Shown piece after piece: positions 1 through 64,000 of a DNA stretch of 64,000 bases. The stretch spans positions 22,066 to 86,065 of IMG/VR virus record IMGVR_UViG_3300021599_001992, one strand, 5' to 3'. Made by a program: the position numbers and the translations under genes. The stretch's first letter is position 1; each line of letters opens with the position of its first letter. The DNA is from a virus. Under the pieces are notes generated by a model. That model searched no databases and had not been told where the DNA came from. It was given only the letters and a program-made list of their open reading frames with translations.

Positions 1-1
1 T

Positions 2-814
2 AAAGTGGGTGATAATGTTTGGTTAGGTGATATTGGAATGACTGATACTTTAGTTGTTAAAGGTATTCAAGATTCGGGATCAGGTTATATCAAATTTGGT
101 TTAGCAAACACACATCAAAATCCATATATTGGACATGATTCAGGTGAAGATGCCAATGTGCTTTCTGTTAATGCCGACACCACCAAATTTTCAAATGCAA
201 TAATTGTTGGTGGGGGAGGACTAATCGCCGGCAATCCACAAATGTTACATGTAAACAGCTCAGGTAGTTTTAATATTGCTTATTTTGTTGGTGACACTGA
301 TACATATTCTCAAATAAATGTAAAAAATATAAATTCAGGCGGAGGTTCAAGTAGTGATATCGTCGCCACCGCGGATAATGGAACAGAAGATTTACATTAT
401 GTAAACATGGGTATCAATTCAAGTGGATTTGATACACCTTTTTCTGTTGGTTATCAGAATGATGCATATGTAATTAACAGAGGTAGAGATTTATATATTG
501 GTTCATTGGATGGTCCCGATCCCGACCACACACACGTTCACTTATTCTCATCAAATAGTTGGCAAAATCCACAGATTAATATTATAAGTGATGCAAGAAT
601 TGGATTTAATACGGGATCTGTTAGTTCAGGATTTACATATGAATTTAGTGGTAGTGTTAAATTAAAAAATGATTTAAGTGTTAATGGTAGTGCAACTTTG
701 AATAATAGTAATATAGTTTCATCAGACACTATATTAAAAATAGAAACAATAACATCATCATCATATACATCAATAACACCCGTTAGTGGAACATTATATA
801 TTATAATTGATTAA
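2..814 (+). CDS. Tail fibre protein, C-terminal part (5' truncated by window)
   Basis: The frame is open from the first bases of the window, so this is the last 270 or so residues of a longer protein; the GTG at 5 is not taken as a start. The sequence is rich in Ser, Gly, Asn and Thr with short beta-strand-like segments, including SDIVATADNGTED and INRGRDLYIGSLDG, a pattern I associate with tail-fibre shaft domains (family recognition from memory). Similar wording occurs in the last domains of the giant fibre at 54183-60983, so this may be the end of a related fibre. The C-terminus (ITPVSGTLYIIID) is a short beta-like tail with no S74 chaperone. The next gene begins one base after the stop. 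CDS certain; the exact fibre role is inferred. Confidence 0.75.
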   Translation, partial: KVGDNVWLGDIGMTDTLVVKGIQDSGSGYIKFGLANTHQNPYIGHDSGEDANVLSVNADTTKFSNAIIVGGGGLIAGNPQMLHVNSSGSFNIAYFVGDTDTYSQINVKNINSGGGSSSDIVATADNGTEDLHYVNMGINSSGFDTPFSVGYQNDAYVINRGRDLYIGSLDGPDPDHTHVHLFSSNSWQNPQINIISDARIGFNTGSVSSGFTYEFSGSVKLKNDLSVNGSATLNNSNIVSSDTILKIETITSSSYTSITPVSGTLYIIID

Positions 815-815
815 G

Positions 816-2024
816 ATGGGTTTATTTGAAAATATAGATAATATAATTCTTAATGGTAATAGTGCAAGTAAGGCTTTCTTAAACGGTAATGATGTTTGGG
901 GGATGATGACACCTACACCCACACCAACCGAAACTCCTACACCAACACCTACGGTAACACCAACCCCAACTCCATTAGATTCAACACAATTATTAATAAA
1001 TCCTCATTTCGATTTAGGAACAACAGGATGGTCTGCAACAGGAGGATTTGGGACATGGTCCTTTACTTCATCAAATCAAGTCGCCGTTTTAAATAGTGTC
1101 TTATATTTTACATATGTAAGTCGAACTGTTAGTCAATCTGTTAACGTTAGTAGTTACATTTCATCCTCAGATTCTTTTGAGGGTGTCCTTAATATTAAAC
1201 GTGAGGAAAATGGACCCAATAATAATGATACGTATACTTTTACTTTGTTATTTAAAAACTCAAGTGGGGCAACGGTTGCAACGAAAACAACAGGGTCAAA
1301 TGTTGCACCTCTAAATTACACAGATATAACGTTAACGTTAAATAGAAGTGAAATCCCATCAACATACGATACAATTACAACAGTTGATGTTCAGATTACA
1401 GGTGTAGATGCGGGATTTTGGAATGGAAATCATGGACCGTGGGTTGAATACGTAAATTTAAATGTAGTTAGTTATTTGGATTTAACACCAACTCCCACAC
1501 CTACGATGACACCTACTTCCACACCAACACCAACCGAAACACCAACACCAACACCAACACCAACCGAAACACCAACACCAACACCTACGGCAACGCCAAC
1601 AGGATATTCATTTAATTTAGTATCAACACCATATAATTTCCCTTCATCAGGAAATTCAATAATGAATGACCCAATAGGAAACGTATCGGGTTCTACTGAA
1701 ATAAATTTATTACAAACAACAGGTAGAGGGTTCTATTTTAATAAAATAGATAATGAAAGTGTTGATAGAATAAGTTACTATTCTGGATTTACAGGACATA
1801 GTGTAACAATAACATTGACTCAAAATAATAGTACTGTAATATATTCGGGTGATACAAATTCATTTAAGTTTTGGAGTCAAGGTGGGGTTGAGGGATTTGT
1901 ATTCGGAACGAACATAGGTGTTCCTCCAACACCATCACCGAGTGGTGTGGCAACTTTAATACAATCGGCACCAACACCTTGGGTTATTGGTGACCCTGTT
2001 TATGTGGGTTTACAAAATAATTAG
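816..2024 (+). CDS. Thr-Pro linker adhesin / tail tip protein
   Basis: 402 residues from the ATG at 816, preferred to an upstream TTG at 807 because the TTG would overlap the previous stop. The N-terminal segment (GLFENIDNIILNG.. FLNGNDVW) looks like a short attachment motif, then come a Thr-Pro repeat linker (about residues 32-53), a beta-rich module of about 170 residues (WSATGGFGTWSFTSSN, resembling carbohydrate-binding folds), a second Thr-Pro linker (about 224-262) and a C-terminal beta module. No enzymatic motif is visible. The modular layout matches the adhesin genes at 61241-64000. Probably a virion surface or receptor-binding component; function inferred from context and architecture only. 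Confidence 0.7.
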   Translation: MGLFENIDNIILNGNSASKAFLNGNDVWGMMTPTPTPTETPTPTPTVTPTPTPLDSTQLLINPHFDLGTTGWSATGGFGTWSFTSSNQVAVLNSVLYFTYVSRTVSQSVNVSSYISSSDSFEGVLNIKREENGPNNNDTYTFTLLFKNSSGATVATKTTGSNVAPLNYTDITLTLNRSEIPSTYDTITTVDVQITGVDAGFWNGNHGPWVEYVNLNVVSYLDLTPTPTPTMTPTSTPTPTETPTPTPTPTETPTPTPTATPTGYSFNLVSTPYNFPSSGNSIMNDPIGNVSGSTEINLLQTTGRGFYFNKIDNESVDRISYYSGFTGHSVTITLTQNNSTVIYSGDTNSFKFWSQGGVEGFVFGTNIGVPPTPSPSGVATLIQSAPTPWVIGDPVYVGLQNN

Positions 2025-2033
2025 TATTTATAA
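2025..2033 (+). promoter_or_regulatory. TATTTATAA box before 2037 gene
   Basis: Copy of the recurring TATTTATTA/TATTTATAA motif. It follows the upstream stop codon directly and ends three bases before the ATG at 2037. Confidence 0.4.
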
Positions 2034-2036
2034 GAT

Positions 2037-2405
2037 ATGGAATTTTTTATTAGACAAGGGGCTTCAGACCCAATATTAAAAATGAGATTAATTGATGATG
2101 GTAAAAATGATAAATCATCATTTAATGACATGTTGGAAAATTCTGACATTACATTTGAAATGTTTGATGTTGAAAATGATGTGTACCATATATTAAATGG
2201 TCAATGTTTAATAACTACAAGAACAAAAAAATATGACCAAACAACTGACGAATATTATATAACATATAGATTTACAGAAGAAAACACAAAGATTAAAGGT
2301 AGATACGAAGGTATTGTTACAATACAATTTTTAGATGTAAATTCAAATCCAACAAACAAACTAATACTTCCAATAAAAGAAAAACTTTTTATTAACATAG
2401 TATAA
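2037..2405 (+). CDS. Small beta-rich structural protein
   Basis: 122 residues, not assigned to a family with certainty. The chain begins MEFFIRQGASDPILKMRLID and reads as a single Ig-like beta sandwich: a description of allowed deformation (ITFEMFDVENDVYHI), a Tyr-rich strand (EYYITYRFTEENT) and a final strand pair (GIVTIQF...KLILPIKEKLFINIV). This resembles the N-terminal domain of phage baseplate upper proteins (BppU-type), which anchor receptor-binding proteins, but the match is by eye only. Its stop codon overlaps the next start (TAATG), so the two genes are translationally coupled. It lies between two Thr-Pro-linker adhesins, which supports a tail-tip role. Confidence 0.65.
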   Translation: MEFFIRQGASDPILKMRLIDDGKNDKSSFNDMLENSDITFEMFDVENDVYHILNGQCLITTRTKKYDQTTDEYYITYRFTEENTKIKGRYEGIVTIQFLDVNSNPTNKLILPIKEKLFINIV

Positions 2406-3508
2406 TGCCAAAGAAAATTAAAAGTTTTGGAAGTACAAACAAAGTCATCACAACACAGAATACAAATTTTAGTATTGGTATAGACAGTTTAGATGATTAT
2501 GGTGAAACAAAAAACTCCGGATTTTGGATGGGTATTGATAACCCACCATGTGGATACACAATTTATGTTCATAGAAATATTGGAGGACCAACTATACATG
2601 TTGCACATGACGATACACAATGTATATTTTTTTTAAGATCTTTTGGATCGACAGGTACTACTATAAGTGAAGTTCTCGCTTGGTCAACAGGAAGAACCGA
2701 TTTGTGGGTAGATGGAACAGGATGTGGGGGTTCAACTCCTACTCCTACACCTACACCTACCGCAACTCCTACACCTACACCTACACCTACCGCACCACCA
2801 CCAGTTGCATCAGATCCGACTTTGGAAATATGGTATGATTTCTCAGATAGTGCGACTATTACCTTAGGTACGGGTACAGATATAAACTCTGTAAATGATA
2901 AATCAACTGGAACGGTAAAACCATCAAACTCTACTGGAGGTAAAAGACCAAAACAAGTTACTTCATATCAAAATGGTCTTAGTGTTGCATATTTTGATGG
3001 TGATAATGATCAATTTAGTGTTAACCCAATTACAAATTTCCAATCAATATCTGGTGCCACTATGATAGTTGTTGGTAAATTTAATACAACAGGTATAACA
3101 TATACAATGGTACAAGGAGGTCAAAATAACAACCAAAGAAATGCAAACTGGTTAGGTACAACGGGTGGAAAATACAGAATTGGTATGGGTCAAGGATTAT
3201 CAACAACAACCAATACAGTTGATACTAACTTCAATATATTTACTTGTGTTTATGACGGTTCACAAATAGGAAATAGTGATAGGTTGAAATTTAGAATTAA
3301 TGGAATAGACCAATCATTAACATTTAGTGTAAATGTAAGTGGCACAACTTCATCAGATACGAACTACATTTATATTGGAGAAACGGCAAATGGTGTTGAG
3401 GATTTAAATGGATACGTTGGTGAAGTGTTGTTATACACTAAGACATTAACTAATAGTGAAATAGTAAACACCGAAAATTATCTCAAAAATAAATGGGGGA
3501 TATCCTAA
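2405..3508 (+). CDS. Adhesin with Thr-Pro linker and lectin-like (LamG/ConA) domain
   Basis: 367 residues. The N-terminal part (about 1-110) is a beta domain with Cys residues (DNPPCGYTIYVH, DDTQCIFF). A Thr-Pro linker (about 112-132) leads to a C-terminal domain of about 230 residues with the pattern of concanavalin A-like/LamG folds: LEIWYDFSDSATI, GLSVAYFDGDNDQF, ATMIVVGKFN, FNIFTCVYDG, NGYVGEVLLYTKTLTNSEI. Such domains bind glycans and are common in phage tail-tip proteins. The start overlaps the previous stop by one base. A run of nine T follows the stop, but no clear hairpin precedes it. The lectin-like fold is a pattern judgement; a receptor-binding role is inferred. Confidence 0.75.
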   Translation: MPKKIKSFGSTNKVITTQNTNFSIGIDSLDDYGETKNSGFWMGIDNPPCGYTIYVHRNIGGPTIHVAHDDTQCIFFLRSFGSTGTTISEVLAWSTGRTDLWVDGTGCGGSTPTPTPTPTATPTPTPTPTAPPPVASDPTLEIWYDFSDSATITLGTGTDINSVNDKSTGTVKPSNSTGGKRPKQVTSYQNGLSVAYFDGDNDQFSVNPITNFQSISGATMIVVGKFNTTGITYTMVQGGQNNNQRNANWLGTTGGKYRIGMGQGLSTTTNTVDTNFNIFTCVYDGSQIGNSDRLKFRINGIDQSLTFSVNVSGTTSSDTNYIYIGETANGVEDLNGYVGEVLLYTKTLTNSEIVNTENYLKNKWGIS

Positions 3509-3533
3509 TTTTTTTTTACAAAAATTTTAATTA

Positions 3534-3542
3534 TATTTATTA
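3534..3542 (+). promoter_or_regulatory. TATTTATTA box upstream of DNA polymerase
   Basis: Copy of the recurring motif, 61 bases before the polymerase ATG, which leaves room for a leader containing the hairpin at 3556-3574. Confidence 0.4.
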
Positions 3543-3555
3543 GTGTCAAGGCAAA

Positions 3556-3574
3556 TTGTGATTTAACATCACAA
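3556..3574 (+). promoter_or_regulatory. Leader hairpin upstream of DNA polymerase gene
   Basis: Perfect 7-base inverted repeat TTGTGAT / ATCACAA with a 5-base loop (TTAAC), ending 29 bases before the polymerase ATG. T4 DNA polymerase represses its own translation by binding an RNA hairpin upstream of gene 43; an equivalent role here is only an inference from position. No T-run follows, so it is not a terminator. Confidence 0.35.
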
Positions 3575-3603
3575 GCAAATACGTCACATTAAAAATATAA
3601 ATA

Positions 3604-6501
3604 ATGAAAGAGGTTATTTCTCAGGAAATTATCGAAAATTTCCTAAACGGATCCGATCCGGAAGAATTCATAGTTGGTGTAGAATACGATTATCCAACAA
3701 ATACAATTTATAAAATTATACAAGATCCTGAAAAAGGAAAAAAAGTAATATCAGATAAATTCATTCCATTTTTATGGGTTGGTGATTTGTCTGGATTAAA
3801 TTTTTATAATAATTCCAAGGCAACTCAAAAAAGGGCCATGATGAAACATGGTATTCTAATTGAAAAATTGGAAACATATGGAAACGAAAGGTTAGAAAAT
3901 GGTTTAAAATATCTCGTAAAAAGCACAAAAAGTTATACCAATTTAACAAGTTTTTTTAGAGAGGGTGGTGTTGATCCGTGGAATGAAAATTTTAGACAAT
4001 ATTTTCAAGTATTGTCTCCTGTAGAACAATATCTAATAGATAAAAAGAAAAGATTATTCAAGGGTATTGAGAATTATTCAGATGTTTACAGATTCGTATT
4101 TGACATTGAGACTACAGGTCTTGAACCAGAAAAAAATAATATTATTCTTATTGGGGTTAAAGATAATCGTGGATTAAATGAAACAATCCCCGCATTTGGT
4201 CAAGACGGAGAAAAAAAATGTATTGAAAGATTCTTTCAATTAATAAGAGAAAGAAAACCCACAATTATAGGTGGATATAACTCGGCATTTTTCGATTGGC
4301 CCTTTATATTAAAACGTGCAGAAATATTGGGTGTTGATGTACAGGGTTTAACAGCAATCTTTACTCCTAAAGGTATTACGGAAAAAGAAGGTATGTTGAA
4401 ATTAGCAAATGAAGTTGAACCGTATACACAACATGTTATTTGGGGATTTAATATCATTGATATTGCGCACGCAGTTAGAAGAGCACAGGCGATTAATAGT
4501 GAAATTAAATCGTGGGGTTTGAAATATATCACAAAATATTTGGAGAAAGAAAAATCAAATCGTGTGTATGTTGACGGTGCATATATTTCAAAAATATATC
4601 TTGATAATGAGAGTTATTATGTGAATCCAAAAACAGGTAACTATAAAAAAATAGGTGAACCAGGCACAGAGAATTTATTAGAAAAATATCCCGGCAAATT
4701 TGAAATATGGCCAGGTAGAAAAATTGTTGAACAATATCTTGATGATGACTTGTATGAAACTATGATTGTTGACGATTCTTTTTCACAATCAACTTTCTTA
4801 CTTTCAAAACTTGTACCGACAACGTATGAAAGAATCGCAACAATGGGTACCGCAACGTTATGGAAAATAATCATGTTGGCTTGGTCCTATGAAAACAATT
4901 TGGCAATTCCAACTAAAGATGAGAAACGTGCAATCACAGGTGGATTATCAAGGTTATTAAATGTTGGTTATTCAAAGAATATTGTCAAGTTTGACTACGC
5001 GTCACTTTACCCATCTATTCAACTTGTTTATGATGTATTTCCTGAATGTGATGTGATGGGTGTTCAGAAATCAATGCTAAAATATTTCCGTAACATTCGT
5101 ATCAAATACAAAAGACTTGCGGGTGAACTTGCTAAAACAAATCCTGTTGAGGCTGAGATGTACGACCGTAAACAATTACCAATTAAGATTTTCATCAATG
5201 CATACTTTGGTTCACTTTCCGCACCACAAGTATTTCCGTGGGGTGATATGAATATGGGTGAAACAATTACATGTACCGGTAGACAATGTCTCCGTATGAT
5301 GATTATGTTTTTCATGAAGAAAGGATACAAACCACTTGTAATGGATACGGATGGTGTTAACTTTGAAACTCCTGATGACATTCAAAATACAATTTACATA
5401 GGTAAAGGTAATAATGAATTAGTGGAAGAAGGTAAGGAATATAAGGGTATTGAAGCAGATACCGCAGAATTCAATGATTTATTCATGAGAAACGAAATGG
5501 GTTTAGATATTGACTATATGGCACCCGCATGTATTAATGTTTCTCGTAAAAATTATATAATAAAACTAATAAAGAAAGGTAAGGAAAAAATTAAATTAAC
5601 AGGTAACACTATAAAATCTAAAAAACTACAACAATATATTGTGGAATTTTTAGATGAGGGTTTGAAACATCTATTAAATGGTGATGGTGCCTCATTTGTT
5701 GAATTATATTATGAATATGTAACTAAGATATTCAATAAGGAAATACCATTATCTAAGATTGCAAATAAGGCAAGAGTAAAACAATCTGTTGATGAATATA
5801 GAAAACACATTAAAAAAGTAACTAAGGCAGGTTCTTTAATGTCACGTCAGGCACATATGGAACTTGTTATGTTAAATGATTATCCTGCAGGTTTAGGTGA
5901 AACAATTTATTATGTAAATAATGGTCTTAAAAAATCATCGGGGGACGTTCAGAAAATTTCAAAACCAACAAAAAAACAACAGGAAGAATTTTTACAGAAA
6001 CATGGTCATCCCATGCCGTCAGATTACATTGAAATAAATTGTTATATGATTCCTGAAAAGGAAATTCAAAATAATCCTGAGATGACAGGGGAATATAATG
6101 TTGCGAGATATCTCTCCACATTTAACAAAAGAATAGAACCTTTATTGTGTGTTTTCAAACCTGAGATTAGAGAAGATATATTAATTGAAGATCCTAAAGA
6201 CAGACAATATTTTACAAAATCACAATGTGAACTTGTAAACGGTTATCCTTTGAAAGAAGGTGGACAAGATAACTTTGATGAGGTTATGACTTTATCTGAT
6301 AGTGAGGTACTTTTTTGGAACAGAGTGAATAGAGACCCTTTCTTTATGTATGTTGAAAATAGTTTGGAGTTAGTTGATCAATATTGGGTGGATCATAATA
6401 GGAAAGTAGTTTCACTACAGGCAAATAGTACTAAGAGTAATGAGGATGAAATAATTGAAACTAACGGAAATGACTTCGCGTATCACGCGGTGGAAAGTTA
6501 G
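3604..6501 (+). CDS. 43: DNA polymerase, family B (T4 gp43-like)
   Basis: 965 residues, slightly longer than T4 gp43 (898). It is the replicative polymerase with 3'-5' proofreading. Exo I: FDIETTGLE (Asp167, Glu169). Exo II: GGYNSAFFDW (Asn226, Asp231). Probable Exo III: QYLDDDLYE around 377-385. Polymerase motif A: DYASLYPS (Asp464). Motif B: KIFINAYFGS (Lys528, Asn532, Tyr534, Gly536). Motif C: MDTDG (Asp581, Asp583). All catalytic residues are present, so the enzyme should be active. The gene is preceded by a leader with a TATTTATTA box and a hairpin, and it overlaps the convergent gene by four bases at its 3' end. No intein or intron interruption is visible. The clamp and clamp-loader genes are not in this window. 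Confidence 0.97.
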   Translation: MKEVISQEIIENFLNGSDPEEFIVGVEYDYPTNTIYKIIQDPEKGKKVISDKFIPFLWVGDLSGLNFYNNSKATQKRAMMKHGILIEKLETYGNERLENGLKYLVKSTKSYTNLTSFFREGGVDPWNENFRQYFQVLSPVEQYLIDKKKRLFKGIENYSDVYRFVFDIETTGLEPEKNNIILIGVKDNRGLNETIPAFGQDGEKKCIERFFQLIRERKPTIIGGYNSAFFDWPFILKRAEILGVDVQGLTAIFTPKGITEKEGMLKLANEVEPYTQHVIWGFNIIDIAHAVRRAQAINSEIKSWGLKYITKYLEKEKSNRVYVDGAYISKIYLDNESYYVNPKTGNYKKIGEPGTENLLEKYPGKFEIWPGRKIVEQYLDDDLYETMIVDDSFSQSTFLLSKLVPTTYERIATMGTATLWKIIMLAWSYENNLAIPTKDEKRAITGGLSRLLNVGYSKNIVKFDYASLYPSIQLVYDVFPECDVMGVQKSMLKYFRNIRIKYKRLAGELAKTNPVEAEMYDRKQLPIKIFINAYFGSLSAPQVFPWGDMNMGETITCTGRQCLRMMIMFFMKKGYKPLVMDTDGVNFETPDDIQNTIYIGKGNNELVEEGKEYKGIEADTAEFNDLFMRNEMGLDIDYMAPACINVSRKNYIIKLIKKGKEKIKLTGNTIKSKKLQQYIVEFLDEGLKHLLNGDGASFVELYYEYVTKIFNKEIPLSKIANKARVKQSVDEYRKHIKKVTKAGSLMSRQAHMELVMLNDYPAGLGETIYYVNNGLKKSSGDVQKISKPTKKQQEEFLQKHGHPMPSDYIEINCYMIPEKEIQNNPEMTGEYNVARYLSTFNKRIEPLLCVFKPEIREDILIEDPKDRQYFTKSQCELVNGYPLKEGGQDNFDEVMTLSDSEVLFWNRVNRDPFFMYVENSLELVDQYWVDHNRKVVSLQANSTKSNEDEIIETNGNDFAYHAVES

Positions 6502-7616
6502 ATCACATTATATGGAGAAGGCATCGCTCTATACTTGAGAGCCTTGTTAAGATTTTCTGCTTCGTTTCCTTTTCTTTCAAGTATTTTTTCTGGACGAAGT
6601 CTTTCAAGTCTTGCCATTAATTCTTCAACTAATTTAGATCTTTCATCCTTAGCTTCGGTTAATAATGTACTGTAATCAAGTTTTACCGTACTATCAGGTA
6701 CTTGTAAATCACCAGAGAATTTACCCCATATTCTTGCCAATCCTTCTTTAGAATATGCTATCAAATATTTTCTAACCCAATTTTGTGCTGGTTTATTTAA
6801 ATCGTCCCAAGTTAATGGTTGGGTATCAACATCGGAAGGTAACTTTATAACATCTTTATTTTGATCTAAACAAGTGTCTCTATCAAAAGTATCATAGTAC
6901 CAATACCAAACTCTATAATTGTTATTTTTAATTGAGCCGAAATCAAATCTACCACCGGGAACATTCATTAAATGCACTATTTTAGTTCCATCAGGTCCTG
7001 CGGTAATTCTATATGTTAAATCACCACCAATCATTCTGTTTTTTATGTTTCTGTCCTGCATCCTAAGTAACAAGTCAAATGCGGGAAGAAGAAAATACGA
7101 ACCCGCAGATCCTGTTTGTGCAAAACCACCTACACCACCAAATCCGACACCTCCTAATCCACCAAATCCACCAAGAAATGGATCGACAATCGAGTCTGTT
7201 AATTCTGCTCTATTATACCATAATAATTCATTAAGTTCTCTTCCTGCTGGTATCGTATATGTCTGTACCCCCCTTTCTAAAGTTATATAATCCTTTTTTA
7301 ATTCCCACGGTCCATTCGCTTGTAATCCGACTATTTTAGAATAAGAATACGTGTATTGTGTTTCATAATCCAAACTTCTTGTTGTGAACGCTCTCGTAAG
7401 TGATTGGGTATCAACATCTAATCCCGCCAATGCCGACCATTGAGACTCAATAAGCCAATCACTAACATATTGTTCATATTCGGATAATGATAACTCTAAA
7501 AAAGTATCCATTTGTTCCTCAGTTAATTCAATACCCCTTACTGGCATACCTAATAAATGGAAAACCTGTGTAAAAAGTTTATCTTTTTGTTCGGGTGTTA
7601 TTATTGTTGTTGACAT
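6498..7616 (-). CDS. Virion structural protein, possible neck protein (gp13-like)
   Basis: 372 residues on the reverse strand in a mostly forward region. The N-terminus (ITPEQKDKLFTQVFHLLGMPVRGIELTEEQMDTFLELSLSEYEQYVSDW) has the opening I associate with T4-like neck proteins: a predicted-domain boundary statement, then LTEEQMDTFLELSLSEYEQY. There follow YITLERGVQTYTIP, a Gly-rich loop (about residues 147-163), a sequence with lllRMQDRNIKNRM, and a Tyr/Trp-rich strand YRVWYWYYD. The end contains ARIWGKFSG, similar to the grip of neck proteins on small residues before a helix. Family assignment is by memory of such sequences and is tentative. A TATTTATTA box lies on the same strand 17 bases upstream of the ATG. 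The 3' ends of this gene and the polymerase overlap. Confidence 0.6.
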   Translation of the reverse strand: MSTTIITPEQKDKLFTQVFHLLGMPVRGIELTEEQMDTFLELSLSEYEQYVSDWLIESQWSALAGLDVDTQSLTRAFTTRSLDYETQYTYSYSKIVGLQANGPWELKKDYITLERGVQTYTIPAGRELNELLWYNRAELTDSIVDPFLGGFGGLGGVGFGGVGGFAQTGSAGSYFLLPAFDLLLRMQDRNIKNRMIGGDLTYRITAGPDGTKIVHLMNVPGGRFDFGSIKNNNYRVWYWYYDTFDRDTCLDQNKDVIKLPSDVDTQPLTWDDLNKPAQNWVRKYLIAYSKEGLARIWGKFSGDLQVPDSTVKLDYSTLLTEAKDERSKLVEELMARLERLRPEKILERKGNEAENLNKALKYRAMPSPYNVI

Positions 7617-7633
7617 AATTTTTTGTTATATTC

Positions 7634-7642
7634 TAATAAATA
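7634..7642 (-). promoter_or_regulatory. TATTTATTA box (minus strand) before neck-like gene
   Basis: Reads TATTTATTA on the reverse strand, 17 bases upstream of the ATG at 7616. That it occurs in the orientation of the gene supports a strand-specific role for the motif. Confidence 0.4.
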
Positions 7643-7657
7643 GTTAATATTTGCATT

Positions 7658-8710
7658 ATGGATATTCTAACATCAAACATAAGAAAGTACCGATATGACT
7701 ATTTTAAGGGTCTTTTATCTGGTGATTTTAAAAAATTATATAAAGAAAGGTGTAATAAAGTTTTCGAAAAAAAAGGTAAGGAATTAGGAATTTGGGGATT
7801 TTGGAAAAAAAATAAAATGTGGGGTATTCTAAATTATCAAAAACAAATACCTGTTTCTTGGTGTTGGAGAAATACTCCAAATACACATCCTTATTGTTTT
7901 CACGATTTTTATTATTTGTTTTATGATAGTACCGGTATAGAATTAGATTTTAATGACAAGAATAAGTGGGGAAAAAACTTAGATATTCTTTTTAGTTTTA
8001 TCGAAAAAAATTTTCAACTTTATTTTACAACCGATATTGATACAAAATATTTTTATCATTTTTGGTTTAGATGTAATCAATCGTGGACTTCAGGTCAAAT
8101 TACAATAATTGCCCTGATGTATAAAATCCGTAAAATATTTGATGAATTCAAAATAATAGATATGGATTTTGCCTTAGAAAGAGGAGATCCAAATGATTTT
8201 AAAGGAATTGATGTTATTTTAACAATAGAAACTAAAGACATATATAAGAATAGAGAAAAAATTAAAATACAAGTAAAAGGTGGGAGAGTAATAAGTTATA
8301 ATGAAGAGGGGTATTTGGTATCAGGTTCAGCTAATGATTTAAAAGCGGATGTTAATTATTGGTGCTATATTGACATAAAAGATAAAAAGACAGAAATTGT
8401 TTTATTTCAAAATATAAATCGATATATAGAACGTATTGGTTATAACATTTTATTTAAAAAAGAAATAATTCACCCAATAAAAATTGAAGAAAGTATTATG
8501 GTACCTGAAAAATTAGATGAGATTGCGAAATATTGTTATGATAAAAAAATATTAATTGAAATTGAACATTTACCACAAGGTGTAAATGAAGTTATATTAC
8601 AAAAAGATCCCGAAAAAATCATTAATATAAAAATTGCCGATTTTAAAGATAAAAATCTTATAATTCTATTAACGAATAAATTCGATGAATTAAAGAAGTT
8701 CTTTAATTAA
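7658..8710 (+). CDS. Unknown protein, possible PD-(D/E)XK nuclease fold
   Basis: 350 residues, not recognised as a named family. The N-terminal half is rich in aromatic and basic residues (KKNKMWGILNYQK, PVSWCWRN, FYYLFYDSTG). The central part reads DPNDFKGIDVILTIE, then about 15 residues later KIKIQVKGG. This order, an Asp at the start of a strand (Asp185) followed by a Q-x-K strand (Gln205, Lys207), is the signature pattern of PD-(D/E)XK nucleases, with Gln in place of the usual Glu/Asp. The preceding helix (TSGQITIIALMYKIRKIF) would fit the fold's first helix. The C-terminus is a separate alpha/beta region. The gene converges on the SNF2 helicase with a 21-base overlap. Nuclease function is an inference. 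Confidence 0.55.
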   Translation: MDILTSNIRKYRYDYFKGLLSGDFKKLYKERCNKVFEKKGKELGIWGFWKKNKMWGILNYQKQIPVSWCWRNTPNTHPYCFHDFYYLFYDSTGIELDFNDKNKWGKNLDILFSFIEKNFQLYFTTDIDTKYFYHFWFRCNQSWTSGQITIIALMYKIRKIFDEFKIIDMDFALERGDPNDFKGIDVILTIETKDIYKNREKIKIQVKGGRVISYNEEGYLVSGSANDLKADVNYWCYIDIKDKKTEIVLFQNINRYIERIGYNILFKKEIIHPIKIEESIMVPEKLDEIAKYCYDKKILIEIEHLPQGVNEVILQKDPEKIINIKIADFKDKNLIILLTNKFDELKKFFN

Positions 8711-10432
8711 ATCCTTACTAAAAGTTTCGGAATATTCACCATCACCCATAACTTGATCAATTATATTCTTTTTCTTTTGCAGAATATTATATATTATTTT
8801 TTCAATAGTATTTTCAAAAACAGGATAATATACAAGTACACTATTTTTTTGTCCGTATCTATATGCACGATCTTCCGCTTGACTATGATGTGCAGGAACA
8901 AATGACAAGTCATTCATAATCACAGTTTCGGCTGCAGTTAATGTTATCCCAACACCACCCGCAACAATATTTGATATGAATATTTTAATTTTATCTTCAT
9001 TTTGAAACCTGTCTACAGATTCTTGTCTTCTTTCTTTAGTCATACGACCATCAAGGACCACAGATTGTTTTTTATATTTCTCGTGTAACATATCTAAAGT
9101 CATCGTAAAATTTGTAAACACAATTACTTTTTTACCCTGTTCTAAACATCTATCAATTATTTCACATGTATAAGGAATTTTTTCATATGAAATTAATTGT
9201 CTTACTTTCATTAAACGATTTAATGTTACACTAATAGTATCTGTTTCCTTATTTTCTTTACTGATTCTTGTAAATTCTTCGAGTTCTTCATCATACATTT
9301 TAGAATTTAGTTCAACAAATATTGGAGTTATAATTTTTTCAGGTAAATCAAGAATATCTGTTTTCATTCTACGAAGTACAATATTTTTAGTTCTTTCTCT
9401 TAACTCATCCAAATTACTTGCACCGCTTGTGTTCCAAACTTTTCTATTACCAACTCTAAATTGAAATCCCTTACAATATCTTTTAACATATGTTTGCCAA
9501 TTAAGTGTTAAAGGTGAATCTACAATTTTAAGGAGATTAAAATAATTAATCGGTCTCGATGTCATTGGAGTACCTGTAAGTAACCATACTTTTGGTATTT
9601 GATCTAAAACATCATTTAGTAATCTTGTTCTATTTGCCGTAGTATTTGAAATATAGTGTGCCTCATCTACAATTGCCAAATCAAAACCTTCATTAACCAA
9701 TAATTTATAATCATCACTATCTTCACTTTTATCTGTTGTGTGATAATTCTTTAATATATCATAATTTATTATATAAAAATCAAAAGTGGATCCCCATTTA
9801 CGACCCTCTACAATTAATGTTCTTCTATCGGTATAATTTTCAATTTCTCTTTTCCAATTTATTTTTAATGATGCGGGACAGACAATTAATATTTTTTTTG
9901 CTCCACTTTCTAATGCACCGATAACAGCTGAAGTAGTTTTACCTAAACCCATATCATCCGCAAGAATAAATTTATCATTTGCTAATAATTTTTCAACTGC
10001 AGTTTTTTGATGATCCATGGGTGGTCTACTTCCATATTTAGAATAATCAATTACTCTATTTAATTTTTTTTCGGGTTGTACTACCGCCGCCTTCGGTAAC
10101 CAAAATGCATTATTTTGTTCAGAATCTATAATCTTACCCCATATGTGATACGCTTTTTCACTTTCACATAATAATTTTTCACACCATATTTTTGTTGGGG
10201 GTACAGGTAGTAATTTGTCTTCTTGAATTTTTTCTCCAAAAGTTGAGACTATCTCAATATATTTTCTTGCAATTTTAGGAACACTATCTTTATACTTTAA
10301 AACATATTCAGCTTGTGGACGAGTAAGTTTAAAATTTTTTTGATCAATAAATTTTCTTTTCCAATCTAATAGTTGATTATTGGAACCATCGTAATTTGAT
10401 AATAATTCTCTTGCCTCTATTTCAGGTATCAT
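8690..10432 (-). CDS. SNF2-family (HepA/SMARCAL1-like) helicase
   Basis: 580 residues from the ATG at 10432; a GTG at 10510 is rejected because it would cross the divergent gene and its leader. Superfamily 2 ATPase motifs are complete: motif I DDMGLGKTT (near residue 160), Ia IVCPASLKINWKREI, motif II VDEAH, motif III LLTGTPM, IV KVIVFTNF, V NIVAGGVGITLTAA, and VI QAEDRAYRYGQ, which is diagnostic of SNF2 rather than T4 UvsW. The N-terminal 130 residues lack a recognisable domain. Relatives remodel DNA-protein complexes or anneal and regress replication forks; a recombination or fork-repair role equivalent to UvsW is plausible. It is transcribed against its neighbours and shares a divergent 53-base promoter interval with the gene at 10486. 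Confidence 0.93.
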   Translation of the reverse strand: MIPEIEARELLSNYDGSNNQLLDWKRKFIDQKNFKLTRPQAEYVLKYKDSVPKIARKYIEIVSTFGEKIQEDKLLPVPPTKIWCEKLLCESEKAYHIWGKIIDSEQNNAFWLPKAAVVQPEKKLNRVIDYSKYGSRPPMDHQKTAVEKLLANDKFILADDMGLGKTTSAVIGALESGAKKILIVCPASLKINWKREIENYTDRRTLIVEGRKWGSTFDFYIINYDILKNYHTTDKSEDSDDYKLLVNEGFDLAIVDEAHYISNTTANRTRLLNDVLDQIPKVWLLTGTPMTSRPINYFNLLKIVDSPLTLNWQTYVKRYCKGFQFRVGNRKVWNTSGASNLDELRERTKNIVLRRMKTDILDLPEKIITPIFVELNSKMYDEELEEFTRISKENKETDTISVTLNRLMKVRQLISYEKIPYTCEIIDRCLEQGKKVIVFTNFTMTLDMLHEKYKKQSVVLDGRMTKERRQESVDRFQNEDKIKIFISNIVAGGVGITLTAAETVIMNDLSFVPAHHSQAEDRAYRYGQKNSVLVYYPVFENTIEKIIYNILQKKKNIIDQVMGDGEYSETFSKDLIKELL

Positions 10433-10473
10433 ATATAAATTAAAATATAAATAATTAGAATCAAAGATTAAAC

Positions 10474-10482
10474 TATTTATAA
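10474..10482 (+). promoter_or_regulatory. TATTTATAA box before 10486 gene
   Basis: Copy of the recurring motif ending three bases before the ATG at 10486. A related sequence (TATTTATAT, reverse strand, about 10445-10453) lies upstream of the divergent helicase gene. Confidence 0.4.
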
Positions 10483-10485
10483 GGT

Positions 10486-10998
10486 ATGGACAACAAACTA
10501 CCAATAACACGTTTAAGTAAGTTTTTTTCTCAAGACGATTTTGACATTAATATTCAATTGGGTCAAGAATATCTTCATGGAGATTTAAACATGAAGGTTG
10601 TTTTGTATAGAATTGATAGAACAAGTACTGATACCGATTCGGTCTACGCTGAAGCGGGAAAAGATCAGAAAAAATTTTATCCTCCTATGGAAATCAATGC
10701 ATTGGTTAAAATTGATGAACCAAAAAACTCATCATATAAAAATGGTTTGGTTAGATATAGTGAACCGGGTAATCTAACACTTTCAGTATATATAAGACAT
10801 TTAGAGGAGTTAAAGGTTGATATAACATATGGTGATTATATTGGATATGCTGATTCAGAAAATAAATTAAGATTTTATACTGTAACAAATGATGGTAAAG
10901 TCACATCTGATAATAAACATAAAATGTTTGGTTATAAACCACATTACAGAACAATAACTTGTGTACCAACACAGGAAAACGAATTTAGAGGAGTTTAA
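10486..10998 (+). CDS. Probable virion structural protein (neck/tail completion)
   Basis: 170 residues, family not recognised with confidence. It starts MDNKLPITRLSKFFSQDDFDINIQLGQEYL and ends with a conserved-looking beta segment (ITYGDYIGYADSENKLRFYTVTNDGKV) followed by YKPHYRTITCVPTQ. No enzymatic or membrane motif is visible. It stands two bases before the next gene (stop at 10998, start at 11001), so the two are one unit, and both lie directly before the tail sheath, where T4 encodes its neck and tail-completion proteins (gp13 to gp15). That synteny is the main argument for the role. Confidence 0.65.
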   Translation: MDNKLPITRLSKFFSQDDFDINIQLGQEYLHGDLNMKVVLYRIDRTSTDTDSVYAEAGKDQKKFYPPMEINALVKIDEPKNSSYKNGLVRYSEPGNLTLSVYIRHLEELKVDITYGDYIGYADSENKLRFYTVTNDGKVTSDNKHKMFGYKPHYRTITCVPTQENEFRGV

Positions 10999-11000
10999 TC

Positions 11001-12254
11001 ATGGGTATACCTAAAAGAAAAAATAATATTGATGTATACAGTAAAAGGGAACATCTAAGAGGTCAAGATATTGTTGACAGAAGACAAGAACTTTTAGATA
11101 GAATCACAAAATCCGATTCCTATTTACCCGACTCAATTCTTCATGATGATTTGGATGGAGGAATGTTAGATTTTGTCAAGAAGAACTTTAAAATCGTTAC
11201 AGACGGTGAATCAATCCCAATTATTCCAAAAATATTAACAATTCAAAGATGGGGTGAATTTTCAAATAATTGGGAATTTTCAGATGAAGACGGTAATGTT
11301 AAAATACCGTTTATTGCAATTGTGAGAAAACCTGATGTTCAACCAGGTACCAATCCTGTTACACAAAGAACAATTCCTGATAGAAGTACTTTTTATTATG
11401 CGTCAGTACCTACTTGGAATGGAACACAAATGGGTGCAGATATATATAAAATCCCGCAACCTGTTGCAGTTGATTTGTCATTTGATGTTACAATTGTTTG
11501 TAATAAGTTTAGAGATTTAAATAGATTTAATAAAATAGTTTTACAGAAATTTTCTTCAAGACAAGCATACACATCAATTAAAGGTCATTACATACCTATT
11601 GTTTTAGATAAAATAGAAGATAACACACCAATGGATACAATAGATGGTCGTAGATTTTACATCCAAAATTACACCTTTATTATGTTGGGTATTTTAATAG
11701 ATTCTGAAGAATTTGAGGTAAAGCCGGCTATAAGTAGATTCTTTTTATTAAATGAATTTTTAAAAGGTGGTAATGTAGGTAAAAAAATAGTTAAGAGAGG
11801 ATTATTTGAAACTAAAACCGCAACATTTGTGGCCGATGGAATGCAAACACAATTCAGTGTTGGTGAGACAATTGGAATTTTATTTAATGTAACAATAAAT
11901 GGTATAATACAAGAAAGAGATACAGATTACTTTCATATTTCAAAAACATCTAAAATAACTTTTGATAACCCACCCCCTGATGGATCTTCAATTGTCATAT
12001 CGTATTATGTAGGAAGTAAGGAAACTCTTGTTGATGAATATGGTAAAATATTTAACGTTTCTACAGAATATTTTACATTTACAGGAAATAGAGAAATAAA
12101 CGTTACGAATTACGTTAGTGACGTAATTTCTTTGGATATAAACGGTTTATTAGAAGAAGAAGGATCAGGATTTGAAGTTTTAGGTGGAACAAAAATATCA
12201 TTATTATTTAGTCCAGCGTTAAATTCAAGAATTGGTATAACGTACCTACACTAA
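11001..12254 (+). CDS. Virion structural protein upstream of sheath (neck/tail terminator candidate)
   Basis: 417 residues. The N-terminal two thirds contain long recognisable-looking stretches (IPKILTIQRWGEFSNNWEF, IPFIAIVRKPDVQPGTN, IYKIPQPVAVDLSFDVTI, QKFSSRQAYTSIKGHYIP) that suggest a compact virion protein with strong conservation; I could not assign it to a T4 gene. The C-terminal third is two consecutive beta modules: FSVGETIGILFNVTINGIIQE..ITFDNPPPDGSSIVISYYV and YFTFTGNREINVTNYVSDVISLDINGLLEE..ISLLFSPALNSRIGITYLH. These share the order INGxxxE, then a strand ending in an aromatic. An AGAGGAG sequence upstream is one of the few Shine-Dalgarno-like sites here. The position before the sheath suggests a neck, terminator or sheath-completion role. 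Confidence 0.65.
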   Translation: MGIPKRKNNIDVYSKREHLRGQDIVDRRQELLDRITKSDSYLPDSILHDDLDGGMLDFVKKNFKIVTDGESIPIIPKILTIQRWGEFSNNWEFSDEDGNVKIPFIAIVRKPDVQPGTNPVTQRTIPDRSTFYYASVPTWNGTQMGADIYKIPQPVAVDLSFDVTIVCNKFRDLNRFNKIVLQKFSSRQAYTSIKGHYIPIVLDKIEDNTPMDTIDGRRFYIQNYTFIMLGILIDSEEFEVKPAISRFFLLNEFLKGGNVGKKIVKRGLFETKTATFVADGMQTQFSVGETIGILFNVTINGIIQERDTDYFHISKTSKITFDNPPPDGSSIVISYYVGSKETLVDEYGKIFNVSTEYFTFTGNREINVTNYVSDVISLDINGLLEEEGSGFEVLGGTKISLLFSPALNSRIGITYLH

Positions 12255-12416
12255 TCATTCTCCATACAAATCCTTCTTTTTAGGTTTACAGTTATCTTCT
12301 ATCAATTTTTCTAAAATCTTATGGATTTTTAACCCCAATTTATCACAATATTGTTTCAATAGTTCGTGATGTTTTTCACTTATTTTAACGTTTTTATAAA
12401 CTGTTTTATTTGACAT
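12255..12416 (-). CDS. Small ribbon-helix-helix-like protein
   Basis: 53 residues. The sequence reads SNKTVYKNVKISEKHHELL, then KQYCDKLGLKIHKILEKLIE and a basic tail CKPKKKDLYGE. The order, a short beta strand (KNVKIS) followed by two helices separated by a Gly turn (KLGLK), is that of MetJ/Arc-type ribbon-helix-helix DNA-binding proteins, so a small transcriptional regulator is likely. Its stop adjoins the stop of the convergent structural gene without a gap. The leader at 12437-12452 is an A/T-rich palindrome (AGATAAATAAATATCT), which could be its own operator and contains a TATTTAT sequence on both strands. Good codon pattern and complete frame; identity by fold pattern only. Confidence 0.65.
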   Translation of the reverse strand: MSNKTVYKNVKISEKHHELLKQYCDKLGLKIHKILEKLIEDNCKPKKKDLYGE

Positions 12417-12436
12417 AGATAATTAAATATATTTTT

Positions 12437-12452
12437 AGATAAATAAATATCT
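12437..12452. repeat. A/T palindrome between RHH gene and sheath gene
   Basis: AGATAAATAAATATCT is a near-perfect inverted repeat (AGATA..TATCT). It lies 20 bases upstream of the divergent RHH-like gene and about 85 bases upstream of the sheath gene. A dimeric RHH protein typically binds such short palindromes; binding here is a guess. Confidence 0.35.
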
Positions 12453-12492
12453 AAAATGAAAAAATCCCTGAAATCTTTGATAAAAACAAAGA

Positions 12493-12501
12493 TATTTATT
12501 A
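12493..12501 (+). promoter_or_regulatory. TATTTATTA box upstream of sheath gene
   Basis: Copy of the recurring motif, 36 bases before the sheath ATG. Confidence 0.4.
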
Positions 12502-12537
12502 GAAAACTAATAAAATATTTTAACCAAACATTAATCA

Positions 12538-15429
12538 ATGGCAAATTCTAACAAAGTATTCGTTTCTCCAGGTGTTTATACCTCTGAGAAAGACTTAACA
12601 TTCGTAGCACAAAGTGTTGGTGTAACAACTTTAGGTATGGCAGGTGAAACTTTAAAGGGTCCCGCTTTCGAACCTATACTAATTACAAATTTTGATGAAT
12701 TCAGAACATACTTCGGTTCCACTTCACCAGTGAAAGATGGGGCGGGTAATCCAAAATATGAATTACCATATTTTGCAAAATCTTATTTACAAGAATCAAA
12801 TCAATTATTTGTAACAAGAATTCTTGGTTTAACAGGTTACAAACCATATAACACTTTTGGTATTGTTACACTTGGAGGTGTTAATCTTGGTTCATTAAGT
12901 GGTACAACATTAAATCTTGTAATGTCAGGTGACACTTTGGCGAACATGACCGGAAGTACAATATATGCTGAATTATCAGGTAAAACTGCTTTTGACGGTA
13001 CTTCAATAACTAATTACATTTTATCAAACTTTAGTGGTTTTACAACTGCCGATGATGGTAAATGGTTTGTAATGGGTGAAATACCATCTTCAGGACTTAC
13101 AAGTTTAAGTTCAGTGAAAGAAGTAAACTCTCCTTTAACAAATAAAAATAATTCTAATAATAATAATGAAAAAGAATGGTATAACACATTCTACACAGAA
13201 ACTACACCGGGTGATGATAGTACAATAGACGGTGTATATTCCTATAAATTTGTATATTCAAGTGGTAATTCAAGATTTGATGTTACAAGATACAAATACA
13301 ACGCAAGTTTGAATACAGATTATGATGATGTTGTAGTTGGTGCACTTAGATCAAGAGGTAGATATAGTGGACAAACTCTTATACATGAAGTTACTGGTTC
13401 TACTAAAGTTTCAATAAGTGGATCAACAATATTAAGAAATCCATTATCTGATTTTGTTTTACAAGTAACAGGATACACAGGTGGAGCAAAAGAATTTACA
13501 TGTAATTTTGATCATACTTCCACAAAATTCATATCTAAGGTTTTAGGTACTGAGGTTTTCGATAAAGAATATGCGGACTTTCCTTTATATATTCATGAAA
13601 ATTACAGTAAATTTTTGAAGGCAGCATATGATAGAGGTATAATTAGAGGTATTGATACTTCATTAGTTTATAATTCAGATGGTAATGATTTCTTAGGTGA
13701 ATGGGACACACCATCATCACCAATGGTTGTTTCCGAAGTTCGTGGTGGTAAAGTTTCAGATCTTTTCCAAATCATGACCATATCTGATGGTGATACCGCT
13801 AATTTCCAATATAAAATAATGATTCAAAATGTTAATTTAGAAACAGGAGAATTTGATTTATTGGTACGTGATTTTAATGATACAGATGATAATATAGTTG
13901 TATTAGAAAAATATTCAAGATGTTCAATGAATCCTGAGTTACCGGGTTATATTGGTAGAAAAATTGGTACGGCTGATGGTGAATATGAATTACGTTCAAA
14001 GTTAATTATGGTTTCTCTTGCCGATGAACATCCAACGGACGCAATTCCTTGTGGATTTAAAGGATTCGGAGCAAATTCAGATTTCGCGTCATCAACTATT
14101 GGTACTGTAATGTATAAAACAGAATACTATGACGCTGGTGATATTATTCTATATGATGCTGACGGTACACCTGTAGTTGAAAGTGGTGATAAAGTAAGAA
14201 AAGTAAGTTTAGGTCTATCATCACAAACAGGATTCGATTCTGACTTATTTAAGTACAAAGGAGCAAGTGGTGATAATGAAACTTATGGTTTCCACTTATC
14301 AATAAACGCTTCGGGTATCACGGGTAACACACCTTCTGGTTATATGTTTAAAACAACCCCATATGATCTCGAAGGTCAAACGGGTACCAATAATAAATTA
14401 ACTTCACTTTCATTCCGTAAGTTCACTTTTGGTGTGTTTGGTGGTAACGACGGTTGGGATATCTACAGAAATGTTAGAACAAATACCGATGGTTATATAT
14501 TCGGAAAAACAACTTATATAAGTGGAAATACTGTTAATAGTGGTGTTTTTAGTACAAGTGTAGGAAATTCAGACTATTACGCATATTTGAAGGGTATTGA
14601 AACATTTTCAAATCCAGAAGCGGTTGATATAAATGTATTTACCACACCTGGTATTGATTTTTATAATCATAGTTCATTAATTAATCAGGCAATAGATATG
14701 GTAGAAACTGATAGAGCAGATTCTTTATACATAATGAACGCACCTGGACCTGTATATACAACTGATGCTGAGGAAGTTGCAGGATTTCTTGATGGAATCG
14801 CAGTGGATTCTAACTACTCCGCAACCTATTGGCCTTGGATCCAAGTAAGAGATACAGATAATTCAACTCAACTTTATATTCCACCAACAGGTGAAGTTTT
14901 AAAGAACATTGCGTTAACCGATAATGTTTCTTATCCATGGTTCGCGGTGGCGGGTTATTCAAGAGGTCTTGTAAATGCAATCAAAGCAAATAAGAAATTA
15001 ACACTTGATGAGAGAGATGAATTATATAAAAACAGAATTAACCCAATTGCAACCTTCTCTGATACAGGTACAATTATTTGGGGTAACAAAACCCTTCAAG
15101 TAAGAGAATCTGCTTTGGATAGAATTAACGTAAGAAGATTATTATTAAGAGCAAGAAAGTTAATATCTGCAGTTGCGATTAGACTATTGTTTGAACAAAA
15201 TGACGAACAAGTTAGAAATGAATTCCTTAGATTGGTAAATCCAATTTTAGAATCAATAAAGAAAGAAAGAGGTTTAACCGAATTCCGTGTTACCGTATCT
15301 AATGATCCAGAGGATATAGATGCAAATACTTTAAGAGGTAAGATTTATATCAAACCAACACGTTCACTTGAATTTATTGACTTAGAATTCATTATAACAC
15401 CAACCGGTGCTTCGTTTGAGAATATCTAA
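12538..15429 (+). CDS. 18: Tail sheath protein (gp18-like)
   Basis: 963 residues, far longer than T4 gp18 (659). It forms the contractile outer tail cylinder. The N-terminus has the sheath opening (VFVSPGVYTSEKDLTFVAQ.. GETLKGPAF). The C-terminal 270 residues contain the family's conserved core: YWPWIQVRDTDNSTQLYIPPTG, AVAGYSRGLVNAIKANKKLT, RINPIATFSDTGTIIWGNKTL, INVRRLLLRARKLISAVAIRLLFE and the end strand LEFIDLEFIITPTG. These segments polymerise through beta-strand exchange in known sheaths. The extra length falls in the central surface-exposed domain (about residues 190-680), rich in Ser, Thr and Gly. It begins the forward tail operon and is followed by a strong terminator. Confidence 0.95.
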   Translation: MANSNKVFVSPGVYTSEKDLTFVAQSVGVTTLGMAGETLKGPAFEPILITNFDEFRTYFGSTSPVKDGAGNPKYELPYFAKSYLQESNQLFVTRILGLTGYKPYNTFGIVTLGGVNLGSLSGTTLNLVMSGDTLANMTGSTIYAELSGKTAFDGTSITNYILSNFSGFTTADDGKWFVMGEIPSSGLTSLSSVKEVNSPLTNKNNSNNNNEKEWYNTFYTETTPGDDSTIDGVYSYKFVYSSGNSRFDVTRYKYNASLNTDYDDVVVGALRSRGRYSGQTLIHEVTGSTKVSISGSTILRNPLSDFVLQVTGYTGGAKEFTCNFDHTSTKFISKVLGTEVFDKEYADFPLYIHENYSKFLKAAYDRGIIRGIDTSLVYNSDGNDFLGEWDTPSSPMVVSEVRGGKVSDLFQIMTISDGDTANFQYKIMIQNVNLETGEFDLLVRDFNDTDDNIVVLEKYSRCSMNPELPGYIGRKIGTADGEYELRSKLIMVSLADEHPTDAIPCGFKGFGANSDFASSTIGTVMYKTEYYDAGDIILYDADGTPVVESGDKVRKVSLGLSSQTGFDSDLFKYKGASGDNETYGFHLSINASGITGNTPSGYMFKTTPYDLEGQTGTNNKLTSLSFRKFTFGVFGGNDGWDIYRNVRTNTDGYIFGKTTYISGNTVNSGVFSTSVGNSDYYAYLKGIETFSNPEAVDINVFTTPGIDFYNHSSLINQAIDMVETDRADSLYIMNAPGPVYTTDAEEVAGFLDGIAVDSNYSATYWPWIQVRDTDNSTQLYIPPTGEVLKNIALTDNVSYPWFAVAGYSRGLVNAIKANKKLTLDERDELYKNRINPIATFSDTGTIIWGNKTLQVRESALDRINVRRLLLRARKLISAVAIRLLFEQNDEQVRNEFLRLVNPILESIKKERGLTEFRVTVSNDPEDIDANTLRGKIYIKPTRSLEFIDLEFIITPTGASFENI

Positions 15430-15450
15430 TTGGTAAATAAATAAAAAAGG

Positions 15451-15480
15451 AAAAGGGGTGTGAAAACATCCCTTTTTTTT
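15451..15480 (+). terminator. Intrinsic terminator after tail sheath gene
   Basis: Stem GGGGTGT / ACATCCC with one G-T pair, loop GAAA, followed by a run of nine to ten T. It ends the sheath transcript. Confidence 0.85.
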
Positions 15481-15529
15481 TGTTCCACATGGAACCATAT
15501 TTTATAAAAATAATACTTTTATATTTTAC

Positions 15530-15556
15530 CCAGAATGCTGGAACCAGATATTCTGG
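15530..15556. repeat. Inverted repeat CCAGAAT/ATTCTGG
   Basis: Seven-base perfect inverted repeat around 13 bases, with a smaller one (CTGG aa CCAG) inside. It is directly followed by a TATTTATTA box at 15557. It could be a protein binding site or an RNA cruciform; no T-run follows, so it is not a terminator. Confidence 0.5.
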
Positions 15557-15565
15557 TATTTATTA
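15557..15565 (+). promoter_or_regulatory. TATTTATTA box, distal copy in tail tube leader
   Basis: Copy of the recurring motif directly after the CCAGAAT inverted repeat, 165 bases before the tube ATG. Confidence 0.3.
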
Positions 15566-15683
15566 TTAATAAAAAGAAAAATAATTAATTTACTGGTGCT
15601 ATATACTGGATATGTTAAAAACTACGAAATTTTTTTGATAAAAACAATAGTTAACTAAAAATAAATTATTTTAATTTGAGATA

Positions 15684-15692
15684 TATTTATAA
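15684..15692 (+). promoter_or_regulatory. TATTTATAA box, proximal copy in tail tube leader
   Basis: Copy of the recurring motif, 38 bases before the tube ATG at 15731. Confidence 0.4.
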
Positions 15693-15730
15693 TAAACAAA
15701 ATAAACCAAAAAAAGTAATACTAATACAAC

Positions 15731-16219
15731 ATGGCCGATTTATTAATGAAAATGCCGACACCCTATGAACCAAAAAGGGTAAACCGATTTATCTTAAGAT
15801 TTCACTCTTCATTAGGTATAAATGAGTGGTATGTAACATCCGCTTCAAGACCAAGTGCAAAAATTAATTCAGTAGCAATACCGTTTTTAAATACCTCAAC
15901 TTATGTTGCCGGTAGATTTGAATGGAATGAAATAAAAGTAAAATTTAGAGACCCAATAGGACCTTCAGCATCACAGGCTTTAATGGAATGGTTTCGTTTA
16001 CATGCGGAATCGGTAACAGGTCGTATGGGTTATGCTGCTGGCTATAAAAAAGATATTGATCTCGAGATGCTTGATCCAACAGGAGTAGTGGTAGAAAAAT
16101 GGTTGTTACAACAGTGTTTCATCACCGACCTAAACTTTGGTGAACTTGATTATTCAAGAGACGACTTAGCAAACATTGATTGTTCATTAAGAATGGATAG
16201 ATGTATACTTATTTACTAA
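15731..16219 (+). CDS. 19: Tail tube protein (gp19-like)
   Basis: 162 residues, almost the same length as T4 gp19 (163). It stacks as hexamers to form the inner tail tube. The recognisable features are the beta-rich start PYEPKRVNRFILRFHS, WYVTSASRPSAKINS, WNEIKVKFRDPIGPSASQALMEW, and the end strand LDYSRDDLANIDCSLRMDRC, all at the expected relative places for this family. It is a single-gene unit: structured leader before it, terminator after it, which fits the need for high expression. Confidence 0.95.
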   Translation: MADLLMKMPTPYEPKRVNRFILRFHSSLGINEWYVTSASRPSAKINSVAIPFLNTSTYVAGRFEWNEIKVKFRDPIGPSASQALMEWFRLHAESVTGRMGYAAGYKKDIDLEMLDPTGVVVEKWLLQQCFITDLNFGELDYSRDDLANIDCSLRMDRCILIY

Positions 16220-16241
16220 CATAACACTAAACAAAATACAG

Positions 16242-16266
16242 AAACCGGTTTTATACCGGTTTTTTT
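16242..16266 (+). terminator. Intrinsic terminator after tail tube gene
   Basis: Perfect stem AAACCGGT / ACCGGTTT with loop TTTAT, followed by seven T. Downstream genes therefore need their own promoter or read-through. Confidence 0.88.
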
Positions 16267-16312
16267 ATTTGTAAAACTTTACTTTAAAATAGTTATAGTT
16301 TAAATTAACACT

Positions 16313-17065
16313 ATGGAAGAATTAAGAATAGACCCAGCAATTGCATATGATGTAATTGAATTACCAAGTAAAGGTATTCATTATACTAATGGAAAAAAAT
16401 CAATCAGAGTAGCATATCTAACCGCATCTGATGAAAATATATTAGCGTCTCCAACTTTAATGTCGACAAATTCAATTGTAAGTGAGTTACTAAAGAGAAA
16501 AATTTTAGATAGGGATATTAATATTGAAGAAATAGTTGAGGAAGATAAACAAGCGATTTTAATATTTTTAAGAAATACCGCATTTGGTTCAGAATATAAG
16601 TTTACATTAACTGATCCTAAAACAGAAAAAGAATTTGAAACTACGATAGATTTATCAGAAATTAAAATAAAAGATTTTAATCTAACAACAGATGTTAATG
16701 GAGAATATTCGTATTTTTTACAAAAAAGTAATGTCGAGATAACTTTTAAATTTTTAACACAAAAACAAGAAGACGAGATTAATAAAATAAGAGATAGTTG
16801 GAATGGAATAGGTGTTGCTCCTATTGTTACCAAACAACTTGAATTCATGATAAAATCAATAGGTGGAGTAAGAGATCCTTTACAAATACGAAATTTTATC
16901 GAAACAAAAATGCCCATTAAAGATTCTCAAGATTTTAAAAAGTTTGTAAAAGAAAATAAACCAAGTTTAGATTTAACTAAAAGTGTAATTACCCCATCAG
17001 GAGATACAATCCAAGTAAATATTGGATTTGGGGTAGAATTTTTTCGCCCTTTCTACGGATTATAG
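16313..17065 (+). CDS. 26: gp26-like baseplate hub / tail assembly chaperone protein
   Basis: 250 residues. The N-terminus (YDVIELPSKGIHYTNGKKSIRVAYLTASDENIL) carries the LPSKG..Y and T..DE motifs I associate with T4 gp26-type proteins (T4 baseplate family). The middle (DKQAILIFLRNTAFGSEYKF) is also as expected. The frame ends FFRPFYGL at a TAG. In the +1 frame a continuation (17037-17189) resembles the usual end of the family, with MPVYVRRYYI; so the complete protein probably arises by a frameshift at the T6 tract 17039-17044, or the sequence has one extra base. The place between tail tube and tape measure is the classical tail-assembly-chaperone position, where frameshifts are widespread in long-tailed phages. 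Confidence 0.8.
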   Translation: MEELRIDPAIAYDVIELPSKGIHYTNGKKSIRVAYLTASDENILASPTLMSTNSIVSELLKRKILDRDINIEEIVEEDKQAILIFLRNTAFGSEYKFTLTDPKTEKEFETTIDLSEIKIKDFNLTTDVNGEYSYFLQKSNVEITFKFLTQKQEDEINKIRDSWNGIGVAPIVTKQLEFMIKSIGGVRDPLQIRNFIETKMPIKDSQDFKKFVKENKPSLDLTKSVITPSGDTIQVNIGFGVEFFRPFYGL

Positions 17066-17189
17066 AAAAGGTTTATTAAATGAGATTTTATTCTTAATAA
17101 AAAAGGGTTTTTCATATTCTGACATAATTTCAATGCCTGTATATGTAAGAAGATATTATATAAACTATATAATTGAATTAGAAAGTTAA
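17037..17189 (+). CDS. +1-frame continuation of gp26-like protein
   Basis: 50 codons open in the +1 frame relative to 16313-17065, with no usable start codon before the Met of MPVYVRR. Reading with one T dropped from the T6 run joins VEFF to ALSTDYRKGLLNEILFLI, then KKGFSYSDIISMPVYVRRYY and INYIIELES. A helix followed by GFSYSD..MPVYVRRYY is, from memory, how such baseplate hub/chaperone proteins of T4-like phages end. It is therefore annotated as the second part of a frameshift product, not an independent gene. A sequencing or assembly insertion is the alternative. Confidence 0.55.
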   Translation, partial: NFFALSTDYRKGLLNEILFLIKKGFSYSDIISMPVYVRRYYINYIIELES

Positions 17190-17197
17190 TTTAGTCG

Positions 17198-17206
17198 TAT
17201 TTATTA
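17198..17206 (+). promoter_or_regulatory. TATTTATTA box before 17210 gene
   Basis: Copy of the recurring motif ending three bases before the ATG at 17210. This exact short spacing is seen before several genes. Confidence 0.4.
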
Positions 17207-17209
17207 CAT

Positions 17210-17392
17210 ATGGCAGATTTATATGATTTAGCGAAAGCTAATAAAGTTACGGAATTTGAAAAAGAATGGGCAAGTTTACAATCACCTCCTGTAGCTTGGC
17301 CATTTACGAATTCAACCGATAGATCAAATTGTAGTGCTTCATTTAATTATTATAAAAGTTTATCAGGAGGAGGGGGCGGCGGAAAAAAATAA
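17210..17392 (+). CDS. Probable N-terminal segment of tape measure protein
   Basis: 60 residues: MADLYDLAKANKVTEFEKEW, a middle with SPPVAWPF, and a C-terminal Gly run SGGGGGGKK. Its stop (TAA) is one base before the ATG of the large tape-measure frame, which lies in the +1 frame. Dropping one A from the A7 run 17383-17389 fuses the two frames, giving about 575 residues, close to T4 gp29 (590). It may instead be a separate small gene translationally coupled to the next one. A TATTTATTA box directly precedes it, so this ATG is the likely start of the unit. Confidence 0.6.
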   Translation: MADLYDLAKANKVTEFEKEWASLQSPPVAWPFTNSTDRSNCSASFNYYKSLSGGGGGGKK

Positions 17393-17393
17393 A

Positions 17394-18935
17394 ATGATTC
17401 AAGGTGAAATGTTGAATCAATTAAAAAGAGAGTCTGATTTACATACAAATATTTCAGAAAAAATTGGTTTATCTGGTGATTTATTGGAAATATATGTTGA
17501 TAGAATTGCTGAATCACAAATCAACGCATTAAGATTTGGGTACAATATGGAACAGGTTTCAGGTATGATTACAAGCATGTCTGACGCGAATGGTAAATTT
17601 AATTTATTATCAGAAAAAACATTAAACAGAACATATGAAACCGGTAGGGCGTTTATTGGAAGTTTGAGAGAATTAGGTGTTGCAATGACAGAATTTGAAA
17701 AAGTTGGTATTGGGGCTAAAAACGCCATGGACGCAATAGATAAATCAGGAAGATCTTCTATGTCTTTAGGTTTGAATGCGAAGAAAACAACAGAAATGTT
17801 GAGAAACGACATAGGTAAATTAAATGAATTTGGATTTAGTGGTGGTGTGGATGGTTTGAGTAGAATGGTACAAAAATCTTTAGAATTTAGAATGAACATG
17901 AGTGAAGTTTTTAAATTCGCAGATAAAGTAATGGATCCTGATAAAGCAATAGAGTTGACCGCAAATATGCAAATGTTAGGTGGTGCTGTTGGAGATTTAA
18001 ATGATCCACTTAAATTAATGTATATGGCAACAAATAATGTTGAGGGTTTACAAGATGCATTAATTGGTGCGGCCGGTGAATTGGCGGTATTTAACGAGGA
18101 ACAAGGTAGATTTGAAATTACCGGTTTGAATCTTAGAAGAGCAAAAGAAATGGCGAACCAACTTGGTATAAGTTATCAAGAATTAACAAAAAGTGCTATT
18201 GCTTCTCAAGAAAGACTTGTTGCAACAAATGATTTACTTAGTAAAGGATTTGATATATCTGACGCAGATAGAGAATTTATAGTGAATATGTCACAAATGA
18301 AGGATGGTAAAATGACCATAACTGTACCAGATGATGTTGCAAAAAAATTAGGAACAAGTACTGAGGTTGCAATAGAAAGTCTTACAGAAGAACAGGTTAA
18401 AACACTTACAAGTCTAAAAGAGGATTTAAGGACTAAAAGTGTTGAAGAAATTGCAAGAGGTCAATTTGATTCAGTAAAAAACATTGAAAACGATTTAAAA
18501 TCTTTAACACAAAGATCAATAAGGGATTTTGGAAAAAAAACGATAGGTAAGGGTGGTACAGTTGATGTTGGTAAGTCATTAGACAATGTATTTGGTGATT
18601 CTTTAGAAATTCTCGGTAAAAGACAAACGGCAGGAGATGCGGGTATTTTTAAAACTTTATTAGAACCAATCACGAATACTATTGAGACAGCGTTGACTGA
18701 TTTGGATATAAAAGGTAAGTTTGAAGATATGTTTAAATCTCTTGGAGATCAATTAAAGGCCATGTCAAAATCAGGTGATATGACAAAATACAATGAACAA
18801 GAATCCGAAAGAAGATTGAGAAATGAGGATAACAAACCTATCGCATTTAATTTTAAACATGATTTTAATCTTGTTCCACGTTTTGATGTTCCATTTAATT
18901 TAGAATATAAAGGTTCGAAAGAAGAATACGTTTAA
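17394..18935 (+). CDS. 29: Tail length tape measure protein (main part)
   Basis: 513 residues from the ATG at 17394. It is mostly alpha-helical with heptad-like patterns and small-residue-rich segments: KKTTEMLRNDIGKLNEFGFS, FKFADKVMDPDKAIELTANM, QMLGGAVGDLNDPLKLMYMA, EGLQDALIGAAGELAVFN, RRAKEMANQLGISYQELTKSA. This helical, repetitive type and the position after tube and chaperone genes identify a tape measure, which sets tail length and is ejected with the DNA. The length would suggest a tail of T4-like length. An alternative start at 17334 in the same frame overlaps the preceding ORF and gives an unlikely hydrophobic N-terminus. A frameshift fusion with 17210-17392 is possible. Confidence 0.8.
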   Translation: MIQGEMLNQLKRESDLHTNISEKIGLSGDLLEIYVDRIAESQINALRFGYNMEQVSGMITSMSDANGKFNLLSEKTLNRTYETGRAFIGSLRELGVAMTEFEKVGIGAKNAMDAIDKSGRSSMSLGLNAKKTTEMLRNDIGKLNEFGFSGGVDGLSRMVQKSLEFRMNMSEVFKFADKVMDPDKAIELTANMQMLGGAVGDLNDPLKLMYMATNNVEGLQDALIGAAGELAVFNEEQGRFEITGLNLRRAKEMANQLGISYQELTKSAIASQERLVATNDLLSKGFDISDADREFIVNMSQMKDGKMTITVPDDVAKKLGTSTEVAIESLTEEQVKTLTSLKEDLRTKSVEEIARGQFDSVKNIENDLKSLTQRSIRDFGKKTIGKGGTVDVGKSLDNVFGDSLEILGKRQTAGDAGIFKTLLEPITNTIETALTDLDIKGKFEDMFKSLGDQLKAMSKSGDMTKYNEQESERRLRNEDNKPIAFNFKHDFNLVPRFDVPFNLEYKGSKEEYV

Positions 18936-18961
18936 ATGTTTATTAGTTTTTTTATTTTATC

Positions 18962-18970
18962 TATTTATAG
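18962..18970 (+). promoter_or_regulatory. TATTTATAG box before 18985 gene
   Basis: Variant of the recurring motif, 14 bases before the ATG. Between them lies AAAAAGGA, one of the few Shine-Dalgarno-like sequences in the window. Confidence 0.35.
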
Positions 18971-18984
18971 TATAAAAAGGACTA

Positions 18985-21900
18985 ATGCCAAGTTACACAA
19001 GTTTTGAATATACTAAAAGTTTAAGAGACGATCTTCTCAGAAGGACGTTAGATCCCGTATATGGTAATTATGTATCTCCTAAGAGGTTTACAAGAGACAA
19101 CTATCAAGTACAAACACAAAATGACTATTCCAATATAGATTTACCACCAGTAGATTCAAATAGATCAACAGAATTATCTAAACCCAAGTCTTTAAATACT
19201 TTTAAACCTACAGAATATAATATATTTGAAAATTTATCAAATTTACAAAGACGAGCTAACTTACAGTTATATCCTTATTTTACAAAAACAAATGATGGAT
19301 TAATAGGCATACTTACCACCAAATCATATGATAACGAATCTGAATTATTTAAATTTGCTGCTCGTCACATAAAATCAGAAAAAACAGGTCCACTATTATC
19401 AAGAATTGAACAGAATTTATACACCTCTACAGTTGCTAAAGTAAGAATTGCGGATGCATTACAAGGTAATACCACAACATTAGTCAACATATTAAAAGGT
19501 AAAGAACCTTTAATTGAAGGTAATAATAAAATAACGGTGGCAAAAAGTCTACCGGGTAAAGCTATAGATTTTGCACAGACTGTTGCGGGACTTCAATTAC
19601 CATTTACAGAAATACCGGGTGATTATTTATCTAATCCAAGAAATCCTGTTAATGTTAGACCAACACAAACAACTTTAGCAACAAAAGTGTGGCAAGATGT
19701 CACTGGTGTTTTAGGTAGTATTGTGGGTATTGATAGAAGACCACTACCAAGTAGAAAACCATCAGATTTGATGATAGAATATATGGGAAGTGCATCAAAA
19801 AATAGACTTTTTGATTTATTGGCGTACTCAAAGTATGCACCAAATTATACAACTCTTGCAAGATCACAACAGTCAACTAAAATATTTGATATACCAAATG
19901 CATTTGCACAAGGAATTAAAACATTGTTAGGTACGGAGGCACCAAATGGTTTAGCATATATTGGAGATGATAGAGGGAACGATGTTAAAAATGCAACAAC
20001 AGATTTATTTAGTGGAAGAAAAATTAAAAGTAATTACTATCAAACAATTTTATTTGATCCTGAATTATCTAAATTAACAAGACAAACATCTCTTTCTGAA
20101 AAGGGATCGATACCTGGAAATCTAACTTGGATAGGAAAAAAATCAGAAAACAAACTTAATTTATATAGTAATTCAACTAACGAGGAACAAACAAAATTAA
20201 ATGAATCTTTATCTAAAATATTCAAGTTTAGAACTGATAGTATTTTAGAAACAACACAACAAATTTTAGAAACACAACCAAAAGGTGGTGAAGGTAAATC
20301 ACATATTGCCAATGTAATTGACCAAACAAGTAGATTTTTTAAGGAAGGAGATATAATGATATCTAAAGGGTCTGCGGTAAAATATGTTGCAAATGGTAAA
20401 GATATAGGAGTTGAATATGCGAGAGTATGGACTAAAGATAGACCGTATTATAAAATGGCAGATACTATGCCGTTCTATAAAGAAACAGAATCAACACCTT
20501 ATTATAAAAAAACAGAAAGACCATATAGAAGAACTAATGTTAGAAGATTTGATGGTAGTGTTATGTCGGATACATGGAATCTGAATATTGCACCAATGTC
20601 TAACGGGAAAAAAGATTTTTCAAGTTCATCGAATATTTTTAAAATTGAAGGAAGTCAAGAATTTTATGCTAAAAAGTATATGTTATCAATAGAAAACTTA
20701 GCATGGAAGACATCAAATAAAGAATTTTTCACTGTTAATGATTTACCATTTTGCGAAAGAGGACCAAATGGAGGAAGAGTAATGTGGTTTCCACCTTATG
20801 ATTTAAAAGTTAGTGAACAAAACAATGCCACTTGGGATAAGAACGTTTTCTTAGGAAGACCGGAACCAATTTATACATATCAGGGTACAGAAAGAAACGG
20901 ACAACTTTCGTTTAAAATTATTGTTGACCACCCGAGTATATTAAATTTATTAATCCGTGAACATTTTAAAAATATGACGGATGAACAGGCGGATGATTAT
21001 ATTAATGCATATTTTTCTGGTGCTAAAGATATTGATTTTTATAGTTTAATAAGAACATATACAACATTAGATTCATCTGATATACAATTAGTTCAAAGAT
21101 ATCTTGCGTCGGCAAACAAAGAAGAAAATTTAAAAAAGGCACAACAACTAAAACAACAACAAGTAAAAGATGACCCGTCAAGTGTTGAAAATCCTGAAGG
21201 TAAAGATGAAACAATAAAAAAAGATTTTGTTTTAAATTTCATTAAAAATGTTCCATTAGGAAGTGATGAAAAATATAATGGTGATTATGGTGAAGTACCT
21301 GGTAAATTTAGTGTGATAGAAAACTCATATATTGATGAGTTAACAGACGATTTGACACAATTAATTGCAGGAGATAAACCTGAAGATACTCAAGATATGT
21401 TAATAATTTTTGGTAAAGAAAGACTTGAAACATCTGAAATTACACCGGCAACCGAAATAGTTTTAAATAAAGTTAATGAAGTTTTTCAAAATATTAATTC
21501 ACAAATTAATGATTTAGATTCTGTATTGTCGGATATAAAAGATAATTTAGATAAAAGATCATTAAAAGAAATAATTGTTAATATAAATTCATTTACATCT
21601 GATTTATCTGATGACGATGCGTCATATAAATTATCACTAAGAAGAGCACATTCAATAATAAAATATATAGTTAAAAAAATATCTAATTCAGATTCTTCAA
21701 CAATTGATCAAGAATGGACAAATTTTGAAGACAATAGTGTAATTGCAAGAGGTCAACAAATTATAAAAGACATAATAGTACCCTTTAATAAGTTAGGATA
21801 TGTGAATGTTGATGGATCTTTTGTAATAAAAACCGTAAGTCACGGACCAAAATTACAAAATGATTACGATCAAGATTGTCATCAAAAAACATTTAACAAT

Positions 21901-23733
21901 CCAAAATTAAGACAATATACACCAAAATCTTTTGGTTGTAGAAGATCTGCGGTAAAAGTGGAGTATACTAAAATAGTAAAAAAAGAAACACCACCTGCAT
22001 CAAATACAACTATAGTAATAGAACCAACAACAGATACTACTAAACCACCAATTGATGTGATGAAAAGAATAGTAATGAAAACATTAACAGAATGTTACTA
22101 TTTTAAAATGTTAGAGGAAACATCCCCCGTACAGTTCAACACGTTAAGAGAAAAATTAAAATATTTTCATCCGGGATTTCATTCAATGACTCCTGAAGGG
22201 TTAAATGCAAGATTAACATTTTTAAATCAGTGTTTAAGACCTGGTGATACAATACCAGTAAAAGGTCTTGCCGAAACTTCAGATATTAATGCAAGAAATA
22301 CATCTTTTGGTCCACCACCTATTTGTGTATTAAGAGTTGGTGATTTTTATCATTCAAAAATAATCATAAGAGATGTTAATATAACTTTCGATGATGGGGT
22401 TTGGGATTTAAATGCTGATGGAATTGGAGTACAACCAATGATTGCAAGTGTCTCATTACAAATTAATTTTATAGGTGGACACGGATTAGAAAGACCAATT
22501 GAAAGGTTACAAAACGCATTATCCTCAAATTTTTATGCTAATACTGAAATGTATGATGAAAGATCAATTTCAACAGCAACAAAAATTGGAGGTAAAGACG
22601 CGGAAGAATTTACAAAAGAATTTTTAACTGAATTAAATAACGATTACATATCTAAACAAAAATTAAAAGATTCAAACGGAAATACATTTGTAGAGGGAAA
22701 GTATTTTGGAACACTTTCAGGGTCCACATTAGACTATACTACTATGATAGATGAATTATTCACAAATACAGAAGAATATTTCAATTCATACGAAAAGACA
22801 CATGAAATTATATTAGAAAAATATGGATCAGATGTTGGTAGATTACTATTACATCCTGATTACAGAACAACAAAAACATTAGATGTTGAGAATGGATCAA
22901 CAGGAACATCTGTTGAATTATTTGGTATAACATCAAATAATTTTAGTATACCCTCTACATTAGATTCTTTGAGATTAAAATTTATTAGTGAAATTTTTAC
23001 AAATGAAAATCTTGCAACATTAATGACACTAAACGAAGTTATACCAAGTGATAAACTACAAAATGTAGATGATGTTTTATATCAAGAATATAACTTTGAT
23101 CAAAAATTTTCTGACATATTATTAGGAGTTTTTAGTGATTTTGAAAGTACAATAAAAGATGTTGAAAAAAATAGAAATAAAATTATAAAGACAATTGACG
23201 AATTAAACTATGTAGTAAAAAATAGTTTTGATGTAAAATTCCAAGACAATAATTCTACTAAAGCAGTTTTATCTGCTTTCACACCTTCAGATTTTTATAA
23301 AAATTATGACAATTGTATTGAGGAAATAAAAAAGAACGCACCTAAATTTTATTCTAAAATAGATAGTACGTTAGATTTTAAAAATCTTAGTTCAATAACT
23401 AACGATCAAAAGAGTATAATTATTGCACAATTAACTTCAAAATTAGAAGAAGAAATTTATAATATATTAGTTGAAAAATTACCATTATACAGTATTGAAG
23501 TTAGTGAGGAAATGAAAAGACAAATAAAAAGACAACTTAATAGGTTTTATAGTAAGAATAAAGTAAAAAATACAAATTTAAGAATACCTAAATTAAGAAA
23601 AAGAAGAAACGATAAAAAAATTTCATATTCAGTTAGTTTACAAGATACTATCACAACAACCGATGAAATTAAAAAATTATTTTCTACACAAAATTCAGTT
23701 ACAAATAAACTAAATTATTATAGAGTGATATGA
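18985..23733 (+). CDS. Baseplate hub-like protein with OmpA-like domain
   Basis: 1582 residues. The N-terminal 650 residues are beta/loop-rich without a family I know. Around residues 640-700 a baseplate-like beta segment appears (FLGRPEPIYTYQGTERNGQL). Residues about 820-1000 resemble an OmpA C-terminal peptidoglycan-binding domain: IVNINSFTSDLSDDDASYKLSLRRAHSIIKYI, with the RRAxSI helix, and an end SFVIKTVSHGPKL. Residues about 1090-1190 (ICVLRVGDFYHSKIIIRDVNITFDD.. GVQPMIASVSLQINFIGG) resemble the strands of phage hub proteins that follow LysM-type regions. The C-terminal 350 residues are helical and end in a strongly basic tail (LRIPKLRKRRNDKK). It lies next to gp53-like and a giant structural gene, which supports a baseplate hub role; the OmpA-like part could bind the cell wall during injection. 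Confidence 0.75.
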   Translation: MPSYTSFEYTKSLRDDLLRRTLDPVYGNYVSPKRFTRDNYQVQTQNDYSNIDLPPVDSNRSTELSKPKSLNTFKPTEYNIFENLSNLQRRANLQLYPYFTKTNDGLIGILTTKSYDNESELFKFAARHIKSEKTGPLLSRIEQNLYTSTVAKVRIADALQGNTTTLVNILKGKEPLIEGNNKITVAKSLPGKAIDFAQTVAGLQLPFTEIPGDYLSNPRNPVNVRPTQTTLATKVWQDVTGVLGSIVGIDRRPLPSRKPSDLMIEYMGSASKNRLFDLLAYSKYAPNYTTLARSQQSTKIFDIPNAFAQGIKTLLGTEAPNGLAYIGDDRGNDVKNATTDLFSGRKIKSNYYQTILFDPELSKLTRQTSLSEKGSIPGNLTWIGKKSENKLNLYSNSTNEEQTKLNESLSKIFKFRTDSILETTQQILETQPKGGEGKSHIANVIDQTSRFFKEGDIMISKGSAVKYVANGKDIGVEYARVWTKDRPYYKMADTMPFYKETESTPYYKKTERPYRRTNVRRFDGSVMSDTWNLNIAPMSNGKKDFSSSSNIFKIEGSQEFYAKKYMLSIENLAWKTSNKEFFTVNDLPFCERGPNGGRVMWFPPYDLKVSEQNNATWDKNVFLGRPEPIYTYQGTERNGQLSFKIIVDHPSILNLLIREHFKNMTDEQADDYINAYFSGAKDIDFYSLIRTYTTLDSSDIQLVQRYLASANKEENLKKAQQLKQQQVKDDPSSVENPEGKDETIKKDFVLNFIKNVPLGSDEKYNGDYGEVPGKFSVIENSYIDELTDDLTQLIAGDKPEDTQDMLIIFGKERLETSEITPATEIVLNKVNEVFQNINSQINDLDSVLSDIKDNLDKRSLKEIIVNINSFTSDLSDDDASYKLSLRRAHSIIKYIVKKISNSDSSTIDQEWTNFEDNSVIARGQQIIKDIIVPFNKLGYVNVDGSFVIKTVSHGPKLQNDYDQDCHQKTFNNPKLRQYTPKSFGCRRSAVKVEYTKIVKKETPPASNTTIVIEPTTDTTKPPIDVMKRIVMKTLTECYYFKMLEETSPVQFNTLREKLKYFHPGFHSMTPEGLNARLTFLNQCLRPGDTIPVKGLAETSDINARNTSFGPPPICVLRVGDFYHSKIIIRDVNITFDDGVWDLNADGIGVQPMIASVSLQINFIGGHGLERPIERLQNALSSNFYANTEMYDERSISTATKIGGKDAEEFTKEFLTELNNDYISKQKLKDSNGNTFVEGKYFGTLSGSTLDYTTMIDELFTNTEEYFNSYEKTHEIILEKYGSDVGRLLLHPDYRTTKTLDVENGSTGTSVELFGITSNNFSIPSTLDSLRLKFISEIFTNENLATLMTLNEVIPSDKLQNVDDVLYQEYNFDQKFSDILLGVFSDFESTIKDVEKNRNKIIKTIDELNYVVKNSFDVKFQDNNSTKAVLSAFTPSDFYKNYDNCIEEIKKNAPKFYSKIDSTLDFKNLSSITNDQKSIIIAQLTSKLEEEIYNILVEKLPLYSIEVSEEMKRQIKRQLNRFYSKNKVKNTNLRIPKLRKRRNDKKISYSVSLQDTITTTDEIKKLFSTQNSVTNKLNYYRVI

Positions 23734-24056
23734 GTAGACAATATTATGATAGATATGAATTCTTTGAAAAAGACGGATCATTTAATGTGGTGCCAGGAAT
23801 TGATTTACCATTTAAAGGAACCGATAAATACATTCAAATGAAGAGAGGTAAAGATAGATTTGATAAACTATCTCAAGAATATTACGGTTCACCATTATAT
23901 GGATGGTTAATTCAATTAGCAAATCCTTCTGTTAATAGTGTTGAATTTGAAATACCTGATAATACTTTTATAAGAATACCATATCCTTTAATTACGACTT
24001 TACAAGATTATAAAAGAGGTGTAGAATTGTACAGATTATATTATGGACAGGATTGA
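23730..24056 (+). CDS. 53: Baseplate wedge protein, gp53-like (LysM-like)
   Basis: 108 residues. The central pattern DRFDKLSQEYYGSPLYGWLIQLAN followed by IPDNTFIRIPYP is the LysM-like arrangement of T4 gp53 and similar baseplate wedge proteins (D.l..ia..yYg....wWli..aN...p....G..l.IP). T4 gp53 is 196 residues, so this is a shortened form with only the core domain. The start overlaps the previous stop by four bases and the end overlaps the next start by 14, so the three genes are translationally coupled. Confidence 0.82.
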   Translation: MSRQYYDRYEFFEKDGSFNVVPGIDLPFKGTDKYIQMKRGKDRFDKLSQEYYGSPLYGWLIQLANPSVNSVEFEIPDNTFIRIPYPLITTLQDYKRGVELYRLYYGQD

Positions 24057-27000
24057 TAATAAAAACGAAGAAATTCTTATTAAGGTTGATCAAAATAATT
24101 TGATTTATATTGATCCAAATAGCGTGGTTGATGAAACGGGATTGGTATATCCAAGAAATCTTAACCAAGAAAAATTAGTAATGTATGCTAATTTAGAGGC
24201 AGATATTGTACCGAGGTCAAATCTTGTTGCTGGAAATGACAAAAATACACTTACAAGTATTGCAAAAGGTACTTTGAATTTTCTAAAAAATCAAGAAGGT
24301 GAAGATTACGACACAAATTGGACTGATTCATATTCGGAATATAGAGAAAAAACAAAAAAAGTTGATGGGAAAATAGTATCTACAGGTGAATTTTATCAAT
24401 CAGACACAACTGGTCAATCTTTTGGAATTGACACTATAAAAGTTGATATAAAAGGAGCAAATTCAATACCACAAGTACAGATAAATTTTATTGATGTAAG
24501 AGGAAAGACATTATTTGAATCACCCGAAAATTCACCATATAGAGCATTCTTTCATGTCCCTTGGCCAATATTTTATTTAACTCTTAAAGGGTACTTTGGA
24601 AAGGCAATTAGATATAGATTACATTTAGTAAAATTCACATCAAAGTTTAACGAGTCTAATGGTAATTTTGAAGTACAGACTACATTTGTAGGATCAACGT
24701 ATGCATATCTTTCAGATATAACATTACAAGGAATTTTGAATGCTCCGTATATGTACATAAAAGATACAATAAGTGATAAAATTTTTAATCCAAATACCCA
24801 ACTATATGATCAAAAAGCATCAAAATCATCTAAAGGTTATTCGATATTAAAAAGTGTATATAGTGAATATAAAGCTAAAGGTCTTCTTAATGAAAATTTT
24901 CCAGTAAAAACACTAAGAGAACTTGTACTCAATGCTCAGTCTTTAGACAAAATATTAGAACAAGAAATTTTTGGTAAGTATGTTGACATGAGCATATTTG
25001 CAGCATTAAAAAAGTTTGAAACAGACATTATCAATTTTGAAAAATCTGTTAAAGCATGGGGAGGTAAAAATTTAGATAGGAAAACAGGTCTTAGTTTAGG
25101 TAATTCAACAGATGAAGAAAGTAAGGTGTTTTATCCATTGAAAGAAAATAAAAACAGTTTAGACTTAGTAACAGGAGACACTAAAAATGGTGCATTGGAA
25201 CAATTAATTGTTTCATATACAACAAAACTTTCAGAAAGTAATTTATTAGCAAGTAATATTTTAAATAAAACAAGTTCGGTGTTCTCAAAGGGTAGTATGA
25301 AATTGAACACCAAAATTCAAAAAATAGGTGATTACTATAAAACAACAGATAACGGTGCTGTCTATGTCGGTATAAATCTTTTGGTAAATGACATTAGAGA
25401 TGTTAACAAAAGTTTTAATGAACAAAAAGAAAAATTGGAAACGGATGTTGAATCCAAAATGAATGAAATAGTAAAAGACCCATCTAAAGGAATCGGGTTC
25501 GAACCTACAGTTAGAAATATATTTGCGGTAATTTTAGCAAACACCGATACATACATAAGATTACATAAAGATGTTCACCAAAGAGCCATTGATGTTGGAA
25601 ATGAAAGAAAAAAAATTATAAAAAGTTTTACAGACGAAACACCCGGAGAACCAATTTATCCTTGGCCTGAAATTAAAAAAAACGCAGACAAATCAAAACA
25701 AAAAGTAATTGCTTACCCTGGTGAAACAAGTTTAAAAGACAAACTAAAATCATACGATTCTAAACTTTGGCCTGAAGTAGAGTTTGTTGAAAATTTTGTA
25801 TCGGTAGCAACTCAAAAAGACGACCCAAGTTCAGAAGAATCAAATTCAGGTGTTAATTTTATTTTTGAAACGGATTTAGATAAAACAAAAATTGGTTCGA
25901 TAAATACATTATTATCCTTAAGTAAAATAATACCATATGTAGATAAAACACAAGCAGGATTTTTATATGAAATGTGGGAAAGAAGTTTTAATACATTAAT
26001 GTTTGAATCATATAATAATGAAATTATAAAAAGATTAGCTAATATTGAATATGAATCAATACAAGAATCAATCAAAGAAGATCAAGATTTAATAAAATTA
26101 CTTATAAAAAAATCAAGAAGTTTAAGTGATTTAAAAAACGTATTAAAAGAAATTGCACCAATACAAAAATATCTTTACTACGAAGATCAATTACCATCAA
26201 CACAATATATTCAAGAATTAATTGAAAATCCATATAACATTGAACAATATGAACCTAAACCACAATCAACAAAATTAAATGATGATTATGATAGATTAAG
26301 TAAAGAATTGGAAAACTTTAGTGTTGAAAATTATAGACAACACATGTTTCCATTTAATGCAACTAATTACTTAAAATATGTAAATGACCCTCAATTCACT
26401 AAAAAAGAAAATAGGTATAATTTTAATAATTACTTTTCAGTAAACTTATCACAGGGTTTTATATCTGGTATAATTGATCCTAATTTGTGGGTAAATGGTA
26501 ACTATTTTAAACAAAATATATTTGGCAGAGGTTTAACTATCGATGATACATTCATTAATATTTTAAACACACCATATTTCCATAATCAACTATATTCAGA
26601 TTTTAAATCAAATACAAATATTACAGGGAAATACGCTGGATCTGCATATCTTTTATTAAATTCATTACCATTTGTTGATTTAGAAACAAAATTTGATCAT
26701 ACATTAAGTAACGGTAAAAAGATTGAAAATTTAACAGTTTCACATGTTTTCAGAGAATTAAGTGCAAGTCATTATATTCCATATCATTTAATGTTAAAAT
26801 GGGGATCAATTTATCATAGATATAAAAAATATATTAAAGAAGGAATTGATATATTAGGTGAACATATACCAACCCAAAGAACAGGTTTTATTGATTCATC
26901 GAATAATGTAATACCTGTTGACGCAGATTTATTATTTAACAACTATGGTACTGAAACATTTAGTATTAGTGGATATTCAGTAAATAATACAAGTAAAGAT

Positions 27001-29853
27001 GTTGGAATTTATCCATTTTATCAATCAGTATATTCACAAATAGTGAATGGATATAATCATTACGAAGTGTTGTCGGGTGCAACTTCATACACAGGTAACA
27101 CAGTAAATGGTTCAATTATTCATAATATTAGATTTGGAACATTAAATGAATTAAGATATTGGACGGTATTAACTGACAATGAAAAATTTGGGACTGATAA
27201 ATCGTATACACTTCTACCATGTGATGGTGGAAATGAATATATAGATTTAAAAAATACACCAAATTTAATGAACAATGCAGATACCTTAGATAGAGGTAAA
27301 CAAATATACTATAGAACAATATGGTCCGATAATGATTATATTAATAATGATTTTAGTGGTAAAACATTCTCTTCTTATTCGGAATATCAAAGAGGATTTG
27401 TTGGTAGCGGCGCAACTACTGATGATAGATTTGAAATGACAAAAAATTATAGAAAAATCTATGATCTAATTGCAACATTTAGTCCTAAAATATTAGATGA
27501 GTTTGAATCGATGTTTTTGGAATTCTCGTCTGCAAAAACACAACAAAATTTACAAATAATTGATTTTAACAGAGTACAATATTATAAATTTCAAGATTTA
27601 TTAAAAGCAATTAGTAACATAGAAAAAAAATCCGATGATAGTAATCTAACATTATCTGAACTATTTACAGAACTAAGAAATAGACAAAATCTTAAACTCG
27701 AATATATCACCAAAAAAATATTATCAAATGATAATTTAATAAAATTAACAATTGGTAACTCTAAAGAATACGATACACATGTTTTACATGGATTTACAAA
27801 AATATCAAATACAGGTAGATTTGTGACAGGTGATTTTACGACATCACAATTAAATACACAAACACAAAATTTAATTAAATTATATGTAGGAGAAAATCCT
27901 GAATCATTATTAGCAACGAATTTATATGAAAACTTTTTCTTAACAAATAACATTGAAGTAAATGAACAAAATATATTAACATTTAGACCGTTAATTTATT
28001 TGTATTCAGGATTTGTCAACAAAAAAATTGAAGAATTAGGATCGTACACACCAACTAATGATGATTTCATAAATTACTTAAAGACAAATATTTTTGAAAA
28101 AAATTATAACGACAATCCATTTGATAGCAAAGGGTTTAATCAGAAAATAGATTTATACTTCTCAACTCTAACAAATAACTTTAAAAAACTAAGAGAAAAA
28201 AGAGAAGAGGATTTAACAATACTTGGTGGATATAATAACGATCCATTAAAAATTGAATTATATAATACGTTTAAATCGTTCAATGATAAGTGGATTGCCG
28301 GTAACTCTATTGGACAAAGAGTGTTGTTAGATGAATTTCTATTTTTAGATAGAGCAAATAGAGACATTGGAGACAGATATTATTTCAATTTAGATAGGAT
28401 CGCACAATTAGACGATAAAAAAAATAAAAAACAAAGTCTTTACGGGTTAATATCAATTCTTTTAGATAAAACAGGATTTGATATGAGACCATTACCTGCA
28501 TATGTTAATTTTTACGGAACTAATTTTTCATCTAAACCAAAATTAACACCATCTAAAAAAGTTGCGGAAAACATATTCGGTACATTTTTAGATGTTGATT
28601 ATCAAGAATCGTCACCTAAAATTATTATTCAATATATTGGTAACACATCTAAGAGACCTGATATGTCGAGTGAAAAATATAATTTTACTGATGATAGTTT
28701 TAACATTGCGAATACAAATAACAATCCTATTTTAATCACAACACCAGAAGTTTTTAGAATTGGTGAACTATCCAAATCAAACAAAGCGGTTGCGTTTGAA
28801 ATAAGTTTTGGAGATCAAAATCAAAGTATATTCAAAACCATTCAACTCGATCAACAATCAATTAAAAATACATCTGAATCCTTTGCGGTTTTAGAAAATT
28901 TAGGTAGATCTGAAAGTGGTGCAGGTGCATATAATGTAGACGTAAGTTTATATGATTATTATAAAACGGCATCATATAGTTGTTCAGTTACATGTATGGG
29001 GAATGTAATGATACAACCGACTATGTTCTTCTATTTAAAAAATGTACCCATGTTCAGAGGTACATATTGGATTACTGAAGTTTCACATAATATAAAAAAT
29101 AATAATATAGTAACTTCTTTTAAAGGTACAAGAATTCCATATACTAATTTACCCGACCCAAAAGATTCATTCTTATCAAGTTATAGAGTATTCTTTGATA
29201 AGTTAATGAAAAAAGCGGTAAGTAGAGTGGATGCAAATAGTAAAACAAATACATCGACAACAAAAAACATAACAGTAGACGGAATAAACTACTCTGTGGA
29301 TATTATTAAACAATTACCAAATGAAAATTTTGTATCGGCATCTTCTTTAACAAGTTACGGTATTCCATTTAATGGATTCAATAACGAGAGATACATTCAA
29401 ATGGTTAACCATGATGGTAAGGATTGGTTGAGAGCTGCGGTTGTGATGATGGGAGGTTCAAATTATTCTATTTCACCAAATACGCACATGTCATTGATTG
29501 ATAAATTATCAGAAACCACACCATTTACTATAATAAAACCCAAAGAATTATTATGGAAAGACATACAAAATTCGGGTCAATTATTTTATTCAAGTAAATT
29601 TAAATTAGGTGGTGCGGTTACGGCTAATAGTATTTTACAATTAAAAACACTATTTTATAATCCACAAACAAAAGGACCGATATACACACTCGAATCTGAT
29701 TTTCAACTTGATGAAGATGCTGGACCAAGAAGATTTAAAGGACCTATCGATGTCGGACCAACAGGAATATATGGAATTGCAATGTCAAAAGAATTAATGA
29801 AAGAATTGAATATAGATAAAGAGGGTGATATTATATATTTCAGACTTGAGTAG
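24043..29853 (+). CDS. Giant baseplate structural protein
   Basis: 1936 residues, the second largest gene in the window. An early region (about 140-240: FGIDTIKVDIKGANSIPQVQINFIDVRGKTLFE, FHVPWPIFYLTLKGYFGKAI, VQTTFVGSTYAYLSDI) reads like a baseplate hub beta barrel as in gp27-type proteins. A similar hub element returns late (about 1640-1700: YDYYKTASYSCSVTCMGNVM, GTYWITEVSHNI), so the large helical and loop-rich middle may be an insertion between two halves of a hub fold. The extreme C-terminus (DVGPTGIYGIAMSKELMKELN) follows a module with NGFNNERYIQMV. No lysozyme or protease catalytic pattern was seen. The assignment as baseplate protein rests on context plus these segments. Confidence 0.7.
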   Translation: MDRIDNKNEEILIKVDQNNLIYIDPNSVVDETGLVYPRNLNQEKLVMYANLEADIVPRSNLVAGNDKNTLTSIAKGTLNFLKNQEGEDYDTNWTDSYSEYREKTKKVDGKIVSTGEFYQSDTTGQSFGIDTIKVDIKGANSIPQVQINFIDVRGKTLFESPENSPYRAFFHVPWPIFYLTLKGYFGKAIRYRLHLVKFTSKFNESNGNFEVQTTFVGSTYAYLSDITLQGILNAPYMYIKDTISDKIFNPNTQLYDQKASKSSKGYSILKSVYSEYKAKGLLNENFPVKTLRELVLNAQSLDKILEQEIFGKYVDMSIFAALKKFETDIINFEKSVKAWGGKNLDRKTGLSLGNSTDEESKVFYPLKENKNSLDLVTGDTKNGALEQLIVSYTTKLSESNLLASNILNKTSSVFSKGSMKLNTKIQKIGDYYKTTDNGAVYVGINLLVNDIRDVNKSFNEQKEKLETDVESKMNEIVKDPSKGIGFEPTVRNIFAVILANTDTYIRLHKDVHQRAIDVGNERKKIIKSFTDETPGEPIYPWPEIKKNADKSKQKVIAYPGETSLKDKLKSYDSKLWPEVEFVENFVSVATQKDDPSSEESNSGVNFIFETDLDKTKIGSINTLLSLSKIIPYVDKTQAGFLYEMWERSFNTLMFESYNNEIIKRLANIEYESIQESIKEDQDLIKLLIKKSRSLSDLKNVLKEIAPIQKYLYYEDQLPSTQYIQELIENPYNIEQYEPKPQSTKLNDDYDRLSKELENFSVENYRQHMFPFNATNYLKYVNDPQFTKKENRYNFNNYFSVNLSQGFISGIIDPNLWVNGNYFKQNIFGRGLTIDDTFINILNTPYFHNQLYSDFKSNTNITGKYAGSAYLLLNSLPFVDLETKFDHTLSNGKKIENLTVSHVFRELSASHYIPYHLMLKWGSIYHRYKKYIKEGIDILGEHIPTQRTGFIDSSNNVIPVDADLLFNNYGTETFSISGYSVNNTSKDVGIYPFYQSVYSQIVNGYNHYEVLSGATSYTGNTVNGSIIHNIRFGTLNELRYWTVLTDNEKFGTDKSYTLLPCDGGNEYIDLKNTPNLMNNADTLDRGKQIYYRTIWSDNDYINNDFSGKTFSSYSEYQRGFVGSGATTDDRFEMTKNYRKIYDLIATFSPKILDEFESMFLEFSSAKTQQNLQIIDFNRVQYYKFQDLLKAISNIEKKSDDSNLTLSELFTELRNRQNLKLEYITKKILSNDNLIKLTIGNSKEYDTHVLHGFTKISNTGRFVTGDFTTSQLNTQTQNLIKLYVGENPESLLATNLYENFFLTNNIEVNEQNILTFRPLIYLYSGFVNKKIEELGSYTPTNDDFINYLKTNIFEKNYNDNPFDSKGFNQKIDLYFSTLTNNFKKLREKREEDLTILGGYNNDPLKIELYNTFKSFNDKWIAGNSIGQRVLLDEFLFLDRANRDIGDRYYFNLDRIAQLDDKKNKKQSLYGLISILLDKTGFDMRPLPAYVNFYGTNFSSKPKLTPSKKVAENIFGTFLDVDYQESSPKIIIQYIGNTSKRPDMSSEKYNFTDDSFNIANTNNNPILITTPEVFRIGELSKSNKAVAFEISFGDQNQSIFKTIQLDQQSIKNTSESFAVLENLGRSESGAGAYNVDVSLYDYYKTASYSCSVTCMGNVMIQPTMFFYLKNVPMFRGTYWITEVSHNIKNNNIVTSFKGTRIPYTNLPDPKDSFLSSYRVFFDKLMKKAVSRVDANSKTNTSTTKNITVDGINYSVDIIKQLPNENFVSASSLTSYGIPFNGFNNERYIQMVNHDGKDWLRAAVVMMGGSNYSISPNTHMSLIDKLSETTPFTIIKPKELLWKDIQNSGQLFYSSKFKLGGAVTANSILQLKTLFYNPQTKGPIYTLESDFQLDEDAGPRRFKGPIDVGPTGIYGIAMSKELMKELNIDKEGDIIYFRLE

Positions 29854-29872
29854 AAAAATACATTTATTTAGA

Positions 29873-29881
29873 TATTTATTA
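29873..29881 (+). promoter_or_regulatory. TATTTATTA box before 29892 gene
   Basis: Copy of the recurring motif, 10 bases before the ATG. Confidence 0.4.
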
Positions 29882-29891
29882 TAAAAAAACT

Positions 29892-30095
29892 ATGAGTAAC
29901 TTAAATATACATAATTCTTTGGATCAATTTTTAAATCCTAAGAAATATAAGGTTATTTCTAATGACAGTATGTCTCAAGAAGTTTGTGATTTACAAACAG
30001 GTGAATGTTATGTTATTAGATCTAAAGATGGTATAGTGGAAAGAATAAATAAAAAATATATTACCGAAGACGGTAGACAACCTTTACAAGATTAA
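29892..30095 (+). CDS. Small hypothetical protein
   Basis: 67 residues, charged and soluble: an N-terminal helix (NIHNSLDQFLNPKKY), two short strands around a CDLQTGECYVIRSKDG segment, and an acidic end. The QTGECY turn with two Cys four residues apart is reminiscent of a beta hairpin that could be stabilised by a metal or disulfide, but there is no second pair. Its stop is four bases before the next gene, so it belongs to the unit 29892-31105. No function assigned. Confidence 0.6.
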   Translation: MSNLNIHNSLDQFLNPKKYKVISNDSMSQEVCDLQTGECYVIRSKDGIVERINKKYITEDGRQPLQD

Positions 30096-30099
30096 TACT

Positions 30100-30750
30100 A
30101 TGAGCTTAGAAAAAAAATTACACGAAGAATTACAGCGTTATAAGGAAATTAACAACTACACTAAGAAATTAGTAGTAGAACAAGACGCACCTCCTCCCCC
30201 TCCCCCTGTTGGTGGTGAACCAACAGACGCAGCGGCGGATACCGGAGGATTAGATACACCCCCACCACCACCTCCATCTGGTGGAATGGATACCCCTCCA
30301 TCATCTTTAGGTGAAACCACACCTTCAGATACCGAAGAAATAGATATTACTGATTTAGTTAATATGACTAAAAGTATTAAAAAGGATATCGAAGATAATA
30401 AACAAGAACACGGAACTGTTTTAAGTCAGATGGATGCGGTGTTTTCTAAATTAGATGATTTAGAAGCTAAATTGGGTCAAATGGATTCAGTTATAGCTAA
30501 AATAGACGAATTGGGATCTAAGGTTCAAGATATGAAACCTCATACACCACAAGAAAAACTTGAATTGAGATCATTGGATTCTTATCCATTTAACCAAAAA
30601 CCTCAAGAATTTTTTGCACAAAAGCAAGGCGAAATGCAAATGACCGGTAAAAATGAATACGTATTAACAAAAGATGATGTTGAAAACTATTCAAAAACCA
30701 TAACACAAACATTTAATCCCGAATTAGAAAAAGATGAATTTAAATTCTAA
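30100..30750 (+). CDS. Pro-rich, coiled-coil protein
   Basis: 216 residues. After a charged helix (KKLHEELQRYKEINNYTKK) comes a low-complexity linker (about 28-75) with two runs of six Pro separated by Gly/Asp-rich sequence. Residues about 80-150 form a heptad-like coiled coil (ITDLVNMTKSIKKDIEDN, VFSKLDDLEAKLGQMDSVI). The C-terminus (EYVLTKDDVENYSKTITQTF) is a short alpha-helical tail. This layout is compatible with an elongated virion-associated or scaffold-type protein, but no family is recognised. The end overlaps the next start by 17 bases. Confidence 0.65.
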   Translation: MSLEKKLHEELQRYKEINNYTKKLVVEQDAPPPPPPVGGEPTDAAADTGGLDTPPPPPPSGGMDTPPSSLGETTPSDTEEIDITDLVNMTKSIKKDIEDNKQEHGTVLSQMDAVFSKLDDLEAKLGQMDSVIAKIDELGSKVQDMKPHTPQEKLELRSLDSYPFNQKPQEFFAQKQGEMQMTGKNEYVLTKDDVENYSKTITQTFNPELEKDEFKF

Positions 30751-31105
30751 CGTAAATTTACTATTAGGGTTACACGCTCAATTAAAAGTATTTCATTGGC
30801 AAACTAAAGGTTTTGCGAGACATGAAGCATTTGCAGATATTAGATCAACTATTGAAGATTTAATGGATGAATTTATTGAACAAGCTATGGGTCAATACGG
30901 AAGATTTGTTTTGGATGATGAAACAAAAGTTATAAACTTAATTAACTTATCCGAGGCTAAACCATCTCAAATGGCTGAAACCATATGTGGTGCTTTAGTT
31001 CAATTAACAGATCAAATAGATCCTAAGGATACCAATCTTTTAAATTTAAGAGATGAGTTATTAGGTGCAGTTCAAAAATTAAAATATCTATTAACCTTAG
31101 AGTAA
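30734..31105 (+). CDS. Ferritin-like (DUF5856-like) protein
   Basis: 123 residues. The start LLGLHAQLKVFHWQTKGFARHEAF..IRSTIEDLMDEFIEQAMG has the helix pattern of Dps/ferritin-like proteins (H-W-Q-T then H about seven residues later, then D-E..E), a pattern I associate with the phage family DUF5856. The four-helix layout continues to LRDELLGAVQKLKYLLTLE. Whether it binds metal is open; the H/E/D positions are suggestive. It is the last gene before a terminator and stands between the tail genes and the replication genes. Confidence 0.7.
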   Translation: MNLNSNVNLLLGLHAQLKVFHWQTKGFARHEAFADIRSTIEDLMDEFIEQAMGQYGRFVLDDETKVINLINLSEAKPSQMAETICGALVQLTDQIDPKDTNLLNLRDELLGAVQKLKYLLTLE

Positions 31106-31126
31106 AAATATTTTTAAAAAATTTGT

Positions 31127-31155
31127 AACCCGGAATTTTCTTTCCGGGTTTTTTT
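31127..31155 (+). terminator. Intrinsic terminator after ferritin-like gene
   Basis: Perfect 9-base stem AACCCGGAA / TTCCGGGTT with a 6-base loop, followed by seven T. It separates the tail operon from the replication operon. Confidence 0.9.
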
Positions 31156-31201
31156 ATGTATATTATATCTATAACTTATTATTAATTTAAATTTCAATTT
31201 T

Positions 31202-32047
31202 ATGTCAACATTTGATGCAGTACTTGCACAGTACGAGAAAAACAAACAATCCGCAAGCGGTAACGGAAACAAAGTTTCGCAAGAAGACAGAATGAAAAAG
31301 TATTTCACTACTGTTCTTCCTAAAGGTTCTAAAGGTGAAGAAAGACGAATTCGTATTCTTCCTACTACAGATGGTTCCTCACCATTTAAAGAGGTTTATT
31401 TCCATGAAATTCAAGTGGACGGTAAATGGGTAAAATTATATGACCCAAAACAAGAAGGAAAACGTTCACCATTGAACGAGGTTAAAGAAAGTCTTGAAAT
31501 GACAGGAGTTCAGTCAGATAAAGAACTCGCTCGTCAATATCGTTCTCGTAAATTTTACATTGTAAAAGTGATTGATCGTGATCACGAACAAGATGGAGTT
31601 AAATTTTGGAGATTTAAACATAATGCAAAACAAGACGGTGTTTTGGATAAAATTTTTCCAATCTTTCAAAAGAAAGGGGATATTACGGATCCAACAAAAG
31701 GTCGTGATTTAACATTATTTTTAACTCTTACAAAATCAGGAACAGGTAAAGAGTATACTACAATCAATTCAATTATTCCTGAAGATTCTTCACCATTACA
31801 TGAAGACAAATCAACTTCAGATTCATGGTTAAATGATGAATTGGTTTGGTCTGATGTATATTCTAAAAAACCCGAAGAGTATCTTGATATGGTAGCAAAA
31901 GGTGAAGTTCCTCGTTGGGATTCAGATAGTAAAAAATGGGTCTCTAATTCACAATCAGAGGAGACTATGGGAAACACAACAGTAAAGACGACAACAATTG
32001 AAGATCCACAAGAAGATTCAGAAGTTGATGACGATTTACCGTTCTAA
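31202..32047 (+). CDS. 32: Single-stranded DNA-binding protein (gp32-like)
   Basis: 281 residues. It covers single-stranded DNA at the replication fork and during recombination. The N-terminal tail is basic (YEKNKQ), the core contains ERRIRILPTTDGSSPFKEVYFHEI and SRKFYIVKVIDRDHE..VKFWRFKHN, as in T4 gp32-type OB folds, and the C-terminus is acidic, ending DDDLPF as in bacterial SSB tips. There is no Cys in the protein, so the zinc site of T4 gp32 is absent. The leader (31156-31201) is A/T-rich and unstructured, which in T4 is the kind of sequence gp32 binds to repress its own translation. A hairpin follows before uvsX. Confidence 0.9.
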   Translation: MSTFDAVLAQYEKNKQSASGNGNKVSQEDRMKKYFTTVLPKGSKGEERRIRILPTTDGSSPFKEVYFHEIQVDGKWVKLYDPKQEGKRSPLNEVKESLEMTGVQSDKELARQYRSRKFYIVKVIDRDHEQDGVKFWRFKHNAKQDGVLDKIFPIFQKKGDITDPTKGRDLTLFLTLTKSGTGKEYTTINSIIPEDSSPLHEDKSTSDSWLNDELVWSDVYSKKPEEYLDMVAKGEVPRWDSDSKKWVSNSQSEETMGNTTVKTTTIEDPQEDSEVDDDLPF

Positions 32048-32053
32048 TTAATC

Positions 32054-32094
32054 AAGGACACTTTCAAGGACATATTGTCTTCGAGAGTGTCCTT
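32054..32094 (+). promoter_or_regulatory. Large hairpin between gp32-like and uvsX genes
   Basis: 12-base inverted repeat AAGGACACTTTC / GAGAGTGTCCTT (one G-U pair) around a 17-base loop that can itself pair (AAGGACA / TGTCTT). No long T-run follows, so it is more likely a transcript-stabilising, processing or attenuating element than a plain terminator. It would let gp32 mRNA accumulate independently of the downstream genes. Confidence 0.6.
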
Positions 32095-32108
32095 TAAATT
32101 TTAAAAAT

Positions 32109-33083
32109 ATGGCAATTAAGAAAAACGATTTTAGTTCAATAAAGAAAAAATTTTCAAAGGAGGCGGAGTATAAACCTGATCGTTTCTTTGATTTAGGTGA
32201 TGCGTTTTTGGACGCAACAGGTATACCGGGTCCCGCTGTTGGACATTTAAATATGTTTTTGGGGCATAGTGATACAGGTAAAACTACTGCACTTGTAAAG
32301 GCGGCAGTAGACGCACAAAAAAAAGGTATTTTACCCGTGTTCATTATTACTGAACAAAAATGGAATTGGGACCACGCAGTTTTAATGGGTTTCAATAAGG
32401 AAGACGATTTCTATCTATTCAATAGTGATTTTGAATATATTGAACAGATTACAGATTTTATTAATGAAGTATTGGATGCACAAGAAAAAGGTGAAATCCC
32501 ACACGACATTCTTTTCTTATGGGATTCAGTTGGTTCTGTTCCTTGTAAGATGACATATGACGGCAAAGGTGGTAAACAACACAACGCATCTGTATTAGCT
32601 GATAAAATAGGTATGGGTCTAAACCAAAGAATCTCTGGTTCAAGACGTGTCGATAAAAAACATACAAACACATTGATCATTGTTAACCAACCTTGGGTAG
32701 AATTACCTGATAATCCTTTTGGACAACCAAAGATTAAGGCAAAAGGTGGAGAGGCAATTTGGTTAAACTCAACTCTTGTATTTTTATTCGGTAATCAAAA
32801 GGGTGCAGGAACAACAAAAATCTCAATCACGAAAGATAAGAGAAAAGTCAAGATTGCAACAAGAACAAAAATTTCAATAATGAAAAACCACGTAAATGGT
32901 TTGGGTTATGAAGATGGAAGAATTCTTGTTACAGCACATGACTTTATGAAAGGTAGAGATGATGTTGAAGAAAAGAAAAGCATTGAACTTTACAAATCAG
33001 AACACGGAGATTATATTAGTAAAATGTTAGGCGTTAATGTTACAGACGCAGAAGATATTGAAGTTGTAACTGAGGATGAATAA
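32109..33083 (+). CDS. uvsX: UvsX / RecA-like recombinase
   Basis: 324 residues, somewhat shorter than T4 UvsX (391). It performs strand exchange in recombination-dependent replication and repair. Walker A is GHSDTGKTT (residues 52-60). Further RecA-core segments: VFIITEQKWNWDHA, HDILFLWDSVGSVP (Walker B), NTLIIVNQPWVELP (beta strand before the L2 region), KAKGGEAIWLNS. The C-terminus is acidic (DAEDIEVVTEDE). It is encoded directly after the gp32-like protein and before the 5' exonuclease, as expected for partners. Confidence 0.93.
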   Translation: MAIKKNDFSSIKKKFSKEAEYKPDRFFDLGDAFLDATGIPGPAVGHLNMFLGHSDTGKTTALVKAAVDAQKKGILPVFIITEQKWNWDHAVLMGFNKEDDFYLFNSDFEYIEQITDFINEVLDAQEKGEIPHDILFLWDSVGSVPCKMTYDGKGGKQHNASVLADKIGMGLNQRISGSRRVDKKHTNTLIIVNQPWVELPDNPFGQPKIKAKGGEAIWLNSTLVFLFGNQKGAGTTKISITKDKRKVKIATRTKISIMKNHVNGLGYEDGRILVTAHDFMKGRDDVEEKKSIELYKSEHGDYISKMLGVNVTDAEDIEVVTEDE

Positions 33084-33099
33084 TTTATAATAAACATTA

Positions 33100-34119
33100 A
33101 TGTCCGTTTTATTAGTTGATGGAGATAATTTACTTACGATTGGTTTCTATGGTCTCAAAAACCATTTTTACAAGGGAAAACATATTGGAGCAATATATCA
33201 TTTTATTAATACTCTTCGTAGAGCGTTTGAGACATACCATTTAGATAAAATAGTTGTTTTTTGGGATGGAGAAGAAGGTTCTCAAACAAGGAAACAAATC
33301 TATCATCTATATAAAGAAAATAGAAGATCTCGTTTAAGAACTGAAGAAGAAGTTAATTCATATCAGTATCAAAGACAAAGAGTAAAACAGTACTTAGAAG
33401 AACTATTTGTTAGACAAGGTGAGTTTCAATATTGTGAAACGGACGATTGTATTGCTTATTATGTACAAAATTCATTATCAGAATACAAAATAATATATTC
33501 TGCGGACGGAGACCTTACTCAATTGGTTTCTGAATCAACACAAATATTCAATCCAAGTCATCAAAAATTATATAAACATCATGATAAAATTATGTATGAT
33601 CATGAAGAAATATGTATTGAGAATGTGAAGATTGTTAAGATGTTGTGTGGTGACCCATCTGATAATATTTCAGGAATAAAAAACATGGGTATCAAGAGAT
33701 TAATATCATTGTTTCCTGAAATAAAAGATAAACCAATTAGTTTAAATGATATAAAAGAAAAAACTAATATATTATTTGAACAGGATAAAAATAATTGGTT
33801 GATTAAAAATTTACTTACGGGTGTAACTAAACACGGAGTATTTGGAGATGAATTCTTTTATGTAAACAATAAGATTGTAAGTTTAGATGAACCATTTTTA
33901 ACTGATGATGCTAAAGAAAATATACATGCATTGATTAATGACAACTTAGATCAAGAAGGGAGGTCATATAAAAACGCAATGAAAATGATGAGTGAAGACG
34001 GGTTATTTCAAATACTACCCAAATCAGATGACGCATTTATAAATTTTTTTAATCCATTTTTAAGATTAACAAGAAAAGAAAAAAATAAAAAACCAATTAA
34101 AATCAAAAACAATGACTAA
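33100..34119 (+). CDS. rnh: 5'-3' exonuclease / flap nuclease (T4 RNase H-like)
   Basis: 339 residues, close to T4 RNase H (305). It removes RNA primers and flaps on the lagging strand. FEN-family acidic residues are visible in order: VDGDNLL near the start, VFWDGEEGSQTRKQIY, QYCETDDCIAYYV, YSADGDLTQLV, and the helix-three-turn-helix GDPSDNISGIKNMGIKRL that binds duplex DNA. The C-terminus is basic (KEKNKKPIKIKNND). It overlaps the next gene by eight bases. Confidence 0.92.
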   Translation: MSVLLVDGDNLLTIGFYGLKNHFYKGKHIGAIYHFINTLRRAFETYHLDKIVVFWDGEEGSQTRKQIYHLYKENRRSRLRTEEEVNSYQYQRQRVKQYLEELFVRQGEFQYCETDDCIAYYVQNSLSEYKIIYSADGDLTQLVSESTQIFNPSHQKLYKHHDKIMYDHEEICIENVKIVKMLCGDPSDNISGIKNMGIKRLISLFPEIKDKPISLNDIKEKTNILFEQDKNNWLIKNLLTGVTKHGVFGDEFFYVNNKIVSLDEPFLTDDAKENIHALINDNLDQEGRSYKNAMKMMSEDGLFQILPKSDDAFINFFNPFLRLTRKEKNKKPIKIKNND

Positions 34120-34558
34120 TCAAGAAAACGTAACAAAATTCGAATTTTTACTGACACTCGAAAACAACATTGTGTGTCAAAGATTCTTTAATGTTAAAGA
34201 CCACGAACCTCGTTCAAGACGATCTATGGATCTTCACTATTATGTAAAAAATATTTGTGAAGAAATTTCGGAAGATTTGAAAATAAAAAGTTCCAATTAC
34301 CTATGTGAAAATCAAAATTTTTTCCTAAATTCTGAAGTTGTGGAAGAATCAAAAGCAACTGAAAAAGAACATTTTTTATTGGAAATTAAGCTTGGTGACG
34401 ACGTATTTATTCAAAGAATATTCCCCGCGTATTATTACCACCCAAAGGTTAGGTACACGGTAGATATTCGTCCAAAACTGAAGAGAGTACTGTCAGATTT
34501 GACTGACATTTTATCATCTGAGGAATTGGAGACAAGTTATTTGCAATACGAACTGTAA
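34112..34558 (+). CDS. Hypothetical protein with internal duplication
   Basis: 148 residues, no family recognised. The two halves look homologous: FLLTLENNIVCQRFF..RRSMDLHYYV..ICEEISEDL in the first, FLLEIKLGDDVFIQRIF..RYTVDIRPKL..VLSDLTDIL in the second. Shared positions are FLL, V.QR.F, R..D and the closing helix with D and L. It lies between the exonuclease and helicase genes and overlaps the former by eight bases, so a role in replication is likely. T4 has small proteins such as gp59 and Dda-region proteins here, but no sequence match was seen. Confidence 0.75.
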   Translation: MTNQENVTKFEFLLTLENNIVCQRFFNVKDHEPRSRRSMDLHYYVKNICEEISEDLKIKSSNYLCENQNFFLNSEVVEESKATEKEHFLLEIKLGDDVFIQRIFPAYYYHPKVRYTVDIRPKLKRVLSDLTDILSSEELETSYLQYEL

Positions 34559-34576
34559 AATATATATAAATTTATT

Positions 34577-35944
34577 ATGGAAGAAAAGAATTTTGGTTAC
34601 TTAGGATTATCATTTCAACAATCGTTAATTAAATCTATCGTAGAAGATAAGAAATACGGCGAAACTATTATAGACGTATTAGATAGTAAGTATTTTGATA
34701 ATGTATCCTTAAGATTCATAATGGAAAATATTAAGGAATTGTATAGAACATATAATTTTATTCCTGATTACAGTACCATTACACAAAAAATTATCGCAGA
34801 AGGTGGTAATAATAGAATTCATACTGATACATTAGATGTAATTAGAAAAGATGAAAAAGAGGTTCCATACGTAAAAGACACTGCTTTAAATTTTTGTAAA
34901 CAACAAAATCTGAAAAGGGAACTTAAGATTGTTGAAAATATCATTCAGAATGGTGAGTTTGAATCTTATAGTAAGATAGAAGAAATCATAAAAAAGGCGT
35001 TACAAGTTGGAATTACAAACGAAGAGGCAGTTGATGTTTTCCATAATATTGATGAGGCTCTTGAAAAAGACAATAGACATCCCATTCCTACAGGAATTGT
35101 AGGTGTTGACAATTTATTGAATGGTGGATTAGGAAGAGGTGAATTGGGTGTTGTTTTGGCTCCAACAGGCACAGGTAAAACAACCTTGTTAACAAAATTT
35201 GCCAATACTGCTTTTAATCACGATTTCAATGTTGTACAAATATTTTTTGAAGACAACCCAGGTAATATAAAAAGAAAACACTACACCATATGGTCAGGTG
35301 TTGCTCCAGATTTACAACCTGAATTCAAAGAGGATGTAAAATCAAAAGTAGACGATGCACAAACAAGATCTAAAGGGTCAATCAAATTATTAAAATTACC
35401 ATCTGATAATATTACTATTTCAGAAATAAAAAGTAGATTGAGAAAATTGATCAGTGATGGTTTTAAAGTTGATTTATTGATCATAGACTATGTGGATTGT
35501 ATATCACCTGAAAGAACCGCATTAGGTGAAGAATGGAAGGGAGAAGGGTCTATCATGAGAAGTTTAGAGTCTATGACTGGTGAGTTCGATATTGCTATTT
35601 GGACAGCAACACAAGGTAATAGAGAATCAATATCATCTGAAGTTGTAAATAGTGACCAGATGGGAGGATCAATTAAAAAGGCACAAATTGCACACGTAAT
35701 ACTTTCTATAGCTAAAACATTAGAACAAAAAGAAAATAATTTGGCAACTTTAACACTTCTTAAATCTCGTATAGGTAGAGATGGTGTAATATTCCAAAAT
35801 TGTAAATTCAACAATGAACTATTGGTAATTGATACCGATTCACAAAATACTCTTCTCGGATTTGAGCAAGAGCAAGTTCAGAAAAGATCAAATAGAGCGG
35901 CAGAAGTCTATAGAAACAGACAACAAAGAGTTAATAATAATTAA
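34577..35944 (+). CDS. 41: Replicative DNA helicase (gp41/DnaB-like)
   Basis: 455 residues, close to T4 gp41 (475). It is the hexameric helicase that unwinds the fork. The N-terminal helical domain (about 1-160) precedes IPTGIVGVDNLLNGGLGRGELGVVL, Walker A APTGTGKTT (195-203), a glutamate switch (IFFEDNPG), Walker B DLLIIDYVD (299-307), and an H4-like segment AIWTATQGNRES. The C-terminal strands (THVILS-type: IAHVILSIAKT, LLKSRIGRDGVIFQN) are as in RecA-fold DnaB helicases. The C-terminal tail is basic and Arg/Asn rich. No primase gene lies in the window. Confidence 0.92.
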   Translation: MEEKNFGYLGLSFQQSLIKSIVEDKKYGETIIDVLDSKYFDNVSLRFIMENIKELYRTYNFIPDYSTITQKIIAEGGNNRIHTDTLDVIRKDEKEVPYVKDTALNFCKQQNLKRELKIVENIIQNGEFESYSKIEEIIKKALQVGITNEEAVDVFHNIDEALEKDNRHPIPTGIVGVDNLLNGGLGRGELGVVLAPTGTGKTTLLTKFANTAFNHDFNVVQIFFEDNPGNIKRKHYTIWSGVAPDLQPEFKEDVKSKVDDAQTRSKGSIKLLKLPSDNITISEIKSRLRKLISDGFKVDLLIIDYVDCISPERTALGEEWKGEGSIMRSLESMTGEFDIAIWTATQGNRESISSEVVNSDQMGGSIKKAQIAHVILSIAKTLEQKENNLATLTLLKSRIGRDGVIFQNCKFNNELLVIDTDSQNTLLGFEQEQVQKRSNRAAEVYRNRQQRVNNN

Positions 35945-35961
35945 AAAATAAAATAAACAAA

Positions 35962-38223
35962 ATGCAGAAAGGTAAAAAATTTTTGAGCGACTTAAAATTA
36001 CATTCCGACTATTTCAAATGGATGGAGGATAAAAGTAGATACGAAACATGGGAAGAAGCATGTGAAAACATAATTGATGGACACAGAAAGAAATATGTGA
36101 AATATTCAAAAGAAATTGAATCATATTTACAATCTGCGGTAGAAAGTATGAAAGACCAAGTAGTTTTGGCATCACAAAGAAATCTACAGTATAGACATGA
36201 ACAGATTATGAAACATAATACAAGAATGTTTAACTGTACATCAGGACACATTGCACGTAATAGAGTATTCCAAGAAATTTTTTATTTGGCACTTAGTGGA
36301 TGTGGTTTTGGTGGAGGTCTTTTAATTCCATTTGTTAATAATCTCAGTAGATTACATAAAAGAACAAAAGGAACAAAAACATTCGTAATTCAAGATAGTA
36401 TCGAAGGATGGGCAGATTCACTTGGAGTTTTAATGTCATCTTATTTTGTTGATGATCAACCATTTCCTGAATATGCTGGATATGAAGTAAGATTTGATTA
36501 TTCTCAAATTAGAGAAAAAGGATCATTCATTAGTGGGGGTTTTAAAGCACCAGGACATGAGGGATTGAAACAATCATTAGAAAAAATTGAAACTTTAATT
36601 GAAAAGTGGATAGTAAATGAAGGTGATAAAATTAGACCGATTTTAGCGTTTGATATTATTTGTCATTCAGCTGATGCGGTATTATCAGGTGGTGTTAGAC
36701 GTTCGGCACTTAATATGATTGTCGACCCTAATGACGATGAAATGATTCATGCAAAAACAGGTAACTGGTTTATTGAGAATCCACAAAGAGGTAGAAGTAA
36801 CAACTCTGTATTATTATTGAGAAGTGAAGTAACTAAAGATCAGTTTGAATACTTGGTTAAATTAAACGATGGTGCAAATGATATTGGATTTGTTTTTGCA
36901 AACAGTTGGTTTGATATGTTTAATCCTTGTTTTGAAATTTTGAAGATTCCTGTATTAGATAATATCGACTTCTCAAAAATTCACTATGATGATATTGAAG
37001 AATATGTAAAGACAAATAAAAATAAGTTCGGTATTCAAGGATGTAATCTTAGTGAAATTAATGCCGAAAAGTGTACAACAAAAGACAAATTTTTGAAGGC
37101 ATGTAAAGATGCATCGATTTTAGGTACATTACAAGCGGGATATACAGATTTTCCTTATTTAGGTGAAACCTCAAAAAAGATTTTTGAAAGAGAGGCATTA
37201 CTTGGCGTTAGTATCACAGGTTGGATGAATAACCCTAAGTTATTTAACGCAGAATTATTAGAAGAAGGTGCTCAAGTTGTAAAAGACACAAATAAAGAAC
37301 TCGCATTTTTAATTGATATCAATCAAGCAGCAAGAACCACTTGTGTAAAACCATCAGGTAACGCTTCAGTTGTTTTAGGTACCGCTTCAGGTATTCATCC
37401 TGAACACTCTGAAAAATATTTCCGTATCATGCAATTGAACAAGGAGAGTAACACGGCTAAGTGGTTAGAAGAGAATATGTCATTTTTATTAGAAGACAGT
37501 GTTTGGTCATCTACCAAATCGGACTATGTTGTTTTCGTACCTGTAGAAAATCCAAAAAATGGATTGTTTAAAAAAGATATGAAAGGGGTAAAACATCTTG
37601 AAATTATTAAACTGGTACAACAACATTGGGTAAATGCAGGCACTAACCCTGAATTATGTACATACTCACCTGTAAATCATAATACGTCTTGTACTGTTAT
37701 TATTGATGATAAGGATTCGATAATTGAGTACATATGGAGAGAAAGAGACTTCTTTACCGCAGTTAGTTTCATTTCTGATTACGGTGACAAAGATTTCAAC
37801 CAAGCACCTTTTACATCAGTTTTAAATCTTGATGAAATTGTTTCGGTATATGGTAAAGGATCAATACTTGCTTCAGGGTTGGTTGTTGATGGATTACACT
37901 ATTTTAATAATAATTTATGGTCCGCATGTGATCATCTATTAGATAGTTCCAATCCTATTACAGGTAATAGAGAACAAGTTCTATTGAAAAAATATTGGAT
38001 AGAAAGAGCTAAAAAGTTTGCTAAGAATTATTTCAAAGGTGACTTAAAGAAAATGGTATATTGTTTAAAAGACATCCATTTATTCCACAAGTGGGAAACT
38101 GTTACTCGTCAATTCAAAGAAGTGAATTTTGGTGAAATTTTAGATAAACCACAATACAAAGACATCAGTGATTTCGCTTCTATGGCTTGTAGTGGTGGAT
38201 CATGTGAGATTACTAAAATATGA
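35962..38223 (+). CDS. nrdJ: Ribonucleotide reductase, class II (adenosylcobalamin-dependent, NrdJ)
   Basis: 753 residues, close to the monomeric Lactobacillus leichmannii enzyme (739). It reduces ribonucleotides to deoxyribonucleotides with a B12-derived radical, without a small subunit. First redox Cys: FNCTSGH (Cys92). Thiyl-radical site: NPCFEI (Cys323, with Asn321 and Glu325). Second redox Cys: GCNLSEIN (Cys361); it is separated from the thiyl site by 38 residues, more than the usual roughly 11, because of an insertion (LDNIDFSKIHYDDIEEYVKT). C-terminal shuttle Cys pair: CSGGSC (Cys743, Cys748). The phosphate-binding PSGNASVVLG loop is present. The gene overlaps the next one (ATGA). Confidence 0.93.
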   Translation: MQKGKKFLSDLKLHSDYFKWMEDKSRYETWEEACENIIDGHRKKYVKYSKEIESYLQSAVESMKDQVVLASQRNLQYRHEQIMKHNTRMFNCTSGHIARNRVFQEIFYLALSGCGFGGGLLIPFVNNLSRLHKRTKGTKTFVIQDSIEGWADSLGVLMSSYFVDDQPFPEYAGYEVRFDYSQIREKGSFISGGFKAPGHEGLKQSLEKIETLIEKWIVNEGDKIRPILAFDIICHSADAVLSGGVRRSALNMIVDPNDDEMIHAKTGNWFIENPQRGRSNNSVLLLRSEVTKDQFEYLVKLNDGANDIGFVFANSWFDMFNPCFEILKIPVLDNIDFSKIHYDDIEEYVKTNKNKFGIQGCNLSEINAEKCTTKDKFLKACKDASILGTLQAGYTDFPYLGETSKKIFEREALLGVSITGWMNNPKLFNAELLEEGAQVVKDTNKELAFLIDINQAARTTCVKPSGNASVVLGTASGIHPEHSEKYFRIMQLNKESNTAKWLEENMSFLLEDSVWSSTKSDYVVFVPVENPKNGLFKKDMKGVKHLEIIKLVQQHWVNAGTNPELCTYSPVNHNTSCTVIIDDKDSIIEYIWRERDFFTAVSFISDYGDKDFNQAPFTSVLNLDEIVSVYGKGSILASGLVVDGLHYFNNNLWSACDHLLDSSNPITGNREQVLLKKYWIERAKKFAKNYFKGDLKKMVYCLKDIHLFHKWETVTRQFKEVNFGEILDKPQYKDISDFASMACSGGSCEITKI

Positions 38224-38420
38224 GTAAACTAATAGAAGGAATAGATTATGAAATTGAAAAGAAGTCGGGACTAATGATCCTGACTTCTTCTTTTTTAAGT
38301 AAAAGAGGTTATTGTTGTGGTAATAAATGTAAAAATTGTCCATATGAACCTAAAGGACTAAGAGGTAACAAAATATTAGGTAACCCCGACTCACTTAAGG
38401 ATCAGAATAAATCCACCTAA
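38220..38420 (+). CDS. Small Cys-rich protein, DUF5522-like
   Basis: 66 residues. The central motif RGYCCGNKCKNCPY (four Cys) after a LIEGIDYEIEKKSGLMILTSS opening matches the small family DUF5522, which I know mainly from Bacteroidota; the Cys residues probably bind metal. Its start overlaps the ribonucleotide reductase stop (ATGA), so it is coupled to it. A terminator-like hairpin lies inside its coding sequence (38259-38296), which should limit its expression. Function is unknown; the link to a redox or metal role beside the reductase is only suggestive. Likely captured from a host. Confidence 0.72.
   Translation: MSKLIEGIDYEIEKKSGLMILTSSFLSKRGYCCGNKCKNCPYEPKGLRGNKILGNPDSLKDQNKST
38259..38296 (+). 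terminator. Terminator-like hairpin inside the DUF5522-like gene
   Basis: Stem AAGAAGTCGGG / CCTGACTTCTT (11 pairs, one G-U), loop ACTAATGAT, then C and six T. It has the full form of an intrinsic terminator but lies at about codons 14-26 of the 66-codon frame. It may end the replication transcript, with occasional read-through, or be controlled by translation of the short frame. Confidence 0.65.
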
Positions 38421-38452
38421 GACTCGATAATATTTGGGGTGAATATCGAGTC
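38421..38452 (+). terminator. Hairpin after DUF5522-like gene
   Basis: Perfect 9-base stem GACTCGATA / TATCGAGTC with a 14-base loop, directly after the stop codon, followed by an A/T-rich stretch with short T-runs (CACTATTTTATTTATT). Weak terminator or mRNA-end structure. Confidence 0.6.
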
Positions 38453-38486
38453 ACTATTTTATTTATTACCATTTTTCTAATCTTTA

Positions 38487-38495
38487 TATTTATTA
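38487..38495 (+). promoter_or_regulatory. TATTTATTA box before gp25-like gene
   Basis: Copy of the recurring motif ending two bases before the ATG at 38498. Confidence 0.4.
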
Positions 38496-38497
38496 AT

Positions 38498-38950
38498 ATG
38501 ATTAAAAAATTTGGTATTGATTTCCCATTTAGAGACAGCGTCAGGGGTGATTTTTTCTCTATGACAGAAACACCTGAAAGAGAAATCAGAGCCAATCTAA
38601 TACATTTATTATTAACGAGGAAAGGAAGTAGATATTTTTTACCTGAATTTGGAACAAGATTATATGAGTATATTTTTGATCAAAATGATATGGTAACACA
38701 TACTTTAATAGAAGAAGAAATTAGAGAGGGTGTTAAAAAATTTATACCAAACCTTGATATAAATTCTATAAACATAGTATCAGCAGATCAAGATCCTGAT
38801 GAAGATAGATTATATTCGGAGGATGAAGACCAAAGATTATTCAGAGTTTCGGATGCTTCAAATAAACCATATACAGCTAAAGTGAAAATAGATTATACCG
38901 TAAATAATGGTGCATTTTCATCTTCTGATTTCATAATTATTAATATATAA
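38498..38950 (+). CDS. 25: Baseplate wedge protein gp25-like
   Basis: 150 residues (T4 gp25 is 132). The GPW/gp25 pattern is clear: IRANLIHLLLTRKGSRYFLPEFGTRLYEYIFD, followed by a helix with EEEIREGVKKFIPNLDIN and strands KVKIDYTV. The protein is the inner wedge subunit that starts sheath polymerisation; its EFGTRL core contacts the sheath. The next gene begins one base after the stop. It opens the second, baseplate-rich tail operon. Confidence 0.92.
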   Translation: MIKKFGIDFPFRDSVRGDFFSMTETPEREIRANLIHLLLTRKGSRYFLPEFGTRLYEYIFDQNDMVTHTLIEEEIREGVKKFIPNLDINSINIVSADQDPDEDRLYSEDEDQRLFRVSDASNKPYTAKVKIDYTVNNGAFSSSDFIIINI

Positions 38951-38951
38951 A

Positions 38952-40787
38952 ATGGCAAGTAAAAAAATATCATATTCGGTAAGGGATTTTGCAGGATTAA
39001 GACAAGAGTTAACAACACTCTTTAAAAATTATTATCCTGACTTGGTTAAAAATACAAATGATGCGTCAATTTTTTCTGTGATGCTTGATTTGAATGCTGC
39101 GGTTGCGGATAACTTACATCATCATATTGATAGAGTTTGGCAAGAAACAATGTTAGATTTCGCACAACAGAGACAATCTTTATTTCATATTGCTAAAACA
39201 TATGGAATAAGATTACCTGGTGTTAGACCATCTGTTGCATTATGTGATTTTTCAATAAGCGTTCCAGTTAAAGGAGATAAAGAAGATGAAAGTTATTTAG
39301 GTGTTTTAAAAGCAGGTGCACAAGTATCGGGGGGAGGACAAATATTTGAAACGATAGAAGATTGTGATTTCTCTAATCCATTTAATAGTAAAGGAGAACC
39401 AAATAGGTTGAAAATTCCAATATTCGATGCAAATAATAGATTACAATCATATAGAATCACTAAAAGAGAGGCTGTTGTTAATGGGGTTACAAGAATTTTT
39501 AGAAAAGTAATTACACAATTGGATCAGAAACCATTTTTAAAAATTTATTTACCTGAACAAAATGTTTTAGGTGTTACATCGGTTATACATAAAGAAGGAA
39601 CAACATTTGCTGGAAACCCAACATCAACAGAATTTGATAGTTCGGTTAATAAATGGTATGAAGTGAAATCTTTAATTGAAGATAGAGTCTTTATACAAGA
39701 CCCAACATCGGCATCAGACTCACAAAATTTAAAGGCTGGAAAGTTTATAAATGTTTCAAATAAGTTTATTACTGAATACACACCGGAAAATTATTTTCTA
39801 TTAACTTTTGGATCGGGTACGGTAAATCCTTTAGATAATTTAGACAATTACATCAATAACCAAATGAAAGTTAATATTGCAACTTATCTAAATAACTTTT
39901 CATTAGGTTCGGTTCCAAAAAATAATACAACATTGTTTATAAAATATAGAGTTGGTGGCGGTAAAGAAACTAACTTAGGTGTTAATGTTATTACAAATGT
40001 TGATGATGTTGAATTCAATGTAAATGGACCCAATTCAAGTATTAATACACAGGTTATTAATTCATTGACCGTAACAAATATCACACCGGCAGTGGGTGGT
40101 TCAGACCAACCTACCATAGAAGAAATAAGAAATATGGTGGCATATAACTTTGCGGCACAAAATAGGGCAGTTACATTAAATGATTATAAATCAATTATTG
40201 AAACTATGCCGGCAACATTCGGAGCACCAGCAAAAGTTAATGTAATGGAAGAAAATAATAAGATAAAAGTTAATCTATTATCTTATGACGATAAAGGTAA
40301 TTTAACAAATATTGTTTCTAACACATTGAAATCAAATATTTTAAATTATCTAACGGAATATAAAATGATAAACGATTTTATTGAAATTGTTAGTGGTCAA
40401 GTTATTGATTTAAGTTTGAATATTGATATTAATATTGATAGAAATTTTAATCAAACAGAAATTATACGAGAAACAATAGATACTGTAATTGATTATTTTT
40501 CAATAGATAAAAGAAAAATGGGAGACCCTCTTTTTGTAGGTAAACTAATGAGAGATATTGGAAATGTTACAGGTGTTGAAAACGTTATTGAAATTAAAGT
40601 ATTCAATAAAATAGGAGGTCAATATTCAACTGCACAAGTCATACAACCATACCTCGATCCTGCAACTAAAGAGATTAAACAAACTGATATGACAATAAGA
40701 ATGGCGTCTAATCAAATCTTCCAAATTCGTTTTCCTGAAAAAGATATCTCAGTAAGGGTAAGAACCGTAGAAAACAATACATTTTAA
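38952..40787 (+). CDS. 6: Baseplate wedge protein gp6-like
   Basis: 611 residues (T4 gp6 is 660). The opening (SYSVRDFAGLRQELTTLFKNYYPDLVKNTNDASIFSVMLDLNAAVADNLHHHIDRVWQE..AQQRQSLFHIAKTYG) is characteristic of gp6/J-type wedge proteins, which dimerise to close the ring around the hub. The centre (VGGSDQPTIEEIRNMVAYNFAAQNRAVTLNDYKSIIETMP) and the late ISLNIDINID-type strands with FVGKLMRDIGNVTGVENVIEI also fit. It directly follows gp25, as gp6 does in related phages, and probably interacts with gp25 and the following large protein. Confidence 0.92.
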   Translation: MASKKISYSVRDFAGLRQELTTLFKNYYPDLVKNTNDASIFSVMLDLNAAVADNLHHHIDRVWQETMLDFAQQRQSLFHIAKTYGIRLPGVRPSVALCDFSISVPVKGDKEDESYLGVLKAGAQVSGGGQIFETIEDCDFSNPFNSKGEPNRLKIPIFDANNRLQSYRITKREAVVNGVTRIFRKVITQLDQKPFLKIYLPEQNVLGVTSVIHKEGTTFAGNPTSTEFDSSVNKWYEVKSLIEDRVFIQDPTSASDSQNLKAGKFINVSNKFITEYTPENYFLLTFGSGTVNPLDNLDNYINNQMKVNIATYLNNFSLGSVPKNNTTLFIKYRVGGGKETNLGVNVITNVDDVEFNVNGPNSSINTQVINSLTVTNITPAVGGSDQPTIEEIRNMVAYNFAAQNRAVTLNDYKSIIETMPATFGAPAKVNVMEENNKIKVNLLSYDDKGNLTNIVSNTLKSNILNYLTEYKMINDFIEIVSGQVIDLSLNIDINIDRNFNQTEIIRETIDTVIDYFSIDKRKMGDPLFVGKLMRDIGNVTGVENVIEIKVFNKIGGQYSTAQVIQPYLDPATKEIKQTDMTIRMASNQIFQIRFPEKDISVRVRTVENNTF

Positions 40788-40827
40788 ATTCTTTTTTGAT
40801 TATAATAATAGAAAATTCCATCTTTTC

Positions 40828-40836
40828 TATTTATTA
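40828..40836 (+). promoter_or_regulatory. TATTTATTA box before 40842 gene
   Basis: Copy of the recurring motif, five bases before the ATG. Confidence 0.4.
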
Positions 40837-40841
40837 TAAGA

Positions 40842-43800
40842 ATGATACAAAAACATAGAATATCAACAGATATCGGTCGAGATAAAAAAATTTTAGTCGA
40901 ACTAAATCAAAATTTCGACTTACTTGAAATTTTATCATTAAAATTCAGTCAAAAAGATATATACGCCTCAGTTTGCTCTGATTATGGAGTAGTGTGTGGT
41001 AGAATTAGTGTAAATGACGGATTTGGTGTTCCAAACGCAAAAGTTTCAATTTTCATACCATTATCAGATGAAGATAGTGATGATCCTGTTATTTCAGAAC
41101 TATATCCATTTAAAAAAGTTAACGATAAGAATGAGGAAGGTTATAGATACAATCTATTACCAAGTAGAAAACAACACGGTGGTCATGAACCAACCGGTAC
41201 TTTCCCTGATCAATTGGACATAATGACAAGGGAAGAGGTATTAGAGGTATATGAAAAATACTACAAATACACCGTCAAAACTAACGAAGCGGGTGATTTT
41301 ATGATATGGGGTGTTCCTGTTGGAGAACAGGTTTTACACGTAGATGTGGACTTATCAGATGTTGGATGTTTTTCATTAAGACCGTATGATTTTATAAAAC
41401 AAGGAGAAGGTGTGGATAAATTTAAAAATTCTTACACTTTTAAAGCGTCACCCGATCTCGATTCTTTACCACAAATAAAAAGATTTGATAAAAATATTAT
41501 AGTATATCCTTTTTGGGGTAATGAAGATTTATGTGAAATAGGTATCACAAGAACAGATTTCGATTTATCGGAAGTAGGTGTAAAAATTGAACCAAAGGCA
41601 TATTTGATCGGAGGTATCTACACTGATACTGGAAAAAATAGTGTAAACAAGAATTGTGATGTAAGAAGAAAAATGGGTAGAAAATGCGACTTAACCACAA
41701 AAACGGGTAAGATCGAAGCAATAAGATTTACAACAGAAAGAGATCAAAATAATCGACCAATATTGGAGGTTTATCAAATAGATGAAGATATACCCGAGGA
41801 TGGTGGGTTTGTATTTCCACTACCCATGAACATGGAATATGTGTACACAAATGAATTCGGTGAACTTGAAGTTACAAATGACACAAACAAAGGAATTCCA
41901 ACTGCAGCGTGTTATAGGTTTAGGTTTAGTATGGATGATCAAGGTAACGAAAGAGTTAGAAAAACTGCGAAGTTTTTGGTTCCAAACATTAGAGAATATA
42001 TCGGTTCTCAAACGGCTATTTCATATTCTTTTTCAACAAATTGGAAAGAATATCCCCTACAAGCGGTTAGTGCCGATTCAGATAAAGGAATATTATATAA
42101 TGTAGATGGTCAGTATTATCCAAGAGATTATTTTTACAGATTTTCATATAACAAAGTTTATACCGTTTCGTCATTTCACAGTATGTTTTATGAAAAATCA
42201 ACTTTTAGAAATGATAGATATTTGGGTATAAAAGAAATTGTACCTGCGGAAGAAGAAGATTGTACTGAATATGTTACCCCACCAACAAATTTTGGTAACA
42301 TGAATGTTACCTTCACATTAATATTGGCACAATTTTTATTAATCTTAGAAAATATTTTACTTTTTATAACTTTAATAATTCAAAATTCATTATCGAGATT
42401 ATTTTTTAATTTGGGTAGGGCGGTGGATACGTGGCCGGTTAGAGAAGTTGGTATTGCAATAAAAAGATTTGCATATGTGTTTCAGGAAGAAAACCAAAGA
42501 ACATTAGCATTAATAACATATCCTGAGTGTGAATCTTGTGATGAAGACAATGTGAATAATACGGTTCCACAAAATACGACCACATATTGTGAAGTTGGTT
42601 CGGTAACAGTGTTAGGTATAACACCAGGTGGACAACACGAACAATTTTTTAATGGGGCAATTTCAGGCACACCAATAAATGTTATTCATAATCTTGGTGC
42701 AAACCCAACTATAAAAGTTTATGTGTGGGATGGTAGTGCATATGTACAACTTGTTGATTATTTTTATCCTAATGATCCTGGAACAAATAATACATTTTGG
42801 ATATCAGGTAGAACAAATACAACCAATTTTAATCTTTACATGAATTACACAACCCCAATTAATGGGTATGTGAGAGTAGAGGGAACACCTTCAGTGACTT
42901 TAGCAACTTCAGGTCTCGATAATACAATACCAACTTGTACTAATCCGTCTCCATATGATACACCAACAGGATTCACTATGTCAAATCCAACGGATTATGT
43001 GGATTTCTTATCAAAACAAAACAATTATATTTTACAATCATCAAGTGGTTTGATATATGAATTAAATTCAACAGGAACAAGATATTTTTCAACAGTCGGT
43101 GGTTTTTTAGTTTTATTTGATGAAAACTCAACAATACAAACAACAGAAACTTTTACAATTCTTGATAAGAATACAAAATACATTAATAGTGATGCCACAG
43201 TGGAGGATGGTTGTGATATATACGACACACCATATGATGAAACTTTAATATCATACTACTACACAGGTGTAACAAGACCAACTGAAAACACATCAACAGG
43301 TAATAGTATGCCCGCTGGTAAAATAGTACCATCCTCTTACGTTGGGGGTACAAATGTAACCGCCACAAACTTATCAAATGATGACGGGGTTATTAGAGTT
43401 ACTGATGGTAGTAATAAATGTGACTGTGACTTATTTTATTATAAAGACAAGGATAATCGTAGTGACATATATCCATTAGCAAGTAGATTTGTAGGAGATG
43501 ACTTTGATGATTATTTTGTTAGAAAAACACCAAGTGGTCAATCAGAATTTAGAGACGGAATTTTTTATTTTGTACCCGGCGCACAAACTAATACAAGAGT
43601 AATACAAATTATTAAAGAATACATAAGAAGAAAAAGAGTTGCAAAATTATTTTGTGGAGGAATTGTAAATTATTCTTTCGTAGATAATTGGTTAAGCGGA
43701 TCTTTATATTTTTTCCAATTTAAAGGTAAGAAAAATAAAGTATGTGATAGAATCATTTATACAAAAACACTGACAACAGAAGAAGGTGATATATTTTATG

Positions 43801-45011
43801 AACATTACTATAGGTCAACAAGATATTTAAATGAAAGTAATTGGGGTAAAATTATTGCCTCACGTAGACAATTGAATAATCCTACAACAATTGTAGATTT
43901 AGGACCAAGAGATGAGTTTATTAAGGAAATTTGTGTTGATAAATCTTTAGATCCAAATTGTTCAGTTGTAAGATCAATTGGTCCCACGTCATTTCAAAGT
44001 TTTGGTGAAATAATGGGTATGGCAATTAATTACAGATTAGACGTTAGTAATGGTGATTTTGATTACAAACAATTCTTTAATAATAATGGATTTTCATTAT
44101 CCAATCAAAAAATATTGGATGGTGACATCATGCAATTGATATCAATAAATAATGAAGCGGGTATTGAAGAATTTGATTTACAAAATCCAAAGTACCTCGG
44201 TTATTCATATCAAGTTTTAGATCCTGATGATCCGGCATTTTCTAATGTTTTTAAATCTTCAGGAGTTTATGGTCCGTTACCAATCACACTTTATCTTGAT
44301 GATGATGGTGAAAGAGTTAGATCATGTTTAAATGAGGGTATGCATATAGATTACTACGGTAATAAAGTTGATGGTAGATTGACTGAGGCGTCACAAAAAG
44401 TTCCATTCTTTTTATGGGATAAAAAGGGTACAGGATTTGGTCCATATAATGATAATACACACGACGATCAATCATGGGATTATACCACTGTTCAAGTACA
44501 ACCATTACAAGGTATGACTTACAATTGGGGATATACTGGAGGAGATAATGATTCTTCAGACAAATATCTTTTACTACCGATAACATATAATTTCAGTGGT
44601 ATGTCAATTAATTCTGGTTTACCCGATACAGGATTTGATTTTGAATTTAATGACGTATCATTAAGTGATACAAGAAGTACATTCAGAAAAGAATATCCCG
44701 GTTTCACTATTTTACATGTTAGTTCAGGTACAGTTGATAATCCTCTTTCGGGTACTATGTACACAAGAGTTGGACCCGTAGGACACAATACATCCACACC
44801 ATTTAACGTTGTAGACGGTTGGGCAAGTTTACCTTGGGACAATAGTAAAGATTTTATAATAAGACCAACATTAGATTATTATAGTGGATCGAATAAACAA
44901 ATATTATCAACACCATTCATGTTTTATTTTGGTTTAAGAAACGGTAAGACAGGTGTAGATAAATTTATACAACTATTTGGTGATAAAGGAGCATTTACAT
45001 CTGCAGAATAA
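40842..45011 (+). CDS. Large baseplate wedge protein, gp7-position
   Basis: 1389 residues (T4 gp7 is 1032 and follows gp6). The N-terminal 50 residues include FDLLEILSLKFSQKDIY. Residues about 50-165 look like a carboxypeptidase-regulatory-type Ig domain (VCGRISVNDGFGVPNAKVSIFIPL.. TNEAGDFMIWGVPVG). An unusual hydrophobic stretch (about 485-520: VTFTLILAQFLLILENILLF then ITLIIQNSLS) could be a membrane or membrane-active segment. A Cys-rich patch (YPECESCDED) and a module with VIHNLGANPTIKVYVWDG follow, then mainly beta structure to a C-terminal strand (FMFYFGLRNGKTGVDKFIQLFG). The last base of its stop overlaps the next start (TAATG). Identification as gp7-like is by position. Confidence 0.72.
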   Translation: MIQKHRISTDIGRDKKILVELNQNFDLLEILSLKFSQKDIYASVCSDYGVVCGRISVNDGFGVPNAKVSIFIPLSDEDSDDPVISELYPFKKVNDKNEEGYRYNLLPSRKQHGGHEPTGTFPDQLDIMTREEVLEVYEKYYKYTVKTNEAGDFMIWGVPVGEQVLHVDVDLSDVGCFSLRPYDFIKQGEGVDKFKNSYTFKASPDLDSLPQIKRFDKNIIVYPFWGNEDLCEIGITRTDFDLSEVGVKIEPKAYLIGGIYTDTGKNSVNKNCDVRRKMGRKCDLTTKTGKIEAIRFTTERDQNNRPILEVYQIDEDIPEDGGFVFPLPMNMEYVYTNEFGELEVTNDTNKGIPTAACYRFRFSMDDQGNERVRKTAKFLVPNIREYIGSQTAISYSFSTNWKEYPLQAVSADSDKGILYNVDGQYYPRDYFYRFSYNKVYTVSSFHSMFYEKSTFRNDRYLGIKEIVPAEEEDCTEYVTPPTNFGNMNVTFTLILAQFLLILENILLFITLIIQNSLSRLFFNLGRAVDTWPVREVGIAIKRFAYVFQEENQRTLALITYPECESCDEDNVNNTVPQNTTTYCEVGSVTVLGITPGGQHEQFFNGAISGTPINVIHNLGANPTIKVYVWDGSAYVQLVDYFYPNDPGTNNTFWISGRTNTTNFNLYMNYTTPINGYVRVEGTPSVTLATSGLDNTIPTCTNPSPYDTPTGFTMSNPTDYVDFLSKQNNYILQSSSGLIYELNSTGTRYFSTVGGFLVLFDENSTIQTTETFTILDKNTKYINSDATVEDGCDIYDTPYDETLISYYYTGVTRPTENTSTGNSMPAGKIVPSSYVGGTNVTATNLSNDDGVIRVTDGSNKCDCDLFYYKDKDNRSDIYPLASRFVGDDFDDYFVRKTPSGQSEFRDGIFYFVPGAQTNTRVIQIIKEYIRRKRVAKLFCGGIVNYSFVDNWLSGSLYFFQFKGKKNKVCDRIIYTKTLTTEEGDIFYEHYYRSTRYLNESNWGKIIASRRQLNNPTTIVDLGPRDEFIKEICVDKSLDPNCSVVRSIGPTSFQSFGEIMGMAINYRLDVSNGDFDYKQFFNNNGFSLSNQKILDGDIMQLISINNEAGIEEFDLQNPKYLGYSYQVLDPDDPAFSNVFKSSGVYGPLPITLYLDDDGERVRSCLNEGMHIDYYGNKVDGRLTEASQKVPFFLWDKKGTGFGPYNDNTHDDQSWDYTTVQVQPLQGMTYNWGYTGGDNDSSDKYLLLPITYNFSGMSINSGLPDTGFDFEFNDVSLSDTRSTFRKEYPGFTILHVSSGTVDNPLSGTMYTRVGPVGHNTSTPFNVVDGWASLPWDNSKDFIIRPTLDYYSGSNKQILSTPFMFYFGLRNGKTGVDKFIQLFGDKGAFTSAE

Positions 45012-46798
45012 TGGAAAAGAAACAAATTATATTACCATCAAAAAAATACAACAAGGCACCCGAAGAAGATATTACGGTTAGAGTTGGTTTAGATAACAAT
45101 GAAACTTTATTAAGAGAAGGTGAAAGAGATATTGTTTTAGATATAAATCAATTGTTTAACGTAGAAAGAAATGAGTGTAAGAAGTATAAGATACACGGTA
45201 AAATAAAAATGATTTTTAGAAACATTTATTCAGGTACCACAACATACGATCCTTTATTAAAAAATCTATATACAGTAACAGAACAAGATAAAAATGATGG
45301 TTTTTTTCCTTATAATGAATTTGCCTTTTTAAGAGACGACACAATAAGAGAAGTTATAACACCATCAAGTGTCAGTGGATCAACTATTGGAACATATAAT
45401 CCTACATTTTCAATTTATGGATATACAGGACATACTGCGATAACCCCAATTAATGCACCATACAAGAATTGGAATTTATACTTAAGTTATATTCATGGTC
45501 AAGATTCAACATATCCAATGAAGTATACTTTCTCTGGTGGTACAACATATAGTTTTACTTCTGCAGATGGAATACCATTTAGAGTTTCACAAGAAGGTAA
45601 CTTTTTTGTTTTAACATCACCCGTAAAACATGGAATGAGTCAGGGTGAATATGTTGTGATTTCAGGCGGAACACTTAATAGTGGTGTTAATGTAACAGGA
45701 AGAACATTTTCTATTGATGCTATTGGAAGTGAAATTTATGATTCTGAAAATTATGTTATTAAATTATTAAAAAGTCAATTTAAAGTAGGATATACCTTAA
45801 CTGGATTAACATTTGTTTTAGGTAAAAGATGTTTAGATAATAAAGATATAACAGGAACAACATCGCAATATTATGTACACAAACATAAAACATTAACAAC
45901 TGTTAATGATTATATTTTAGATAAAGCTGGATTTGAAAGTAATATTTGGGAAAATGAAAAGAAAATTATTTTTGAAAATGCACTCCAAGAAAATGATGTT
46001 ATAGTTGAGAGAAATAGAATGGAGTCGTTAATATTTGATTTTAAAAAACCATTTGTTCTTACAGGAATCACAAATAATTTAAAATATACCCCAACGGATG
46101 CATATGTAACTGTAATTTATAGAAATGCAAATGGTTATTTTAATTATCCACCAAAAATTGGATATAGATTTAATTTTCATGATTCTTGGATAGATAATCA
46201 TTTTAGTGGAAATACCACATTAGAAACTTCAATCTCAGGATCCACATTTACAGGTAACACAAATAACTTAGTTTTTACAGGAGGAACAGAGTTACCAACA
46301 GGAACAACATTAACAGGTGCATATGTTGAATACAATAAAAAAGAATTTAAAGAACGAATAATAAGTGAAGCGTATCATAAAATAACACATAGAAAATCGG
46401 TAAACTCCACAACGTTATTTGATCATGGACAAGATTCTTCATCATTTTATTCGGGTGCAACTCCTAATAATTTAGTAGGATTGTTTTATCAACCACATTA
46501 CAGAATTAAATTAAGACAATTATCACCATTTGTTGAAACGGCAAATACTCGCGACATATTAAATTTACCTGAGAATACGGTTTACGATGAAAAAGATAAA
46601 TTATGGAAATGGAGAGATGTATACGATCATGGTTTTATAGATCAAGAAGGAAATGGAACAGATTACCCATACCTAAATGACCAACATTATGTTATGACTA
46701 ATATCAACTTTCATTTACAAAATGAATTGTTATTTAATAATAAACAAAATGGCGTATTCAAGTTTAATAAGTATAAAAAAGGAAGATTTAAATGTTAA
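45011..46798 (+). CDS. Structural protein of baseplate operon
   Basis: 595 residues, unknown family. The start carries a conserved-looking block (ITVRVGLDNNETLLREGERDIVLDIN.. IHGKIKMIFRNIYSG), then beta-rich sequence with many Gly/Thr/Ser-Tyr repeats (GTYNPTFSIYGYTGHT, TFSGGTTYSF). A late segment (HYRIKLRQLSPFVETANTRDILNLPEN) and a C-terminal helix-strand (MTNINFHLQNELLFNNKQNG) are distinctive. It is coupled to both neighbours: TAATG overlap before, stop directly before the next start after. The length, gene order (after a gp7-position protein) and beta character suggest a wedge component such as gp8, but no sequence evidence decides this. Confidence 0.65.
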   Translation: MEKKQIILPSKKYNKAPEEDITVRVGLDNNETLLREGERDIVLDINQLFNVERNECKKYKIHGKIKMIFRNIYSGTTTYDPLLKNLYTVTEQDKNDGFFPYNEFAFLRDDTIREVITPSSVSGSTIGTYNPTFSIYGYTGHTAITPINAPYKNWNLYLSYIHGQDSTYPMKYTFSGGTTYSFTSADGIPFRVSQEGNFFVLTSPVKHGMSQGEYVVISGGTLNSGVNVTGRTFSIDAIGSEIYDSENYVIKLLKSQFKVGYTLTGLTFVLGKRCLDNKDITGTTSQYYVHKHKTLTTVNDYILDKAGFESNIWENEKKIIFENALQENDVIVERNRMESLIFDFKKPFVLTGITNNLKYTPTDAYVTVIYRNANGYFNYPPKIGYRFNFHDSWIDNHFSGNTTLETSISGSTFTGNTNNLVFTGGTELPTGTTLTGAYVEYNKKEFKERIISEAYHKITHRKSVNSTTLFDHGQDSSSFYSGATPNNLVGLFYQPHYRIKLRQLSPFVETANTRDILNLPENTVYDEKDKLWKWRDVYDHGFIDQEGNGTDYPYLNDQHYVMTNINFHLQNELLFNNKQNGVFKFNKYKKGRFKC

Positions 46799-47638
46799 AT
46801 GAAAATATTAAGAAAAAATACTGATCAAAAAATATTAATAAATGGTGAACAAGATTTTAAATTAGATCTTGGTTGGCAGGATAATATGGCGGAATTCGAG
46901 GGAGAAGTTCTTAGAGATATTATTAATCCGGCCGATAATTTAGAAACTATTCGTTATATCCATAAAACATATACTTCAAGTACTACAAATATTGAACAAA
47001 CAGATATTTGGTTTAATTTTTATTTTATTGATGAGGCGAGTGGATATACAAATGGGTTAGATTATAATTTAGTTGGTATAACTACAAATGAAAATGTGAA
47101 AATGTTGAAACAGTCTACTGAAAGTTTTTTCAGATTAGAATTTTATAAAACTCCTGGTACCGTTGTTAATAATGTACTAACATGTGAAAAACCAAATAGA
47201 ACAAATCGTAGATTAGTTTTTGCAAAAAATTTATCATTACCATTAGGTGAGAAATATTTTTACACGGGACAAAATTTATACGATAACATATTTGTTCCTG
47301 TTTTTATGGGTTCAAACTATAGAAACAAAGAAAATATGTATTTTTTCTGGTTTGATGATGAAACTGTTTTAGAGGAAACAAATTTAAGTGGAAGTACTAC
47401 GGGAAATACATTCTTTATGAGTGCTAAATTTTTTAATTCAAAAGATGGGTCTATTTTAGATTTTACAAATACGGGAACAAGTATAGGACACCAAGTTGTT
47501 GAATATAGAGACATGTATTATCAAATCGATATTGATAAAATTAATAGAACATATGAAGTGTTTAGATATGATGGAACAAAATCAACAAGAATAGGAAAAA
47601 GAGGAGACCCAATAAAATTTTATGAAAGAAGAGGTTAA
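46799..47638 (+). CDS. Structural protein of baseplate operon
   Basis: 279 residues, unknown family, beta-rich. Notable segments: FKLDLGWQDNMAEFEGEVLRD near the start, IWFNFYFIDEASGYTN, SFFRLEFYKTPGTVVNN, FVPVFMGSNYRNKENMYFFW, and the C-terminal YYQIDIDKINRTYEVFRYDG then KRGDPIKFYERRG. The pattern of regular amphipathic strands is typical of a globular baseplate module. It begins one base after the previous stop, and its stop overlaps the next start (TAATG). The tight coupling suggests stoichiometric production with its neighbours. Confidence 0.65.
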   Translation: MKILRKNTDQKILINGEQDFKLDLGWQDNMAEFEGEVLRDIINPADNLETIRYIHKTYTSSTTNIEQTDIWFNFYFIDEASGYTNGLDYNLVGITTNENVKMLKQSTESFFRLEFYKTPGTVVNNVLTCEKPNRTNRRLVFAKNLSLPLGEKYFYTGQNLYDNIFVPVFMGSNYRNKENMYFFWFDDETVLEETNLSGSTTGNTFFMSAKFFNSKDGSILDFTNTGTSIGHQVVEYRDMYYQIDIDKINRTYEVFRYDGTKSTRIGKRGDPIKFYERRG

Positions 47639-48777
47639 TGAAAAGAAATAGATACCATATAGTCAAAAAAGTTATACATGATGTAAATCTGTATTCACTA
47701 ACAGAAAAATACTGGATTGATGCATTAAAAAACCTTGTCAGTTGGACGGGTACAACAAATTTAGAGCCAAGTGTTGGGACCATTGTTAAAAATGTTACAG
47801 GTAGTTTACCAACGGGTTATTATAAATGGAATGGAACACAATGGAACACATATACAGGGCCAATTCAAAATGATTATGAAATATTATTACCATTAGAAAG
47901 TACTGTAGATGAGATGGGTGTTATGGTTGGTTTTGATGGTGATATTGAACAAGTTGATCAAATAGTTAATTTTTCATACACACAAAATAATAATGTATTA
48001 ACAATTTACGGAACAACCAATCCTGAGAAACTTAGAACAATAGTTGAACAAACATTCACAATTGATTGGGGTGACAACACAACATCTTCAAATTTTCCAA
48101 TTAATAGTGGTGTTTTAGGAACAGGGTTACCGTCAACTTCACATACGTATACCTATGTTGGAACAACAGGATATACTGTTACAATATCTTTAGATGCACC
48201 ATGGATCAAACAAAAAGTTAGTAAACACATTGTGTTTCCAAAATTTGATGGTACTATCCAAAATCCATTAGGAACATTTTCAGGATTTACAATTCCATAT
48301 ACAACAGGAACAACAGGTTCACAAAATTATATTAATAATTTAGATTATACCAATAACACAGGAAATACTGAGTTCACATATGTTTCTTTTGGAAAAAGTA
48401 GATTAAATGAATTAAAAAAATATGGAAGTACAGGATATACCCAAGTTCTAACATCTGGTAGTGTGACGGGTTCTACAGGTGTGGTAAAGTATACAGGGTA
48501 TACAATAGATACACTAAGTTATAGAGACTATTCTGACGGATATACCATGATTACAGGTCATACATCTGGTTTCACTAAAGAGGAGGTAGTAAACTATGTC
48601 ATAACAAGAAATGAACACTTTATAGGATTTGTTGATGACCCAACAATTTATTCTGACATTTTTGTTGAGAGAGGAAAACAGGGTGTCATGGAGAAAAATT
48701 TTAGATTAGGTGAAATTGACAACATAGGTGAACTTGATATATACGGAAATGGATATTTTAAAATTAAAAAACAATAA
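47638..48777 (+). CDS. Structural protein with PKD-like domain
   Basis: 379 residues. A PKD-type Ig domain is recognisable at about 125-200: FTIDWGDNTTSS..SHTYTYVGTTGYTVTISLDA, with the WGD and H-T-Y signatures. Upstream (about 20-100) is a small module with PSVGTIVKN..GYYKWNGTQW. The C-terminal part (FVDDPTIYSDIFVERGKQGVMEKNFRLGEIDNIGEL) looks like the docking end of a wedge or fibre-adapter protein: such V-E-R-G-K..E..LGEI segments recur in large Bacteroidota phages in my memory. It probably serves as an adapter between baseplate and fibres; that is inferred. Confidence 0.7.
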   Translation: MKRNRYHIVKKVIHDVNLYSLTEKYWIDALKNLVSWTGTTNLEPSVGTIVKNVTGSLPTGYYKWNGTQWNTYTGPIQNDYEILLPLESTVDEMGVMVGFDGDIEQVDQIVNFSYTQNNNVLTIYGTTNPEKLRTIVEQTFTIDWGDNTTSSNFPINSGVLGTGLPSTSHTYTYVGTTGYTVTISLDAPWIKQKVSKHIVFPKFDGTIQNPLGTFSGFTIPYTTGTTGSQNYINNLDYTNNTGNTEFTYVSFGKSRLNELKKYGSTGYTQVLTSGSVTGSTGVVKYTGYTIDTLSYRDYSDGYTMITGHTSGFTKEEVVNYVITRNEHFIGFVDDPTIYSDIFVERGKQGVMEKNFRLGEIDNIGELDIYGNGYFKIKKQ

Positions 48778-48783
48778 AAATTA

Positions 48784-48792
48784 TATTTATTA
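48784..48792 (+). promoter_or_regulatory. TATTTATTA box before 48803 gene
   Basis: Copy of the recurring motif, 10 bases before the ATG, marking a possible new transcript start inside the tail operon. Confidence 0.4.
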
Positions 48793-48802
48793 ATAAAAGT
48801 TT

Positions 48803-49714
48803 ATGGCAGTAGGAAGTTATGGTATAATAAGACCGGCAGACGTATCACCAGCAGATGTAGAGATCATATATCACTACGCATCTGGTAGGACTGCAAACTC
48901 AACAGTTACATATAAAAAGTTAACACCTCAGGATGTGTTAACACCGGTTTACCATAATGGTACTACAGGTGGACAGGCTAATGTTGAAATACTTGGTGGT
49001 TTATACAACCTGAAATTATCTGCATCAGATTTTTCAGAACTTGGGGTGTATACGTTATATATACGACCCAAACAAATTAGAACAAAAATTACAGATTGTG
49101 GTGTTTTGGCGTCTTTACCTTCTGTTAGGGGGTTAATTGTTAATATCGCTGATGTTCCAACTGAAGACAGAAATAAGTTCGTTCCAAGTGGATTGGTTGG
49201 ATATAGAGTTGAATACATAAACACAACTGATAATAAAAAAATACCAAACTTTTATAGGGTCGTAACATCTTCATTTTATTGTACTCCCGTTACGACTAAC
49301 ATGAATAATACCACTAATAAAGCAATAAGATATCAATATAGTGAAAGTGCGACCAATCAGATATTTTTAACTTTAACACCATCATCTGCACCATCAAGTA
49401 AACCGAATACTGTACCATATATTGGTACACCAAATCAAAAAATTATTATAACAAATACTTTTTTGAATCCAACCACAATTGAGATAGAAATGGTTGAACA
49501 TGATGCAACAACTCTCGCACATGCACTTTACGGTAATCAAAGTAAGGCGATTACACCTGGTATTTACACAATTTACGATAATAATAATAACATATACAAG
49601 CAATATAACTTGTATGAAATAAAAGATGAGCTTGATGAAACACTATATGAAATCAGAGAAGAAAGAACTGATATAGATGAAACATTAGGTTTTGATACAA
49701 TTACAGAGGTATAA
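48803..49714 (+). CDS. Beta-rich structural protein
   Basis: 303 residues, unknown family. It starts with MAVGSYGIIRPADVSPADVEIIYHYASGR, has a long beta-sandwich-like part (VEILGGLYNLKLSASDFSELGVYTLYIRPKQI) and a later DVPTEDRNKFVPSGLVGYRVEYI. The C-terminal 40 residues are strongly acidic and helical (YEIKDELDETLYEIREERTDIDETLG), perhaps the segment that binds the next protein. The stop overlaps the next start (TAATG). Probably a baseplate or fibre-connecting protein by context. Confidence 0.65.
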   Translation: MAVGSYGIIRPADVSPADVEIIYHYASGRTANSTVTYKKLTPQDVLTPVYHNGTTGGQANVEILGGLYNLKLSASDFSELGVYTLYIRPKQIRTKITDCGVLASLPSVRGLIVNIADVPTEDRNKFVPSGLVGYRVEYINTTDNKKIPNFYRVVTSSFYCTPVTTNMNNTTNKAIRYQYSESATNQIFLTLTPSSAPSSKPNTVPYIGTPNQKIIITNTFLNPTTIEIEMVEHDATTLAHALYGNQSKAITPGIYTIYDNNNNIYKQYNLYEIKDELDETLYEIREERTDIDETLGFDTITEV

Positions 49715-52700
49715 TGGCAAAAAGAAAAGTCCCGAGTCAGGCTGCAAGTGGTGCGGATACGTTTAATGATAACCTCGTTGGTAATCAGATTACTAATGGA
49801 AGTGCTCAATTAACGAACACGAACTTTGATTTAGATACCTCAACACCAGAAAAAGAATCTAAACAATTTAAAATTAATCCTTTTTCTGAATATTTTACAT
49901 TAGATAAGTTAAAAGTCGATCCTACTGTTACACCGACAACTGAAGAAAGTGTTGTTCAAAAAAAGAAATCTATAAGATTTAGAACATCAAAAAATGATGC
50001 AGGAAAATCATTATATGGTTCTTTAAAAAGTAGATTAAGAGTTTCGATTGAACAAATAATTAAAAAATTTCCTGCTGCTTTATATGTTGATAAGGATAGT
50101 CCTGTAACAATTAGTGGATTAACAGCATTTCAGGCGTCTTATGACATATCATCAAAAACAACTCAATTTAAAATTGAGGCTGCAATGATTTATAATGTTT
50201 TTGATATCAAACTAACAAAACCAAAAGCTGTTGGTGCTAAATCAAGTGAAAATCCATTACGTGATTTATTTTCTTCATTTAAAAAATATGTAGTTGATAT
50301 AAATGGAAATACATATGATATTTTAAATTACACACAACCAAACAGTAGTAATATCATTACACTTAAAGTTAGTGGTAACATTTTTAATAATGCATCAACT
50401 TATAGTAATAGTTTTTTAATTAGACCAAATAACGCGGTTACAGAAGAATTTTTTTTATCTTTAGATGATGTTGAAGAATGTTTATTAAATAGAGATGGAT
50501 CACCAAAATATACAAGTAGATTTAAAGTACCGAGAGATAGTTTCGACCAAACTAAAACAAGTCTTGTTACCGTTGAATACTCTTGGCCGTTATCAAAAGA
50601 TAATTGGAATATACAAATCGTTGGTTTAGATTTTAACGAATACATTACCAATGTCTCGGATATTGCCGATGAAATAGATGATTATAAATCAAATATCGTC
50701 ACTCGTTTTTTAGTTGCACCACAACTTTTTGAATTTGATACTCAAGATCAAAAAACAGAGGCGATATTTCAATTATACGGACAAAGTTTTGATAATATAA
50801 AAAAGTTTATAGACAACATAGCATACATGAGAAATGTTAGTTATGATGGTATAAATAACTTACCCGATATTTTATTAAAAAATTTATCAACAACTTTAGG
50901 TTTAGACACAATTTCATTATTTGATGAAAAAAATTTAGATGAACTTTTATACACAAAAACATCAACACAATATTCAGGATTAACTTTTGGTAGCTCGATT
51001 ATTGATGCGGAATATGAGTTTTATAGAAGAATGCTTATAAATCTTGCATACATCTATAAATCAAAAGGAACTCAAAAATCTTTAAGTTTCTTTTTAAAGT
51101 TTATTGGTGCCGCGGATCCAATGATGAAATTGGAACAGTATGCATATAAAGTAAAATCTTTTCCAAAATCAAACGATTTGGAGAGTGATATATTTGATGT
51201 GATTAATGGTGTTAAAACACTTAATACCGCATCGTTTAATTCAAATACGTATTCATACGAAACTTCATCGGTAACAGGTACAACAAATTTAGATAGAGAT
51301 GGTTATCCCGTAGAAAGAAATAGTACATTACCTAAATTCTTATCAGGATCGTCTGAAAATCAATTTTTTCAGGCGGGATCAGGTTGGTATGATTTAACAT
51401 CCAACCACAGACCAACAACAATTTTAGATGAAGAAAATTCTATATTGACAGGAAGAACTAAAACAGTTGTAACAAAAAATAAACCATATTCATATGGTGA
51501 AGAATATTTTGATAATTTCAGAACATTACCAGGTTTAGATACTGGTTATGATTTGGAACCTATAATTGATTCAGAAAAAACATTACTTAATGAAACTTCT
51601 CCTTTTATTCTTAATAGAAAAAATATAGGAATTTATCTTTCGGTATCACAGACTGTTGATTATGACATATATAGAAAATCAAGAGATCTTGAATTAAGTT
51701 TTGGTAGTGCAACATTGTTACCACAAACAGGATTAACATTTGCTGAATTTTTAGATAAAACAATTCATCAACAAATAACAAATTCACATACAATTAGATA
51801 TAGAAAAAACTATATAAAATTAGAAGACATTTATCAAGATTATATTACAAATAACAATTTTGTACCATATAATTTTCCTGATGTACATGAGTTTATTACA
51901 AGAATGAGTCCGTATTGGACTAAAGTGTTAGATCAAATTATTCCATCAACCACTTTATGGACGGGAGGTAATTTAATTGAAAATAATTTATTTGGTAGAC
52001 CAAAATATCAATATAAATTTGGTTGTCAACCAAAAGAATTTATTGAGGAGTTATATCCTGATTTTGAAAATGCAATAGAGGAAGATATTGAAACTTTATT
52101 AGGTTATGAAGATAATTTTAGAGGATTAATTAACTTAACGGGAGTCACCTATTATCCTGTCATAGAAATAGATGGAATAAAATATGGTGGACCTGATTAT
52201 GATGATTTGACAACAGGAATGACAATCGTAATAAGTGGCACAACATCTGTTTCGGGGTTGAGTGCCGCATTACATACAGGATACACATTAAATACATGTG
52301 AGGGAACATCATCAGCACAAACATTACCTTTAATTTGTGATTATAAAACACATTTAAGTCCTGATGTTGATGCAATAAAAAATTTGTGGAAATCTGCAAT
52401 ATCAACATTAATTGATGAAGGAATCAATAAAACTGTTACAGGATATTCATCAACTGCGGGGTATGAAGATTATGCACCATATACCGCATACACAAGTGGG
52501 ATAACAAGAACTATGGACAATGGTCTTATAGAATATAAACCAAAAATAAAATATAAATTTTTTACCGACGTTGATGGAGTTGAAAAAGTTAAATTTACAT
52601 CTATAAAGTATGGTCCTAATGATTGTTCTGTAGAAAACTATTTTACATATAGTTTTATGACAGACCCATCAATATCACCATCTTGTGATATGTATGTTGA

Positions 52701-54150
52701 ATTCTCAACACCATGTGATATTTTCACGGGTAATACTGATTGTAAGTTACAATCAAATATTATTATTGATATAACAGGTAATACAATTCAAAATGGGTCT
52801 TGGAGTTCGTGGCCGTTTTATATACGTAAAAATTGTGATAATGATTATAGTGACCCTTATGTTACTACAGGTATCACAATGTATAGAGTTGATGGAAATA
52901 CTTGTAGATTTTTACTTACTGGTTTCACTGAAAATGACGAAATTGATTTTATATTCACTGATGCTGCAAACTGTGAAGTGAAGGCAAAAATATTAGGATT
53001 ACAATTAAAATATGTAACTTATAATTCTTCAACAGGGTATACAATACAACCTAAAGTTCAGTATCGTAACACATATAATCATGGATTAAAGCATGATACA
53101 ATCGTATATAGAGTAACAGGTGCAACACCAACTATTGCAAATAGTAGACAAGTATATGTGAAAGATTTGACACCTGGTGATGAACTTTTATCTGCAATTT
53201 ATTTACCGTGTTCAGGATTTACAAATCAACAATTTCAAAATGCAGATCAAAATAATGATTATAGTTTTACATACTCATTAACATCACATACAATATCAAG
53301 AATAGATTGTTTAGGTTCTGTTAAAAAAAGTGTAATTGTTGCGAGACCAAAAGGAACAACAGGATCACAAGATCAAACATTTGAAATTTTACCAACAACA
53401 AGAGTTAGGGTTTTCACAAAATATGAAGTTGATGAAGATACATTTGTAGTATCAAAAGTTAAAGTTCCATTTTTTGATAACAGATTACCTGAATTTTTAC
53501 AGGTAAAACCACCTCAACAAATTGAACCTTGTTGTGACTATCCTGATGATTATTATAAAACGGGAGATTATTTAATCACTGAAGAGGGCGAATTATTAGA
53601 GGTAATCTCAGTAGATTTAAATTATTGTGAATCGAATGTATATCACAATATAAATTTTGAATCACCACAACCAACAAATTTAATAACACTTAATGGTAAT
53701 ATTAATTACAAAATATTATTACAACACGAATACGAGGAATTTGAACTGGATAATATAGGGTTACAACAGTACTATATTAACGATGATTGTTGTCCATATG
53801 ATGATGATACCATGAGTATCACAGCATTAACAAGAAATTATGAAACTGTTTGTTCAACATCTAATTTGGCAACACCATGTCCAACATTACCTATATTACC
53901 AATTGAACCTACACCAACACCTACACCAACTCCAACTGCAACCCCAACACCTACACCAACTCCAACGGCAACCCCAACACCTACACCAACCCCAACACCT
54001 ACACAAACCTTAACACCTACACCAACCTCAACACCAACTCCGACACCTACACCAACTCCGACACCAACTTCTGCAACAAAAAGAATATTACAAGAAGATG
54101 GAAATAAAATTTTAGGTGAAAATGGAGATTATTTAAACTATGAACCATAA
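49714..54150 (+). CDS. Large tail protein, gpI-like core with Thr-Pro C-terminal linker
   Basis: 1478 residues. About residues 330-470 resemble the P2 gpI-type tail protein core: FQLYGQSFDNIKKFIDNIAYMRNVSYDGINNLPDILLKNLSTTLGLD, then EYEFYRRMLINLAYIYKSKGTQKSLSFFLKFIGA. That fold joins tail fibres to the baseplate. The following 900 residues alternate short Cys-containing beta modules with charged linkers. A 57-residue Thr-Pro repeat (about 1399-1455) precedes a short conserved-looking tag (KRILQEDGNKILGENGDYLN). The Thr-Pro DNA repeat matches the linkers in the adhesin genes at both ends of the window. It directly precedes the giant fibre, consistent with a fibre-anchor role. Confidence 0.75.
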   Translation: MAKRKVPSQAASGADTFNDNLVGNQITNGSAQLTNTNFDLDTSTPEKESKQFKINPFSEYFTLDKLKVDPTVTPTTEESVVQKKKSIRFRTSKNDAGKSLYGSLKSRLRVSIEQIIKKFPAALYVDKDSPVTISGLTAFQASYDISSKTTQFKIEAAMIYNVFDIKLTKPKAVGAKSSENPLRDLFSSFKKYVVDINGNTYDILNYTQPNSSNIITLKVSGNIFNNASTYSNSFLIRPNNAVTEEFFLSLDDVEECLLNRDGSPKYTSRFKVPRDSFDQTKTSLVTVEYSWPLSKDNWNIQIVGLDFNEYITNVSDIADEIDDYKSNIVTRFLVAPQLFEFDTQDQKTEAIFQLYGQSFDNIKKFIDNIAYMRNVSYDGINNLPDILLKNLSTTLGLDTISLFDEKNLDELLYTKTSTQYSGLTFGSSIIDAEYEFYRRMLINLAYIYKSKGTQKSLSFFLKFIGAADPMMKLEQYAYKVKSFPKSNDLESDIFDVINGVKTLNTASFNSNTYSYETSSVTGTTNLDRDGYPVERNSTLPKFLSGSSENQFFQAGSGWYDLTSNHRPTTILDEENSILTGRTKTVVTKNKPYSYGEEYFDNFRTLPGLDTGYDLEPIIDSEKTLLNETSPFILNRKNIGIYLSVSQTVDYDIYRKSRDLELSFGSATLLPQTGLTFAEFLDKTIHQQITNSHTIRYRKNYIKLEDIYQDYITNNNFVPYNFPDVHEFITRMSPYWTKVLDQIIPSTTLWTGGNLIENNLFGRPKYQYKFGCQPKEFIEELYPDFENAIEEDIETLLGYEDNFRGLINLTGVTYYPVIEIDGIKYGGPDYDDLTTGMTIVISGTTSVSGLSAALHTGYTLNTCEGTSSAQTLPLICDYKTHLSPDVDAIKNLWKSAISTLIDEGINKTVTGYSSTAGYEDYAPYTAYTSGITRTMDNGLIEYKPKIKYKFFTDVDGVEKVKFTSIKYGPNDCSVENYFTYSFMTDPSISPSCDMYVEFSTPCDIFTGNTDCKLQSNIIIDITGNTIQNGSWSSWPFYIRKNCDNDYSDPYVTTGITMYRVDGNTCRFLLTGFTENDEIDFIFTDAANCEVKAKILGLQLKYVTYNSSTGYTIQPKVQYRNTYNHGLKHDTIVYRVTGATPTIANSRQVYVKDLTPGDELLSAIYLPCSGFTNQQFQNADQNNDYSFTYSLTSHTISRIDCLGSVKKSVIVARPKGTTGSQDQTFEILPTTRVRVFTKYEVDEDTFVVSKVKVPFFDNRLPEFLQVKPPQQIEPCCDYPDDYYKTGDYLITEEGELLEVISVDLNYCESNVYHNINFESPQPTNLITLNGNINYKILLQHEYEEFELDNIGLQQYYINDDCCPYDDDTMSITALTRNYETVCSTSNLATPCPTLPILPIEPTPTPTPTPTATPTPTPTPTATPTPTPTPTPTQTLTPTPTSTPTPTPTPTPTPTSATKRILQEDGNKILGENGDYLNYEP

Positions 54151-54156
54151 ATAAAA

Positions 54157-54165
54157 TATTTATAA
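54157..54165 (+). promoter_or_regulatory. TATTTATAA box before giant fibre gene
   Basis: Copy of the recurring motif, 17 bases before the fibre ATG. Confidence 0.4.
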
Positions 54166-54182
54166 TTAATTCATAAAACAAA

Positions 54183-57100
54183 ATGTACGATAAGAAGATA
54201 ACAGAACTACCCTCCGGCTCGCTTACAGCAGTTACTAATGATTCGAATACAAATCCAGGAGCAACGTCTCCTGATATAACACCCGATGATTGGGATCTGA
54301 TGACATCAGTGGGTTCATCAGGTACATCAGGTTCTGCGGGTACATCAGGATCAAGCGGAACGTCAGGTAGTTCAGGTACGTCTGGAACATCTGGTACCTC
54401 AGGATCAAGCGGTACTTCAGGTAGTTCGGGTACGTCCGGTACGAGTGGATCATCAGGGACAAGCGGATCTTCGGGATCAACAGGAACATCAGGTACCTCA
54501 GGATCAAGCGGATCGTCAGGAACAAGTGGTTTAAATGGTGATAGATATAAAACAACATCAACAAGTACTTTTACATTACCAAATAGTGGTACATTAACAG
54601 TTGGAACGGATTTATCATATTCAACCGCACAATCTATTGTAATTGCGGTAAGCGGTGATCCAACAACATATCAAGAATGTATCGTAACATCATATAATCC
54701 ATCAACAGGTCAATTACAATTTAGTGCACCAACTTCTTCAACAGGAGGAGGTACATATACCGCTTGGGAAATTAATCTCGATGGTGCAACAGGACAAAAT
54801 GGTACTTCAGGTACGTCTGGTACATCAGGAACATCTGGTTCAGACGGATCTTCGGGAACCTCTGGTTCAAATGGAACATCTGGAACATCTGGTAGTTCAG
54901 GAACATCGGGTAGTGCTGGTACATCAGGTACTTCAGGTACTTCAGGTTCTTCAGGTACAAGTGGATCTTCTGGTACTTCAGGAACTTCTGGTTCGGACGG
55001 ATCTTCAGGTACAAGTGGAACCTCAGGTACATCAGGAACTTCTGGTTCATCAGGAACCACGGGTTCATCTGGTACAAGTGGATCATCAGGATCTTCGGGG
55101 TCTTCTGGTACATCGGGAATTGATGGCACATCAGGAACAAGTGGTTCATCTGGTTCATCGGGTACATCAGGTACATCTGGTACGGATGGTTCCAGTGGTA
55201 CAAGTGGAACAAGTGGTAGTTCGGGTACGTCCGGTTCATCAGGAACGTCAGGTAGTGCTGGTACATCAGGAACATCAGGTACATCAGGATCTTCAGGAAC
55301 TTCAGGTAGTTCGGGTATAAGTGGGGACAAATATTTTACAACTTCAAATACAAATTTTTCAGTTTCACCAAGCGGAACAACAATAAATTTCACAGGTGGA
55401 ACGAATTTAGCATATACAACGGTACAATCTGTTATTGTTGTTAATAGTCCCTCAAATTATATGGAGGGAGAGATAGTTTCATATGATTTAAATACAGGTG
55501 CATTTTCTGTATATGTTACAAGATCTTTCGGTAGTGGAACATATAATTCTTGGGAAATTAATCTTGATGGTGCTTCTGGTGGTGACGGTACTTCAGGTAC
55601 AAGTGGAACCTCAGGTACATCAGGTACAAGTGGTTCATCAGGCACATCAGGTTCATCTGGTACATCGGGATTAGATGGTACACACGGGTCTTCAGGAACA
55701 AGTGGAACCTCAGGTGCTGACGGTACTTCAGGTAGTTCAGGTTTAGATGGTTCATCAGGTACATCTGGTACAAGCGGTAATCAAGGTTTAGAAGGTCACT
55801 TAGCAATATGGAAGTATAGTTCAAGTAACGATACATCTTCAGACCCAACATCGGGCTATTTTAGATTTAATATAACAGATTGGGGAACATCACCATCTGC
55901 ATTGGCGGTTAGTGATATTGCGTATATCCCTTCGTTATCAAGTTTTACAACATTTTTAAATAATTTACAAATTGGATCATACTTGAAATTTGTCAAGAAA
56001 AATGATCCGATGACATTCAAGACATTAAGAATTGATGCGATAAATCCATTACAATCTTCCTATGAGGATTATGTGGTTTCACAAGTATCTTCTGGAGGAT
56101 CATTACCAAATAATGACGATGAATTCTTAGTAATACCAATTGGTATTGCTGGATCTTCAGGAACGTCAGGTAGTTCAGGAACATCTGGTACAAGTGGATC
56201 ATCTGGTTCATCTGGTAGTTCAGGAACATCTGGTACAAGTGGATCATCTGGTTCGACTGGTACAAGTGGAACATCTGGTTCATCGGGATCTTCGGGAAGT
56301 TCTGGTACAAGTGGAACATCTGGTTCATCGGGATCTTCGGGAAGTTCTGGTGCGGGTGTTATGAACTATTATGCTTCTTATAGTAGTAATCAAACACAAA
56401 ATGTTACCGCATCGAATACACCAACAATTGTATCATATACAGATACTGAAATTGAAAATGGTATTACATTATTGAGTGGAAATACCGTTCAAGTAAATTA
56501 TAATGGTATATATGAGTTTTCATATTCACCACAAGTGGAAAAAACTCAAGGAACAGAATCTTTAATGAGTTTTTGGCTTCGAGTAAATGGAACAGATGTT
56601 CCGAGATCAGATTCATATATTGATTTGGTTGCGAATTCTACGCTACAATTACCTTTTGTTAGTATAATATTAGATTTAACTCAAGGTGATGAAGTACAAC
56701 TTGTCATGGCAAGTGAATCTCAATATGCTCGACTTACTGCATTAAGTGGAACAACAACTCCTTTTATTGCACCAGCCGCACCATCTATTATAGTTAATAT
56801 TAAAAATATTGGTGTAGCTGCAGTTGCATACACCTCAACATCAGGATCATCTGGTACATCAGGAACAAGTGGTACATCAGGTTCTTCAGGAAGTACTGGT
56901 ACATCAGGAACAAGTGGATCTTCCGGTTCAAGTGGTAGTTCAGGTACTTCAGGAACATCAGGTACATCAGGATCTTCAGGAACATCGGGATCATCGGGAA
57001 CAAGTGGAACTTCAGGATCATCTGGTAGTTCAGGAACTTCAGGATCATCTGGTAGTAGTGGTAGTAGCGGTACTTCAGGTACATCAGGTTCATCTGGCAC

Positions 57101-60100
57101 TTCAGGAACAAGTGGTACTTCAGGTTCATCCGGAACTGCGGGTACTTCAGGAACATCAGGTACATCAGGATCTTCTGGAAGTAGTGGTACATCTGGTACT
57201 TCAGGAACATCTGGTTCATCAGGTAGTTCCGGATCTGCTGGTACATCAGGTACTTCAGGTCTCTCAAATTCCTTTTTTAATTATCAAGCAAAAACAAACT
57301 CAACAAGTGGTGATCCTGGAACAAGTTTCATACTATGGGATAATGTGTCTCAGACAGGTGCAACAAGTTTAAATATAAGTGATACCGATGGTTTAAATAA
57401 TAATCTTGATATTTTCTTAGGAACACTTGCATCGGGATCTGTTATAGTTTTACAAGATCAATCAAGCCATTTGAATTACCAAAGATGGATGATTGGTACA
57501 TCAGTTGATAATACAACTTATTATACGTTTCCTTCAACTTTACAAAGTCAAGGTGGATCGTCTATATTTTCAAATAATCAACAACTCTTATTAATAATTG
57601 GATCAACACCATCGGGAACATCAGGTTCTTCTGGTACATCAGGAACAAGTGGGTCAAACGGATCATCAGGCACTTCAGGTTCTTCTGGAACAAGTGGAAC
57701 AAGCGGGTCTGCGGGCACATCAGGATCAGACGGTTCATCAGGAACCTCAGGTACATCAGGATCTTCTGGTACCTCTGGTTCATCAGGAACATCAGGAACT
57801 TCAGGATCATCTGGTTCTTCAGGAAGTAGTGGTACATCAGGAACAAGTGGATCTTCCGGTTCAAGTGGTACATCAGGGTCATCCGGTACTTCAGGAACAT
57901 CAGGTACTTCAGGTATAAATGGATCAAGTGGAACCTCAGGTACATCAGGTACTTCAGGAACAAGTGGTTCAAGTGGATCATCAGGATCTACAGGGACAAG
58001 TGGATCTTCAGGATCCTCAGGCACATCTGGAACATCTGGTATTTCTGGATCAAGTGGATCATCAGGAACAAGTGGTACTTCTGGTTCAAGTGGATCTACA
58101 GGTACATCTGGTACATCAGGAACAAGTGGTAGTAGTGGATCTACAGGTACATCTGGTACATCAGGTTCAAGTGGATCATCGGGTACATCAGGAACATCTG
58201 GCACAAGTGGTTCTTCGGGTTCGAGTGGATCATCGGGTACATCTGGTACAAGTTTTGTATTTGATAGTTCAGGATGTGATCCCGATTACGTTTGGGAACA
58301 ATATAATTCAACATCATATTATAGAACAGAAGTTACAGGTGCAACTGCACCAACCTCAGCAATCAATTTGACTGGACGTACATTAAATGTGTACAGTAGT
58401 TTCGGTACACAATTCATGTCGAGTGATTTTAATTCAAATGGTACAGGCACTTACGATTTTCAATATAGTACACCTCAATCAGGTGGAAGTTATACAGGAA
58501 CAACTTGGGGTAACCCCAACTTATCAACTGTCGGTCCGTTGAATAGATGTGCATTATGGACCAATCCATATGGAAGTGCACCTATTGATACTTGGGTTGG
58601 ATTCTCAGTTTGTTTAAGTGGATTTACTTCAGAAAAAACATATTATGTTGGTATAGGTGGGGACAATGAGTATAGATTTGTACTTGACGGCGTTGAAATT
58701 TTAAACACGTATGGAAATGTTTGGAATGACGAACAATTTAAATGGTGGCATGTTTATCCTATTCAAATAGGTGGAGGTACACATATTCTTGAAATATATG
58801 GTTTAAACTTAGGAAGTGATGCAGGTTTTGGTTGTGAAATTTATGACAATACGTTATCAGAATTAACAGGTGCAACATCTTACTCTGAATTAAATGTAGT
58901 TTATACAACAAGTGGAGAAACAACCGCAACAATAGTACAAGATATAAATGGAGATTATTTATCATCAGGATACACATGTCCATCTGGTTTTGTTTATTCA
59001 GAGTGTAGTGGTAATTGTGTAAGTACAATCTTCTGTACCGCCGGACAAGTTGGATCTTCTGGTACTTCTGGTACTTCAGGTACTTCAGGAACATCAGGTA
59101 TAAATGGAACATCTGGTACTTCAGGTACTTCAGGAACATCAGGTATAAATGGAACATCTGGTACTTCAGGTACGAGTGGATCAGATGGTTCATCAGGTAC
59201 TTCAGGTACCTCAGGTTCAAGTGGATCATCGGGTACATCAGGTACTTCAGGTTCAAGCGGATCTTCCGGTTCAAGCGGATCTTCCGGTTCAAGTGGAAGC
59301 TCTGGTAGCTCGGGTACTTCAGGTACATCAGGATCAAGCGGATCTTCCGGTTCAAGTGGATCATCAGGTACTTCAGGTACCTCAGGTTCAAGTGGATCAT
59401 CGGGTACATCAGGTACTTCAGGTTCAAGCGGATCGTCAGGAACATCAGGTGATTCAATTTTTGCTCAAACGGGATCATATTGGTCAACAACAAATAATTT
59501 AAAAGTTACAGGTTCATTAGATGTTAAAGGTACAATAAGTGCTAACGAATTTTTTGTTACATATGTATCGTCATCGGTAATGTACTCATCAGGATCAACA
59601 AAATTTGGTGACACATTGGATGATAATCATCAATTTACAGGATCGATTTATGTTAATGGATTTACAACAGGATCAACATCAACTGAAGTTGTTGTTTATA
59701 ATACATTAACAGGAAAATTAGAAACAAAAACAAATGCATCTTCTTCTGGAACATCAGGATCATCTGGTTCTTCAGGTACGTCTGGTGTGAATGGAACTTC
59801 TGGTACTTCAGGTTCTAATGGATCATCGGGTACATCAGGATCATCTGGTTCTTCAGGAAGTAGTGGTTCAAGCGGATCATCTGGTTCTTCAGGAAGTAGT
59901 GGTTCAAGTGGTTCTTCAGGAAGTAGTGGTTCAAGTGGTTCTTCAGGGTCAAGCGGTTCATCAGGTAGTTCTGGAACATCAGGATCTAATGGTTCTTCTG
60001 GAACATCAGGATCTAATGGTTCTTCTGGAACATCAGGATCTAATGGTTCATCTGGCACATCGGGATCTAATGGTTCTTCTGGCACATCGGGATCTAATGG

Positions 60101-60983
60101 TTCTTCTGGAACATCAGGAGCGGCAACGATTAACAACAATAACGACAATTATGTATTGACTGCAACAGGTACAAGTGGACTAATTAATGGTGAAGCTTAT
60201 TTCACATTTAATGGACAAAGTGCACTTATTAAGAATGATTCTGCAGGAAATACAACTGTACTTGCTTCAGTATATACAGGGGCCACTCTATCAAGTTTAC
60301 AGGAAGTAAATTTAATAAACGCAAGTGTTGCTGCCAGATCTGCAAATTTCAACATATCATATAGAGAAGGTGAAATTACACCAACTGATATGATGCATAT
60401 CTACTCACAAGGTGGATTCTACATGAAAATTTATGATGATGTTGCAGCAACCAATAGATTTCACAGATTCGATGATAGTGGTAAAGTTGGATTCAATAGT
60501 AGTACTGCACCAACATATCATTTAGAAGTTAACGGTAGCCAAAAAATTATATCAGGTGCACTTGGTGTTAATGTAAATCCAAATGCTACCGCCGGTAGAA
60601 TAGATGCTTCGAATGATGTTGTGGCATATTCATCTGATAAAAGATTAAAAACTAATATTAAACCAATTGAAAATTCATTAGATAAAGTATTATCATTAAA
60701 AGGTTTCACTTATAATTGGAATGAATTGGCAAAAGAAGTTGCAAACTTTAATACAGAAGAAAGTTTAGTCGGTGTGTTTGCACAAGAAATTAAAGATGTA
60801 CTTCCTGAGGCAGTAAAACTTGCACCATTTGATAATGATGGTAACGATAATTCGAAGAGTGGTGAAAATTACTTAACTGTTCAGTATGAAAAAATTGTAC
60901 CATTATTAATCGAGGCAATTAAAGAACAACAAAATCAAATAAACGAATTAAAAAAAATTATTGAAAATGGAACTAATTCTTAA
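54183..60983 (+). CDS. Giant collagen-like tail fibre with S74 chaperone
   Basis: 2266 residues. After an N-terminal attachment segment of about 40 residues, eight blocks of Gly-X-Y triplets (mostly GTS, GSS, occasionally GSD, GSA, GIN, GSN) alternate with seven domains. Domains 1 (about 120-200) and 2 (about 382-460) are paralogous (..GTYTAWEINLDGATG and ..GTYNSWEINLDGASG). Domains 3 and 5 also resemble each other. Domain 4 (about 727-885) is C1q/TNF-like (NYNGIYEFSYSP). Domain 6 (about 1360-1620) has a PA14-like look with YYVGIGGDNEYRFVLDG and Cys pairs. The C-terminus (about 2148-2266) is an S74 intramolecular chaperone with SSDKRLKTNIKPI (Ser2151, Lys2156), which trimerises the fibre and usually cleaves itself off. 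It is a host-recognition fibre; the triplets should form a long triple helix or similar shaft. Confidence 0.9.
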   Translation: MYDKKITELPSGSLTAVTNDSNTNPGATSPDITPDDWDLMTSVGSSGTSGSAGTSGSSGTSGSSGTSGTSGTSGSSGTSGSSGTSGTSGSSGTSGSSGSTGTSGTSGSSGSSGTSGLNGDRYKTTSTSTFTLPNSGTLTVGTDLSYSTAQSIVIAVSGDPTTYQECIVTSYNPSTGQLQFSAPTSSTGGGTYTAWEINLDGATGQNGTSGTSGTSGTSGSDGSSGTSGSNGTSGTSGSSGTSGSAGTSGTSGTSGSSGTSGSSGTSGTSGSDGSSGTSGTSGTSGTSGSSGTTGSSGTSGSSGSSGSSGTSGIDGTSGTSGSSGSSGTSGTSGTDGSSGTSGTSGSSGTSGSSGTSGSAGTSGTSGTSGSSGTSGSSGISGDKYFTTSNTNFSVSPSGTTINFTGGTNLAYTTVQSVIVVNSPSNYMEGEIVSYDLNTGAFSVYVTRSFGSGTYNSWEINLDGASGGDGTSGTSGTSGTSGTSGSSGTSGSSGTSGLDGTHGSSGTSGTSGADGTSGSSGLDGSSGTSGTSGNQGLEGHLAIWKYSSSNDTSSDPTSGYFRFNITDWGTSPSALAVSDIAYIPSLSSFTTFLNNLQIGSYLKFVKKNDPMTFKTLRIDAINPLQSSYEDYVVSQVSSGGSLPNNDDEFLVIPIGIAGSSGTSGSSGTSGTSGSSGSSGSSGTSGTSGSSGSTGTSGTSGSSGSSGSSGTSGTSGSSGSSGSSGAGVMNYYASYSSNQTQNVTASNTPTIVSYTDTEIENGITLLSGNTVQVNYNGIYEFSYSPQVEKTQGTESLMSFWLRVNGTDVPRSDSYIDLVANSTLQLPFVSIILDLTQGDEVQLVMASESQYARLTALSGTTTPFIAPAAPSIIVNIKNIGVAAVAYTSTSGSSGTSGTSGTSGSSGSTGTSGTSGSSGSSGSSGTSGTSGTSGSSGTSGSSGTSGTSGSSGSSGTSGSSGSSGSSGTSGTSGSSGTSGTSGTSGSSGTAGTSGTSGTSGSSGSSGTSGTSGTSGSSGSSGSAGTSGTSGLSNSFFNYQAKTNSTSGDPGTSFILWDNVSQTGATSLNISDTDGLNNNLDIFLGTLASGSVIVLQDQSSHLNYQRWMIGTSVDNTTYYTFPSTLQSQGGSSIFSNNQQLLLIIGSTPSGTSGSSGTSGTSGSNGSSGTSGSSGTSGTSGSAGTSGSDGSSGTSGTSGSSGTSGSSGTSGTSGSSGSSGSSGTSGTSGSSGSSGTSGSSGTSGTSGTSGINGSSGTSGTSGTSGTSGSSGSSGSTGTSGSSGSSGTSGTSGISGSSGSSGTSGTSGSSGSTGTSGTSGTSGSSGSTGTSGTSGSSGSSGTSGTSGTSGSSGSSGSSGTSGTSFVFDSSGCDPDYVWEQYNSTSYYRTEVTGATAPTSAINLTGRTLNVYSSFGTQFMSSDFNSNGTGTYDFQYSTPQSGGSYTGTTWGNPNLSTVGPLNRCALWTNPYGSAPIDTWVGFSVCLSGFTSEKTYYVGIGGDNEYRFVLDGVEILNTYGNVWNDEQFKWWHVYPIQIGGGTHILEIYGLNLGSDAGFGCEIYDNTLSELTGATSYSELNVVYTTSGETTATIVQDINGDYLSSGYTCPSGFVYSECSGNCVSTIFCTAGQVGSSGTSGTSGTSGTSGINGTSGTSGTSGTSGINGTSGTSGTSGSDGSSGTSGTSGSSGSSGTSGTSGSSGSSGSSGSSGSSGSSGSSGTSGTSGSSGSSGSSGSSGTSGTSGSSGSSGTSGTSGSSGSSGTSGDSIFAQTGSYWSTTNNLKVTGSLDVKGTISANEFFVTYVSSSVMYSSGSTKFGDTLDDNHQFTGSIYVNGFTTGSTSTEVVVYNTLTGKLETKTNASSSGTSGSSGSSGTSGVNGTSGTSGSNGSSGTSGSSGSSGSSGSSGSSGSSGSSGSSGSSGSSGSSGSSGSSGSSGSSGTSGSNGSSGTSGSNGSSGTSGSNGSSGTSGSNGSSGTSGSNGSSGTSGAATINNNNDNYVLTATGTSGLINGEAYFTFNGQSALIKNDSAGNTTVLASVYTGATLSSLQEVNLINASVAARSANFNISYREGEITPTDMMHIYSQGGFYMKIYDDVAATNRFHRFDDSGKVGFNSSTAPTYHLEVNGSQKIISGALGVNVNPNATAGRIDASNDVVAYSSDKRLKTNIKPIENSLDKVLSLKGFTYNWNELAKEVANFNTEESLVGVFAQEIKDVLPEAVKLAPFDNDGNDNSKSGENYLTVQYEKIVPLLIEAIKEQQNQINELKKIIENGTNS
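54306..60119 (+). repeat. Eight Gly-X-Y coding repeat blocks of the fibre
   Basis: Blocks at roughly 54306-54535, 54790-55325, 55570-55790, 56145-56355, 56838-57262, 57608-58250, 59047-59450 and 59740-60119. They encode GTS/GSS triplets with varied synonymous codons (GGA/GGT, TCA/TCT/AGT/AGC, ACA/ACT/ACC/ACG), so that the DNA is a degenerate 9-base repeat. This same pattern creates long false open frames on the reverse strand. Confidence 0.9.
59982..60116 (+). repeat. Five 27-base tandem repeats in fibre gene
   Basis: Five almost identical 27-base units starting GGATCTAATGGTTC encode GSNGSSGTS five times. Only a few synonymous changes (TCT/TCA, GGA/GGC, TCA/TCG) separate the units, unlike the heavily scrambled older blocks, so this array is probably recent or expanding. 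Confidence 0.88.
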
Positions 60984-61158
60984 AAACGAGTCAGAAAAAA
61001 CTAATAAATTTTTATTAATGTTATTATTAATTTCAACACTAATGTACGGATTATTTATGTTAGATAACAATCAAACAAAAAAAACACAAACAATTAATCA
61101 ATCGTATTATCAAAATATGATGATTAATTCAACTGATACAATTTATCCATTACATTAA
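60967..61158 (+). CDS. Small single-pass membrane protein
   Basis: 63 residues from the ATG at 60967, which lies inside the end of the fibre gene (17-base overlap); a TTG six bases further upstream is less likely. A short polar N-terminus (MELILKNESEKTNK) is followed by one hydrophobic segment (FLLMLLLISTLMYGLFML, about residues 15-32) and a polar Gln/Asn/Thr-rich tail. This could be a type II or III single-pass membrane protein, such as a holin-like or superinfection-exclusion protein, but neither can be shown from sequence. A terminator follows. Confidence 0.65.
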   Translation: MELILKNESEKTNKFLLMLLLISTLMYGLFMLDNNQTKKTQTINQSYYQNMMINSTDTIYPLH

Positions 61159-61182
61159 AGTTAAAAATATTTTAAAACAATA

Positions 61183-61207
61183 AACCCTTCAATTTGAAGG
61201 GTTTTTT
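61183..61207 (+). terminator. Intrinsic terminator after fibre operon
   Basis: Stem AACCCTTCA / TGAAGGGTT (9 pairs) with a 3-base loop ATT, followed by six T. It ends the fibre transcript. Confidence 0.88.
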
Positions 61208-61227
61208 ATTTAATTTTCTTTGAGTTG

Positions 61228-61236
61228 TATTTATTA
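61228..61236 (+). promoter_or_regulatory. TATTTATTA box before 61241 gene
   Basis: Copy of the recurring motif, four bases before the ATG; start of the adhesin array transcript. Confidence 0.4.
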
Positions 61237-61240
61237 TATC

Positions 61241-61681
61241 ATGGGGTTGAACATTAGATTACACAATATAGACTTAGAAAATAATTTTACATTATTTTAC
61301 AAAACCGGAACAACTTTAGGAAGTCATGTCTCTGGTTTTTCTGCATATTCTATAGGTGCAAATAGTGGTGTGATCTATACAGGATCAACTTATAGAGATT
61401 ATGATGTTAATCCTATTGTTTTTACGGGTGCAACATTTAATACACAATATTGGTTCAAATTTGTCTATACAGGTGAAACAACTGACACAGGGTATCTAAT
61501 ACAAAACATATACACACATGATTCAATTTACTATGGTGACTGTGTTGGATGTTGTGATATTGGATTAGTAGTTGGTGGAGGTGTTTTTTATGTTGCTAAT
61601 TGTGCTCCACCAATAATAGATAGTTTGATATGTAATAACGACCCAACGCCAACCAACACCAACCCCAACAGAACCGTGTGA
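61241..61681 (+). CDS. Adhesin gene, first segment (frame breaks in Thr-Pro linker)
   Basis: 146 residues from the ATG at 61241; an upstream frame start at 61220 would overlap the TATTTATTA box. The protein is a beta-rich domain (NFTLFYKTGTTLGSHVSGFS, NTQYWFKFVYTGETTDTGYL) with a Cys-rich turn (YYGDCVGCCDIG) and a C-terminal CNNDPTPTN leading into a Thr-Pro linker. Inside that linker the frame runs out to a TGA, while the +1 frame carries on with linker and adhesin sequence (see 61653-62129). The intact gene was therefore probably one protein of about 375 residues across three frames. Fibronectin-like or other Ig fold is likely; function inferred from neighbours. Confidence 0.65.
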   Translation: MGLNIRLHNIDLENNFTLFYKTGTTLGSHVSGFSAYSIGANSGVIYTGSTYRDYDVNPIVFTGATFNTQYWFKFVYTGETTDTGYLIQNIYTHDSIYYGDCVGCCDIGLVVGGGVFYVANCAPPIIDSLICNNDPTPTNTNPNRTV

Positions 61682-62129
61682 ATGTGTATATTTTGATGTA
61701 ACAATTTCTTCAAATGATTTGTTGTCAGCAACAGGAAACACAAATCCGTCTGAAGATGGTAAGGTATATGTATTGTATTGGAATTGCCCTGAATTATTAA
61801 CACAAGAAGAATTAATATATGACACTGACGGTACATATACAAACGCATTTTGTTCAACAATAAATGGTGATTATCAACCAATAGTTTATTATTATCACGA
61901 TGACCAACAAGAATTTGGTTCAAGTTATCCGATAACACCGTTCCAAGTGTTGTCAACATATGAAGATACAGGAGTTTGCTGTACATCTCCTACACCTACA
62001 CCAACACCCACTCCGACACCCACAGAAGCTTCAATGATACCTTTAACTATTAGATGCACATCATTTGCGTCACATAGTGAAACAGATTTAAGAGTATGGG
62101 TTAAAGATGTCAAATTACCCAAATGTTAG
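61653..62129 (+). CDS. Adhesin gene, second segment (+1 frame)
   Basis: Open in the +1 frame without a sensible start codon (the first in-frame initiation codon is a TTG at 61719). Read from the linker it gives PTPTPTEPCECVYFDVTISS, then beta sequence with GKVYVLYWNCPE and YQPIVYYYHDDQ, a second Thr-Pro linker ([12 protein letters not shown]), and RCTSFASHSETDLRVWVK before a TAG at 62127. It is best seen as the middle of a split adhesin gene, not as an independent gene. The RCTSFASH module is encoded a second time at the end of the window by an identical sequence. Confidence 0.5.
   Translation, partial: PTPTPTEPCECVYFDVTISSNDLLSATGNTNPSEDGKVYVLYWNCPELLTQEELIYDTDGTYTNAFCSTINGDYQPIVYYYHDDQQEFGSSYPITPFQVLSTYEDTGVCCTSPTPTPTPTPTPTEASMIPLTIRCTSFASHSETDLRVWVKDVKLPKC
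62016..62106 (+). repeat. 91-base perfect direct repeat, copy 1
   Basis: Identical over all 91 bases to 63910-64000. It covers the end of a Thr-Pro linker and the codons for EASMIPLTIRCTSFASH and the next residues. Copy 2 meets the window end, so the true repeat may be longer. Confidence 0.97.
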
Positions 62130-62370
62130 TAGTGCAATATATGCGAATATTGGTGATATGATTTATATTGGATTAACAAACACCGGTGATCAAGATATTC
62201 AATTTGGTGAAGGACAAAATCAAGATAATACAGAAGCAATTGATATAAATAATTATATTGGATATTGTGGTAAAACAACACCATACAGTTTTGTTGCAAC
62301 CTCAAGTAATATAATTTATTTCAATATACTTGTTAATTCCAGTGGAGTAGGAGTTTTTGTTACTTGTTAA
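62107..62370 (+). CDS. Adhesin gene, third segment (+1 frame again)
   Basis: 87 residues from an ATG at 62107 in the next +1 frame. The start overlaps the previous segment by 23 bases. Dropping one A from the AAA at about 62112-62114 would join DLRVWVKD to VNYPNVSSAIYANIG, giving a continuous small domain (MIYIGLTNTGDQDIQFGEGQ, YCGKTTPYSFVATSSNIIYF) that ends in FVTC. The ATG therefore may or may not be used. With the previous two segments it forms a modular adhesin with two linkers; here it would be the end of the terminal module. Confidence 0.5.
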   Translation: MSNYPNVSSAIYANIGDMIYIGLTNTGDQDIQFGEGQNQDNTEAIDINNYIGYCGKTTPYSFVATSSNIIYFNILVNSSGVGVFVTC

Positions 62371-62385
62371 TAATTAATATAAAAT

Positions 62386-63183
62386 ATGTCATTTAATATA
62401 ACGATATCAGGAATTACAGGAGGGACACAAATATCAACAGTACAAATTTTAGAATGTACTGATGGTGATTGTAATTCTTGTACACTAATTCCATCATATG
62501 GAAGTGTTTTATTGTCAACATTAAACACTCCTGGCATCACGATTACAAACATTAATGATAACACATCATATATTAAAATAGCACCTAATGGAGTATGTAG
62601 TGGAAATACATTGTGTTTACCGGTACAAAACAAACCAACACCCACACCTACTCCTACACCAACTGCAACTCCTACTCCTACACCAACCGTAACTCCTACA
62701 CCAACCGTAACTCCTACACCAACCGTAACTCCTACACCAACTGCAACCCCTACTCCTACACCAACAGATACGCCAACGCCAACTCCAACCGTAACTCCTA
62801 CACCAACACCAACTCCCACAGTTACACCAACACAATTATTTTGGTCAATAACAGAAAATGCTGGAGGAGGAATAACAATATATGATAAAGATAATAACAT
62901 ATTGTTAAATGAAAATGTAACATTATCAGAATCGGGAAAAAATGGAACATTAACCGTAAGTGAATTGGTATTACCATATAAAATAAAAGGATTTTGGCAA
63001 AACGGATCAGGTAATATAGTGAATTTTATAGTTTGTGATTTATCAACTCCAATTCAATTGTACACAAGTGTACCAATCGATAACTTTGTTGGATATGATG
63101 AATATATTGTCGATCCAACACCATTAAATGTTTCTGTTACAATGTGGAAAGACGGTCAACCATCGGCAATTTGTCCAATATAA
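62386..63183 (+). CDS. Modular adhesin with Thr-Pro linker
   Basis: 265 residues. An N-terminal domain of about 80 residues ([22 protein letters not shown], Cys-rich DGDCNSCTL and [12 protein letters not shown]) is joined through a 66-residue Thr-Pro linker (about 83-148) to a C-terminal beta domain ([53 protein letters not shown]). Frame is intact, unlike the upstream gene. The four Cys in the first domain could form disulfides in the virion or bind metal. The role is probably receptor binding or surface decoration. Confidence 0.7.
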
Positions 63184-63210
63184 ATTAATTAAAATATGAA
63201 CAAAATATAA

Positions 63211-64000
63211 ATGGCAACTTTAACTATAAATTGGACACCACCTGTGAGTTGTATAGGTTGTACTTTTGAATATAGATATAAACTATCATCAGATGTTACA
63301 TATACAACAGGTACAACTTCAAGTTCACCTTTAGTAATCACATCCCTAACCGATGGTGAAACTTATGACTATGGTATGAGGACCGATTGCGGAGGAATTA
63401 AAAGTGATTGGACATCTTCATCGACAGTTACCTGTGGTGGAGGAGAAATAATTCCACCAACACCTACACCTACCACAACTCCAACACCTACTCCCACTGC
63501 AACACCAACCGATACTCCAACGCCAACTTCAACCGCCACACCCACACCAACACCTACCACAACTCCAACACCTACACCTACCACAACTCCAACACCTACT
63601 CCCACTGCAACACCAACGCCAACCCCAACACCGACTATACAGTTATATTTATCGTCAACAATTAACGGTGCGTGTGGACAAGTTAGTGGACAAATATTAA
63701 CAAATGTTTCATTTACAGGAGGTCCTGATTATTGTAATTATACAACATTAAATTCAACTGAAATTCCACCACTATCAAATGGTACGTACTATGTTTCTGA
63801 CGGTGTTAATGTAAGATCATGGACCAAAGACACAACACCATCAGTCTTATTTAACCCTTCATCGTGTACACCATGTACAACACCTACACCAACCGATACT
63901 CCAACGCCAACACCCACAGAAGCTTCAATGATACCTTTAACTATTAGATGCACATCATTTGCGTCACATAGTGAAACAGATTTAAGAGTATGGGTTAAAG
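63211..64000 (+). CDS. FN3-domain adhesin with Thr-Pro linkers (3' truncated)
   Basis: At least 263 residues, open at the window end. The N-terminal 75 residues are a fibronectin type III-like domain (LTINWTPPVSCIGCTFEYRY, SSPLVITSLTDGETYDYGMR). A 58-residue Thr-Pro linker (about 83-140) follows, then a beta module with TIQLYLSSTINGACGQVSG and SNGTYYVSDGVNVRSW, a second short Thr-Pro linker, and the RCTSFASHSETDL module, identical at DNA level to that at 62016-62106. It is a candidate for recombination with the broken adhesin upstream. Function: surface adhesion, by architecture. Confidence 0.75.
   Translation, partial: MATLTINWTPPVSCIGCTFEYRYKLSSDVTYTTGTTSSSPLVITSLTDGETYDYGMRTDCGGIKSDWTSSSTVTCGGGEIIPPTPTPTTTPTPTPTATPTDTPTPTSTATPTPTPTTTPTPTPTTTPTPTPTATPTPTPTPTIQLYLSSTINGACGQVSGQILTNVSFTGGPDYCNYTTLNSTEIPPLSNGTYYVSDGVNVRSWTKDTTPSVLFNPSSCTPCTTPTPTDTPTPTPTEASMIPLTIRCTSFASHSETDLRVWVK
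63910..64000 (+). repeat. 91-base perfect direct repeat, copy 2 (may continue past window)
   Basis: Identical to 62016-62106, offset 1894 bases. The identity reaches the last base of the window. Confidence 0.97.

Follow-up and report, generated by a model that had tools for sequence, protein, structure and literature searches.

The DNA analysed here (the window) is a stretch of 64,000 nucleotides that corresponds to bases 22066–86065 of an 86,065-base IMG/VR record (IMGVR_UViG_3300021599_001992), classed as linear. Towards its right end lies a collagen-like fibre gene of 2266 codons (54183–60983), whose end domain is of the S74 (endosialidase chaperone) type. After it come three adhesin-like genes that contain long Pro-Thr linkers, all four genes being on the + strand. 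Gene 1 (61241–62370) is spread over three frames in the window, gene 2 (62386–63183) has a Pro-Thr linker and is intact, and gene 3 (63211–64000), which runs to the last base, has 478 codons in two further contigs of this phage (66 kb and 34 kb, hereafter the relatives). None of the three adhesin-like genes matched a Pfam domain, and the structure predicted for domain C, with which gene 1 ends, consists entirely of strands and has a mean pLDDT of 51, too poor for a fold search. The baseplate wedge protein shares 26.6% identity with its counterpart in Flavobacterium phage immuto, making the window phage a distant relative of known myoviruses. This immuto-like wedge protein and the adjoining S74 fibre gene are reminiscent of the collagen-like/S74 tail-fibre loci of Flavobacterium-type myoviruses. 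Unlike in those loci, the gene found just past the adhesin cluster in the relatives (gene 4) has no match among 50,697 phage records.

An exact comparison of the assembled letters showed that positions 62016–62106 (copy 1) and 63910–64000 (copy 2) are identical at 91 of 91 bases on the same (+) strand, confirming the perfect direct repeat reported in the initial annotation. Copy 1 comprises the final codons of the last Pro-Thr linker of gene 1 and the first ~25 residues of domain C. Copy 2 continues the reading frame of gene 3 and is read there in the frame that it has in gene 1, and its join falls on the border between linker and domain. In the assembled letters, of which ~25 residues are visible, the domain thus stands behind the Pro-Thr linkers of two different genes with both frame and border conserved. 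The linker directly before copy 2 (63885–63911, + strand) is unlike that of the relatives and includes 26 bases identical to another part of gene 3 itself (63502–63527). The left edge of the repeat is exact, as the bases preceding the two copies differ and the match has no leftward extension. It is the longest exact repeat of the window; the next longest (74, 62, 54 and 53 bases) all lie in low-complexity arrays. A comparable pair was found in 0 of 100 shuffles of the window, which rules out a chance origin of the match.

The right edge of the repeat has a different character. Base 64000 of the window is base 86065 of the 86,065 in the record, i.e., the physical end of the contig, so that copy 2 is cut by the assembly and not by the window, and this edge of the repeat was set by the assembly. 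The initial annotation had copy 2 meeting the window edge, which is correct as to its position, but the edge is the contig's own end and there is no sequence past 64000. Its caveat about repeat collapse or duplication in assembly was justified and carries more weight than its author could know, with the copy lying at a contig end and its length of 91 bases fitting a k − 1 overlap. Repeats are not a usual property of contig ends in such loci, as the repeated end stretch was at most 17 bases at 65 other ends of related contigs. Terminal redundancy of a complete phage genome was also rejected, since the contig start (60–127 bases) is unrepeated and the contig end is repeated only in the interior; nor is this the end overlap of a circular genome, in which the matching copy would lie at the other contig end.

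Contigs bearing the repeated module were found by pattern searches of viral contigs, and the relatives were the only viral contigs in which further copies of domain C were found; it was absent from the other relatives retrieved via gene 4. The 66-kb contig is 99.93% identical to the window over 27 kb and the 34-kb contig 99.5% identical over 11 kb. Both are independent assemblies from other samples, and each carries the module once, with flanks 99.5–100% identical to those in the window, and lacks the second copy. In the relatives, gene 1 is an intact frame of 437 codons (read in the 66-kb contig; the 34-kb contig has no indel there), and the linker of gene 3 continues into a domain other than C. 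Between 61652 and 63884, the window and the 66-kb contig differ by zero substitutions. The 34-kb relative (contig G001, L027/L028) carries 60 linker-region bases, at 10678–10737 of its reverse complement, that are missing from the 66-kb relative.

Two junctions break the frame of gene 1 in the window. At 62106/62107 (+ strand), 68 bases present in both relatives are missing from a blunt junction with 0 bases of homology, and at 61651/61652 (+ strand), within the Pro-Thr linker, 116 bases of both relatives are missing, with 2 bases of homology. The 68-base skip starts at the same base of the repeat as that where the contig ends. The fibre gene is also shorter than in both relatives, by 240, 45, 180 and 144 bases, all in frame. 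The 240 bases are N-terminal (missing at 54245/54246, with 2 bases of junction homology), and their absence may reflect either variation between strains or one more skipped gap. The other three differences are in repeat arrays, at 56257 (45 bases), 57939 (180 bases) and 60009 (144 bases), the first of which corresponds to one collapsed unit of an exact tandem repeat of 95 bases. In the opposite direction, there is only a single, small difference between the window and the relatives (6 bases). The broken frames ascribed earlier to the gene holding copy 1 are real in the letters, but are absent from the two other contigs of the phage, and skipped sequence accounts for them better than a pseudogene does. 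Read in this way, they leave a repair reservoir with nothing to explain. The initial annotation had regarded copy 2 as a possible reservoir for repair or switching of a broken gene, an idea that is not supported: the gene is intact in two other samples, its breaks are skips with 0–2 bases of homology, and the two largest records, both fragments, gave no hit to a reverse transcriptase or tyrosine integrase.

Similar skips are present in other contigs. Twenty locus pairs were compared, of which 19 were near-identical, and most of these were gap-free. Relative to a near-identical contig of the same phage, contig L076 has a blunt skip of 96 bases near 11711, and contig L068 has blunt skips of 262, 156 and 103 bases near 787, 2030 and 5385, respectively. 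Their junctions show 0–7 bases of homology, and the 103-base skip splits a conserved gene of 312 codons in the sister contig. Such joins therefore occur in this collection. Gaps with 17–152 bases of junction homology were seen in three further pairs. The letter N was found in none of the 108 fetched loci (1.65 Mb), raising the possibility that scaffold gaps may have been closed up without N, which is a guess.

The proposed explanation, given moderate confidence, is that short-read assembly stopped at a repeated sequence, and that part of domain C probably also lies behind the linker of gene 3, either in this very genome or in a strain coexisting with it. In the sampled population, this part would follow the gene 3 Pro-Thr linker over a length exceeding 91 bases, and of about 250 in the model. 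With 91-base overlaps (k = 92), a graph assembler would end its left piece at 62106, begin the next at 62107 and end that at 64000, and joining the two pieces over the collapsed repeat, without its middle 68 bases, would produce a false frame break. When a toy graph was built with a 250-base repeat (91 + 68 + 91), k = 92 was the only one of ten values of k to reproduce both ends (62106 and 64000) together with the start at 62107. The length of 250 bases was picked to fit that start, so the test lies in the shared 91-base offset alone. Tandem repeats hint independently at the value of k: the exact 95-base repeat of the relatives has collapsed in the window and the one next in length, of 74 bases, is retained, placing k between 75 and 95. 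A maximum k of 92 is a published setting of IDBA-UD (PMC10653850).

The window is consistent with such a graph in two respects. Its exact repeat ends at the contig end and has a length that would match the overlap of a k = 92 assembly, as expected of an assembly-graph overlap (k or k − 1), and its repeats above and below the overlap length behave as predicted. Both the length of 91 bases and the broken gene look like marks of assembly. The agreement of the repeat with a 91-base overlap could be due to chance, and the blunt skips of 240 and 116 bases need another cause, such as strain variation.

Whether copy 2 represents real DNA bears on the strongest alternative, a pure assembly or library chimera, in which the second copy exists in no genome and the tail of the contig was misjoined from pieces of Pro-Thr-rich linker and module. 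Several observations point this way: the gene 3 linker leads to another domain in both other contigs of this phage, the linker before copy 2 is mosaic-like, with its 26-base piece of another linker, the contig has other false-looking joins, and the junction at 63910 is held by no other viral contig. Words of 21 bases or more that span this junction are, however, absent from both relatives, so a graph assembler would be unable to build it from such DNA alone; a simple small-k graph chimera of relatives-type DNA was rejected on these grounds. The join is also in frame and at a linker-domain border, and a chimera is considered rather unlikely. On balance, the sample appears to have held the sequence of copy 2, in this genome or in a coexisting strain. 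A more specific possibility, which can be put forward only tentatively, is that a full copy of domain C, identical over at least 250 bases, was very recently passed from gene 1 to gene 3 of this strain through recombination at the Pro-Thr linkers.

It is improbable that the contig is correct as written, with the copy 1 gene truly broken by deletions and copy 2 a recent, intact copy able to repair or replace it. The letters do read so, related phages have exact duplicates between adhesin modules, and a true deletion in copy 1 would, for any k below 91, likewise stop the contig at 64000. Against this, a single gene would have to carry two frame-breaking deletions, each with 0–2 bases of homology, amid 2.2 kb free of substitutions relative to a contig in which the gene is intact, and blunt skips are known as differences between contigs of the same phage elsewhere. 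Programmed diversification or switching of the adhesins, by a diversity-generating retroelement or a site-specific recombinase, is highly improbable. Adhesin genes, a repeat and variable linkers are all present, but the repeat is exact and direct rather than inverted, and no template/variable pair with adenine changes was seen. Searches for reverse transcriptase (PF00078, controls positive) and tyrosine recombinase (PF00589) found nothing in either the window's record or the 66-kb contig, both of which are fragments, and a switch based on a retroelement or integrase was rejected.

The interpretation of an assembly halted at a true repeat carries a caution for metagenome phages, in that an exact repeat where a contig ends, or a break of frame at a skip with little or no junction homology, can mimic gene duplication, pseudogenes or switching. 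If the second copy is real, it would be one more case of adhesin domains moving via repetitive linkers, and would bear on host-binding change in these phages; if gene 3 did gain the complete domain, the locus would capture in nature how phage adhesin domains are copied from gene to neighbouring gene. Recombination at repetitive linkers, shifting whole binding domains among adhesin genes, would be the origin of such a copy. The window resembles adhesin and tail-fibre domain exchange through repetitive linkers in having a domain behind the Pro-Thr linkers of two genes, and the corresponding region of related phages contains exact duplicates of 45–110 bases, within adhesin genes or between them. 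The recent duplication or gene conversion of an adhesin end module, as first suggested for this repeat, is supported as plausible by these duplicates and by the in-frame position of copy 2 at the end of the gene 3 linker, but it is unproven, and would amount at most to ordinary adhesin-domain shuffling in a freshwater phage.

The exact duplicates in related phages measure 95, 62, 57 and 45 bases between different adhesin genes, and a further one, of 110 bases, is shared by two similar genes that lie side by side; linker recombination is thus an ordinary process here. They mostly sit inside longer stretches of 70–89% identity, whereas the match in the window is exact and can be followed only to the contig end. 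In contig L036, an exact 95-base duplicate (59–153 and 9607–9701) is shared by two adhesin genes ~9.5 kb apart, and the same is found in L037, an identical contig from another sample; this pair illustrates the natural copying of an adhesin module better than the window does. In contig L090, the exact 110-base duplicate (4617–4726 and 5450–5559) lies in two adjacent genes that are 87% identical over 650 bases.
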